From Xiphias gladius (taxonomy: Eukaryota; Chordata; Actinopteri; Istiophoriformes; Xiphiidae): DNA of 64,000 bases. Made by a program: the position numbers and the translations under genes. Where the stretch lies: NCBI RefSeq assembly GCF_016859285.1, contig NC_053414.1, positions 10,674,017-10,738,016 on the forward strand, in the 5' to 3' direction. Shown here one piece after another: positions 1 through 64,000 of the stretch. The notes beneath the pieces were generated by a model. The model saw only the letters and a list, made by a program, of their open reading frames with translations. It had not been told where the DNA came from and made no database searches. Position 1 is the first letter of the stretch. Each line of letters starts with the position of its first letter.

Positions 1-344
1 ACCAAAAGAACCATTGTGGATCTAAATAAGACGAAGACTTTAATGTTAAAGTGATACCTTTTTATTGGACCTTTCTAGAGGTCGAATGGGATGTTAACCA
101 CATGAACTACTGAAGGCATCTTGATTAAAGTAACAAAAATAACAGCTATTTTACAACATACCGGACTGTGTGTATATATATATATATATAGGTCAGATGT
201 TATGTCACTTGTTCTAGCTTCTAAAAAGTGACTGTTTAATGCGTTTCTTTGTAAACAGAATATTTGGGGGTTTTGGATGGATAAAACAACACATTTGTAA
301 AAGATCATCTCAGTTTTGGGAAAGTGCACTAGTACCTTGGGCTG

Positions 345-470
345 CAACTAACAAATATTTTTATTATCAGTTAATCTGCCAGTTATTTTCTCAGTAATCA
401 ATATATTGTTTTTTCTGCGACATTTCATAAAAAAGTAAAAAATGCCCAAAAGTACTATACTTATTAAAGT
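345..470. repeat. Degraded teleost hAT-type MITE fragment
   Basis: Starts with ggctgcaactaacaaatatt followed by an attatcagttaatctgcc-type stretch and aaaaatgccc. This resembles the very common teleost MITE that begins TAGGGCTGCAACTAACGATT. Only one half is left. Related copies are at 8935-9130 and 61335-61625. Family assignment is from memory. Confidence 0.55.
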
Positions 471-580
471 GTGTTTGAATAAGTAAATGTTTTATTTCCA
501 TGAATGCCTGTATGAACAGTAATTAATGTTTGAAATAAATACACACTCTTTTTTGCAGTTGTGGCACATCATGTAAAAAG

Positions 581-1346
581 TAGGGCTGTAGTCCCCCGGT
601 TGACTGGTCAGTTGGTTGGTCGCTGTACTGTCATCCGACCAAATTCTCTTTGTTTGGACAATCATCAGTGTTACTTTCATAAGCAGAAAAGCGCTACATC
701 AGTAGTCTTCCAGGATTGATCCATTATTTACTGTGGCGGTGGGACGGACAGATTACCTGTGAAAACGGTCTTCACAACTTTGAACATGCCCAACCTAATG
801 GCGACTAGGTCCAACTTATTTCACGTTTACTGAACCGTTACTCTTGAGTTGGCTCCAAACTAATTGACACCATGTCAAAAAAGTCATCTGTGTGGCTGCA
901 TATTGTTCAAATGGATGACCAAAAAATTGAGTTTAAACTTTGCAAACAGCAGTTTGCATATCACAGTTCAACAACCAACATGGCATATCATCTAAAAACG
1001 ATCCTGTCTGCGTTAGGATGCTCCATCAATTTTTCGTTTTTAACGCTTGAGGCTTTGAGTGTATATTCCTCATTAGTTGTATGTGAACAACCAGCATGGC
1101 ATATCATCTAGAAAGGATAGGCGATCTTGGGTGGGTTAGGAAGCTCCGTCAACTTTAGTGTTTAATGCTTGAAGCTTGAGTGTGAACATATCAGAATTGG
1201 CACATTTCAATATGTTATGCTGCAAATCTATCTTTTTATGTTTATTTATAATTCATTTGGGCTAATAAGGCTACCAGGTAGTATGTGGACAATTTAGTTC
1301 TTCTAGAGATAACATGCAAGATTTTCTTTGGTTGACTACAGCCCTA
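581..1346 (+). mobile_element. Non-autonomous hAT element, copy 1 (766 bp, in a frg1 intron)
   Basis: Ends are inverted (tagggctgtagtc at 581, gactacagcccta at 1334-1346) and flanked by identical 8-bp direct repeats GTAAAAAG (573-580, 1347-1354), the target-site size expected of hAT. Inside, a short frame from 872 encodes MSKKSSVWLHIVQMDDQKIE then a BED-type zinc-finger remnant; the first finger Cys is Phe here (EFKLC) but is still Cys in the second copy (ECKLC, 16.3-16.9 kb). A stretch of about 95 bp is duplicated internally (around 973-1066 and 1090-1185). There is no catalytic transposase domain, so the element cannot move itself. Confidence 0.8.
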
Positions 1347-1673
1347 GTAAAAAGGGACTCTTTGTTTTTTACTGCTGTCTCCTGCCTTTCACGCCTCACC
1401 TCATAGCTGATTGAAGTTTAGCCCATGAGGGATAAGACTTGGCTGTAGTCATGAACAACTAATTCATTATGCAGAATGCATCTACCTTATCACCGAAGCA
1501 CGTTGCTCGCCTTGATGCTTTGTTGAACCTATAAACAACCTGCCTGGCACAACCTTGAGACTTTTTTGCATCAAATATCAGGCAACCTTTCATGCCTGTC
1601 ACAACAACCAAACCCACCGCAATTCTGTCTAATCTACTGCCTTCTCCTTTGTTTTCTCCCTGTTCTGCCACAG

Positions 1674-4600
1674 GGCAAAATGGCTCTCCTGGCAGCAAAT
1701 AGCTGTTTCATCTCCTACAGTGACAGTGGGGACATCGCGGCCAAGAGCAAGACAGCAGGGGATGGCGAGATGGTGAAGGTGATGTGTAAATTGCGTTCTT
1801 GCCCAAGGTTGCGTGTTAATCCTTTAATTTTAAGCATGCAATCTCTGTGAGTACCTGATCCTTGAAATGGAAGGGGAAAAAATGTTTGTGACCTCACTTC
1901 AGAGGGTTCAACGTATTGATATTTAATGCGCAACTTCTCTCTCTTTCTTTTTTTTTTTGTTTGTTTTTTTTTCCCTCTTGAATGATGAACAGATCAGATC
2001 AAGTACGGAACGAGAGGTCAAGCGTAAAGACGACATTGCAGATGAAGACAGGGGCAACGTGAAGTCCTGTGAGATCAATTATGTGTACGTAACCTCCACT
2101 GTGTATGACTGTAGCGCCTACTTTTTACACAAGCAGCCCAATCAAGAACAAATGACGGAAACCCATGTTGGATTCTCTCAGCATATAAAGTTCAAATTAA
2201 CCGTCTTGCATTTAATGAGCAATTTAAGATCAGAAGTCCATCCAGCCAGACATCCATTCTCTGCCCCTTATCTGGAATCGGGTCACGGTGAAGTTATTTC
2301 CACCAAGCACTTTCAAAGTAGGGCACTTGGAGTGGGGGCAGGCTGCTGTTATAAATTTGTTTTAATGTATGTAAAATAAACAGGTTGACCAGAGCACAAT
2401 CCAGTGCAACAGTCCTGTAATAAGTATTATCTTGGTGAAACCTCCATAATGAGGTGGATGAAATATTAGAAACATCTGTGGTTCCCAACCTGGGGTTGAC
2501 AAGATGAATATGAGGGGTTTCAAGATGTTTAACAGGAAAGGGAAGCCAAAAAAAATATTTTTCTCACACAACATTAGGTTAATTTTTTCAGACTTACCTC
2601 TAATCTTTGCTTTTCTTTTCCTGTGAATTGCTGAATGATTTCACAGCATATTATTTAATTAAAACAAGGGGAAGAAAGACCCTTTGACCTGGCCACCAGC
2701 AATGAATTGTAACTAAGTACATTTTCTCAACTACTGTACGTATTGCATTTTTTGAGCGAAATATTTTACTTCTTACTCCGCTGCATTTACAGGACCTGTC
2801 AAGCGTAGTTATTTTGCTAATTAACATTTTGGATACAGAGCATGTGATCAGTTAAGAAAATATCACCAATTGTCATTGATTAAATTACCCAACAGTACAT
2901 AAAGTAGTTAAAAGTAGCTTCACCTTTACTTGCTACAACAACAAAAGGCCTCGTTACGGTTTGTATCGTAATATTAATCCAATAACATAATATATTACTA
3001 AAATGGCGTGGCCCATTCTGCTTTATAATAATTACATTCAATTTTGATCCTTTAATAACATTTTGCTGATACATACTGTTATGTAAGTAGGCTTTAAAAT
3101 ACAGGACTTTAACTTGTAGTGGAGTATTTTATATTGTTGAATTTCTACCTTTACCTAAGTGAATGATCTGAAGTCTTCTTCACCCACTGCTGATCACAGC
3201 CGGTAGACCTGTGCAAATGGTGCGAGGTTGCAGGTAGACACTGCCTCATTTTAAGGGGTTACACGAATAAAAGGTTTGTCAACCGCTGCCCAAAAATCAC
3301 AGCACAGCCATAGTCTTTAACTTATGTGTGTGGTGATTTTGTCAGACGGCGTCTCGGTTATAAAAATCAGGATTTTAGCAGAGCAGCAGCTTGGAAATGG
3401 CTCGGAAGTGACTGCTGCCTAACATGTGGTCTTAATGGGCCTCATTTCAGTCTCTGTTTAATACTTGTCCTGCTGTCTGACAACAGAAACAGAAAAACAT
3501 GTAAATGAGAACAGCTTTATTGGGAATTCAGCTGTAATAAATTACTGTATATTTGAGCACAGGGATAGGAGAGAAGTAAACAGATAAAGGGCATTTTGTT
3601 TTCCAGGACTTTTGTATTGAATTGTATGGTTTTTGTTTTTCTGGTCATTCTGTAAATGCTGTTTTATGTGAAGTGTTTACTCTGATCTGTGTTTTCCAAC
3701 ATTATATATTTATTTCATAACAATCAATCAAATTTTTTTTTTTTTTTTCTGATGGCATCTGTGTTTAAATTTAAATTTAGAATACATTTATTCTGAGCTA
3801 AGACTCGAAATAGTGTCTGTCCATGCACAATACTGTACCCATATGAACTGAAAATAATTTTTGTGTACTTTCAACTATATAAAAGGTATCGTCAGTGTAG
3901 CACATATCGTATCTCTTGGCGTTTCAGTCTTTGAGAAGGACTTTTTATAGTGCAAACTTACTTTAAGCTGTTGTTGTAGATTAGAACAATGTCACTGTAT
4001 CACTAATCATACTTGTGTTTCACAGCGGTTTGACTTTTTATAGTTTAAAGCAGTATACCTTGCAGCATAAATGCTAAAGCACTTTATTTTGATTGAGGAA
4101 AAAAACAGTGATTTCCTTCCCATTATCCTCACTTCATGTCACTCTGCACAGACAAGAATTTGACGACAAAATCACATCCCTGGATGTGAGATCAGGCTTT
4201 TAAGCTACCACATCAGCAATCCCATGCCTCAAAAATACAATTGATGGTCTGCTGTTATAGTGGAATGAGAAAGCAGTAGCAGCATTTTAGCTTCCAATGG
4301 TGCGAGTTTTTTATATGTCCCGTCTAAGGCCTATTAAGTTCCAGGCAATATGTCTGAAGCTGTTTTTTTTGCTTGGCATGCTTTGGCTTGTGTTCCAACT
4401 CTATTATTTGTTTTAGATGAATGCTGGGGAAATGGACTCGTCATGTTGTCATGTTGATAATGGCTGCCCTTGAGCCTGTGTCTTGATGTAGTGTTTAGCG
4501 TCTGAAATGCCTTTCAGGATGGAGTGCAGCTTGTGTATCATAAAACACAGACAGAGCAAAGAAAAACTAAATATCAAAGAAGTTTCTGGCAAGATGCCTT

Positions 4601-6199
4601 GGTGGTTTATGGCACTGTGGTGCAAGATAATTAAATAAAGTATTGAGATAGTTTACATTGAAATAACAGATCATTTTAAAGCTGTTCCATCCACATTTAT
4701 AAGGGAAAATATTCATGGAGGAGGATGAAGTCCTGACAGCCTATGACAATGCAGTCTTACTGTGATACAATAATGGCGAGCTCATTTAGATACATATATA
4801 AATTCAGGCTGAAATTGTGTTTAATGTTCTACCTTAATTAGTGGATTCCTCTGTTATCCCCAGAAAACCTTCCTGCCTTACCTGAATATTACCATAATAG
4901 TACTGCATATGTTGATTTGTGGCAGCTAGTAGGCTTAGCCACTCATCCTATTGCTATTTGGCAGCACTGTCAACATTTAAATACTCTGCTTCGGTTAATA
5001 CTTTTGGTCATTATCTGGGTTTTTTTTTTTTTTTTTAAGATTTAGCTGCTTAGAGCCTTGGTGTCAGGATAAGTAGTTAAAATATTCTGTGACTTTGAGT
5101 CTGTGTTAAAGTGTGTGTGGTTGTGGCGGTGAGTCATTTTCTTTTGCACAACCTTTTGTAATTGTCTTATTAATGTTGCCGTGTGAATTACAGGAAGAAG
5201 TTTCAGAGTTTTCAAGATCGGCGGCTCAGGGTTAATGAGGACGACCCTTCCACCTTAAAGAAAGCCAGAATGGACGGGAAGTTTCATGAAGCTTTGCTCG
5301 ACAGGTGCGTGAATAAGCTCATTATATATCTGTTGTCAAACACTTAACGTAGAATTGTTTTGTAATCACTCTCCCTTCAATGTTCCTTCCTCTCCAAAGA
5401 AAATTTATACATGAGGATTTTAAATCCAAACTGCCAGTTGAGTGCTTTCACTCGATAAAACCACTGAAATTTGTGCTAAATTTAAATTACATCAAAGACT
5501 TATCTATATATTCACACACAATATAATACAAAGCCAGTAAAAAGGTGGGCATTCAAGATCAGTTGATGCATGTTCAAAATCCAAACAAATTGTAAACCGC
5601 ACATAAAATGTGAAAGTAAAGAGGTGCACTTTTCACCTGGTCTTGATGTGCAGTGTTTTGACTTTTATGGTTTTCCCTTTAAGGTGTATTCATAAAATAA
5701 AAAAACACAATAGAAGGGTGATCTTTATACCTACATACTTATGAAGAGTTTCTTTTGAAAAAGAGTCCAATGTGTGGAGTACAGAAATTATAAATTGTAA
5801 ATTATATGTCTCTGCTATTGTATTATTTGACCTTTTTTGGTCAATTAGTGATTTGTATAGATCCAGACGTGAAACGTGTTGATCTTGTGACATTAGAAGC
5901 GTTATTTCAACTTGTGATGGCATGTGGTTTATGGAGCCTCATGCTGTCATTATAACAGATTGAGATATATGTTCACATCATCATCCTAGCAGTAGTAACA
6001 AGCCGGATATGTGAGAATTTACGCACGCTGTCACAACTCACGCCTTGCAACATAAATTGGTAAAGCTGGTGTTAAAAACAAAGTTATCAGTTATTTACTG
6101 GATACTGATACAGTAAAATATATTTGTAAAAAAGTAAGTTGTCTTCTTCTTTTTCTTTACAGGAGGAGCAAAATGAAAGCAGACAGATACTGCAAATGA
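1674..6199 (+). CDS. frg1: frg1, 3' part (four last coding exons; 5' end lies before the window)
   Basis: C-terminal ~114 residues of FRG1, a nuclear/nucleolar, actin-bundling, beta-trefoil (fascin-like) protein linked to RNA processing. Exons: 1674-1778 (starts [12 protein letters not shown]), 1993-2084 (ends CEINYV), 5194-5304 (KKFQSFQD...HEALLDR) and 6163-6199 ([14 protein letters not shown]). Each has a clean AG acceptor, and junction phases match: TATGT|GTACGT joins G|AAGAAG to give V-K-K. The segment follows human FRG1 from the end of the trefoil core to the basic tail, including the terminal KADRYCK. No earlier exon (the one ending near EQWEPVFQN in human) is visible in 1-1670, so roughly the first 145 residues are outside. 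AATAAA at 6308-6313 gives a short 3' UTR. Identity is from remembered family sequence; confidence is high. Confidence 0.93.
2690..3195. repeat. Interspersed fish repeat in frg1 intron
   Basis: About 500 bp with the hallmark phrases of an abundant teleost repeat: tactccgctgcattt, taaattacccaacagtac, aagtagttaaaagtagct and a terminal aagtcttcttcacccactg. Parts recur in reverse orientation at 7370-7510 and 8435-8490. Class not certain; probably a DNA-transposon MITE. Confidence 0.6.
3196..5193 (+). other. frg1 intron interior
   Basis: AT-rich intron sequence between the second and third frg1 exons of the window. I see poly-T runs (3733-3748, 5022-5035) and no further exon, RNA gene or complete transposon. 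Confidence 0.6.
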
Positions 6200-6307
6200 A
6201 GACTCGTCTTTGTATATTGCTGCCATGTCTTTGTAAATGTCGTCATTTCACAGATTTGGCCTTTTAATCTAACATTAGATGTACTTTTTGCTCCATTTTA
6301 TATTTTT

Positions 6308-6313
6308 AATAAA
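6308..6313 (+). terminator. frg1 polyadenylation signal
   Basis: Canonical AATAAA 109 nt after the frg1 stop codon, followed by a GT-rich stretch (gtttgggaggtttgttt). Confidence 0.7.
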
Positions 6314-6381
6314 CATTACATTATCAAATCAGTTTGGGAGGTTTGTTTAAATTACTGCATCCAGTTGGATTCGCCTTTGTG

Positions 6382-6597
6382 GTGCCATTTATACACTTCA
6401 GGTGACCCACTTCAGTATAAATCATTTCAATTTGCTACGGATCAACTGTGTGTTAAAATGTTTGTATTAAAGGATGTACTTTCTTTTTAGAATCACTCTA
6501 TCACATTTTTGGTCAATAAATTGCCGTATAATCTAGAACTGAGTAGGTAATACTTGTAAGGTAAACAACTACCAACACTGGCCTTTTCACTAATCTT
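6382..6597 (+). repeat. Inverted repeat arm A (partner at 8701-8921)
   Basis: About 215 bp directly after the frg1 poly(A) site. It matches the reverse complement of 8701-8921 over its length, for example ataatctagaactgagtagg here against cctactcagttctagattat there. Divergence is moderate, with small indels. Either two copies of one repeat family or an old local inverted duplication. Confidence 0.8.
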
Positions 6598-6729
6598 TTA
6601 TGAAAGGTCAGAATGTGTGATTTATTTATACTATGACTTATCAGTTAAACAGAATATGGTGCAATGTTTGCCAAGAGCTATGTAATGAAGATTAAAGTCT
6701 CCTGTTTAAAAAAAAAAAAAAAAAAGGAT

Positions 6730-6990
6730 GAATAAATAACACAAATGTGGGAAAACTCATTGTCACGGCACAGCCGAGATATGCGGACGAATCCACGTGA
6801 CACTCATACGTGATTGTTGGAAGTCTCATTCCAAAACCATGGGCATTAATATGCGGCTGTAGCAACCTCCACTCTTGGAGACTTTCCACAAGGTTTAGGA
6901 ACCTGACTGGGAGGATTTGCTCCCATCCAGCCACAGGGTTATTAGTGGGGTAGGGCACTGATCTTGATACGGCCTGGCTCAAACTTGGCG
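6730..6990 (-). repeat. Remnant of a common fish DNA-transposon repeat
   Basis: On the minus strand this reads ggaaagtctccaagagtgga, then catattaatgcccatgg and ttttggaatgag, phrases typical of the 3' part of a widespread teleost repeat. It carries a poly-A/T run at one end (6709-6725). No intact gene. Family assignment is from memory and only moderate. Confidence 0.45.
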
Positions 6991-7940
6991 TATTTGAACT
7001 ATTCTACATGCTGTTGGGCAAAACCACCAGTTTCATGAACACATTTCAAAATATAATTAAGTCCTAAGAACCTTATTTTCTTAAAGTGCAGAAAAGTTCT
7101 CTGTACTTAACCAGTTTTTACTTGTAAATAAATCTGCCTGAAAAGTTCTCTAGCGGAGAGTCTTTCAAATAGATTGAGACAGGTTGCTGCACAAGGAGTA
7201 GGAAAAATTTTACTTTCACTTGAAAGTGCATTGAAAATAAGTTAGAATATTCTTACTGTACTGTCAGCTTTTTTTCGACTTTTATTAAAGAAAATAAGAC
7301 CTTAAGGACTCATTTTACTAAAATGAATTCTTAATTTGCAAAGCAAATATAGCTGCTGGATAAATGTAGTGGAGAAAAAATGTAAACATTTCCCTTTGGA
7401 ATGTGACGAAGTAGCATGAAATGAAAATACAGAGGTGAAGTACAAATATGTCAAAATTACACTTAAGAGCAGTCATTGAGTATATGTACTCAGTAACTTC
7501 CCAACAGAGTGTGTCATGTAACAGACTACTGAACCAATTTTGAAGCTGCTCGAGTGAAGCAGAAGTAATTAGACGCAGCAGGTGTCACGTGAGGAAATGA
7601 ACGCAATCAACCCTGTGAGTTGTGGTCACGTTACTTACTTTCACTTCCGTATGGAAACGACCACTGGCGTTTGAAAGCTGTTCCGAGGGGCTGTCGCCTT
7701 TATTCCGAACAGCAGAAACTGGCCTGTTCGCCTGCGCGTTTCATCGTGAGCGCGTGCGGCCTGTTTCTCTTTTTGTACGTGCAGAGGGCGTCCTTGCGTC
7801 CTCCCGAGGGCTTCCGGTTTCCCCGTCTTTCGCCCAGGAGTCAGGTCGCTGTCAGTGGAGGCGGGGGAGGGGGTGAACTTCATCAGAGGCACCGACGCTG
7901 GACACAGACTACTGCGTTTGGGGGACATCGTCCGAAGGAA
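6991..7940. promoter_or_regulatory. frg1-asah1 intergenic region and asah1 5' flank
   Basis: Contains a reverse-orientation piece (7370-7510) of the repeat at 2690-3195. From about 7600 the base composition turns GC-rich with many CpGs (7690-7930), as expected for a CpG-type promoter and 5' UTR of asah1. No TATA box is obvious. Confidence 0.5.
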
Positions 7941-10900
7941 ATGGGTCACCGGGTTTTTCTCATTTTAGCGGCCGTATTCTCTGTCACGTCGACACAGTTT
8001 GTGCCGCCGGTAAGGGGACGTTTGTGCCTCATCTCCGTGCTGTTAAACACGGGTGTGTTTAAACACGGGTGTGTTTAACAGCACGGTGTGTTGTGTCACT
8101 GCGTTGAGCCGTGTTGATGATTTTACTCTGTCACGCGCAAACGTTCGGCCCCTTGTGACTTACTGCTTTTGTTTTTCTTTAATCTACAGTTTACAGAAAG
8201 CTGTCGGACAGAAATGTATCCACCAAACGGTCCCACGTAAGTAATATGAGTCTGTTAGGGAAGTTAAAAAAAAAAAGAAAAAAAGAAAAGGCACCTTTAC
8301 CACTAACAGTTACAGGAACTCGTTGTTGTGTTAAATCATTGTTTTGTAACACAACAGGGCTGTGCTGCCTTCACTTGCTCCTCGTTAATCCTAACATCAA
8401 AACGCTCAAGTTGCAGTTTGTACCTGCTGTGCTTGGTTAGCAGTGGAGGAAGAAGTACTTTTACTCAAGTAAAAGTGACAATACTGTATGTTGCCAATGG
8501 ATATATTCTCTGGAAGCCATTCTGCTAAGTGTGGATATTCGCTGTTGCTTTATCTATGTATTTATTTTTTCATAAGAAAAAAAAAACACTTTTTTTTTTT
8601 AAAACACTGTTTTTTCCCCCCCGCATTTAACCCTCACTGAACTCTTGAACAACACTTGAAGGCAGCATACCTTTTGACTGTGATCAGCCAGTCAGTTTTA
8701 CACTAGTTAAAGGCCAGTGTTTACCTGACAAGTATTGCCTACTCAGTTCTAGATTATGTGGCAATTTAATGACCAAAAAAATGATGGAATGATTCCAAAA
8801 ACAAAGTACGTCCTTTACCACGTAAAGTTTAATAAACAGTTGATCCATAGCAAAGTGAAATGATAGGTGCTTGTTTATACTGAATAGGTCAGTGGGTCAC
8901 CTGAAATGTATAAATGGTGACATCTTCAGATTGTTTTGTTTTGTTCGATCATTAGTCCAACACTCAAAGTTGTTCTGTAATTTAAGGAAAAAATTACAGT
9001 GATATAAAACAGAGAAAAGCATGAAATTCTAACATCTGTGGTTTGGGACTTTTGCTTAATGAATGACTTAAATCACCAAACTTGTTGGCAATTAATTAAA
9101 CAAGCAAATGAATCGCCTAATTGTTTTTGCACTGGATCAGTAATCCACTGATGAGGTGGAATTAGCCTGCGTGGCCTCAGCTGCCGCAATTTCAACTCTA
9201 GATGCATGAAATCTCAAGTTTATTAAAAACAGAGAAATAAAAATCACATCTAATCAGTTTTTCATCTGCATGCTTTTCCTTTCTGATCAGGTTCAGAAGG
9301 GCAGTCAGTTGGTACACAGTGGACCTCGATTTACCGCCCAGTGAGAGATGGAGGGCTCTAATTACTGACAAAAAAACAGATGTAAGAACGCTGTCAAGTA
9401 TTTCAAAATGATATGTTCCAAGTCTCACAAAAATCTTTTTTTTTTTTTTTTTAACTTATGATGTTTTGCTTTTAAGCTGGTCAACATGATTCAGGCCATC
9501 AAAGACTTGGCTGATGCTTTTGTGCCCAGTGGGAGACTGATTGAGCTTGTTGACATTACACTGGTAAGTGTCATTTCTCCTCTGAACTATGTTTTCCTTT
9601 GAATTTCTATTATCACGAAAGCTTTCATGACTGCACTATGTTTTATAATTTTCTGCAGCCTTTGATGGTGGACACACTCCCTAGTCCTTTCAGCGAAGAA
9701 ATTAAAGGAATTGCAACTGTTTCGGGGATTAGTCTTGGTAAGAAAGCACAAATGGGCTCAACTCTCCAACTGTTTGTTTTGTTGTTTTTTGTTCTTTCCC
9801 TGAAACAAATGTTTGCGCACCCTGCATGGTCAGTCCTCAGTAACACTCCCTTTGGCAAGTATCACAGCTTGTAAATGCTTTTTGTAGCAATGAGATTCTT
9901 GGGCTGTCTTGCATGCACTGGTCTTTTGAGGTCTATCTGCAGATTTTCAATGATGTTTATGTCGGGGGACTGCGAGGGCCATGGCAAAACCTTCAGCTTC
10001 TGCCTCTTGAGGCACAAGCTCAAGGTGGTGGATTTTGAGGTGTGCTTCGGATCCTTATCCTGTTGTAGAAGCCATCTTCTTTTCATCTTCAGCTTTTTTA
10101 CAGACAGCAGGATGTTTGCTCCCAGAATTTGCTGGTAACTAATTGAATCCATTCTTCCCTCCACCAGTGAAATGTTCCCTGTGCCACTGGCTGCAACACA
10201 AGCCCAAAGCATGATTGATCCACCCCTGTGCTTATCAATTGGAGAGGTTTTCTTTTTGTGAAACTGCCCCCTTTTTTCTCCAAAGCTACCTTTGCTCATT
10301 GCGGCCAAAAAGTCCTATTTTAACTTCATCAGTCCACAGGATTTGTTTCCAAAATGTATCAGACTTGTTTAGATGTTCCTCTGCAAACTGCTGATGCTGA
10401 ATTTTCATGGTGAGGACGCAAGAAAGGTTTTCTTCCATGAAGGTCATATTTGTTCAATTGCTGCTGCCCAGTAGAACAGTGCACCACCAGTCCAGAGTCT
10501 GCTAGATCCTCCTGAAGGTCTTTTGCAGTTAAACAGGGTTTTGATGTGCCTTTCTAGAGATCGAGCAGTCCTGTCTGAAAGTCTTCTCGGTCTTCCAGAC
10601 CTCAGCTTGACCTCCACCGTTCTGTTAACTGCCATTTCTTAATTACATTACGAACCGAGGAAACAGCGACCTGAAAATACTTTGCTATCTTCTTTTAGCC
10701 TTCTCCCGGGCATCAGTTATTTTAATGTTCAGAGTGCTAGGCAGCTGCTTAGAGGAGCCCATGGATGCTGATCATTGGGACAAGGTTTGAGGAGGCAGAG
10801 TATTTATAAAGCTTTGAAGTTTGCATCACCCGGGCCTTTCGTAACAATGATCGTGAACAAGTCATAGCCCCAACAAAATAAATAAGGTCTGAGACCTTGG

Positions 10901-13824
10901 TAAAAGTTAGCTGAGAGCTATAATCTCTTGGGGTGCCCAAACTTTTGTCAGGTACTCCTTTCCTTTTTTTTTAAATCTAAAATTGTACAAAACAAAAATA
11001 ATCCAAAGACCTTGCTTAAAATGTTGAAAAAAATAGTTAATCTTTAACTTTATGCCTTTTGTTGATCAGTTCATCTTCTACTCACTTAACCATTCAACGT
11101 AACAGAAATTTTGACCAAAAAAACTGGACCAACAAATTTTTTTTTCGCTGTTGTTATAGGTGAAGTTGTCCTGTTCAACATCTTCTATGAGGTGTTCACT
11201 GTGTGCACGTCAATCGTTGCAGAAGACATTAAAGGTGGGTCATCGTCCAGAATCATGTTGATCAGTTGACTTGAAATGGTGTTACATCAGGACTGAAACG
11301 CTTTTTTGGCTTTCCACTCGTACAGGTAACCTCATTCATGGCAGAAATCTGGATTTTGGATTATTTTTGGGGTAGGAATGTCACAAGTTTTCAAGCTTGA
11401 TCATCTCGACCCATATCGGTTGAGATAACCCTCTCATGAGATGACGTTGTCCCTCTTTGCAGCTGGGATGTGAAAAACAAGTCCTGGATCATTAGTGAGA
11501 AGCTGAAGCCTCTGGTGGTCAACCTCGACTTCAAGAGAAATAACCAGACTGTCTTCAAGTCTACAAACTTTGCTGGATATGTTGGAATGCTGACTGGCAT
11601 TAAGCCTGTAAGTCATTTAGTATCATAATCAATCAGCATAAAACATTATTTAACATCACGGGGCAGCTGTTGAATTGTGTAAACTTCTTCCAGAGTTCTA
11701 GATGTAAGGAATATTACACAGAATTTTCTTGTTTCCCTCTTAGCACATATTCACTCTGACTATGAATGAACGCTTCAGCCTTGATGGAGGATATATTGGT
11801 GAGTGAAACTGTTTTGCTCAGGCATTAGAGAGAAGCTCTGCCGTGTGCTTCGTGGTTAATAAGTGATCGTCTCAATCTCTCCCCATGCAGGCATCCTGGA
11901 GTGGATCATGGGGAAGAGAGACGGGATGTGGATGAGCTTTCTCACTCGCTCTGTACTAGAAAGTGCTAACAGGTCATTTTCCTGTTTCTGTGAGCAGGTT
12001 CCCTGTGCTATTTGCTTCCTGTGTTCCAGCTTCATGCGAACCTACATGCACAACATAAGCACAGCGACGAAGTTATGGTTACAGCGATGCACATTAATGT
12101 CTGCTGGCGGCAATGTGCTGTAAAACGTTGAGGTGCACCAGTGTAAGAGAAGAAGAAGAGGGGCCCCAAGCTGATGTGCCGAACCCTAGGTTTCAAAAGA
12201 TTAAGGAAAAGCCTTCCAAAATGTTTTTATTGGGAACAAAATGCATTGTCATGTTTGTTATGACTCAAGGATTTAGACGAGGCAATTTGCTGAGAAAGAG
12301 AAAATGTCAACAAAACCCAGTTGTTATTCCAGTGAAATCTCCACAGGTTACCTTTGGCATCCTGAAAAATAAAATGCTAAAATCAATTTCAAGGCAAGGC
12401 ATATTAACACTAGGTAGAAAAGAATCAAAATGCAATATAAAAGACACAAATAAATTAGATTTAAAAAAAAATTAAATAGAAATAGAAAATAGAATAAAAA
12501 CAGTGCAGTGCAAGATATGAAAAATAGTCACAAATCTAATTTAATAAAAGGCTGTGGCAAAGCTCTAAGCTATGATTTAAGAGAACTGCGAGTTGGAGCA
12601 GACTCCCAAGTTTTCAGGAAGTTTTTTTTTTTCGAGGTATGTGGTGCATAAAACCTGAACGCTGTCTCTCAACATTAAGTGATGAAGTCACTGTCCCAAA
12701 AATGTGTCTTCTCTCCTTATCATCAGCTACGAGGAGGCCAAGACCCGCTTGGTTCAGACGAAGCTGCTCGCTCCAGCCTACTTCATCCTGGGGGGAAACC
12801 ACACAGGCCAGGGATGCATCATCACCCGGTCCAGGCTGCTCAGTATTGATATGTTGGAGTGAGCACTGGAGCTTATACTGTACTTTTAGGAGCATTTAAT
12901 GTCAACAATGCACAGTATTTGCATGCTTGGATATAGACTTGAGATTCTAGATGCTTTCCCTTTTAAATTCCATCTGCTAAATCACCATCGAGACTGACTT
13001 CTATATAAACCAATCCTGGGCATACAACATAATACAATGTTATCTACCAAATGACAATGAGATGTAATAGTGGAAGTAGTCACTCAAAAGTCACAATGAT
13101 GCAGCTTGCCTCGTGTTTGCCTCGTGAAACACTTACCGTGTGTCCAACTAGGAACCTATGACCGCTCTGGTTTCAGATCTCCTGATTTAACTATGTCGCA
13201 AGTCAGCCTCGTAGCGCAGCTGCACACGACACGTGGATGTTTTTTTTATTTTATTTAATGTATTTCAGGATTGACCTGAAGCTGGGCCGGTGGTATGTCC
13301 TGGAGACAAACTACGACCACTGGGAGGAGCCTTTTTTCCTGGACGACCGCAGAACTCCGGCTATGAAGTGTATGAACCAGACCACACAGAAGGTGAGTAC
13401 TGGTGACAGGAGTGGACACATTTCTGTCTCCGATTAGAGGATGGAAGTGTTTGCAGATGCAGTTAAGAATTCCAGTCATGTGATCTTTAGGTCTGAAGTA
13501 CAAGTCTTTGACGAGTTACATTCCTTTCCTATCAAAGTGCTGAGACACCTTTTGATTTGTCACTTTGTTTAGAACATCTCAATACAGACCATGTATGATG
13601 TGCTCTCAACCAAACCAGTGTTGAACAAGGTGAGCCTTTTCATGACAGTCTGTACGCATACATTCAAAGCTAGTTAGATTATTTCAGTGTAAATAACATT
13701 TTTTTTTTCTCCTTTCTCGCTGTGCCTTTTTCAGTTGACCACATACACAACACTGATGCAAGTGTCTGAAGGCAAACTGGAGTCGTATATCCGTGACTGT
13801 CCTAACCCCTGCATGCCCTGGTGA
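7941..13824 (+). CDS. asah1: Acid ceramidase (N-acylsphingosine amidohydrolase 1), complete, 14 exons
   Basis: Lysosomal enzyme that splits ceramide into sphingosine and fatty acid. Exons: 7941-8009, 8190-8236, 9291-9381, 9477-9563, 9659-9737, 11160-11234, 11326-11371, 11463-11607, 11744-11798, 11891-11972, 12727-12858, 13269-13392, 13573-13629, 13735-13824; 1179 nt, 392 aa (human 395). Residues 1-19 are a hydrophobic signal peptide. The alpha-subunit part begins [16 protein letters not shown]. The autoprocessing/catalytic cysteine lies in [11 protein letters not shown] at about residue 140 (human Cys143), followed by the family motif HGRNLDFG. The C-terminus DCPNPCMPW matches the human ending DCPDPCIGW. 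All donors are GT and all phases agree. Intron 5 carries a dead Tc1-like element. The start is the first ATG of the exon and gives the signal peptide. Confidence 0.95.
8035..8086. repeat. 52-bp perfect-arm palindrome in asah1 intron 1
   Basis: Arms 8035-8050 (ccgtgctgttaaacac) and 8071-8086 (gtgtttaacagcacgg) are exact reverse complements over 16 bp. The 20-bp spacer itself contains the palindrome gtgtttaaacac (8055-8066). It starts 26 bp after the exon 1 donor. Confidence 0.9.
8701..8921 (-). repeat. Inverted repeat arm B (partner at 6382-6597)
   Basis: Reverse-complement partner of 6382-6597, in asah1 intron 2. Just upstream (8435-8490, gcagtggaggaagaagtact) is an end fragment of the repeat seen at 2690-3195. 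Confidence 0.8.
8935..9130. repeat. Degraded hAT-type MITE in asah1 intron 2
   Basis: Contains gatataaaacagagaaaagc, ttttgcttaatgaatgactt and similar phrases of the common teleost MITE also seen at 345-470 and 61335-61625. Strongly diverged. Confidence 0.5.
9797..10963 (-). mobile_element. Dead Tc1/mariner-like transposon in asah1 intron 5
   Basis: About 1.17 kb with related inverted ends (caaatgtttgcgcaccc near 9806; reverse-complement ggtgcccaaacttttg near 10932). On the minus strand, pieces of a Tc1-type transposase are readable in several frames: a segment near 10444-10635 with [19 protein letters not shown] (helix-turn-helix part) and one at 9862-10308 with [24 protein letters not shown] and [14 protein letters not shown]. 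These are the DDE-domain landmarks of Tc1 elements. Frameshifts and stops separate the pieces, so it is a fossil. It lies antisense to asah1. Confidence 0.85.
9862..10635 (-). pseudogene. Tc1-like transposase pseudogene
   Basis: Frameshifted coding remnant inside the element at 9797-10963. The second Asp of the catalytic triad is recognisable in QDKDPKHTS and the third acidic residue in [10 protein letters not shown]. The N-terminal DNA-binding part is in a different frame from the catalytic part. Confidence 0.8.
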
Positions 13825-14960
13825 TCCTCTACGCACTGAACTCTGATCAGTTTGTAAATGCTTAGCTGCCCACAGAAGCAGTGAGTAAAGCAAGCGCGGC
13901 CAATCTTGGGACAAAACATTAGATTGTTCCTATAAGTGTGTGCACAGCTACTAATCCCCCAAAACCAAAGTTTGTCTCCCTGATGTGATTTTGACATTTG
14001 TCTTGTCTTTTTCAGACCGTTCAGGAAAACTTAAAGCTTTAATGAAAATACTAAATCCTACTGTTTCTGTCATGAGGGATACTGGTACAAAAGTGAATGA
14101 AACTTGTAAATGTTTTTTCCCTTTTATTTTTCATTTTAATTATACATGGATCTCAACCTGGGCCTAGGGACCACTGAGATCAATGCACGTGTGTATAATT
14201 AAATGAATGCAAAATCTTGGTACATTATCTTAAATTTCTCAAATGCAGCCCATACTCATCGTTTTGTGCCTGCACATTGAGTGTTAGAAGGCCCAGCTTG
14301 TTGTTGTTTTTGTTTTTTTTCCTTCCTAAATCAGGGTTGCAAACAGCTCAGTTACAGGCACTGTCTCATGACATGACTACGGTCATTTAAACACAATACT
14401 AGTAAATGTACCTCATTGCTGACTGTAAAAAAAAAAAAAAAAAAAATTTATTAAATATTTCACAAATTCAGCAGTTCTATTTGTAATTTTTACTATCTGA
14501 ACTATATGAATCGGTTTATAATTTAAAGTGATGATGGGAGATTTCTCAGTTATTGCGTAGTAGTGTTAATTGTGGCTGAATTTAACCTGGCTGGGGGAGG
14601 GAAAAGTTGCTGCTGTGCCCCAGCTGACTGATAAACCAAACAGTCCTCTTGAGCTGAAAAGCTCCTACCTGGCCCCAGGTTTTCTGTGTATCCAATAGTT
14701 TATGGTCATTTTATTAAATGCAACTTTATTTAAGGATATGCACCATGTAAGCACATTACTTAAAATAATTAAGGTTTTTCTAACTAGCTTTAGACACAGG
14801 GTCCCTCTAAAAGACAGGTCCTCATGGAAGACTTATTTAACAGTGTACACACAGTACACCTGGGGCTTTTGGACCCCTAGGACAGTTGCCTGCTTTTCCT
14901 GGTTGGTGATCCAGCCTTGAGGATAACTACAATTAAGGATAATAAAATTCTGAGATCAGT
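13825..14960 (+). other. asah1 3' UTR / downstream region
   Basis: No coding potential seen. A poly-A run lies at 14428-14446. AATAAA at 14941-14946 is the best candidate poly(A) signal, giving a 3' UTR of about 1.1 kb. The pcm1 signal on the other strand is only ~130 bp further. Confidence 0.5.
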
Positions 14961-15077
14961 AGATATTTATCTACTACACACTGGAAGGTAGCTACAAGAC
15001 ATCTGATGAAAGACATGATCTCGAATCAGCAAAAGCATTAGACAGGCCCACACCATCATTTTTGAAAGTTCCAGCAT

Positions 15078-15083
15078 TTTATT
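15078..15083 (-). terminator. pcm1 candidate polyadenylation signal
   Basis: tttatt on the + strand, that is AATAAA on the minus strand, about 670 nt after the pcm1 stop. The intervening 15084-15751 is 3' UTR with a (TG)n microsatellite at about 15591-15613. Confidence 0.5.
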
Positions 15084-15590
15084 AATTAAAACTTACTGTA
15101 GTCAACATTTTAATTACATGAAAATCAATGGAGACTAACCTTTAACAGAAAACAGCATATAAAGACATGTCTGAAGGGATAAAAGTTAAGTCTGAGCTTT
15201 TAGTTCTGATATGAAGGAAGAAGTGTCCAAGCTGGAGAAACAAATATCTGAAGTCAGGCAGGCTACAGCTGGACTTCCATCCTACTGTAATCTTTTTATA
15301 ATTAGGAATCAAGTGCAGAAGAGACAAGCTGTACAACAGTAAGGCAGGGCCAAGACAAATAAAACAAAAAACAAAAAAAACAAAAAATCACAACCCATGT
15401 AAAACTTATTCCAGAACTAAGAAGGAGACTAAGGCAGATCTGAACACAAGTTTCAGTACAATTAAAAATTCAAACAGAAGCTTAACTGTCAGAAATCAGC
15501 AGCATAGAGAGAACCCCAAGTCACATTAAATATTCAGGAATAAAATGAACTAAGTGTTGATCACATGTAGAAGTTTAGTTTTATCGCGCC

Positions 15591-15613
15591 TGTGTGTGTG
15601 TGTGTGTGTGTGT
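15591..15613. repeat. (TG)n microsatellite in pcm1 3' UTR
   Basis: About eleven TG units in a row, read as CA repeats in the pcm1 transcript. Confidence 0.9.
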
Positions 15614-15751
15614 CCCCGTGTGTCCAATATTATGAACCCTTTCTTCTTTTAAACTAAGATTAAGAGTCAACAATCATACATCCAGAACAGATTGAGAGTG
15701 AAAGGATAGTGTTGCTAAATACAGTAGAATTTGAGAGATCGCTATAATTCT

Positions 15752-18700
15752 TTACATACTCTGGGCACCAACAGTTTCTGAAAAAGACAAAAGAAAACAC
15801 ATCATTTACTACAAAAGGATCTGAGTATTAGTTAGACCAAGAAAGTCTTTGTCAACTGAAATCGTACCTACTCCTCAACCAATCAATTCGTTGTGGAGAA
15901 AAAAAAAAATCTGCACGTTATCTCTAGATAACTAAATAATCTGCAAATGCACTGAGTGCACTTGACCTGGTAGTCTTTAGTCTAAATGAATTATAAATAA
16001 ACATAAAAGCTATTATTTCCAGCATATTAAATAATTTTAACCTCATTATTTTATTCTGAAATGATAACAACAGACCCAGAGTCGACCAGTGTGCACCTGC
16101 CCATTTTCATATGATTTCCAAAAAAAGAACTAAATCAGCTTGTGATCCTTGTGAGCTATTGAGGATTTCTTTAAGTGCTATGCGAAGGCAACCGGACTTG
16201 CTTGAAGTTCTTGAAGTGACTAGTGGGGAGTTCTAGGTATTTATCCACTTGAGTCCTTCAGTCGACTCACAAGCGTTGCTGATCTCACCCGAGGATTAAT
16301 ACCTGGAACTCCCCACGAGTCAGTCAGAACTGAAGAAGCCTTTCAGATGAGAGGTGAAACGTCTTCAAGAACTTCAAGCAAGTCCAGTTGACTTCGAATA
16401 GCACTTTCGGAATACCATGACCTGGCTGACTGAGAATCTTCACATACAACTAATGAGGAATATACACTCAAAGCCTCAAGCGTTAAACACGAAAAACTGA
16501 CGGAGCATCCTAACGCAGACAGGATCGTTTTTAGATGATATGCCAGGTTGGTTGTTGAACTGTGATATGCAAACTGCTGTTTGCAAAGTTTACACTCAAT
16601 TTTTTGGTCATCCATTTGAACAATATGCAGCCACACAGATGACTTTTTTGACATGGTGTCAATTAGTTTGGAGCCAACTCAAGAGTAACGGTTCAGTAAA
16701 CGTGAAATAAGTTGGACCTAGTCGCCATTAGGTTGGGCATGTTCAAAGTTGTGAAGACCGTTTTCACAGGTAGTCTGTCCGTCCCACCGCCACAGTAAAT
16801 AATGGATCAATCCTGGAAGACTACTGATGTAGCGTTTTTCTGCTTATGAAAGTAACGCCAGCGATTGACCGAGCAGTGAGAATTTGGTCGGACAAGAGCA
16901 TATCGACCAACCAATCGACCAGTCGACAGGGAGACTACAGCCCTACTTTTTACATGATATGCCACAACTTAAAAAAAAAAAAAAAGATTTATTTTAAAAA
17001 CCACAGTAACAAGAGACAGTGGCTTGACTTTTGTAAGGTGTTTGGCAACAACACAAACAAACCTGTAATCCTAACTGACAAGGACTGTAATCCATACCTG
17101 GTTCCTTCAGTGCCTGTGCATTTCCCACCAGCCCAGTCAGCGATTCAGTGTTCCCACTGAGGATCTCAACAGACAGGTTGTTATTCTGCTGCTCCTCCAC
17201 TATTCTCTTCTGAAGCTCCTCCTAACATTACAGCACACATAGTATATCCATTAGATAAAAGAAATGTTTTTTCACAGGAATTTTTCCTTAAATTTTTTTT
17301 AAGTGCTTTTAAAAAAGGTGCCCATTCATTTTTAATTGGTAAGCTGTTACACACCTCACACATGACTGTAAGCTGCAATGGCAAGTCATCCACCTTGACA
17401 AAGTCTTCCTCATCAGACTTTTGACTGGTGTTACCTGACCCCATCTCCTGCATCAATAATATTTTTTTGAAAAAAAAAAACAGCAATAAGAAAAGGTTAG
17501 ACATTAAATTTACATTAAAGTAAAACAATTTTGGTAAATCCTAATGATAGGATGAACACAAATATCCTGACAATGTTAGATTAAACTAGCGTCCTCACGC
17601 TTGGACTTACATCTACATTGATCATGACGGGTGAGTCTGTGTCTGGGCTGCTAGTAGTGGTTGACTCCTTGGGGCCATCCTGACCATGAGAAACTGCAGT
17701 GTTTTCTTCTGAAGCAGCAGCTGCCCCAACTTTACTCTCCTCCTCAGGACTCTGGCACGCTGCTACGGTAATGTCATCTACTTTGGAATTCATCGTCCCA
17801 ACTGGCTTGTTGATTTCTGCAAGAAAAGGATTTGTGATGAAAGATAACAGACTAACAAGGGGTCTAAAAATACTGGAGTTCTATCAAACAAGACCCAGTC
17901 TCAAATTTTGCTAGTTGGAAATTTCCCACTAAAAATATCAAGAAGGTCTCACCATCATCATTCTCTGGACTCCTCTGTTCAGTTTTTGTCTCCTGGGTTT
18001 CACTGGCTGTTGTCCCCTAGAACACGACACAATTACACAGGTCAGACTAAGACAACAGGTGTTTTTGTAAGGTGGTGGTTTACAGAAAAACTCTCTGGGA
18101 TTAACTGGGCTTCTGACCTCCTGCTCCACCTGTCCATCGGCAGAAGCCTGCAAGGAGGTTTGGACATCAACAGGACCGGCCTCAAACTCCTCGATTTCCT
18201 CCTCCTCATTCTCATCCTCCCCACTGCCGTAGTTTGTCAGGGCCTGAGTCTCTGCTTTGGAAAGACCTGTAAAAAAGGTAGCACAAGAATCAGATGTAAA
18301 TGTGAGTTATGTAACATGAATGCATTTATACAGCATATAGAAACCCGTCCAGGTAAAAAGCATTACATGTGGATAGACATAAATACTTTCATTTTAAAAA
18401 GTCTCTTTCAGCAGGACTGAGTCATTTCCTGCCACACTGTTTTGTTGTGCTATGGATTATTTTCAAAAGCTTTTTGCGTTATGATAAATTTTCTATTTAA
18501 GTAAAAGTAAATATTTTCAAATATTGTTTCAATGTGACAAGGTACAGTACTTTTAGTGGTAAGTGATGAAACCTAAAGATATGTATTGAGATTCAAAGTT
18601 TTATCTTGAGGCGAAAAAAACTTAGAAAGAGGCAGGAAGTAGAAATTCAGTAAGACACTCCTTCCTGTGTTTCCTCAGCTCTTGTGTTGGACATTTTTAT

Positions 18701-21700
18701 GAAATTTCATTTGAAAGTATGTGAAAGGGAAGGAAAAGGTTTAAAAAAAAAAAAAAAACCTCAAGGGTATACTGGCCTTATACCTTAGCTTACTTTTGCA
18801 GGGGTTGTTTCTTCACTAATACAAAGGGGCTCTTATAAAATTAAAAAAAAAAAAAAAAAAAGCCGTCACTTACTGATTGACAGAGGCATTCCCTTTCCAA
18901 TCCCTTCATCCTCATCTTCCTCTTCAACCTCTGAAGCGTCATTGCTCTTGTTGTTTTTCATCTCTGTCTGAAGGTAAAGCTCCTGGACTGTAGAATCGCC
19001 TTCCTGCTCAGCGTCACCTTGGTCCTGGAAGAAAAAAAGGAGACCTTAATTTAACAGATTACTGATGTACTAAGTCGTACTGACAATTTCATTTTTAGTA
19101 TTAAAATGATTTACCTTTTCTTCATCTGAATAGGCTGGAGAAACAGATTTATCACCACCAGCTATTGGATTTTCCTAATGGAAGGAATAAATTAAAACCA
19201 AGAGTCAAATTAGTTTCATTCAAAAAAAAATTATTTTTTTAATTCTATCATCACAAAAGATCACATTACCCAAAATACAAAGTGGAAACAAGAAAAAAAA
19301 AAAAAACTAACATTGATACTGTGCTTTGCTTTACTGGATTGCTCAGCCCTCTTTTTATTTTTGTGTTTGGCTGCCAAAGCAATGCTACTGCTGTTGTCCA
19401 AATCCTGCATGAGCCTAAAGAAGGCCAGTTCATTGAAGAGAATCTCTGAGATCTCCACCAGAAGGTCCTCTCCACAGTCCTTGAGAGTGCGGCCAACAAA
19501 TTTACTAAGAGAATCCTGGTGCAAGAAACAAAGTGAAATGTCAAAAAGATTGTTCTTTATATGATCTGCTTAAACACATAGACACTGTTTGAGGAATCTG
19601 GCACTGGTCATACCTGCAGGATGCCTCCCAGCTGTCGGTGGAAAAAGCGGACAAACTCCTTGCTTTCATCATTTTGTTGGGTGAGAGTGAGGACCATGCG
19701 CCGCACAGATGTCAACAGCTGGAGGGAACACACCTCGTCCATGTTCTCCTAATTAAAAACAATATTTAACTCTGTAATAACTGTTCATATTTACAGTATT
19801 GCAGCCAGTATTGACAAAAAATGGAAAGATATTAAATCCCCTACAAGAAATTTGAATATCAAATTTTAAAAGTTAGAAAATGATTTAATCATTTTCACAT
19901 TCAATTTGAGCCTTAAAATGTTTAATAATGAATTACTGACAAGCACATACATTTAATTTAATAGTTCAGTTCAAATATTTAAAAAAAAAAAAAAAAAAAA
20001 CATTTCTTTTCAACTCCAGTACTTTCTCTGCTGGCACAAAGCTACAGTCTCCTGTAGCTCCCTGTGATGGTTATTCTACCTTAAGGAAGGGAATGACTTC
20101 TGTCATGATGGCTTTGATCTGACGATCCAACTGCTGCGTGTCAATCTGAGGACAGCGCACATCACCAGCTGCACCTCCTGCTCGCACACAAATAACATTG
20201 TTATTTTATTCAGAAATTCAGCAAAATGAAGTGAAGTGTAAGGCAACGGTTGTGTTGCTACAGTTCTTTGCACATGTTGCAATCAGGCAAAGTTATGTGA
20301 TTGGGTACCTTCCACTGGTTCAGCAGGGTTAGCAGAGGGGTGTTCAGCATGTGAGACTTCAGAGCCACCTGCACCTGCAGTGCTGGCGTTGCAGGGGTTA
20401 AATTCAGCCTTAAGCTTCATGCGCTCATACTCCCTAATTCTGGCCAGAGCTTTGTCTAAATGAATCACCGTGTTGCCTATCAGAGCAGCAAAGAAAAGAC
20501 AGCAAGGAGAAAAAGAAATGGGATATGAAATTTTCAAAATTCAATGCCGCAAAAGAAAAGAGAAGACGGTTGTGGATATTAATGCATCTACAACCAGGTT
20601 TACACTAGAGGATCAAAGACAGAATTCCAGGCTTCGCTGCTCCTCATCTATGATACTGAAGGTCCCCTATCTGAGAGTCGTTTTTTTATGGCAGTGGAGC
20701 ATTTTCCTCTTCTGATAGGTAAATATTCTTTAAATTTGGTCATGTAGCATTGATTCTGGGATGTAAACTGGTTGGTTTATCATCAGGACCAGCCCTGAGA
20801 AGCCCTGCTGGAGAAACTGGGGAGGGGTACCTCAATTTGCTATAGTTAAAAGGCACTCAGCAAAGGAATTCAGTTGAATACCAGGATGTGAAAAAAGATA
20901 GGTATACAGTTTTTCCAAGCTTTAACCCCTTGCTTTTCAAAATCAAATAATACATGCAAAACTATACCCAGGTCATCGTTAGCAAATGGTTCCAGGTTGG
21001 AGGAGGTTGACATAGTGCTGTCATTGTCCACAGATTCTGCATCATCCCTCTTCATTGTGTCCTGTGTGAGCCTCAAGTTCTTCTCTACGACCTCCTGAAA
21101 AAGATGAACACTCTGTTTTGAGGCACACACACACACACACACACACACAGCATCCATCTTACATTCACCCCTGATTGTCTTAATTTTAAGACAATGGATG
21201 ATTTAACACATCCACTTTATAAACAGCCTAACATCCCCTAAAGAATTCACAGAGGCAAGAGATTTTTTTGGTGTATACTATAAACAAAAGCAAGGGTAGC
21301 TTCTCTTGCCATTCTCCTAACATGGAAGATTAAACATTTCATCCGTCATTCTTGAACAAAGGCATTATTTAGACAGAGAAAAGACCTGGTTTCCAATTAG
21401 CAGAACTCTTGGGGCCTTAGCCCACAACAAAGAATGCATGTCTGATCTGGAAAAAGCAACATGGAGAGATGAGGGTCATTTTTTTTAGATACAGGCTTCT
21501 GAAGACTTGCTGTCAAGTTAAATTCAAAGACAATGAAGATGGGATGAGGGAAAATTAAAATCAGAGAATAAAGAGAGGCATGGAAGGATGACAAGAGACA
21601 AGGCAGGAAAGGATGAAAGGAGACAAGGCTGAGAGAAACTAATCAAAGATGTATTGAAATGTAGAAGAGAAAGCAAGTAAAAAAAGGTTTCAGGGAAATA

Positions 21701-24700
21701 CTTCAGAGCAGGCAAAAGCTTCAACAGAAAATAATAGAAAAGAGAACAAACAAGAGGGGAAAAGTGTGAGAATGTCACACTGGGAAGTAATAATGTGTCT
21801 CTTACTACATCACTGGTAGCCAGACTCTCGCTGGGTGTCAGCTCAGATTGAGAGCCTGCAGCCCATACCACAGGACCAAGAGGGGGCACCTGGTCCTCAG
21901 CTGCACTCTTCTCTGCCAGGTGCCTGGTCACTATATCCTGAGAGAACACAGGGAGAGGCTATAGTAACCATGGACTGAAGTTATCAAGGAAATATTGGTT
22001 CATATCTTAGGCCAGGGTAAGATCATAGTAGTTGTGATTCTGATATCAAACAGACACGTGCATTTGGGCTCTCTTCTATGCATCTACCTCTCACTTAGTT
22101 TCAAATAAGCTTTTTTAGGAAGAATGTTAATGTAACACTATTGCCACGGCTAAATAAAGTCTTTCTGAATTATTATATTTTTACAATAAAACAAAACAGA
22201 TTTACAGTACAATTCATTAGAAGATATTTACATTTACAAACACAAAATGGCTGAACAGGTAGAATAGAGTGTGTTTTCTTTTTGTGATTCCTCTCTCTCA
22301 TCGTCATGATTTCCTCTTCTTTATCTGTATAGTTTCAGCCACCAGCCTTTACTCTACAATTGTTCTTAAAACCTATAGTTTCTAGACTGCAGTTTCAAAA
22401 ATCTCCCTTTTCCTCCTCCTAATTGTCTCAAATTGTCTCCTGCAGGTCTGGTCTGCCCAGAAAGCAGAGACATTTGGTCCAGACTCTCTCAAATGTGACC
22501 AAAGGTTTAAATGATCAATGCAGCCCTAATAAGGAAAATTATATGAGAGATCAAGGTCTTAACTATAAGCAGTCATGCTGCTAGAATCCGGTCAACAATT
22601 TGCCCCATGTTCTCTTTAAGGCCAGATCAAGGGGTAAATCATACGGAACATCTTGTAGTTTGAGCCCAGCATAAAGGATATATCCATACTCAGTTCAAAC
22701 AACAGTTTTTTTTTTTTCCACAGAGACTAGCAGTAAGCAGTTACATGTGTCTACACTTACCTGGAGGGAATAGAGTGCCCTCTGCCGTAAGTAGTCTGTG
22801 TTGAGCAGCTGCAGCTCATGGAAGAGCTCGATGAGAAAGTGTGGTCGGGACTCATTCTGGGATATCAAGGTAGCCACCTCAGAGTAAATGGTCTCCCTCA
22901 GTGCCTCAAACAGTGAGAAGTCGCTGCTTGCATCTACGGGTTCAAGATAAATTAATGGGCATCTGCATAATCTCATCCATGAGTGAAAACAATAGTCTCC
23001 CCTCAAACTTAAAAGCTTTGGTTTAGGTTAAGCCATTAAAAGCCCCAGCATGGAATGTTTAGGTGCCATGAAAACAAAATGATGCTTGAATTTGCATTGT
23101 GAGTTTACCTGGTGCTTCTGTGCATGCAATTCTGTTAGAGAGGAAGGGTGTTCTCCAAGCATAGGCTGAGTAAGATAAATTAAAGTGACAACAAAGTAAT
23201 TTAACCCAGGATTAAAATTAAACATGTGGTCATGGTAAAGGTGCAAAGAAAAGAAAATTAAAATTATATCAAATGACAAGATGTTTTAATTACAAAAAAA
23301 AAATCTGACGTAAAATAAGGTTAATGCGGATATTAAAATGTATACAAAGAAAAACTAAACACACAGACAAAAGAGGAGTGAGAGTGGGTGCATAACTTTC
23401 ACTACACATAGTTAAACAGTTGTAGCCATACCAGACGAAAGGTCATTTCTTTTATTCCCAAGCTTAGTCTTGCTGTCTAGTTTCTCTTGAGTCAGCTTGT
23501 CCAGCAGACTCTGATTCTGATCCTTCGGACGAGACGGGACTGCCCTCTCCTGGACAAAGTCCGCTGTGCTGCTAACACTGTCACTCTCATGGCCTGGGAA
23601 ACACACAAAAAAATTAAAGAAACCCATTAGTGAGATTATCCTCATTAAGTCTTTGCTAGTTTGGTTACAGCAAATATTAGAGGAAATTCTACTCCATTTT
23701 TATACCTTCACTGTTCTTGCTGGGCCCTTTGCTCCTCCTCCGACGACTCTTAGAATTGGGAGTCTTGCTGCGCGAGGCCAGGTTGGCTTGTGCAGAGGCC
23801 TTACGCCCAGCCTTGAAAGTCTTTGTTATGGTGGTGGGGTCAACAGGATCAGGCATGCTGCTGAAGCTTTCCTCTGAGGCCTGGTCAAAGTCTTGAGTTC
23901 TGGAGTGGCAGTTAATGAAAGTGGGGGAGGAGGAGGGTGACTCTTGTGGCTGTATTTTAGATGGTTGATGCTGGACTGTGTTGTTTACGTAGGACATGTT
24001 AAGCCAGGCAGCCGGTCTAAAGGGATTATTTGGAAAATGAATATATGAACAACAAGGTTGCGCGAATAATGTCTTTTAAGGCAAAAATGATGGACATACC
24101 CTTTTTCTGTTGTCGTGTTAAGAGGAGAGCGCTGAAGTGGAGGAGGGAAACTCATGTACTCTGTTTTTATAGAGGTGTTGGGGTCTAACTGCTGCTTCTG
24201 GTGGTCAGGCGCGGCATGACCTGTCGCATTCTGAGGGAACTCACCCATGGCGGAAGGGAACAGTGGATACAAGTTAAAGTCTGCAGAGTGAATGGAAAAA
24301 AAAAAAAAAGACTTAATTAGCTTCTCTAGAGGGTTAATGGTCCAAGAAAGCAATGAAATAATGAGAGTAGGACTTTTGGCCTTTCACTTCTGCATGACTG
24401 AGTCACTTTAAAATATATTACTTACTTCAAATTCAAATGCACTAATTGAAAATCAGCACTCGTACAAGCAATAGCTATAACGCTGTTTAGCCAGTGTACA
24501 AAAAGTACATGAAAAAAAAAAAAAAACATTTTCCATATTTTTTTATGTCTAATCTGTTGAACGTTCATGTACTGCAAAGATGCATTGCCAAGATTTTCAC
24601 AAATGCAATGACCCATTCATGGTCATACTTTTGATTTTAGAGTAGCTAAGAGCTTTTTTGGATATCTACATTGCATCATAACCAAAAACCATCTTTAGCT

Positions 24701-25617
24701 GATCTGAAAAAAAAAAAAAAAAAGATTTCTGTTAGAATTAAGCCAAAGAGCTAATGAATATGTATGTCATACTGGGAGGGAAAGGGGATAAGGCAGCTGT
24801 TGACATGTTATTGGAGAAGGGGAGGAAGACACCAGGAGAGGCTGAAGGACAAGAGCTGGATTCCTGGGATGAGCTCGGCTTCTCTGTCTGCCAACCTGCT
24901 GTTGAAGAGGAAGGCTGCTGCTGCTGTTGCTGCTGACGAAGGAGGTCGCTCAGGACCTGCTTAAGTCTGGAGGACAATGATGACAGAATGTAGAAAATTT
25001 CAAACAATGTACCACTTGGTACAAACAAAGTAGGGTACTTATGTATGCTATTGCTTTTCACCTTTGTACATTGTTTTGCTGCCAAGCCAGCTGGGTGTAA
25101 CACTGGTTGAGCTGGTGCATGACCAAGTGGACCTGTGGTGATGACAAGTTGTTGGGTAACACGCTGTACTGACCTGTCAGCAGGGTTTGCAGCATGTATG
25201 ACAGTGTCTGTGGAAAGAGGTGAGAGACAAAACAAATGATAATTACTGTTTCTTTTGCTTTAAAAAGGGAAAGTTAAATAAAATAAAAGAAACTATACAA
25301 AATCCACTCTGACTTCAAATTTAGTCTAGAAATGTAGGCTTGTGTCAGTTACCAAGATCATTCACTGTCTCTGCATGTGCATATATTTGTTCAGTGCACG
25401 AACCTGCTGGTCCTGCAGGAGTGTCTGACACATGCTGGTGCTGAAATCCAGCTGTCTCTGCAGCTGGCTAACCTGTTCCTGCCAGTGGCATGAGCCCTCA
25501 GCAAAGGAAAGCTCTGAAGCCCATCGCAGGTTTTCTTGCCGTCGTGTACCTCCGTGCTGGCTCGCTGACTGGTTCAAACTTCTGGACTGCTGCTGCTGCT
25601 GCTGCTGTTGCTGCTGC

Positions 25618-25673
<56 letters not shown>

Positions 25674-28600
25674 GGCCTTAGTCTTGTTATGAAGATGCCC
25701 ACTACCCTCACCTGAGTAGGCTGGTGGAGGCTTCAGGTTACTGGAGACACAGAAAAGTGAGCACATGATTTTAAAAGACACATTATAGATATCAGTACTG
25801 GATAATAACACAATTCCTTCTGCCTCCACTTTGTCTGACCTTCCTTGATTATTCCTGTTACTGTAAGAGCACTGGTTCCTGCTCGAAGAGTAGATGTGGA
25901 TGTCGTCATCAGAGCTGCTCTCTGCACATTCTTCCTGCTCCTCCTCCTCCTCTGCATCCATCTCTGAGCGATATTCATCATCATTGTCATCGTCGTCATC
26001 ATCATCATCATCATCAAGGTGGCAGGGAGTGGAACCCCAGGTAGCCATTGTCCTAATGACACATCAGCAAAATGGTACAAAATTAGGCTGTTTTTGGAAT
26101 ACCCATTACTTCCAATTAGATACAAGTTAGATAAAAGGACATCCTACTGAGTGAGAAGTGCTTTGCTAAAATTTGTAAAATAACTAAAAAGCTAACTAAC
26201 TTTAACTAGGACATTCATAAGACAGCCCCCTGGAGCAATATGTCTCCTACCTTTCATCCCTGCTGACAGGTTGTGAGGGTGTAGCAAGGCTGTCTTGGTC
26301 GTCATTCCGGCAGGGAGAGTCACTGAGACCACTACGCCTCTGGTGTTCAGCCATCAAGGACTCTAAGTGTTTTCTGCGTTGGCGCAGTTCTTCCCGCAGG
26401 ATCTGGTGGCGACGCATCTCTGACCAAAGCTGCAGGCAACGGAAGAGCAGAGGGGGTCAGTTAACAGATCTGTACTGTTCTGAACATAGCGATCACATTT
26501 TGAGATTTGACTAGTGGTAGCCTGGGGTCTTACCTCACTGTCAGTGACAGTTGCTGCTTCTGAAGCAGTGGGTTTAAGCACAACTGAGTTGGTTTTGGGT
26601 CCAGATGATAAAGAAGCCTGGGTAGTGGCTGGAGTGGAAACTGCAACTGGGACCTTCTTCAGCAAACCTTGCTGACTCACTGTGCTGGAAACCGTCGACT
26701 AGAAAGGAGACAACCAAAGATAAAATGGGATATTTTCATTACAAATATGTAACCCTTTAAAAAAACAGCATGTTTACACTCAGTTGCCAGTTTATTAGGT
26801 ATACCTAGCTAAAAGTAATGGTCTAATACAACAGCTTTGCAATAAAAGTTTTTGTTGAAACTGAGGTTTTGATTCAACCTTATGGTTATTTCAGAGCCTG
26901 TAGTTAATGGTGCCGTTTAATTTTATTGCCGTATACTGATAGGTGTTTCTATTATTTAGTCCACCCAAAATTGATTCAAATGGGTTGGACAAAATATTAA
27001 ACACTCTTCCAAAAAATGTTTTTCAAATCCAGCTCTATCAATTCTACTTACTGATTCCACTTTTTCTGAAATCCTAGTTTAGATTCTTGGCATATTATTG
27101 AAGTATTGCAGACAGGAAACATGTGTGTTAAATACCTGGAGGTCAGGGCAAGCCCACTGGAGGTCCTGGATCTTGCCTTGGATTTCAATGAGTCTCTGGC
27201 GCTCTTCATGGAGCTGCTTCAACTCCTGTTTCTGCTGAAGCAGCTTCTCCTCGTACAACTTCTCCCTGTGTCCAGAGTAGCTTTAATTCAATGCAAATTA
27301 ACCAAGGTCAAAACACAAAGACAAGATAAACAGAATATACTCAAAATAACGTTTTGTGGCAACTGTTGGACAGGCTTTTGAGATCTTTCATATGCTGTAC
27401 CTGGCCTTGCTAGAGAGAGTAATGTCTCTGGGATTCTGCTTAGATCCAGCCCCAAGTGGCCTAGCTGCAGTAGCTCTGGTATTATTTGGCTGTTGGTGTA
27501 AAGCTTCATCTTCATTAGCTGTAGTACCATCTGTGTCGTCACTCTAGATACAGACAAAAACACACATTTTAAATGCTGTTTAGCAAACAATTGGGTCAAT
27601 AATTCCATACTAGAAAAAGTTTGCTATTACCAGCTACGGCAACAAGAACACAGAACAGAAAATGTGGTCCTAGAGACACCTACTGTAGCAGGAACTACCA
27701 CAGAGGTGGTTTGTGAGTACTTGAAGGCTGAGTTCAAAGATAGGTGTGGTCAGAGCAAAGAGAAAGTAGGGGGTTGGAAGTAGAGAAGGGGCCACTGGCC
27801 CGCCACTTTATGCCCCTGGCCCACACTTGTTTTAAGTCACGGATCACTGTATCCCAGTTATAAGACATTAGGTAAAACTACAGACCATCTTGTGATGGGA
27901 TCAAACCAGCCACGACACCTGTCAATAATGTAGTAATGACTACTGAGTACTCATGGGTCAGAACGTCAACATGTTGTCAGGCATCGCAGTTGGTGTGATC
28001 CCATCGCAAGATGGTCTCCAGTTCCTCACGCAAACAGTTAAGACACCCCCTTAACCAATAAATGAAAATTCCACCCTAGAACTGCTTTTAAAGAAAAGCT
28101 TTTGAGAAAATATTGAATTTAGTGTCTGTTTGATGGCTCCAACAGGAGTCAACAAAGTCAGGAATTTTCAGGTCCTACACATAGGGGCTTTATCAAGCTT
28201 TCTTATCATCCTGCCAATCAAAAACACCTACAACCACACTATAGTTTCTTAAATATCATTCAGTCATCTGTCTCACCTGAACCATGGCCACCAGTTCCTG
28301 CAACTGCCGTAGTTTTTGCTTCGCTGTCTGTTGATGAACCTTTTGGGAAAAACCTCCATTGTTCCCAAGGCTGCTCCTCCGACTAGACCCCGATGCCTCA
28401 CTGTCTGGAGCCACAGCCTGTGCCCCTGCATCATTTACAATACAATCCTCATCTTCATCCTCATCCTTCACCTGGTTATAGGGTGTGTCCCTGTTGTACT
28501 GGCACTCTAAATAGGGCAAAGTTATAGAAATATTATATACATTCTGTTAGTCTGTAAGGTCATGTCATTTAAAAATGTGTTGCTTGCCCCCTTTGAACTA

Positions 28601-31600
28601 TGCAATGACAATCCAAAGCTAATAGTCATTTTTTTTACTTTGAATTTTATTTCAGGAGTACATGGCGATGACAAATTAAGATTCAGTGTTGCCAAGTTTG
28701 AAAAGCATTTTTATAAACAATGCTCATAATCCGATGTATCATTATACAGTATGAGACAACGTATCTCTGCACCATTGTGTTGTGGTGTGCCTGTGCCAAC
28801 ACATATGAGGTGTGGCTATTAAATAACAAGACTGGGCCAACTGTATGTACACACATAGGTTATGAATACGCAAGAGGAATGTTCACATTAGGTGTAACAG
28901 TGGTCTGTGTCAGTGTGCGCATGAGAGTACCTATGGTTGAGGGTATGTTGAGGCTGCGGAGATTGGCCGCCGACCGGTTGTTGATCTCACACTCAGTGTT
29001 GAGTCTGCTATCCCGGTTGTTAGTGCCGCTGCTCCTGACACTGCGCCCGTTGGTCAGGCTGTTCAAGTCTGTCCAGTTCCCACTGCTCTGTGGGTTTCTA
29101 AACAGATAATGTGCAGCATCTGTTATGGATACATGCCAGTAGTGGAATTACACACTACCATATTGTAATTTGAATTTGTTGTCAATGACAACAAAACTTT
29201 CCTTTTTTTCTGCTCTGACTGGCAGTGGTTCTGTAGAATTTAGCCATTTCAACACAAGCTGTTCAATGTGTTCATAATGTTTATCCTTTTGATAGAAGTC
29301 CAATCAGATTAAAATGTGTAGTTTAATTCATTTAACTATTCATTTGTTTATTAAGGCACCCACCTGATGTTAGTGACAGGCTGGCGGTTCTCCTGCTCAG
29401 AGTCAAACATTGCCTCAAACATAGAACCGTCCTCCGTCTCATCTTCCTCTTCATCATCATCATCATCCTCTTTCACATTCTCATTGACTGCATCCACCAT
29501 CATATCAGAAGTCTGCTCATAGTACTGAACTAATTCCCGCAGCTCATTCAAACGCTTGTGGACTTCCTTTAGCTTCCTGCACGGAGTAGAAAAGAACAAT
29601 AAATATATGAATAAAATGGATGTATACCAGAATTAATAATTTAAAAGGGTTATGAGACACAACAGAACATTGTCTTCACAATTTTCCTCACTACTCAAGG
29701 TCAAAGAACATTCACCTACAGAAAGTACCCCTATAAAGGGTGCAGGCTTAGTGTCTTGTTCAACAACACTTGAGCAGAGGCTGAAACTTGTCAACTGGAG
29801 GACAATGTAGTAGGTTTTGTGGCTACAAAGTTATACTACACCACCCTATGTTATACTTCTGCCTCTCTACAACACGCCAACCTTCCTATTCAACTGCTTA
29901 AAACTGTGTTTGTTTTTGTGCATACCTGAGCTTGTCTGTGGAGTTGGAGCTGTCCTGGTGTTGTGTGAGTGAAGGATGAAAGGAAGTGGAAGCAGAGGCC
30001 CCATTAGAGCAGAGAGCAGATGGACAATCCGAAGTTGCTCCCATACTGAGACTGCACTGTGCTGACAAGCCACGACCTGAAGGGAACCACATGCAGTTCA
30101 TAAACAATTTACAGGGAAAGATGCCACAGAATTATCACAACAAAGCTTTGGAAATATTCTTACATGAATTATTATTGAGAGTCTGGTCTCTGAGTGAATG
30201 CAGCTCCTGCAGGATCTTGTCCATGGTTTGCTTTTTGTCCTGGAGCTCTTGGAGCTTGGTGAGTTTTGCACTGGCTGCTGTTGCTCCAGTGTCTAGCCCA
30301 GTGTGTGGGCCAGAGGCAGAGTGGAGGAGTGGCCTGTGTTGAGGTGGGCCAACAGCTTGGGGAGCCCTAGACCAGCACACTTCTCTGGAGAGGGAAAGAC
30401 TCTCTGCCTGACGACGGTTGTCTGGCACTGCTTTAGTCTACAGGATATAGATAATGAAACACCTGAACTATATTCTCTTTTTAAATTAAACAGTTAAGAT
30501 ACATTTCTTACTAAAATAAAGATTTTAAAAAGTTAACATGGCTTGTCAAAGGGAATGCAAACTGTGGCTGTTCAGGCCAATATTATAGACTATAGTCTTT
30601 TCATCATATTGTACAAAGGGAATATCATCACATATTGAAAGTGAAATGCTGAAGTAATTATTAATAATTGTTTTAAAAACTGCAGTACATAGGTCAGTAG
30701 AACATTCAGTATATGAACTATTTCTAGATGACATAATGCTTTTATTTATCAAGAATATGGCAGCCCAGTTGCAGTGTCTACTATACCTGAGAGTCATGTA
30801 GCTGGTTGTGGAACCGCTGGATCAATTCATTTAACTCATCATTCAGTTCTGATGTGATGCTTAGGCCCGAAACACTTCCTGTGGTTTCTGTGACAACTAA
30901 TGACAACAAATGTCAAAGGAATTAAAAATAGAATAACATAATTAAATAAAACTTTGAGTACTAGACAGGTAAATGTTAACACATTTACCAGAAAATATTG
31001 GTAAATATGTTATATATCATATAAATACTCCTTCAAAATATATTATCAGTTCTGGCAATTAATTGTTCATTAAATGTTCATTCACAATGGTTTGAATGAT
31101 CCTCCCCAACTCCACACATAGCTATTAGTCTGCACTTAGCTGTGCCCATATCTGCGAATATGTTAGTGTGTATCTCACCAGTGTCCTCAATCACAGCAAG
31201 TGCCTGTTCTGCACTGTGCTGCATGGCCATTAGAGCTTCCTGCCGGCCCTGCAGGGCCCTCAGCTGCTCCTGCTGCTCCAGCATCTTCTTCAGCAGCTCG
31301 TGCTGCTTACGCAGATTCTCCAACTCTTCCTTCTGGTCAGCACGCACAACTTCTGGCCTACCACTCTACAAAATTCACACACACATACCATTACAAACAT
31401 AGTCTACCAAAACCCACAGCAGCAATACTGCACTGCTGCAGAAATGTTAGAAGAGGATTGTATGGTACTGACATAGCAAATAAGAATAACATACAATGAT
31501 AAAGGCAAAGGAGGGACTTATTGCTTGGGTTCTATTTCCTCATGTCAGAATTTAGATAGAGCATAGAGTCACTCGATAGTTATAATACTGGAAACAGACA

Positions 31601-34600
31601 ATGCAACGGAGAGCATTAACATGGACAGAGAGTGGCAGATTTTTTGCAAACATTCTACAACAAATGTACACACCATAGCATTTGAGGCATCTGAAAAGCG
31701 AACCTCAGCGTTAAGAGAAGTGCTGTCGGCCAGTGAACCTGAGCCCACTGCAGAGTCCAGGGTCCCCACATCATCCTCTTCATTCTCCTGAGCCTATGGA
31801 AATAGTAGAGAGAATAGCCAATGACTCAAAGATAGTTAAATATTAAAGTATATGAAAAAAATCCACCAACTGTTTGCCATTATTAAAAGGTAACAAGTTA
31901 GTAACCGAAAATGATTCAAAAGATAGAGATGGAAATGCATCAGCTGCTTAAATTTGTGGGAATATAGAGACCAACAATCTCCAGTGAATTCATGTTTGAT
32001 TAATAAAAATGTATGTTTCTTGTAAAAACTACTATATAGTTCAGAGAAATGCTAAAGGTACAATGATCAGAAAAAAACTATCCCACAACAAAGAAAGGTA
32101 GCCTGCTATATCACAATTTTATCATCACATGAAACATCACTACACTGTTGAAGAGTTTCAGGCCACAGAGAAAGATAGCCATCAAAGATGTATGACAGGC
32201 TGCCAATATACAAACAAAATCAGATTCCCCTTCAGCTTTGAATTAGCTAAGAATCACTTGCAAATGACACAGCACCTTTATCCAAAATTATATAGCTTTG
32301 CCTGATGGCAAGGGGGGCAAGCATGAAAGTAGATTCTATAAAATACATAAGCTATGAAGCTAGAGAAACAGTTGATACACTTACCAGCATTTTCTGCAGG
32401 AACCGTAAATAGGACTTCTCCTGCTCCTTGAGGTGGTCGATGAGATGAGAAAGACGCTCCACATTTGCTGGCACATCATTCTTCTCCACCAGGTCATCCC
32501 GCATGGAGCTGGCCTTACTGATGTACTCCCGGATCTGTATCAGTTTGCTTACCACCTGAGACCATACAAAGAGAGGAGGGTGGTGTATGAGTGTGGGTTT
32601 CAGAAGAGTAAATGAAGAGTAGAAGATAGAAAAAGACGTAAGGAAAGGTGAGCGAGCATCTGTAGCAACAGCTTAGACTGGGCTGAACAAGGGCAGAAAG
32701 GGGGTTGGGCACAAAACTCACTGGGCTCCAAGGGTGGCATATTTATAAATTGCCCTAAATACAGCCTAGTTTCAGCTGCACTAGCTCTCCCTCACTTTCA
32801 TCCTAGTTCTGGTTTCGCAGTAGTATTCTGAATACAGTGATACATAGACAATGCCATATCTACGTGTAAAAAAGAACTCATTTCAATTAAATGTGAAATT
32901 AAAGTCTTTTTAAGCACTATACTTAAATAAAATACTTAAAAGGTACAATCACTAATATTTTACTGGGTCTTTGTACAAAATAACAAAAATATCAAAAGGG
33001 GTTCATCAATGTTCCTAGTCAATGTCAATGTCTAACAGTCAGGCTAGTCAAGTGTGTATATTTGCTGGGAATGCTACAATTCTCCAGGCCCCCTCAACTA
33101 GCCATAATTTTCTATGCACTAGGTTTAGTTTTTCAGAACTGTGAACACAGAAGAGATGAAGATAGCATTATAACTGTTATAACTTTTTATATATATCTAT
33201 TACCAGCACCATAAGCTGTGTAATGGTGGGTGATGTAACATTTAAAAAAAAAATTTAACCACCATCTGACTTCTCTAAAATTTAACTATATAAATGCAGT
33301 GCATTTATAATTACAATCCATTTACTCTCCAATAGCACTCTCCTTGAAATTCATCTTGCTAGCCACTTACTGTAGCTTACATAGTTGATGGAGATGCAGA
33401 TTCTTGGCTGTGTGCATTTTTTTGTGTTGTTGTTGTTGTTGTTGTTGCGGAGGTATCTGCCCGTGTTATTGTAGTTTCACAAGCCGACCAAAAGATGTTA
33501 CTAAAGAGACATATTTTACTAATTGCACTTTTAAATTTATAAAGGCAGAAAGACTCACTTTTCTCAAAAACAAAGTCTGTTAAATCTATATTACATAGCT
33601 TCAGGGTCTACTCCAAACATGTTCCAGTTCTGTGCCTTAGGTTTTAGTTCAGTACCCTTATTAGTTCATAGACCTAAAAAAAGTTGATGAAATTATTTTC
33701 TCTATTTTTTAGCCATGGTAGTGACCTGGCAATATGGATGGCAATGTTGATCTGTCTGATGGTCAGTTCGCCCACCACTTCAGTCCAGATTGAAATATCT
33801 AAGAAACAACTGCATGGATAGCCAAGAAATTTTGTACAGGCATTCATCGTCCCCAGAGGATGGAGCCTAATGATTTTGATGATCTCAGACTTTTGAATTT
33901 CTGTGAAATTTGCTACAGATATTCAAATTGCCTTGAGCATGTATTGTAATTACTTTGAAGATCCTCTGAGTTTTCCTCTAACACCATCAGTATGTCAAAG
34001 TTTTTACTTATTCAGTAAAATATCTCAGCATCTGCTTGATGGGTTGGCACAAACTTTTGTACAGAATTGTGCTTTTTGAGAGAAATATTGCTCCACTCAA
34101 TCCTCAAACTGCAAGATGTCAAGACTAAACTTTAGTAACAACAACACAAAATATTACCTGGCTGCTGTCTATTCTCGGGTCTCCTCTCCCATGTTCTCTG
34201 TGTACCAAGGGCCCTCTCTCTGTGCCACCATGGCTGAGCCTTGGAGTTTGAGTTTCCTTGGTAGGAACCACAGGGGTTAACGTATCCCTGTACCCTGGGC
34301 TCTGTTTCTTGGTTTCCTTGGTGATAGCTGGGGTGGCTGGGGCAGAGGAGGAGGGAGGGAGTAGTTCCTTGCTTTTGTTAGTGTTTACATGCAGAGGTAG
34401 GAAGTTGTAGGGCTTCTTGTTCTCTCCAGCTAACTGGCGCTGGTTGTTGGCAGCTGTGACACGCCCCTGAGAGTCACTGCCAATGCTCCTCTGAGTAAGA
34501 AAAAAAGATACAAGTCAGACAAATCACTGCTCAATTCTGGCATTTTCTTCTAAAAACTCAGATACTGTAAGTGTTTAGGTTTTTGTTAGTGTCTTTTTTC

Positions 34601-36319
34601 TGCACCAGAGCTCTGCATTTTGTTAACTGATTGAATGGATTTTTTTCACCGAAATGAAAAAAGGTGGAATTTTCATTGTTAACAACTTTTACTTGTTTCT
34701 TTCTGTCCAAAACACACTGTATAAAATCAAATAAGCTCTTATGTACAACTGTGCTACGAGCATGTAAACATGATTCATTATCCGAGTAAAAACAATTATA
34801 CAATGACAATGTAGTGATTAAAAAAAATAATCTCCTGACTCCAGCTTTGTCCACCAAGGAAGAGCCTTACAAATATTTATACATTTTTACTCTGTTGTTT
34901 TGCTTTCTCCATTCAAAGTTTACACTTCCGTCTCCCATTTTTGTGCACTACTCTGCCATTCTGACACCATCAGTGCTGTGACAGAACAAGGTCACCCTAA
35001 CAACTCCATACTAAATTATGAAAAATAGTCGGTTATCACTTCCACTATTGGCTGCTAGAGGATCACAGCAATGCATTGGCATTTAATCAGTGAAAAAGGC
35101 CTATAACTTTCTATTTTGTTTGACGGTTTGGTACGTTTTTTTTTTTTATTTCATTTCCTGAAGATTCTACAAAATACTAGTAAATCTTGAAAGACAACAG
35201 GAATTCTACAAATGGTGTTATCTGTAGTTGGCAGAAAAGAGCATTACTGGACTAGCGAACAATTGTCTCCTCGCACACATGCTGTTAAAACACATTCAAA
35301 TAGTATGGATCAGGACCTAGTCATTAAAATTTTGCTCTACAATGTTTTGTAGAGCACCCTGTTTCCACAGGGTGCTTTTGTAATTTTAGATCTTACACGA
35401 GCACACAACGGTCAAAAAGCTTACTTTCAGATTTTTTATCATGTATTGTGTTACTGCGCAACAGCTTGTCTGTCAGAAATCAACAGCAGCAAATGAAGCA
35501 AGTCAGATAACAACACGAGTCATGACACAGTTGACATATCACTACCCCTACTAAAGCCAGTAGATGTCAAAAAAAAAAAAAAAAAATCCACCTTTGTATT
35601 CCTGGGTAACAAATTAACAGCCTATTGACTACAATGAACAAAAAACTTTTCGAATGGGATACAGAAGCGTTTCACCTCATCTAGGTCTGTGAAATTGATC
35701 CTCTGACGCAGCTTGTCTAGCTCAGCTTGGTCTGGGACAGACATCTGGGTGGTGTATTTGATATGTGGAAAGGAATGAGGAGTGCGTGCTCTCCTGCGAC
35801 CAGCCCCAGGGGTGGATTCTGGCGAAATATCATTAGTCAGGCGGCTCCCCACCACGGCAGCTGACAATTTCTTCTTGTTCTTCTCTGAAGATCGGTTGGC
35901 TTTCTTTTGCTGTACACCCCAGTCCTGATCAAGAGAAAAAAAAACACATTTTAACAGTTTATTATTATGTTTGTTCAATTACATTGGGACAGATCCATAT
36001 TGTGTACACTGTTCACATCAGAAATATCAGTAAACAATGATAGTCACAAGACAGTGAGATACATTTTACAGAGCAACATGTAATCTACAATTCGAATTAC
36101 TAAGTTCTGGCAAAATTGGCTGTATAACAAAAGCGGAAAGTGTTGAAGAGTCCCTCCAGTGTATCATCATACAAAAATGAAACATATGTCTATAGTTTCT
36201 AACAGGTTCTGACCAGCCCTTACCATGTTGTTGAGTCTGTCTTCCAGGCTGCCATTGGTTACAGTCCAGTTGTGCAGCTCTTCTGAACTGTCATCAAAAG
36301 GAGTGCCTCCAGTTGCCAT
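15752..36319 (-). CDS. pcm1: Pericentriolar material 1, complete, 38 coding exons
   Basis: Coiled-coil scaffold of centriolar satellites, needed to recruit centrosome and cilium proteins. Coding exons, 5' to 3' on the minus strand: 36224-36319, 35676-35924, 34158-34490, 32385-32555, 31674-31793, 31179-31365, 30787-30896, 30164-30437, 29926-30076, 29364-29576, 28931-29097, 28277-28506, 27401-27543, 27136-27265, 26534-26698, 26251-26429, 25840-26052, 25404-25740, 25062-25207, 24773-24966, 24100-24280, 23706-24016, 23432-23593, 22761-22933, 21806-21937, 20968-21094, 20309-20476, 20080-20177, 19614-19748, 19312-19515, 19115-19174, 18874-19024, 18118-18266, 17953-18016, 17611-17816, 17355-17447, 17098-17221, 15752-15777: 6372 nt, 2123 aa (human about 2024). 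Matches to remembered human PCM1 include MATGGTPFDD, RSIGSDSQGR, ASSMRDDLVEKND, INNRSAANLRSLNIPS, LWSEMRRHQ, QLNQCYTQLAWQQNNVQRLK, LSKAETQALTNYGSGEDENE and the last residues ETVGAQSM. A 28-Gln run and a ten-Asp run are unlike human. The exon 20 and exon 17 donors are the least certain boundaries. Confidence 0.95.
16174..16404. mobile_element. Foldback (near-palindromic) element
   Basis: Outer arms 16174-16216 and 16362-16404 are inverted; 23 bp (16194-16216 against 16362-16384) are exact. A second nested pair of arms, 16223-16246 and 16293-16316 (gtggggagttctaggtattt against its near complement), continues the stem. The right arm carries gatgagaggtgaaacgtctt, a phrase seen very often in fish genomic DNA. 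It interrupts or abuts the hAT copy next to it. No gene. Confidence 0.8.
16439..16945 (-). mobile_element. hAT element copy 2, truncated, inverted relative to copy 1
   Basis: Minus-strand homologue of 581-1090, highly similar, with the same short BED-finger frame (minus strand, start at 16654) and the same terminal repeat ending ctacagcccta at 16945. The other end is lost at the junction with the foldback element. The finger Cys lost in copy 1 is kept here (ECKLC). The sequence beyond the terminus (16946-16976) also matches the flank of copy 1. Confidence 0.8.
21123..21150. repeat. (CA)n microsatellite in a pcm1 intron
   Basis: About fourteen CA units about 30 bp from the start of the pcm1 exon at 20968-21094; it lies upstream of that exon's acceptor in the transcript. 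Confidence 0.9.
25587..25670 (-). repeat. CAG/CAA repeat coding for 28 glutamines in Pcm1
   Basis: 28 codons in frame within pcm1 exon 18 (about residues 1068-1095), preceded by NKTKAK and followed by SRSLNQ. Read on the + strand, four ttg units (CAA codons) interrupt ctg units (CAG); the longest pure CAG run is ten. The downstream exon sequence RRQENLRWASELSF matches human PCM1. Confidence 0.95.
27882..28017. repeat. Short inverted repeat in pcm1 intron 12
   Basis: agaccatcttgtgatgggat (27882 on) and atcccatcgcaagatggtct (to 28017) are inverted with one mismatch over 21 bp, separated by about 94 bp. Probably a foldback MITE. The surrounding intron (27544-28276) shows no exon. Confidence 0.65.
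33426..33449. repeat. (TTG)n microsatellite in pcm1 intron 3
   Basis: Seven to eight ttg units on the + strand. Confidence 0.85.
33730..34130. repeat. Interspersed repeat with two internal half-units, pcm1 intron 3
   Basis: Two related segments about 230 bp apart, near 33795-33845 (gaaatatctaagaaacaact ... aaattttgtacaggcattca) and near 34018-34070 (aaatatctcagcatctgctt ... acttttgtacagaattg). The wording resembles an abundant teleost repeat (...ggtacagacattcatggtccccagaggatg...). Class unknown to me. The rest of this intron (32556-33729) has no visible gene. Confidence 0.55.
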
Positions 36320-36330
36320 GTCACCCGCTT

Positions 36331-36520
36331 ACAGCTTGCTGGAATTCACAACAAAATGCATACTGGTCCCCACAAAGAAACAGAACAACAAGCAAGCTCT
36401 ACAAGTCTAAATCAAAAACATTTAATTAAAAGGAAACTGCTTGTTTACAGCTTGCTGGAACACACAAGATATTTCATACTGGTCACACATACAGTACCAC
36501 AGAACAACAATTAAGTAGTA
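36331..36520. repeat. ~70-bp tandem duplication at pcm1 5' UTR acceptor
   Basis: 36331-36402 and 36447-36520 are diverged copies (acagcttgctggaa ... catactggtc ... cagaacaaca). On the minus strand each copy carries the splice-acceptor-like ttccag followed by caagctgtaa, just upstream of the pcm1 start codon at 36319. Confidence 0.7.
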
Positions 36521-36559
36521 CGAGGTTACATTAAAACGACAAGGAAAAAAACATTTTCA

Positions 36560-38316
36560 AGTTACGTTCCTACCTGTCACTCTAATGTTAACCTAATGTT
36601 AGATCTTAAAAACAACGGCAAACTTGACGTTTAATGAAGCTAACTCGACCAAAAGAGTTACGTAGCTAGCAGTACTTAGCTACTGTTAACGACGCGTTGC
36701 TCACCATACTTTACAAAACGCTATAACGCTAAATACTAATGTTAACGCTAATGTAATTACTGCAGATAGGTTTTATTAACCCAGTGTGCGCTAACTGTTA
36801 CAGCTAATGGTTAAATGAAAGCATCAAATGCGTAAATTCTTACCAACAGCAGTTAACTTTAGCTAACGTTAACTCTCAAATTAACGACCAGTTTGAAAAG
36901 GAAAAAAAAAATCAGTCATTTACGTTAGTCGTGTAACGTCACTGGCTAGTTTTTGTGACCTGTCCGTTAACGTTAGCTGCCGTTGGGTTTTGTGCGTGGG
37001 GCCCGCTCAGATGCCCGGGTAAAAACAATGAGACATTCCCTCCACCACGCAGCGGGTTAGCGCGAGCTTTCTGTCACTGCTCCCCGAAGGAACAGACAAC
37101 GGCTAACGTTAGCTTAACTGGCATGAAAGTGCAGCGACAACCGATAGAAAACGCGCAGTTAGCTTAAACAAACGTTAAAACGTGAGTGTACGTAGCTTCG
37201 CTCTTCCTTTGAGAACTTTACTAGCCCACCAACTCTAACCTAGTTCCGTCCCACAATCGCCATGGCAACACGCAATAACCCCTATCTGCATCAGCTAACC
37301 CTCTGGTTAACATTACTTTGATTCTCTATCGATAGAAAACCACGACAACAAGCATTAGTAGTGTCCATCGAAAAATAAATAAATCACAAAACCCGATGCT
37401 AACGAGTCGCCAAAGTTGCCAAGCCTGCTTGGGTTGCTGGCTAATGCTACATAGCTTGCTAGCAAATGCAAAACACGGAGCTAACTTTAAATTTCTCGGT
37501 AAAAGTTGACGCAAACAAGTCTTTCATCTGAACTTCAAGCTGAGGATTAGGTTAGTTATCGTGGTAGGCTAGGGTTTGCAAATTATCAGGACTGACCGAC
37601 ATTAACATTATTTGGCTTACGACAAAAGCAGCAGGTTGACAAAATACTGGCTTTTGGTCGTACTAATTAAAACTGCGCTAGCTAAGTTAGCTTACATTTT
37701 AAGACAGAGAAGGTTAATATTACCATACACAGTGAAAAGTGAGGGAAATACAGTTGCCTAGCACTTCATAGATTGCTATAAAGGTTTCACAAATACTCTC
37801 CAAGTCTGGTTAAAGGCATTTGATAAATTATAACGTCTTCTCGGTCCCGAAATGCAGCGAATCGTGGATGTGAGCTTGGCCTGATATAAACACTCCCATA
37901 CAGGAGATGGCGGTATACATCAGCTAATAGTTGCTGTTCGCTCACAGGAAGGAAACAGTAATACTGTCGATCGGTGGTTGTTCTTATAAGAACCCAACCT
38001 GTGTATCTTAACGTGGAGTATGGATGGTTAAACTGCACTGAAGAAAAACAAACAGCTAAGCATTTTTTACACACCCTGACTCGTTCTCGATCTATATCGG
38101 ATTTCGAGTACAGGTTTTCTTTTTTGGCTTAGCACCGAGTGAGTTTTGTCGTCGGTTAGCCACTTAGCCTTCAAAGCTAATGTGAGCTAGTTCGCGAAGG
38201 AAAGCTAACTACATTTTCTTCCCATTAATCTCATCAAAGAGAGACTGTTTGCGCAAGTATAATTTAACCTTGCTGGGTTTTTTGAGTTAGTACTGTTGTA
38301 ACCAGCAGAAGAGATA
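36560..38316. promoter_or_regulatory. Shared head-to-head promoter region of pcm1 (-) and sart1 (+)
   Basis: About 1.7 kb between the pcm1 5' UTR and the sart1 ATG. It is exceptionally rich in ttagc/gctaa and aacgtt words (for example gctaacgttagctt near 37105, and many at 36600-37170, 37430-37460, 37670-37700, 38150-38215). The pcm1 transcript probably starts near 37100-37250. An open minus-strand segment with a good acceptor (37787-38037) is treated in the findings. Confidence 0.5.
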
Positions 38317-40632
38317 ATGGGGTCGTCAAAGAAACATAAGGAAAAGAGCCGCGACAAGGACACAGAAGAGCGCCGTCGCGATCATAAGAAACATCGCCAC
38401 AAGGACCGAGACACTTCGGATCGGGATGGAACTCGGGATAAAGAGAAACGAAAGCGCTCCAGGTCCAAGGAGAGAAGCGGACGAGAGAGTCGCAGCAAAG
38501 GTGAAAAGAGCAGCGGCGAGCCACGAGTGAAAAAGGAGAAAGTTGATCTTGGATATGAGGGAGGCAGTGCAGAAGTGGAACCCCAGTCTGCAAGCGGTGA
38601 TGCATCTCTCAGCATTGAGGAAACAAACAAACTCAGGGCGAAGCTGGGTCTGAAGCCTCTGGAGTTAAACGAAACGAAGAAGGAGCTCGGGACCAAAGAG
38701 GACCCAATGGTGGCTGCAACCATCAACCCTGTTCTCATCCAGCAGCAGAAAGAGATGAGGGAGAAGCTTGCCGCTTTGAAAGAAAAACGCATCCTGAACC
38801 AGAAATTAGGAAAAGTAAAGACCCTAGCTGAGGACGACTGGCTAGATGACACAGCTGCTTGGGTGGAGAAAAGCAGAAAGATGGCAAAAGAAAAAGAAAT
38901 GGCAGAGAAAAGAGCCAAACTTTTGGAGGAGATGGACGAGGAGTTTGGTGTTAGCAGTCTGGTAGAGGAGGAGTTTGCACAAAGCAAAAATGATGCCTAC
39001 ACATCTCGAGATCTAAAGGGACTCAAAGTGCAGCACAAGGTGGAATCCTTCAGTGAGGGTCAGACTGTCATCCTGACCCTAGAGGACAAAGGTGTACTTG
39101 TGGAGGAAGAAGATGTGCTTGTAAATGTGGGGCTGGTGGACAAGGAAAAAGCAGAAAAGAATGTGGAGTTGAAAAAGAAAAAGCCAGATTACAAGCCCTA
39201 TGAAGAAGAAGAGAGTGTGGATGACATGGTGGTGTTAAAGCCCCGCTCTGTTCTTTCAAAGTATGATGAGGAAATTGAGGGCGAAAAGAAAAAGAGCTTC
39301 CGGTTGAATACTGGGGGCTTTGCTGATGGGGAGCGAGAGCGGGAGCTCCAGGTCATGAAAGATACTCTACGAAGTCAGGCCCAGTCGTTGGAAATGCCTG
39401 CTCTCGCTATTGCCTCAGAGTATTACACACCTCAGGAAATGGTGGGCTTTAAAAAGACAAAGCGCCGTGTGAAGAAGATCAGGAAGAAGGAGAAGCAGAC
39501 AGTTGCAGATGAACTTCCCATCGATGACACTCGCAGCTCTGATTTTGGCTCCAGGACACGCGGTCGAGGCCGCAGAAAGGTGGATGACGATGGTGAGGAT
39601 GTAAAGGAGGAGGAGAGCAAACTGCCAGACAATATACCCCAGATGTCTGATGACATCAGGATGGCAGAAATGGACATAAGCGATGAAGAGGACTTCATAC
39701 CTCCTGAGTCAGCTGTAATTGAGGAGGATGAGGCAGAGCAGGAGCTGCAGAAACAACTGGAGAAGCAGAGGAAGCTAAAGCAAAAGCAGCTTCTTAAAGA
39801 CTCTGGGGAGAAGGTTGCTGAGCAGATTAAAGGGCTTGATAAAGGCGAAAGTGACAATGATCCCGAAAGGAGGAACAACATTGTTTTCAACGCCACCTCA
39901 GAGTTTTGCAGAACCCTGGGTGATATTCCAACATATGGACTGTCAGGAAACAGAGAGGACCAAGAAGACATTATGGACTTTGAACAGGAGGAAGAGAAAG
40001 ATGATGCTGGAGATTCAGACTCAGAAATGGATGAGAACGTTGGATGGAGCACAGTTAACTTGGATGAAGAGCAAAAACAACCAGACTTCTCAACAGCCTC
40101 AGCCACCATTTTAGATGAAGAGCCCATTGTCAACTCTGGCCTTGCTGCTGCCTTGCTGTTGTGCAAAAACAAAGGTCTATTGGACACTCAAATGCAGAAG
40201 GTAGCCCGTGTCAAAGCACCAAAGGGCGCCCTGCCCAATGACAACTATTGCATTGAGGACAAGATGGGCTTTGATGACAAGTACAGTCGCAGAGAAGAAT
40301 ACAGAGGCTTCACACAAGAATTCAAGGAGAAGGATGGGTACAAGCCTGACGTCAAGATTGAGTATGTGGATGAGTCTGGGCGGAAACTCACTCCAAAAGA
40401 AGCTTTCAGGCAGCTTTCACACCGATTCCATGGGAAAGGGTCTGGAAAGATGAAGACGGAAAGGCGAATGAAAAAGCTGGAGGAAGAGGCACTGCTGAAG
40501 AAGATGAGCAGCAGTGACACTCCTCTGGGAACTGTGGCTTTACTTCAAGAGAAACAGAAATCTCAGAAAACACCATATATTGTGCTTAGTGGGAGTGGAA
40601 AAAGTATGAATGCAAACACCATCACTAAATAA
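38317..40632 (+). CDS. sart1: SART1 / Snu66 homologue, U4/U6.U5 tri-snRNP protein, single-exon ORF
   Basis: Nuclear splicing factor (yeast Snu66) that sits in the tri-snRNP and is needed to build the catalytic spliceosome. 771 aa in one frame (human 800). Residues 1-80 are Lys/Arg/Ser-rich (RS/KH-like). A HIND helix that binds the ubiquitin-like Hub1/UBL5 is at about 97-116 (LSIEETNKLRAKLGLKPLE). The SART-1 family body follows, with landmarks LVEEEFAQSKNDAYTSRDL, FKKTKRRVKKIRKKEK, IVFNATSEFCRTLGDIPTYG, NVGWSTVNLDEE, DKYSRREEYRGFTQ and the nearly invariant C-terminus ending KSMNANTITK. The ATG is preceded by agagata and gives the conserved MGSSKKH start. AATAAA lies at 40764-40769. The human gene has many introns; none is seen here, yet the frame is intact and well conserved. 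Confidence 0.96.
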   Translation: MGSSKKHKEKSRDKDTEERRRDHKKHRHKDRDTSDRDGTRDKEKRKRSRSKERSGRESRSKGEKSSGEPRVKKEKVDLGYEGGSAEVEPQSASGDASLSIEETNKLRAKLGLKPLELNETKKELGTKEDPMVAATINPVLIQQQKEMREKLAALKEKRILNQKLGKVKTLAEDDWLDDTAAWVEKSRKMAKEKEMAEKRAKLLEEMDEEFGVSSLVEEEFAQSKNDAYTSRDLKGLKVQHKVESFSEGQTVILTLEDKGVLVEEEDVLVNVGLVDKEKAEKNVELKKKKPDYKPYEEEESVDDMVVLKPRSVLSKYDEEIEGEKKKSFRLNTGGFADGERERELQVMKDTLRSQAQSLEMPALAIASEYYTPQEMVGFKKTKRRVKKIRKKEKQTVADELPIDDTRSSDFGSRTRGRGRRKVDDDGEDVKEEESKLPDNIPQMSDDIRMAEMDISDEEDFIPPESAVIEEDEAEQELQKQLEKQRKLKQKQLLKDSGEKVAEQIKGLDKGESDNDPERRNNIVFNATSEFCRTLGDIPTYGLSGNREDQEDIMDFEQEEEKDDAGDSDSEMDENVGWSTVNLDEEQKQPDFSTASATILDEEPIVNSGLAAALLLCKNKGLLDTQMQKVARVKAPKGALPNDNYCIEDKMGFDDKYSRREEYRGFTQEFKEKDGYKPDVKIEYVDESGRKLTPKEAFRQLSHRFHGKGSGKMKTERRMKKLEEEALLKKMSSSDTPLGTVALLQEKQKSQKTPYIVLSGSGKSMNANTITK

Positions 40633-40763
40633 GTAACTGGGGAAGAATTATCTTTAATACAAACATACGTACACATTCACATAAAGGATGTTTTAGTAAA
40701 GTAACTGCTACAATTTTGTGCCCTAGTTGATACAAGCATCATTGTTGTAGTAAAGAATTGTTG

Positions 40764-40769
40764 AATAAA
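40764..40769 (+). terminator. sart1 polyadenylation signal
   Basis: AATAAA 132 nt after the sart1 stop. Confidence 0.65.
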
Positions 40770-41780
40770 ATTAATAGAAATTAGATAAGTGTTTTTTTTT
40801 CCTTTTGTGTTTGAAATTCATCATGAGAATATTGTTTTAATGAGAACCCTGATTTGTTTGTGTAATATGAGCAGTGTTGATTTGAATGTCTCTGTTTAGT
40901 TTCATGACAGCATTTTGTGGCAGTGGATTAGAAACAGTCTGAGTAGTAATGAACAGGGGGAACCAAAAAAACGTGTAAAATGCATTTGGGTTATGATTTT
41001 AAATAGCAAAAGTAGATAAATTTCATTCAGGTTTGTTAAGTTAAATGTGATTTTACAACAGAACTAAAATGAAAGTAAATAAAATAATGCAAAAAATACA
41101 CTAAAAATGCTTTGTAGAATGGCACATGGTGTAAGTATTTTTTGGAAACCTAGAAGATTGACATTTCCACTTAGATGTTGTCATCTTGATTTAAGATTGT
41201 ACAGTAACACACAATCCGCAGGTCATTTTTCACAGAAAGTCGGCTGATAGTCCTGCGTTACGAATCACATTCAAATAAAGTAATTGTTGGTCTTTGAATT
41301 TGGTTGACTGACAGCAGATACGAGAGGATACAACCCAGCATTATAAATACATATTCCCCAAATGTTTACATTAGACACTGTCCAAAAATAGGGTGACATT
41401 TATATCCAAGAGGGCAGCCTTGTAATGGCTGGTCAAAAGGCACATGACGCTGGTGGGTGATTACCTGCAGGGCGGCCCCCGTATTATTCCTCAAATTAAC
41501 TTAATATTAAATTCTATTAAAACATAAGCATTTGCTTTTTCTTCAAACTAGTGTAGATATTGCGCATGTAACCGTATTAAACCGTTTTAACTGTACTAGA
41601 TAGTTTTAATGCTACCGAAGACGACAACACAGTCGTTAAGATCATCTAATAATAAACAACCGGGAAGGCTCATAGTATGAGAATCATCATTGATAGATTG
41701 TTAATCAGTTTTTTATTATCATTATTATTATTTTCAGTTTTAGTATGTCGCTTGTTATCAGTGGAACTAAAGTTGACGGT
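40770..41780. other. sart1-osbp intergenic region
   Basis: AT-rich, without recognisable coding sequence or RNA gene. A short (TTA)n stretch lies at 41715-41735. The osbp promoter begins around its 3' end. Confidence 0.55.
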
Positions 41781-42450
41781 TAAGGGGCTGATCGACCGCT
41801 ATTTTGTAACACGACCTGTAGCAAAGTAGTTAGCAAAGCTAACACTAGCGGGCTAACATCGCTTCATCCAAAACGACATGCTGGCTGAAATCTTGCACGG
41901 AAAAGGTGGGTGTCACGAAAATATGAACACATCTCAATGCTTAATGTCAGTTAAAACAAAGAAACGCTGAGAGAGGTGCACCGAAAGAAATAGATCTTTG
42001 ACATCGTCTACGACTTGCCAGCCTGTTTGACAGCTTCCTGTTATTTAGCTAGCAGCAAGCTTAGTGACGGTCGCTGTTTTAAGTAGCTTTGATGTAGGGA
42101 AATGGCATCTTGTTGCTCGAAATAACTCACAACATACAGGCGTTGTTTACCTCGCGCTGGCGTATAACCGGCGGGTCAAGATTACTGTTATCTGTACCGA
42201 GATTTCTCAATTTTTAGAGCTGCCGTGAGGACACAGTAAACGTTAGCTTGAAGGAGCATTAAGAGTCATCACAGCTCTCCACCATTTGTTAGGTTGTAAT
42301 TTGCAGATTCCACGTTAAACTCGAATCTAAGCTGAAACTACCATAGCGACATTGTAGAAAGAGCCCACATTCATACCTGGCTGTTTTGATGGCCTTGCTT
42401 AACGTTCCTAGCTGTAACGTTAGTAAACAACATATGTCAAACGTGGACCA
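41740..42450 (+). promoter_or_regulatory. osbp promoter and 5' noncoding exon
   Basis: Dense in ttagc/gctaa words (gtagttagcaaagctaacac near 41827, cgggctaacatcg, tagctagcagcaagc, taacgttag). A probable first exon ends at 41905 (cacggaaaag before gtgggt) and joins the exon starting at 42879. A short upstream frame begins in it at 41878. Confidence 0.5.
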
Positions 42451-42915
42451 TCCAGCATTCATACATGTAGCATTTATAATATATAAATTCGTGCAATCGC
42501 AGCAAACATGAGGTTAGTTTTTAATGTATCGATTCAATGTTTGTTTACATTTACTTAATGGTTTATTATAGATTAGAATATTTGTGGATGTTAACATTTT
42601 TCTTCCAATTTCAAGAACCAGACACTTTAATCAACACATCATTGTGCCTTATATAGCTAATGAATGAATTTTCATTCGTAATAGGATAACCTAATGAAGT
42701 TATGAATCTGGTCATTGACATGCCAATTTACTCTGGGATGCAAGTGTCTGAAGCAACCATCAGACCAGTTTGTGCACACACTTCATGTGTGAAAGGAACA
42801 CTGAGCAGCCTGAGCAGCAGTACGTCCGACAACAAAATATCAATGTAAATCTAGGTTTTGTTTTGTTTTTTTCCTCAGGCTCTAAACTCACCCAGTGAAA
42901 CCACAGGCTGTTCAG

Positions 42916-45900
42916 ATGTCAGAGCCTAAGCCCCCTACTCCAATCCCTGGAGACACATACAAGGGTTGGCTCTTCAAGTGGACTAACTACATAAAAGGTT
43001 ACCAGCGACGCTGGTTTGTTCTGAGCAATGGACTGTTGTCATATTATAGGTAAGTTATATCTAATTTATATGAATTTACAGGATTTTCCTGGACTCAACA
43101 TGTGGCCAAGGTGGTACTTAGCAGGGAGGGACATTGAGGCCATATACCCTAACCATACAGTCTATATTTAAATCTCACTCTTTTTCCCTAATTTAAGTAA
43201 AGCAGCCTTGTGAAAATAAAATGGTTCCACAATATTCCGTACAAACCAGTTATTTAGATCGCTGAGCTTTACCGTCCTTCATTCTGTTTTTCTTCAGGAC
43301 CCAGGCAGAGATGGGTCACACATGCCGAGGCACCATCAACTTGGCCACAGCCAATATTACTGTGGAGGACTCGTGCAATTTTGTCATTTCCAACGGTGGG
43401 GCACAGACGTACCACCTGAAGGCCAGCTCAGAAGTAGAGCGCCAGCGATGGATCACTGCGCTGGAGCTCGCCAAGGCAAAGGCCGTCCGTATGCAGTTAG
43501 AATCTGGTGAGAGGGAAGAAACATTGATTTGAGACATAAAATGAAAATCATATATACTGTAGCTTATAAAGCAGCAGCTATGAGAGGCACAAATGTGTGT
43601 ATTTCTCTGTGTGCAAAGCATTTTCTGGTGACATTTCTTTGTTTTGGTCATATTATCTTCCCTTTCTTCTTCCTTAGATGACTCAGGGGATGATTGTCCT
43701 GCAGTGCCCCCCACCTCAGGACAGGGGGGAGGCTGCCGTAACTCAGAAATCCAGTCCACACTACGGACACTGAGCAGCAAGGTGGAGGACCTCACCACCT
43801 GCAATGATCTCATTGTCAAGCATGGGTCTGCCCTCCAAAGGTAGCAGTTATCCGAGCAGTTTGACTTCTTTTGAAAGAAACAATTTTATTCAAAGAAAAG
43901 AGGGATGGGTGAAGGTCATTTATTTATTTTGTTTGTCTATTTATATGTTCCTTAATGTATTCCTTTATTCTACACACACAGGTCTTTGTCAGAACTGGAG
44001 GGGATTCGTGTCGGAGGGGACATGGGGGAAAAAATCAGACAAGTTACAGAGAGGGCCACACTGTTCCGAATCACCTCTAACGCCATGATCAATGTAAGTA
44101 TTCCCGGTTTAAATCACAGAGGAACACACTACACTGTTGTTGACTCTCTCGCTGACATGTTGCTGTTGTGTTCCCATGCTCCCCAAGGCATGTAGAGACT
44201 TCCTCTCCCTGGCCCAGAACCACAGTAAGCGCTGGCAGAAGGCCTTACAGACTGAAAGAGACCAGAGGATACGGCTGGAGGAGACTTTAGAGCAGCTGGC
44301 TAAACAGCACAATCACTTGGAAAGAGCTTTCAGGGGAGCGACAGTTCTCCCCCCTTCATTCAGCAATCCTGCCTTAGGTAACAAAGGTAAGGCTCTCAAC
44401 CCCAACCGAACCTCCACCTATCAACCGAGGCCAGTTGAGCCTTTTAGTCGCTCATTCATCCACTGTCTTTCTTCACTTTAGCTGGTGTTTCAGGAAAAGG
44501 TGATGCCAGTGACGAGGATGATGACAATGAGTTCTTTGATGCTATGGAAGACCCAGCAGAGTTTATTACTGTCCCTGCTGACCCCAAGTATCACAGGTTA
44601 TTAACTGTCTTTCTTTCTTCAAATGTCAGTATTTGTTTTGTTTTTTTAGTCTGAACTTTTTTCATTGTTTTCTCTCTTTACGTAATGTTTTGTCTTAAAT
44701 TTGCTGCTGTTTTGTCTCTCTGTTCTACAGGAGATCTGGCAGCAACGTTAGTGGGATCAGCAGCGAGATTGGAATGGACGATCAGTCGGTAAATGTGTGT
44801 TAAGTTGGTTTTTACAAGCAAGTCCTGATTTTGTATTGACTGGGCATCTTTTCTGCTTGTCAACACACCAAAGTTACCTGAACCTTAAGGTTGTTTTCCT
44901 TTTCTTCCTTCAGTTTGATGAACTGTCTTTGGCATCCAATCCGGAGTCTCCCCAGCCCCTTGAGCTGGAGCCAGTTAGACAAAGACGGACTCGTATCCCT
45001 GACAAGCCCAACTATTACCTCAATCTGTGGAGCATCATGAAGAACTGTATTGGAAAGGAGCTTTCAAAGATACCAATGCCTGTAGGAAACCCACACACTC
45101 TTTGGCATCTAAGTGTTTTTTTCTTTGATAATAATCAGAAGTAATCATACTTCTTCTCTGTGTGGCTTTGCACCTGCTAGGTGAATTTCAACGAACCCAT
45201 CTCAATGCTGCAGCGTCTATCTGAAGACCTGGAGTACTACGAGCTGCTGGATAAGGCTGCTAAATGTCAGAGTTCTCTAGAGCAGATGTGTTATGTTGCC
45301 GCTTTCACAGTCTCTTCCTACTCCACGACCGTCCACCGCACAGGGAAACCCTTCAATCCTCTGCTGGGAGAAACCTTTGAGCTTGATCGACTCAGAGAGT
45401 GTGGATACCGCTCCCTGTGTGAACAGGTATGTTGAACCAACATCCTAACTAATCAGGGAACACAGTCAACTATGGGCTTTTTGCAGTATATAGCTGTTTC
45501 CCTTTAGACTGAAGTTCTTGTTTACTTCCATGTACGGGATAACATTCAGGTTTTACCAGATTCCAGTTCTAAAAAATAAACATGCTTGAAGTATGTTTAA
45601 ACAAGCATTTTCATATTTATTTTGAACAGGTTCGAGCCATTACATTATCACAATGTTTAATATTTAACTTTGCTACCTCTTCTCTCCCTTCATTTCACTC
45701 ACCTCTTCTCAGGTGAGTCACCACCCACCTGCCGCAGCTCACCACGCTCTCTCTGAAAAGGGCTGGACCCTCAGACAGGAAATTACGCTAGCCAGCAAAT
45801 TTAGAGGAAAATATCTCTCTATCATGCCCTTGGGTGAGTGACTGTGTGTGTTTGTTGAACTGTTTGTTAGTCAGTGCACACTGTGTAAAAAATTAAAATA

Positions 45901-48900
45901 ATTCCTTATTTCTATGGAGTCTCTCATTTATAAGCTCATAACTTCTGTATGTGGGATTCAAGTTAAGTACATTTTCACGGAGCAGGATAAAAATTAAGAC
46001 TGTTGAATGTAACATCATTCCCTCTCTGTCACCAGGTTCTATCCAGTGTCTATTTGATAAGAGCAACAATCACTACTCTTGGAAAAAAGTTACTACAACA
46101 GTACACAACATTATTGTGGGGAAATTATGGATTGATCAGGTAACCCTAAAGCTGAGGAAGTGTTGATTAAACTTATGTTAACATCATTAAACATGTGACA
46201 CAACTACTAACTATTTAAGGAAAAATGAATGACATAGATGTCTTCAGCAAAACAAAAAACAGCAAAACATTTTGTCCCTTTCCGTTCTCTCCTTCCAGTC
46301 AGGGGAGATAGATGTGGTGAACCACAGGACAGGAGATCGCTGCCACCTCAAGTTTGCTCCCTACAGCTACTTCTCCAGAGATGTACCAAGAAAGGTGGGC
46401 TTTTCACATGTATTTTTTTTTCTTTGTATTGTTATTTTATGCTATAGCACTTACTGCATGTGAAACCAGACTTTACAGGGAGATAGAAATGCATAAACCT
46501 ACAGTTTTGGGTGTACCAGTAAATTATAGAGTTTTTTTTTATTTTTTATTTTTTATGACTGGATTGGGCTCTTGGCTGCTTGTTCAGAAATGATTTTGCT
46601 ACCCCGAAACCATGCAGCTATTAATTCTCTTAACTTGTATTACCATCTGTCAGCTTTTTTGATTACATTCTTCACTGAAAGCTATGTTTTTTCTCTCAGG
46701 TAACAGGGGTCGTAACAGATAAGGATGGAAAGGCCCATTACGTGCTGTCGGGAACATGGGATGAGAAGATGGAGTTTTCCAGGGTAATGCAGAGCAGCAA
46801 AGGCGAGAACGGCACTGAAGGCAAACAGAGGACCGTCTATCAGACCCTCAAAGCCAAAGAAATCTGGAGAAAGAACCCTTTGCCGTAAGCTGCTATTTTA
46901 TAGCAAAAGTTGAAAGTGCCTTTAAACAAATGGAGCTGTAGAGGCAGGGCAGTATACTGTGGCTTCGTGCCTGTGATCTTCTATTGTCATGACTTTTCAG
47001 AGAGGGAGCAGAGAACATGTACTACTTCTCCTCACTGGCCTTGAGTCTCAATGAACCTGAAGAGGGAGTGGCGCCAACAGACAGTCGAAGACGCCCTGAC
47101 CAGCGATTAATGGAGGATGGCCGTTGGGATGAGGCTAACGCAGAGAAACAGAGGCTAGAAGAAAAACAGCGCACGGCCCGTCGAGAAAGGGAGAGGGAAG
47201 CCGTTAAAGCAGCCAGCCCGCCAGACGAAGGTAGGAATGGAAAGAAGGCAGCTTGGTTTTGGCTATTTGTCTTGTGTTTCTGTCCAATGTTTTTTTTTTT
47301 TTCTTTTTACTGTTCATACATCTTTTGTCCACTTTGTCTGTCTTGGTATACTTTGTCTGCTTGTCTCTGTCTCAACCCTAAGCTGTCACTGAGGATTCAA
47401 TCAATGACTCACCCTTGAAAAGCAAGTACTCTTCTCTTAGTCTTTTCCCACCGTAGGTCTGCACTTTTTATTGACGCTAGAGTCGAAAACACACATACAA
47501 CATGTTTGTATGTGTAATAAGAAGGTGCTAAATGTCTTCTACATCATCTTGATAACAGCTCATTCACATTTTACTGTCCCTTCATACATTTCTGTTCCAT
47601 TTAGCTGATGCACAGGAGACTGGCACAGAAGCAAGTGAGGTTTCTGATGAAAGCAAGTATCACTTCACAGTTAAACATGAAGTGTACTTTTTAAAGGTGC
47701 TTTGAGTGGCATTTTAACAAAGCAGTGAGTAAGAAATGACCTTGGCATATCCACAGGAGGCCGATGGGCTTCTTTCTCTATTCTAAATGACTTCACAGTT
47801 ACTTAAACCAGTGCTGAGATTTGTGGAGAAAAACTTGCTTTTTGTCACATGCTGTTTGGAACAGGATACGCAAGATTCCCTCACCGGGCATTTTCAACTG
47901 TTCTTGTTCATGGTGGACAGAGCTAAATGTGACAGGTTGACAGAGGTCAGAGGTGATGTAATGCCCATTTTACATTACTAAATTTTTACCACGTGTACTT
48001 TGAAACATCAGTATAATCGGCTTAAACAAATGAGACCAGCACCGAATAAGTTTTGCACTTACATTAGTTTCGACATTACATTTGATAAGAGAGATTAAAT
48101 AGGAAAGTGCCTAATAGTTTTATGGCAAAAAAAAGCATTGATTGACATTTAAAAATGGGAGTAGGGCTGGTCAGTGTGGGGGGGGGGGGCGACTTCAACT
48201 GAAGAAACAGATATTTTCTTTGTAGCATAAAGCAAAGGCATTAATGGGAAACATGGCCATAATTTTAAGAAAAATGTTAGTACTGACGACATACTTACAT
48301 GAGATGGAGGTCAAAAATTGTCTCGACTGTGGCCTCTTTTGTTTATGATGAGTATACTGCCACAAGCAGCACTTTTAAAATGTACACAAACAAGAAACTG
48401 GTGTGGATTTTGGTCTCTGAGTTGTGGATTTACATCTTTCTTTTTGTGCTGGTGTTGCTCAGCTGACACAGAGGAGTCTCCCCCTCATACACCTGTTGCA
48501 TGCAAGTAGCCCCTTACACTTTCACTCACTATTCTTCTTTGTATCAATCATTTTTGGATCATACCCATTCTTTTATTTCTCATCTCCCAAAACTTCATCC
48601 GTCATTCCTCTTTTTCAGCCCCTTATGGACCACCACTCTTCCCTTATTTAAGCAAGTATTCTGGTCATGATGAAACACATACAGTGCAATTATTTGAGGT
48701 TTTCTAGTAATTTAGTAGAATCCAGATTAAAAAATCCTTGTTCATCTTCCATCATTTCCTCTTTACATCCTTTGCAACTTGCTCTCTCTTAGTGGAAGGC
48801 AAGGAAGGTCCTTATGGAGCTCCAGCCAAAAGCAAGTAACATCAGTCCTGCTCTCTATTGCCCCCACCCCCCCTTTTTTTAATTTTTTTTATTTTTTTGT

Positions 48901-49498
48901 TATTTAGCCATGTGTTAATGGTCCTTAGGTACTCTTATTGGGGACTAGCTTTAGCTAACTGTAGAATTTGCACAATAAACCCAGCACTCAAAGATTGTGT
49001 TTTAGTGTAGTATTTGTTAGTCACTGATCAGTATATACTTTGGTTCTGGGCAGTTAGTGCATTCACTGTGAGCCTTGTTCTCTCCTCATGGTACATGATA
49101 GAGAAAGTAATTGGTGTTTTCACCCAATGTGAACCGATATTTTGCCTCCTGCATTCGGTTTGAATAAGATGCATCTGAAGACCACGCAATCGGTAACATT
49201 TAATACTGTTATCTCTATTTCTTAGCCAACTATCTGAAGGCATATTGGCTTAATTTAAGCATGATATGTTGTCATGGCTCAGCGGCTTCCTAACCCTCAC
49301 CTCATGTCCCTCTAAAGCTTCTTCTTGGTGAAAGATGTTCTTTCTTTTCCTCCAGGCGCCCATCAAGACAACCACCATGCACTGTGGTTCGAGAAGCTAG
49401 ACGACCCCGTATCCGGAGAGACCTTGCATGTCTACAAGGGGGGTTACTGGGAGGCAAAGGACCAAGGCAGCTGGGACATGTGCCCTGACATCTTCTGA
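42916..49498 (+). CDS. osbp: Oxysterol-binding protein 1, 15 constitutive coding exons plus candidate mini-exons
   Basis: Sterol/PI4P exchanger at ER-Golgi contact sites. Exons: 42916-43049, 43298-43506, 43678-43840, 43982-44093, 44188-44386, 44482-44596, 44731-44788, 44914-45081, 45181-45426, 45713-45833, 46036-46139, 46299-46394, 46700-46884, 47001-47230, 49356-49498: 760 aa; five in-frame mini-exons between the last two would add 66 aa. PH domain at about residues 13-105 ([20 protein letters not shown]); coiled coil with [22 protein letters not shown] motif EFFDAME at 289-295 after an acidic tract (binds VAP); ORD with the family signature EQVSHHPP at 467-474. The C-terminus CPDIF equals human. 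An in-frame TAA at 42883-42885 supports the start at 42916, so the Gly/Pro-rich N-terminus of mammalian OSBP (about 80 aa) is missing unless an alternative first exon supplies it. OSBP rather than OSBP2 by overall resemblance. Confidence 0.93.
47383..48831 (+). other. osbp: Cluster of five candidate osbp mini-exons with GC donors
   Basis: Segments 47383-47421 (39 nt), 47605-47652 (48), 48463-48501 (39), 48619-48651 (33) and 48793-48831 (39). Each follows a pyrimidine-rich tract and AG, is open in the osbp frame in phase 1-1, has a length divisible by three, and is followed directly by GCAAGTA. Encoded peptides, taking the split first codon from the preceding exon: [66 protein letters not shown], then [12 protein letters not shown] of the last exon. 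They lie in the hydrophilic linker after the ORD. Exon status is inferred from sequence alone. Confidence 0.6.
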
Positions 49499-52175
49499 AC
49501 ACAGCGGAATCAGCCTGTTTCCCTCAGTAGTGTGCAAATGAGAAGATGGTAAGAGGTGGTCTACCTTACATCAGCTAAAGTGGGGAATCAAGCCTGACGT
49601 CAACCCATCTTCAATGTCTGTAGCTTCAACTGATCACCCCCCCCCCCAGCTCCCCTCTATTCCAGCAGAGATTTGCTCAGGATCAAGGGCATGTGGATTT
49701 CACCCTCAACGTAGTAACATTGCATCAGGTTGGTGTTCAGAATCCCCTCTCACTGCCCTGTCAAACACTTTATCTAGGTCTTGGTCTGCTACTTGGTCTC
49801 AGTCCAGGGACCTGTTGTACAGCCTTTGAGTTGCATTTGGCAGTCGGTTATTCTGTTAATGCCACTATGCATTTTCTTTGGAAGCACTATTGTCAGAGGC
49901 AAGATTCATCCCGATGACATCTTATAATATATTAGGTTTGCTTAGACAGAGTGAGCCACTACCTAACATGTAATTTATGTGTTTGTGTTTGTTGTGCACT
50001 CCTTATGTTTATTAATTTCACACTAAATTTATTGCAGCTTCCCCAGAACAGCACCACTGCAAGTCAAAGTCTAAATATACCCAACATTTTCAGTAGTTCA
50101 CACAGTAAATATTCACTACACCAGTTTCAGACCACATCAAATGCAAAAATAGAAAGGCGTCAGTGATACTGACAAAAGTGAGTTCAACAGGTTTTTTTTT
50201 TTTTTTTTCTTAAGGAATTAATTACTAGTATATTTAAGCAATTACTTTAAATGTGAAGTGTCACAAACACCAACATGATACAGAGTTTGCCTTTGAATTT
50301 ATGGTGAATTGCGGTGCTACTTTATTAACTGAAGTGAAACAACAAGTCTAGAGGTATATTATATCTACATATTAGCCTTCTTTTTTTTTTTTTAGTTTTT
50401 GCAGTCAACTAGGCTATTTCAAAATATGTTGGTGATAATAAAGGGCAGTGGTGTAGACCTGTAAAAGTAGTTCATTATGATTATGCCACTCCTCTTCCTG
50501 TAATACTCACTCTTGAAGCATAACATTTCCTTTGTCTTTGAGGAAAAATAATGGTAAACTGAAGTAGTGGTACCAACACAAATTTGTATTGGTACCGATG
50601 AAAATATGAAATACAAAAATATGAATGGCATTCTTGCAAACGACGAGGGAGGAAACATTTGAACGTCAGCAGTTCATTTTAAAGACTGTAGCTGTTGACC
50701 ATCTAATTGAAAGCAGGATCCAGGCCATATTGTCTGATGCAGTGTGTTAGATTTACTTTAATCCTTATGTCTAAGATAAAGTGTGTTAGCAAGTCTGCCC
50801 TGCTCCTCCACCCAAGTACATGAATTTCAGACTTGTATTTTCACACCTAAAGTTTGTAATACTTGGATCAACGATTTCAACGCTGCTTTCAAAGTAAGGG
50901 CTCACAGGACAACGGTTGTTTTGTGAGCCTCTGTTTAGTTGTGACTAAATTTAGAGCAGCAGGGCTGCACTCTAAGTTGTCACTGAGCTGTGCGCGGATT
51001 TCTTCCAGCTTGATGATTAGTTAAGTGATGTGAAATGAGGCAAGTGCTTTTGTCTTCCCGGTTTCCTTCAAACTTATTGACCATAGCTTTAATTTTGAAG
51101 TAGGATATTTTTGTCTTTGTGTTTTGTGACTGTAGATTTTTAACTGACAGCAATAAGAGTGCCTCAGTGCGTATACGTGTGGCACAAAATGTGATATGAG
51201 GGCAGTGTGAGGCAAGACGGCTAAAACTCTCTGTTTGTTGTCTGTCATTTGAGTGGAAGAAGGACTGTGGCTGATGGAATTGTTCATTTCATTTTAATAT
51301 TTAAGTGTACTTAAAAGGATAACACTGAAAATGAAGATCACAAAACATATTGTTGCAAATATTTCTGTTTTAAATATATTAAATAGTAAAGTAATTGTGA
51401 TTTTAACTTGTTATGTTGATAGACAACCTAGGGGCAGTGATGCAGTTTTAATTTTTTTTTTTTTTCTTTGTCATTTTTATTTACTCAGATCTGGAAATAT
51501 TTTCATTGTCTGAAGTGAGTGTACCATGTTACCATAAGTCACCCTTCACAGACTAGGAAAGCTTTATATTTTAAATTATAATCCTTTGTTTTTGATCTAC
51601 ACTGTTCCTTCCTACCGTCAACTTTTGCTTTGTACATCATTTAAACAGATATCTCGATACTAGATTACATCTCTTCAAGTACGGAATGAGTTTACAGGTT
51701 TCTTTCTGTCCTCTCTGTCCTTTTTAATACAATATAATCTTGATTTTTATCCACTGGTCTTAATTGTCTAGCCCAAGCATTACTTCTTTGTTTTTAACTG
51801 TTTCTTAAGTTTATACTTTTTTTTCATCTCTCTTATTGTTTAAGCTATGGTTTTTTTTTTCCCTGCACAAAATGAGACTGAAGGTATTATTGCACTTTAG
51901 TACAGTACATCAGTGATTTAATTTGCCCTTGATTTTGACTGATTAACGGTCAGCTTTTGATGTCCGCTACTGAAGACTTTGTCACTTTGTGAGTTTGTTT
52001 TGGAAACTATTCCTAAACCATGTTCAGTAATTGCAAACATATGTACATAAGTAAAAAATATACATATGTATCACTTTCAGTCTGAGCATACTTTTCCCCT
52101 TTTCTGTCAATTAATTGTTTTTTAAGCAAGATTGTATTAGAGGTTGACAATATTAAAGTCTGTATGGACATGAAG
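49499..52175 (+). other. osbp 3' UTR
   Basis: About 2.7 kb of AT-rich sequence without convincing frames. ATTAAA at 52152-52157 is the probable final poly(A) signal. A (C)n run sits at about 49637-49648. Confidence 0.5.
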
Positions 52176-53824
52176 TGCATATCTTTGGTTTCATTAATTT
52201 TTCTTTCAACAGTAAATCACAAAACAACTCATACTAGTTAAGATTTATAAAGCATAATTTTACTTTTATTTTAACCTGCTTGAAGTGGTGTACAGGTGGG
52301 TTTAACCACATTAAATACGCAATACCAGGCAAAAAAAAATATGTTAAATAAAAGATATCTCTAAACACTCGAGGTAGAAATGTAAATCTTCATCTGTGCA
52401 GTTATAGCATAGTACCCAGCATTCAGTCTGCAACATCTAATGACTGATGGGGCTCATTTCATAAATACAGACCTGGAAAAATTCAGTGATGATTAGTGAG
52501 GATATGGCAGAAAAAAGTCTGTATTTCCATGGGGTAAGCATGGTCTCAAACAACGTTTTCCTTTCTCTCTGGTCACTTAACAGTAATGTTAAATAAAAAT
52601 CCTGGGCCAAGTTTGTCCAGGGCTCCATTGTATTTAGATTTTGCTTTTCTTTTTTTAACTTAAGCAAACGTAGCCAAATCACAATGTAAAGGTCTAGCAT
52701 CCAAAATTACACCTAAGAATAGAGCATACAGTCAACTCTAGTGTCAGGTAGTATCATAAAACTCTAAATTAAAAGTGCTCATACAGAAAGGTTAGTTAGA
52801 AATGTTATATTACTGGATAATTACTGATGCACTAATGTGTAAACAGTATATATTAATTCTGCCTTGTTGAAGTACAGCTAGTCTAGTCTTGACTGCCTTA
52901 GTTAGTTAACAATTGTTGCTACCTAAGTAAAGTACTTGTGTAAATACGTTCCACAATAATACACAGCTTTTACTTGTGAGATAGTCTGGTTTATTATTCA
53001 GGCTTTCGATCAGTCAGTGTTTAGTCCTGTGAAATGCTAGTTTAGGAGAAAAACCATAGTAATTTTCTCCAACTCTTAGAAAAGTATTATCACAGATCTT
53101 TATCAAACAACATCCAATTTATAATGTTTACACATCCGTGACAGTCAACTAGAGCTTTATGATTAAAAATGATAGACTCTAGGGTGGCATGAAGTAGAGT
53201 TTATTTAGGAGAGAAAACAATTAAGTTTGAAATCTCCAGTTTAAAAAAAAACAACAGAATGTATGCATTAAAATCTCCTGATATAATATGCGGTAACATC
53301 AGGGGTAATAAAAATTTTTCTCTGGGAATTTGCGGGGTTTACGGGCAGTCTGAAACTGACACTGAGACTACAGGTCACTAGCAGTTTTTATAGGTGTATT
53401 TGAATGTTCTTACCGCTAGGGCAGTGCGAGGGAGGCTCGGAAACAGCATCGAGAACCCTCAACCCTCAATGAGAAACCTTTATTTTTAGTTAACTGAATA
53501 CATACGATATAAAAATCCAAATGGTGTGTCGGGTGAAAATTCCTTACTCGGTAATTGTTAGGGGGAGAAAAAAAAAAACAAAAAAAAAAAAAGCAATGGG
53601 CGTCATCAGAGGAGGAGGCGCGAGTCGCCTCTCACAACGGGAGGACGGGGCGTCTATAACGAGCGCATCTCCGCGTTACGCTAGCATCTTTGTTTACCGG
53701 CCAGGCGCGGCTAGCTGGTTCCTCTCCCCCTAACTCGCCTGTTTCGGTGGTTTGTGAGTGCTGCCGTGTAATCACACAGGGCGTGTAGTTGTACTGTCTG
53801 GTTAGCGGTTAGTGAGCGGAAAAG
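52176..53824. promoter_or_regulatory. osbp-casp3 intergenic region and casp3 promoter
   Basis: 52176-53500 is AT-rich with nothing recognised. 53600-53824 is CpG-rich and carries gctagc/gttagc words (cgttacgctagcatctttg, gcgcggctagctgg, ggttagcggttag), the likely casp3 promoter and 5' UTR. Confidence 0.5.
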
Positions 53825-56800
53825 ATGTCGGTTAATGGACCTGGACCTGGAGAAGACTCCACAGACGCAAGGCGAGACGATGGACAACAGTGAGTCACTC
53901 CTAATATAGCTAGATAGCTATCTTTAGCTTTTGTTGTTAGCAGTCAGTGATGAGAACACTGTTCGTTCCGTGTCACTAGCATAATATTTCACTCGCTGTT
54001 TATTACATACTAGCTGTTGTTTGTAATCCTGTAAAAATCTTTTAGCATTGAGTTATTCAGGTCATATATAAAGTACTATTGCAGGCCTGTAGCTCCGGGT
54101 TTAAATGCTTCCTCCATTACTTACATCAGCCTGTTCTTTATTGTGCGTTGCTCACTGCTTGTTGTTGTCTTCCATATCTTTGTTTTCCTTCAGGTCAGAG
54201 GGGTCTTCAGTTTTTGCCCTGGACGCGGGGGCCAAGCCTCACTCCCACAGCTTCAGATATAGCCTCAGTTTCCCCAGCATCGGCCAGTGCATCATTATCA
54301 ACAATAAGAACTTTGAGAAAAGAACAGGTGTTTATTTTGTTTTTTTGTGCTTATTTTGGCAGGGCTGTGGTCACTTAATGACTGATGAAACAAAACTTTT
54401 CATAGTCAGATTCAGCCTATTTTTTTACTTACTGCTGAAACTGAAGAATTGGAAATTATTAGTTAATCATGGTAAGAAAAAGTACAAGCATCTGGTGGTA
54501 ACTTCTACTTAAAGCTAAATATTTGCTTGCTCTTCTACACTCTGTATCATTGTAATTTGAATATTAAATACCCGCAGGTTTTGGACTCAATTAGTCAGAC
54601 AAAATAAGCAATTATGAGACACAGTGTTAGGTTCTCATGATTGGCATTTGTCATTTGCTATATTTGATACTCTAAAGTGTAATCATAGTCAATTATAGTA
54701 TAAGTTACAAGGTAATGAACACTCTCTCTTGATATTGTCCAATCAAAAAAAAAGCCACGCAGGAACTTTAGAGATCCCACTTTAAAATGCTGAGTTTATC
54801 TAGACTAAAGTGACCATTTAGCCTAAGGTTAATGGCTAAGGTACGTTGGCTCAAATGTACACTGTTTGTTTAGCTGTTAAAAAGGTAGCTGTCCCTAGAG
54901 GTGCCTGTGTTATCCCTGCAGTAGTGTCGCCAGTTTCCATTTGGCGTACCCCAGATATGGTAATCTGATGCGAGGACATTCCTGTCAGAAAGCTGTGATG
55001 TCGCTTGTGAACCTGCCAGCGATTGTGAGGTGATGCCGCTTCTTGTGCAGGTGATTGACCAGCAAGTGTTTGGTTGGGTTGAACTCCATGGTGAGATCTC
55101 TAGGCAGTGGAGCTCACTGGTGTTGGTAGACGTGGGCCTGTGATTATTTGTAGTGTTTGTCTGTCCTTCTGCAACCGGGCTGTTTGCTCCAATATGCTGT
55201 ATATATCAGAACCAATCATACATGGCCTGGCCTTACAGAAATAGACATCTCGGTCTGAGAGAAGCACTCTGCCTTTTTTTTTTTTTTTCTATAGGTAACA
55301 GTAAAGTAATGCTTTGCTTCTTGCACTTGCCATCTCAGTATATAGCAGAGCAAGTGATCTATCAAATCAAACATCCACACCTTCATGAGATGATAGGTCT
55401 GCTAAGGGACCCAATTTAAACTTGTTGCTGTGGATATCATTTAACTGCATCCCATGCCAGTTAAGTAGATGTTCAAGTTAGATCAGTGGCAGTTCCTATG
55501 TTGGCTGTAGAGAATGAGAACAAGCAGGCCGTTGCTATATAATTCATGTATATGCATTCATGCATTTGATAACACAACACAGTACAATTCAATAACAGCC
55601 AGCGCAGCGTACTGTCAGCAGCCCATCAGGAAGTTCAGGTATATGTGTGAGGATGTTCATTCTGTACATGTACTTAATGGCACATTCACATGGATATTCT
55701 GGTGGTCTTGCTTCAGGGTGACAGTATTCAAAGAAAGTCATCACATATGTTGTTACATGTATCCTTTTGGGTGTTCATAATCTTTTTGTGAAGCATGACC
55801 ATGTCTGCCCCTTAAGGGTCTATGGGGGAGTATATGTCTAGCACTTGCTTCTCTGAGAATATAAAGGCTTGATGTCTTGAATAGTTGGAGATACTGTATG
55901 AAACCATGAGTTGACCTCAGTCCTCGTCTACCCTTTATTGGAAACAGGGATGTTGTTCAATCTAAGCTGGACGAGCTGTGTCTGCTAGTATTGAAAGAGC
56001 CTCTAATATCTGGCTGAGAAGACCTTGGATATCAATGCAAGCAAATACAGCTTCAGTCTGCCCTTAGTGTATAGAGCATCAGAGTCTGTTATGGTCTTTT
56101 TTCTGCTGTCAGGCTTGTGTTTCAGAAACCTGTCTAGCAGGACTAACTGAGTACACCTGACTGCTTGCTCATTGGATGGCTTGATGTTCTAAGAGCAAAT
56201 ACATGATATTAGTTGGGTAAACATCAGCAGCAGTTAAGCCTGTCAAGTTCATTTAATTCTTTCCATCTGTTCAACCAAGAAAAGATTCTTGTTATGGTAG
56301 ATTCGTTCATACGTAGAATTCCCCTAACCCTGTTTCCAAGAAAATTACAGCATTTTTTGAAATAGCCAATAAGATTTTGTGTTAAATTTAGCTAGGTAGT
56401 TGTGGCCCACAGCCTCGCTCTCACAAACAGAGCAGGTGACCACAGCTACTGTAGCTAACAAACCAGAGATGTCCAATCCTCCAACAGTGAGTGGCCAGGT
56501 GGCTAAATGGTGTAGTTTGATGGTACACGACGTAGTTGCGCCCATCCAGCGTTGTTAAAAATGTAGCAGTATTAGGGTGTAAGTAAAAGTCAGATCAAGA
56601 CTCAGTCTGACAAGATGCACTAATCGCTCTTGGAAGGAGCTGATCCTGATCTGTGTAAAGTAGCTCTGTGTTTAAAAGGTTTGACAATGTACATGTACCA
56701 TGGCTAAAAGTATTAAAACATAAAATAGATTATTTGAATAGAATTAATGTATACATTAAATAAAATCAATTTATTTCAACTAATTTTACAAAATTAAGAT

Positions 56801-58842
56801 TTCAGTAAAAAAAAGTTATTTTGTAACTGCCTGTATAGGCCTTTTTCACAGAAGACATTTTGACATGTCATAGTAGGAAAAGCACATATGTTAAACAATA
56901 ACTTAATGATGGCTCTGTTCTATTCAAGTGGCCCAGTATGACAGTGAGCCAGCAAATGGAATTCAGCCATCAATAATTTTATTATTTACTGTGTAGGTGT
57001 TTTCAGCGGACGTTATGTACTATTAAGAATGGGTGCAACCCATAACCCCACCAGCATGGTGGCGGTTTGTGCAGGTTGGGTGTTGTTTTCATTCCGTTTG
57101 AATTGGGCACACAAAATGGCACATGCCAGTTACACCAACCCGAATCGCAGGCTCTGTGGGCCACGTAAACAAAATACCCTGTGTACCAACAGCATTGGTA
57201 CAGAGAAAATGAATACATTTGAGTCGGCATGGCTGAATCCAAAAGGTTTTGTAGTGTCTTTGCCGTCACTTACTAGCTGTGCAAAGATAGAATTAAAGTT
57301 TATCACAGCATCTCTAGCACATGCTTCTGTTTGATTCTCAGCAGACAGAGATTCAGCGTCATACCAGCCGTCTCCTTTACCTCCTCCACGCCATTTAAGC
57401 GGGTTTCTCCGGCCTTGCCACAATGTAAAAAAATGGGACGCTGGCATGACCAAATGGAGCGCAGTCAATGATAACGGTGTAATTTGTCCCACCCTTGCAG
57501 GTGCAACAAAGCTAACATGAGAGTGAGGCACAAGGCAATCAAGCACAGTCCATTCACTCCCACCCAGTCACAAAAAGAGGTCTAATTAGCCAAAATAATT
57601 TTAATTGCCTTTGGGGTTGTAGCATGGGTGTGCATGGCCTTTTAAAATTACAGGAAAATAGATCAATATGCGCTTTGTTTCCAGCTGCCTATAGTGTGTA
57701 CCAGTGGAAAAATCTATAGTACTTATGAGGAATCAAGAGATGTGGTGTTTTTTTTTTTTTTTTTTTTTTTGTTGTTGTTTTTTTTGTAAATGTGTTTTCA
57801 TTGTGTTTGTCAAGTAAACAGAACAACAGTTGTTCTGTTTTTATTTAAGGTATGAATCAGCGAAATGGTACAGACGTAGATGCAGCCAACGTGATGAAAG
57901 TGTTTACCAAGTTGGGTTATAAAGTGAAGGTCTACAACGACCAGACAGTCGAGCAGATGAAACAGGTTTTAACTTTGGGTAAGTATAATGTAAAATGACT
58001 ACAAATTACAAATACAAATTAATACTGTGACTCTTTTCCCCCTTCTATATCAGCTCGTATAAAAACATATTGAATACTATACTTTTTTTTTTTTTTTTTC
58101 CCCCCCTTCAGTGTCAAAGGAAGATCACAGCTGCTCTGCCTCATTTGTCTGTGTTCTGTTGAGTCACGGAGATGAGGGTGTGTTCTTTGGTACAGATAGC
58201 TCAATAGAGCTTAAGTACCTCACATCACTTTTTCGAGGTGACCGCTGCAAATCTCTGGTTGGAAAGCCCAAACTCTTCTTCATCCAGGTATTTTAAGAGT
58301 TTGTCCTTTTCCCCCCTCTGCACTAACCTATCTTGGGCTTTGCTAAAGTATGTAACCTGTAACCAGTTCCTGTTCTTTTTGTGTGCACATTGAGTAGGCT
58401 TGCAGAGGCACTGATCTGGATGCAGGCATTGAACCCGACAGCAGACAAGAGGACACTCCCAAGATCCCCGTGGAAGCTGACTTCCTCTACGCCTTTTCCA
58501 CAGCCCCAGGTTAACACTAATACACTCAACAGAGGTCTTTTTGCATATGTATTGTTTCCTTTTTAAATATTGTATTGAAATACCTTTTATTCTATCACTC
58601 ATCCATCTACAGGCTACTACTCATGGAGGAATACTATGACCGGGTCCTGGTTCATCCAGTCGCTCTGCGATATGATAGGCAAATATGGAAAAGAATTGGA
58701 GCTCCTGCACATCATGACACGAGTTAACCACAAGGTGGCAGTAGAGTTTGAGTCTGTCTCCAACTCGCCAGGTTTTCATGCAAAGAAACAAATCCCATGC
58801 ATCGTGTCAATGCTGACCAAAGAGATGTATTTTTCTCCTTGA
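53825..58842 (+). CDS. casp3: Caspase-3, complete, six coding exons
   Basis: Executioner cysteine protease of apoptosis, cytosolic, made as an inactive dimeric zymogen and cleaved by initiator caspases. Exons: 53825-53889, 54194-54327, 57850-57978, 58112-58287, 58398-58509, 58613-58842; 846 nt, 281 aa (human 277). Short prodomain (no CARD/DED). Large-subunit landmarks: [19 protein letters not shown], catalytic His128 in [14 protein letters not shown], and catalytic Cys170 in IQACRG. The interdomain processing site is IEPD at 179-182 (human IETD). Small subunit: [29 protein letters not shown], ending [10 protein letters not shown]. Closest by memory to fish Casp3 rather than Casp7. Intron 2 is 3.5 kb and its donor (GTGTTT) is weak. 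AATAAA at 60283-60288 implies a ~1.4-kb 3' UTR. Confidence 0.95.
54328..57849 (+). other. casp3 intron 2
   Basis: 3.5 kb. Parts with higher GC (about 54895-55140 and 57020-57560) look like old repeat debris but I cannot name them; short open frames there look accidental. A long poly-T tract ends the intron (57749-57786). Confidence 0.55.
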
Positions 58843-60300
58843 TGTCATCTCCACATCAGAAGACTTCAGCCCGGCAGAGCTTCAGCTGCGAAAGAAAGGC
58901 CTGAGGATGTGTATGGGAGGGCCGTGTTTGTGAATTATTTTAGTTTACACTTTCAAACTGAATATATCTTGAATCATAACCTTACATATTTCTGGGAGAG
59001 GAATTGTGATGCAAATTCCTATTACATTTCACAAGCTTGGGATTATAAGGTTCTTTATGTGTGAGCTACTGTTCTGAGATATAAGGCTGTCAAATTTTTA
59101 TCCCAGCAGCATTTCTTTTTACGCATTTAACCTGGAAAAGTTATTTTTAAAAACATTGTCAAAATAAAACAAAAACATTTAAACTTTGAAAATCATGAAA
59201 ATCTGCAGATAAAAAATGTAATTTACCTTATAATTCCAAAACTCACAGTTTGTTACCAGTAGATGCCTCTTTGCTGTACACAACACACACATTTCAGGGA
59301 AAAATACTGGGAGCCAGTTTGAAATCAAGTGTTAGATTGTGTATCTGTTTAATCATGAAACCATAGAAGGGCTTATTGCCCTACAGCAGGAGCATACTTG
59401 TGAATCAGCCGTGTAACTCGAGTCTAAGCAAGATCTGTTTTGTCTGTCATTAAGGGATCATGTGTGTAATTTCTGTGCCTTTGTTTTCTGTTGTTATTAT
59501 TTTTTACACTGATGAGTCATTGTAGACATCTGCTGTCAGTCAGTGAATTTGTACCTGAAGATTTGGCTGGAGCCTAAATGAATGCATCACTTACACTCAG
59601 TAGGTAAATCAGCTAATAATGTTATGTAGCATGTGCAGGAGCACCCAGTAAGCTATCGTGTGTTTTGTTAGTTTTAAGGCTAAGAATTAAATTCTTGATG
59701 TTTTTCATAATTATTTTCTAAACACGAATTTCTTTTGAATGAACTGTTCCCTATAAACATCCCTAAATTAGTGGGGATTCAAGTTTTTCTGCATAGCATG
59801 CATGAGTAAAGCCAGCCAACCTGGACACTGCTGTTATTTGAGGCAAAATTTGTTGAGTTTTTCCTACTTGAACTCAACTTAATATTTCATATTTAGCTGT
59901 GGTTCATGTATTACTTGTGGTTTTTAAAAGATGTGACAGCAAATTGGATGCCTTTTTTCCTTTGCTAAGGTACTAACTATCTTTCACTTCTCTGTGAGTC
60001 AAACCTTTGTATGTAACAATCAGCATTCAGTGATCTATAACTAAGCACAATGTGACGATGCCCTACCCCAGGTCCTGGTCATTTTTAAGTGAACTGACTG
60101 CTTTCAATATTTTTGGCAAACTAGCTGAAATCGCTTATACAGTTACAGATATTTCACTGTTATTTGACAATCCAGTTTTTATATCCTATGAATATACTAC
60201 AGTTTGCTATGACCGTGACCCTTTGGCTTTTTTTGCAATATCACTGTTTTGTAAGCGGTTTTGTTTTTTGTTTTTTTTGAATAATAAAGACCACTTTTCA
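58843..60300 (+). other. casp3 3' UTR
   Basis: Noncoding sequence running from the stop codon to AATAAA at 60283-60288. No structure recognised. Confidence 0.55.
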
Positions 60301-61334
60301 AAAACAGTGTTACTAATTTTGTTTTTGGCTCTTATGCTATAACAGCAGTAAAGATAATTACAAGATAAAGAACAGATGTATCATTAAGGTTAAGGCGCAC
60401 ACATTTTCATGAAGTCTTCCCAGTTTTGTTCATATCTTGTAAAAGAATTAACCTCTACAAACACTGCAAAGGGTCTATTTGTGTACACTGCCTTGAGTGT
60501 AAGCAGGCAGGATTACTCCAGATTTGGCATGCCTGGAGGTGAGAAAAACTGGGCCACCAGATCCTGAGGCCCGGGGCCAAATAAAACTGGGCCTCAGATT
60601 CCTTCACTGCCAGCACTGAGGCACTGTACCTAAAACTGCTTCCACACACGGACCATTTACTACATGCTGGATGTTCTGAATACATAGAACCACAGCTGAT
60701 TTTTCTGTGGTCAACGCCCGCATTCAACAAAATACACCTTTGAATTAGAGTTCGATTTTAAAAAAAACTACACCTTAACATTGCCACCCAAACCCACTAG
60801 TTCATACGCATGACATCCATTCATTTTCTTCACCCCTATTCATTTTAAGAATATAGTCTTGGGACTGGATACAATCAGCAAGGGACACAATCACAAGTAA
60901 ATCATTTCTAGAATGATTTATTGACTGTACTGTGTGATTGTTGTTTGCGTAAGGCATTACAACGTTACTTTTTGTTGGTAGATTTATCTATTGCCCTACC
61001 TGTAGCAACGTTTCAACAGTAAATGCACCATAGTGTGCATTTAGTGGGGCTGACTTGTTACCTAGTGGTGCCCGTGAGGGCGACGAGCCAGACAGCTACC
61101 GTGTGAGCACTGACCTGGTTTGAAACACCCTAGTGTTAAGCAACCCCTCTTTGAATCTCAAATCCAACCCTTTGTCAAACTCGCTCACTCCGCTGTTATT
61201 GTGAATTTTCAACTTCCTTTTTACAAATTTAGTATCACTTTCAAATTGAACACCAATGGTGTCATTTCTCAATATTATGTAATCACGTGTCATTATTTGT
61301 ACAGTTCATGATATCTATCAAGTAGGATGTGAAC
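60301..61334. other. casp3-stox2 intergenic region
   Basis: No gene or named repeat recognised. The short open frames on both strands lack family resemblance. Confidence 0.5.
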
Positions 61335-61625
61335 TATTAGAAAAAGGTGAAAAGGTCCATCACAGTATCCCAGAGCCCATGGTGAATTCATCAGACGCCT
61401 CGTTTTGTCTGACCAACAACCCAAAAACATTCAATGCTTTAAATGAAAAGCCGAAATTTTTTTTCCGATTTAATAAACTCAAACCATCAAATTGTGTAAT
61501 TTTTGCAAAAATTCAAAGATTACTTTATTTATAATTTGATAAATGATGAATGAATTGACAAAATAGATGCAAAATAGTACATTTTCTGTTGTTCAACAAA
61601 CCACCAACAGTTACAGCTCTAAAAC
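61335..61625. repeat. Degraded hAT-type MITE
   Basis: Contains cacagtatcccagagcccat, cgttttgtctgaccaacaac and ends near gttacagctcta, the order of phrases in the common teleost MITE whose other fragments are at 345-470 and 8935-9130. Confidence 0.6.
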
Positions 61626-61984
61626 AATTTTATTATGGGGTTGATGTGTGAAATGCATATTAAATATGAGTGGTTCCAGTTGGAGGTGCTCATGAGCTGA
61701 CAAAGATTCACCTGTATTTAATAATAAACAATCATCTAATAAATACTAGTATTTCAAGGCTGTGGAACTTATACGATGGCGTTGATTCAGTTCTATGGCT
61801 GCGTTTTGCGCGTCTTGTGTTGGGTTTGCATGACACTGTAAGACGTTTTCCTAAGACGTTTGCCTCCCCGTAGGTGTAAATGAGGTGGGCTGAATATTCC
61901 ACACACCCTTTTAATACATGAAGTTCCGCACCGCCTCACCACCAGCAGCCTCACCACCGACCTGCAGCGACACCCAAACAACTA

Positions 61985-62245
61985 AGCGGGCCTCAACAAA
62001 GACTGGGAAACTGAAGTGAGCTACTGTTTATCCGGATCCCCTTGTGGACGACCCGGTGCAAGGAGTTCTTTTGGCACTCACGCCATCAAACTGTTAAATG
62101 CTCGGGCCGGGGCAGCCGACGATCAGCCCTCCATATAATATTGGTGGATGGTGATGGTGCCCTCGGTTTTTTTATGTCTGTTGTGCAATGTGTAAACCAC
62201 TTTTTACAGCCACCTAGTAACGAATGTGCTACATAAATAAATTGC
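61985..62245 (+). repeat. Possible 3' remnant of a LINE retrotransposon
   Basis: One frame reads RSSFGTHAIKLLNAR, like the last residues of CR1/L2/Rex-type reverse-transcriptase ORFs, followed after noncoding sequence by tgctacataaataaattg, like the tail of such elements. Short and diverged, so tentative. Confidence 0.35.
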
Positions 62246-63118
62246 CCATCCTTGTTTGCACTGTTGATGATTGGGTGAGATGATGAACACCTGGTTTCAT
62301 CTTATGCTGTCACCGGCGTACATTATTTCATATGACCCTGTGGGGGAAATTTTAACACACGTATATGTATAATGTATATATACTTATTAATTACTACTAT
62401 TACTATATTTACTTATTTTTGTGATGTGTTTTAGGTATTTTATCATGCTTTATATTTATCTCTATGTGTGTTCGGTGCTACCTTGCAGCAAATTTTCTAC
62501 CTGAGGACAGTGAAGTTACGGTTGAAGTTGATATTGCGTGTCATCTTACAGGTGTTTCTATTATTTTTTTTTATGGCCGCTGTGACACAGTAGTGTTGTT
62601 GAGCCAACCCCTTTGCCAAAACCTCTTTTTGGTCTGTTGGGTCATTGGTAAGGGGATTAGTAAACACGGTTTCTAGAAAAAAAAAAAAAGAAAAAAAAAA
62701 AAAGCTGACTTTGGTGGATTTCCAAAGTGGAAAGTAGGAGTTTACGAGTAACACCTGAACGCAGCACAAGTCCTCGCCTCCTTTGTCGCTGGAAATAGGC
62801 CCTAATACTCTTTGACAGTTGGGGATAGTTGGCTGCAGTGGACGGCGTGTCAGGTTGCCGATTTCCCGGGTTTTACATGTCGCACCTGTGTTTAACGCTT
62901 CTAACGCCCTGTCGGAGACTCGGGATCAGCGCAGAGCGTTTCTTTGACCTTGTAGCCATTCTTTAACAAGTCTAAACTAGCCTAAAATTATCAGGCAGTC
63001 TTGGATAGACCTGGAAAAAAAAAAGGAAAAAAATCTGCGCAGTAAAAACAATGTCGTACACTTGAAAAGCAGTCGCTTTCTTTGTTTTCCATGTGGATAA
63101 ACTTTGACGGGAGCAGGC
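62246..63118 (+). promoter_or_regulatory. Upstream region of the storkhead-box gene
   Basis: AT-rich up to 62700 with poly-A at 62678-62702, then more GC with CpGs (62760-62950) toward the start codon. Probably promoter and 5' UTR. No TATA box assigned. Confidence 0.4.
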
Positions 63119-63479
63119 ATGGAGAAGTTCATTCAGATAGCTCCGCACTCTCTGGCCCTGGTGCTGTCGCAGGTTTGCGGCGATGAAGATGACGATGACG
63201 ATGAAGATGAGGAGGACTCGCCATCATCGCCGGCCGTGCTCTCAGTCCAGTTGCAGCATCACACCGGCTACGAGGTCTTCGCCAATTTCAAAGCCGTCAA
63301 CATGCAGCATTTCTGGAACAAGGCGCTGACGCACGCTCTCTCCGAGATCTTCTTCCTCGGCTGGATAGATGAGCATGTGCTGCTGATCCAGGGCAAAGAA
63401 GTTCACTTGCAAGTCCTCAGGAACGGGTGGACCAGGCGCACACTCAAACCGCCACAGGGCTTTGACATCGAGTGCATAG
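63119..63479 (+). CDS. stox2: Storkhead-box protein (probably Stox2), first coding exon only
   Basis: STOX proteins are nuclear winged-helix factors. The 120 codons from ATG 63119 to the donor after GAGTGCATAG (gtgggta) align with the N-terminus of human STOX1: IAPHSLALVL against LAPGSLALVL, HFWNKALTHALSEIFFLGWI against [20 protein letters not shown], and HLQVLRNGWTRRTLKPPQGF against [20 protein letters not shown]. An acidic tract DEDDDDDEDEED (residues about 22-33) is inserted after LSQVCG. The winged-helix domain must be in exons beyond the window. stox2 is preferred over stox1 because in human STOX2 is near CASP3 at 4q35; the exon alone cannot settle it. The remaining 63480-64000 is intron with poly-A at 63849-63862. 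Confidence 0.75.
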
Positions 63480-64000
63480 GTGGGTATGCGTGTCCATCGT
63501 GTCATTTAAGTGTAAATGACACGGGAAACGGGGGACAACGCGCTAATACCAACAGTATCACCCCGTTACCTGGAAAAAAAAAATACACAGCAGAAAGTTT
63601 CAGAGGCATAAGCGAAAAGTGGGGGATTCCCCTTAATCTCATTCCACGTGGATGTGTTTTCAGGTCATGAGGCGAGGTGCTGGGGTTACGGAGGCCGAGC
63701 ACTGGGACCTTTTAAGGAGGCTTGAGTTATTCACATGTTCGGAGACAAAAGTTTTATCTCCTTTGTTCAGTTTGGAAATTTTAATTTGCAGGAAGACCCA
63801 AAAAAAGCCACATCAAAACAAGTTTACTCATCAGTAAAGCAGACTTTAAAAAAAAAAAAAAAGGATTATTTTTGATTCTAACAATGAGTCTTTAGGAAGC
63901 ATAAAATTGATTCACAGTTGGTAAATCTCGGCCTCTATTCACACAGTCTGTCGGAAGGACTTGATCAGGTCACCTGACCATGTTATATGCAAGGAGAAGA

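Follow-up and report, generated by a model that had tools for sequence, protein, structure and literature searches.

GC 5' splice sites make up less than 1% of the sites in mammalian protein genes and usually keep the rest of the site near the consensus, and GC-AG introns have a known tie to alternative splicing (excerpts of PMC2490688 and PMC7242645). Regulated splicing of the nematode gene let-2 requires a C at +2 of the donor (excerpt of PMC2490688). A GC donor also follows the mouse Snap23 microexon, the inclusion of which is regulated; a C-to-T change resulted in complete inclusion in a minigene (excerpt of PMC12064062, where microexons measure 51 nt or less). Human GC sites carry G at both -1 and +5 and lie outside both site classes of PMC11732430, the excerpt of which also reports that a change of the -1 G to A or C at the GC site of BRCA2 intron 17 disrupts splicing. 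In fission yeast, the splicing of introns that combine A at +4 with a weak exon end relies on the m6A of U6 (excerpt of PMC8163875). GC donors without a G at -1 are expected to fail. Here, we describe six candidate sites of this kind in two osbp genes of a fish. Neither osbp mini-exons nor an array of GC-donor mini-exons was found described in the open-licence PMC literature that we searched.

Five short segments in the last osbp intron

The osbp gene is located on the plus strand, from approximately 42.9 kb to 49.5 kb of the window (i.e., the whole stretch of 64,000 nt that was analyzed). Ten exons between 44188 and 47230, which were placed by eye, join without a stop codon, and their donors are all GT. 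The product contains an Oxysterol_BP domain (PF01237; E = 1.1e-137; residues 161 to 498 of 620; Pfam), and its best solved relative is human OSBP1 (7v62_A; E = 3.7e-199). The joined frame also includes EFFDA (exon 44482-44596), which we take to be the FFAT-like motif of the OSBP family. Both exons that flank the last intron align to the human OSBP1 chain 7v62_A, namely, the penultimate exon, with the open frame EGAENMYYF...SPPDE, and the last coding exon, which corresponds to residues 361 to 404.

Table 1. Features of the 3' part of osbp (positions in the window; a slash marks the exon-intron boundary)
Feature	Position	Strand	Length	Phase	Residues	Splice site or end
Penultimate exon (basic gene model)	47001..47230	+		ends phase 1		donor AAG/GTAGGAAT
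Last intron	47231-49355	+	2125 nt			
Mini-exon 1	47383-47421	+	39 nt	1-1	(A)+12	donor AAA/GCAAGTAC
Mini-exon 2	47605-47652	+	48 nt	1-1	(T)+15	donor AAA/GCAAGTAT
Mini-exon 3	48463-48501	+	39 nt	1-1	(T)+12	donor CAT/GCAAGTAG
Mini-exon 4	48619-48651	+	33 nt	1-1	(S)+10	donor TAA/GCAAGTAT
Mini-exon 5	48793-48831	+	39 nt	1-1	(M)+12	donor AAA/GCAAGTAA
Last coding exon	49356..49499	+				acceptor TTCCTCCAG; ends CPDIF, stop

The first-pass annotation had proposed that the last intron holds five open segments of 33 to 48 nt, all divisible by three, in phase 1-1, behind usable acceptors and directly before GCAAGTA, and this was confirmed for all five (Table 1). Positions -20 to -5 of the acceptors are 62% to 88% pyrimidine, and a competing AG is absent from -17 to -4. 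In total, the segments comprise 198 nt, or 66 codons, in agreement with the proposed maximum of 66 residues. The claim that any combination preserves the OSBP frame likewise proved correct, with the normal C-terminus reached by 32/32 inclusion combinations, as did the statement that the other donors are GT, at least for the ten osbp donors from 44188 on. Like microexons, the segments are short (33 to 48 nt), internal, and frame-neutral. Mini-exons 1 to 3 would encode acidic, Ser/Thr/Pro-rich peptides, and mini-exons 4 and 5 would encode Pro/Gly/Tyr-rich ones. Their partial similarity to one another (see below) is absent from the first-pass annotation, as is a second, GT donor within mini-exon 2.

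The position of the segments after the sterol-binding domain, also part of the original proposal, is supported by geometry. The human OSBP1 chain aligns in a first stretch up to residue 355 (EAMKAT) and in a second one from residue 361 (YDPYKALWF), leaving five residues unaligned (356 to 360; EDGTP). The mini-exons fall in this gap, beyond the end of the Pfam Oxysterol_BP match, and presumably in a surface loop. We consider it probable (roughly 0.7) that the five segments are cassette mini-exons with weak GC donors that lengthen the stretch before the last segment of OSBP. If this reading is correct, fish vary by splicing the stretch between the OSBP sterol-binding domain and the conserved C-terminal segment; inclusion may be regulated and combinatorial, and the inserts may act as the tunable linker that was originally proposed.

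Chance expectation, a second osbp gene, and the origin of the array

GCAAGTA occurs 9 times in the window, compared with 10.1 expected; of the eight plus-strand copies, five lie within the 2125-nt last osbp intron, and all five close a mini-exon segment. None of 1,000 introns simulated under each of four Markov models contained five copies (maximum, 3). Acceptors and donors are individually common, and other 7-mers cluster too: five copies within 1450 nt are attained by 17 words (34 entries, as each is listed for the two strands), of which 7 lie over a CTG repeat near 25 kb, 4 in a SART1 frame, and 3 elsewhere, while 3 represent the GCAAGTA motif. However, an acceptor 30 to 51 nt upstream with an open, phase-1 segment divisible by three was found at 3.4% of the plus-strand sites outside the last osbp intron and the ten exons (2048/60153) versus 5/5 here, under a 30- to 51-nt rule that was set after the five segments were known. 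Given an acceptor at this distance, 18% of random sites (2048/11125) are open and divisible by three, from which five of five by coding potential alone would be expected about 2 times in 10,000. A wider rule (in-frame segments of 24 to 60 nt with a G[TC]RAG donor) yielded six candidates in the last intron, i.e., the five segments and the second donor in mini-exon 2, versus no more than 4 in 3 x 2000 simulated introns and no more than 3 in any of 240 real stretches of equal length. A chance arrangement within an ordinary intron is thus hardly credible, since simulated introns, site-background counts, and real stretches all fall short, and a second osbp copy makes chance very unlikely for mini-exon 1.

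Two of the regions with clustered words have features of their own. The SART1 frame (38302-40632; plus strand) runs for 776 aa from stop to stop without introns; in the 696 aa tested, it covers PF03343 model positions 1 to 585 of 585 and includes the HIND motif. Human SART1 has many introns, so that this locus may represent a retrocopy that has stayed intact or a fish gene that lacks introns. At 25587-25672, about 29 CTG units read as a long glutamine run on the minus strand, in what we assume to be a pcm1-like coiled-coil gene; the fragment of this gene had no Pfam match.

Searching the genome (assembly of 690.8 Mb; 1298 contigs) with the 76-residue exon 47001-47230 identified three places: this gene, C12 (89% identical), and C20 (74%). 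In the C20 gene, which appears to be of the osbp2 type, GCAAGT is absent from the sense strand of the 9.4 kb examined. Matches between the C12 gene and window ORFs extend over osbp from 42886 to 49495. Its last intron (285 nt) contains one GCAAGTA, which closes an open, phase 1-1 segment of 39 nt behind an acceptor (donor A/GCAAGTA; predicted junction at C12:10467753). The encoded peptide, (A)VDEDSLTDPSLK, is the counterpart of the (A)+12 residues of mini-exon 1; mini-exons 2 to 5 have no counterparts in the C12 osbp gene. The two segments are identical at 27/39 bases (0/5000 shuffles). In global alignments to the C12 segment, the score of mini-exon 1 was reached by 0/2000 shuffles, and those of mini-exons 2, 3, 4, and 5 were reached by 143, 6, 95, and 19 of 2000, respectively; for mini-exon 2, no clear relationship to the C12 segment is seen.

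Nei-Gojobori estimates for mini-exon 1 versus its C12 counterpart, on 13 codons only, were dN 0.23 and dS 1.55; the last exon gave dN 0.25 and dS 1.84, and exon 47001-47230 gave dN 0.07, with no dS estimate obtainable. Synonymous sites are thus near saturation, yet the length and donor of mini-exon 1 were kept, which suggests that it is probably functional. On this comparison, mini-exon 1 is very likely to be a genuine coding exon that is conserved and has an atypical GC donor, and the initial proposal of coding mini-exons with GC donors gains its support for mini-exon 1 from this counterpart. Mini-exons 2 to 5 are probably real as well, considering their geometry, common donor, and partial mutual similarity.

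In local alignments, the flanks of mini-exon 1 resemble those in C12 no better than shuffled sequences do (150 and 520 of 1000 shuffles). At fixed positions, 11/20 bases before the mini-exon are identical (64/5000 shuffles), as are 14/20 at +8 to +27 past the donor motif (101/5000), a likeness that declines when 30 or 40 bases are compared (340 and 645 of 5000, respectively). Counted on the sequences, 5/6 differences at +8 to +27 exchange C and T within a pyrimidine tract; pyrimidines represent 77% and 87% of +8 to +37 in the two genes, compared with 52% on average in the region. No such tract follows mini-exons 2 and 4 (53% and 47%). We take the likeness downstream of mini-exon 1 to reflect a kept pyrimidine tract, which, we assume, could recruit TIA1-like factors.

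Read past their donors, mini-exon 1 (47422-47456; plus strand) and its C12 counterpart have similar tails. This likeness is also what would be seen if the segments were alternative last exons, with the donor ignored and with a nearby stop codon and an intronic poly(A) site. Continued reading meets a stop codon after CK in mini-exon 3, after SK in mini-exon 5, and within 20 codons in the other three; AATAAA is located at 48974 (past mini-exon 5), and ATTAAA is located at 48094 and 48726 (past mini-exon 4). However, the one AATAAA and two ATTAAA of the intron are not commoner than the ~1.9 and ~2.5 expected from the 56 and 74 copies on the window plus strand, and neither hexamer occurs in the C12 last intron. 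Moreover, GCAAGTA is fixed at the nucleotide level across Tyr and stop codons, which a protein reading leaves unexplained, and the predominance of C/T changes past the donor points to the pyrimidine tract. Alternative last exons are accordingly an improbable explanation, and cassette mini-exons remain the preferred one.

Over 66 residues, the two osbp genes share 61, compared with 52 and 51 shared with human OSBP1, which suggests that they probably split after the fish-tetrapod split. An origin of the C12 copy in the fish whole-genome duplication was also considered, and the comparison of neighbors gave no support for it: with window ORFs of 35 aa or longer and E values up to 1e-6, all 35 match rows at C12 10.37-10.57 Mb lie in osbp, and no shared neighbors were found there. 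For a caspase-3-like exon of the window (58063-58296; plus strand; PF00656), the next best copies lie on C9 and C23, with 0/9 on C12.

Among the five mini-exons, global alignment scores were reached by 0/500 shuffles for 1 versus 3 and for 2 versus 3, by 8/500 for 1 versus 2, and by 389/500 for 4 versus 5. Local alignment gave 0/1000 for 4 versus 5, which have CCTTATGGA.C.CCA in common and not more, and 13, 19, and 123 of 1000 for 1 versus 3, 2 versus 3, and 1 versus 2, respectively. The six pairs across these groups (1 to 3 versus 4 and 5) were reached by 65 to 260 of 500 shuffles globally and by 260 to 974 of 1000 locally. The common GC donor is most simply explained by derivation from a single ancestral mini-exon; the weak point of this explanation is that mini-exons 4 and 5 are not clearly related to mini-exons 1 to 3 beyond the donor. 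Homology of the flanking introns was rejected: in 20 comparisons among the five, the best scores were reached by 1, 8, 8, 9, 25, and 30 of 300 shuffles, and the other 14 were reached by 66 or more. An origin in a repeat or transposon was likewise rejected for mini-exons 3 to 5, as a 411-nt query spanning these three (mini-exons 1 and 2 lie outside it) matched only itself in the genome. No relatives in viral contigs were confirmed.

Register and strength of the putative donors

All five segments have GC at +1/+2 and an AG acceptor. The columns identical across the five donors are -9, -2 (A), and +1 to +7 (GCAAGTA), and the conserved block therefore begins at the proposed intron boundary. With the C12 site, which also reads GCAAGTA, all six sites have G at +5 and a strong +3 to +6. 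The base at -1 is A, A, T, A, and A in mini-exons 1 to 5, in agreement with the first-pass annotation (A or T rather than G), and A in C12, so that the human-consensus G is found in 0/6 sites.

An alternative is that the same mini-exons are spliced at CAA/GTA, so that single inclusion would swap or truncate the C-terminus. The first-pass annotation was right that this use would make each segment 1 mod 3 and wrong in placing the GT two bases further on; it is four bases on. This register has the usual GT dinucleotide, CAA/GTA is kept in 6/6 sites, and single inclusion in the window opens an alternative C-terminus of ~45 residues. An approximate donor scoring matrix prefers the shifted donor at 2/5 sites, 48651 and 48831. 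However, G at +5 would be found in 0/6 sites, positions +4 to +6 would vary, and the invariant block would occupy -4 to +3, an unusual place. Furthermore, the shifted frame in C12 stops after SKLTS, so the alternative tail is not conserved, and the common tail ALWF...CPDIF would be lost. Use of GC joins both genes to the common C-terminus and use of the shifted GT does not, which favors GC as the donor. We consider splicing at CAA/GTA unlikely, if the least unlikely of the alternatives discussed here.

With GC as the donor, the block GCAAGTA is complementary to U1 except at +2, and -1 is never paired. The best duplexes with the U1 5' end have energies of -2.8 to -3.3 kcal/mol for the five GC donors versus -4.0 to -11.2 kcal/mol for the ten GT donors, whereas the matching positions of the GC donors (7 to 8 of 11) are not poorer than those of the GT donors (5 to 8). 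The poor U1 pairing proposed initially thus stands by duplex energy, in which these are the weakest of the sites compared, and not by the count of matching positions. On the approximate matrix, the GC donors score 0.5 to 2.6 versus 3.8 to 11.4 for the ten GT donors; with T at +2 they would score 6.6 to 8.7, inside the GT range, so it is the C at +2 that makes them weak on this matrix. Mini-exon 2 may have a second, stronger donor, an internal in-frame CAA/GTGAGG after 47634 (8.1 on the same matrix; U1 energy, -5.1), which would produce a 30-nt form (47605-47634).

A variant U1 snRNA of this species with a base complementary to C at +2 or to A at -1 would account for the odd motif common to all sites by making them strong. 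We rejected this candidate, which we now regard as highly improbable: in a genome pattern search for best-scoring candidates with up to 3 mismatches, which more diverged variants could escape, 45/45 U1-like 5' ends among the matches listed begin ATACTTACC and are canonical over the first nine bases. The U1 snRNA genes (at least 45 matches) form tandem arrays at C7:29225771-29243861 and on C806, mostly about 1.64 kb apart.

Concealment of the donors in local RNA structure was also rejected, as the five donor stretches rank at the 38th to 62nd percentile of the region in their probability of being unpaired, which is ordinary. Inverted repeats cover the donor ends of mini-exon 2 (47650-47669 / 47822-47841; 80% complementary) and mini-exon 5 (48824-48836 / 47252-47264; 92% complementary) and could, by their complementarity, mask these two donors.

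Such weakness is also what decoy or decaying exons would display, i.e., exons that formerly had GT donors and are now rarely or never used or that only slow the removal of the last intron. Every donor deviates from the consensus at two positions, the predicted U1 duplexes are the weakest of those compared, and the scores would be ordinary (6.6 to 8.7) if +2 were T. Decay, however, would not leave 5/5 segments open and divisible by three, nor would it keep the peptide and donor of mini-exon 1 in two genes at a near-saturated synonymous distance, and C at +2 in 6/6 sites requires either one ancestral GC or selection. This explanation consequently appears quite improbable, marginally more so than that of alternative last exons.

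On the cassette reading, a 39-nt ancestor that already had the GC donor would be older than the osbp gene duplication, and the array would then have grown in this copy, at least partly by local duplication (1 to 3; 4 and 5). The intronic side of the donor (AAGTA; +3 to +7) would pair fully with U1, and +4 to +6 would suit the ACAGA box of U6. The C at +2 and the absence of a -1 G would make recognition too weak for default inclusion, with skipping as the default and inclusion dependent on proteins bound nearby or on abundant splicing factors. Each inclusion would add 11 to 16 residues behind the sterol-binding domain and ahead of the conserved C-terminal segment, leaving both unchanged. A broader and more tentative proposal, to which we assign somewhat less than an even chance, is that GC 5' splice sites without a -1 G, in the form of A/T followed by GCAAGTA, constitute a functional class, which predated the split of the two fish osbp genes and multiplied with its exon to five copies in one of them. 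The result would be a combinatorial set of up to 32 C-terminal linkers, governed by the weakness of the donors and not by mutual exclusion.

Comparison with known splice sites and exons

The osbp sites share with GC-AG introns of the major spliceosome a GC donor, an AG acceptor, and a perfect AAGT at +3 to +6. They differ from human GC sites in having a -1 G in 0/6 cases and in occurring five in a row in one intron. The human -1 G consensus and the BRCA2 result count against the GC-donor reading, with six sites lacking this base. With G at +5 and no G at -1, the osbp sites fit neither of the human patterns in the excerpt of PMC11732430. The U6-favoring NN//GURAG sites are similar to them in the absence of AG at the exon end, the strong AAG at +3 to +5, and the A at +4; because +2 is C in all six sites rather than U, the osbp sites lie outside this class as it is defined in the excerpts of PMC11732430 and PMC8163875. 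All six sites have A at +4 and exon ends other than AAG, and, by analogy with the yeast introns, dependence on METTL16 is a fair prediction. Six sites with one motif, one of them kept in two old gene copies, represent natural material for studying how U1, U5, and U6 divide the recognition of the 5' splice site.

Like tandemly duplicated exons, the osbp mini-exons are short neighbors of equal phase, and some of them are alike. The similarity is weak and partial, however, and nothing forces mutual exclusion of the kind treated in the excerpt of PMC5740500, as any mix is in frame. Of the helper motifs known from Snap23, the QKI motif ACTAAY was found near 0/6 sites and the RBFOX motif TGCATG at 1/6, in mini-exon 3, where it overlaps the donor junction; the motifs that drive Snap23 are thus not common to the osbp sites, and Snap23 has one such exon versus five in osbp. 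Like the osbp mini-exons, however, the Snap23 microexon is short and has a rare, weak GC donor, and by this analogy, it is the nearest parallel to the array described here.
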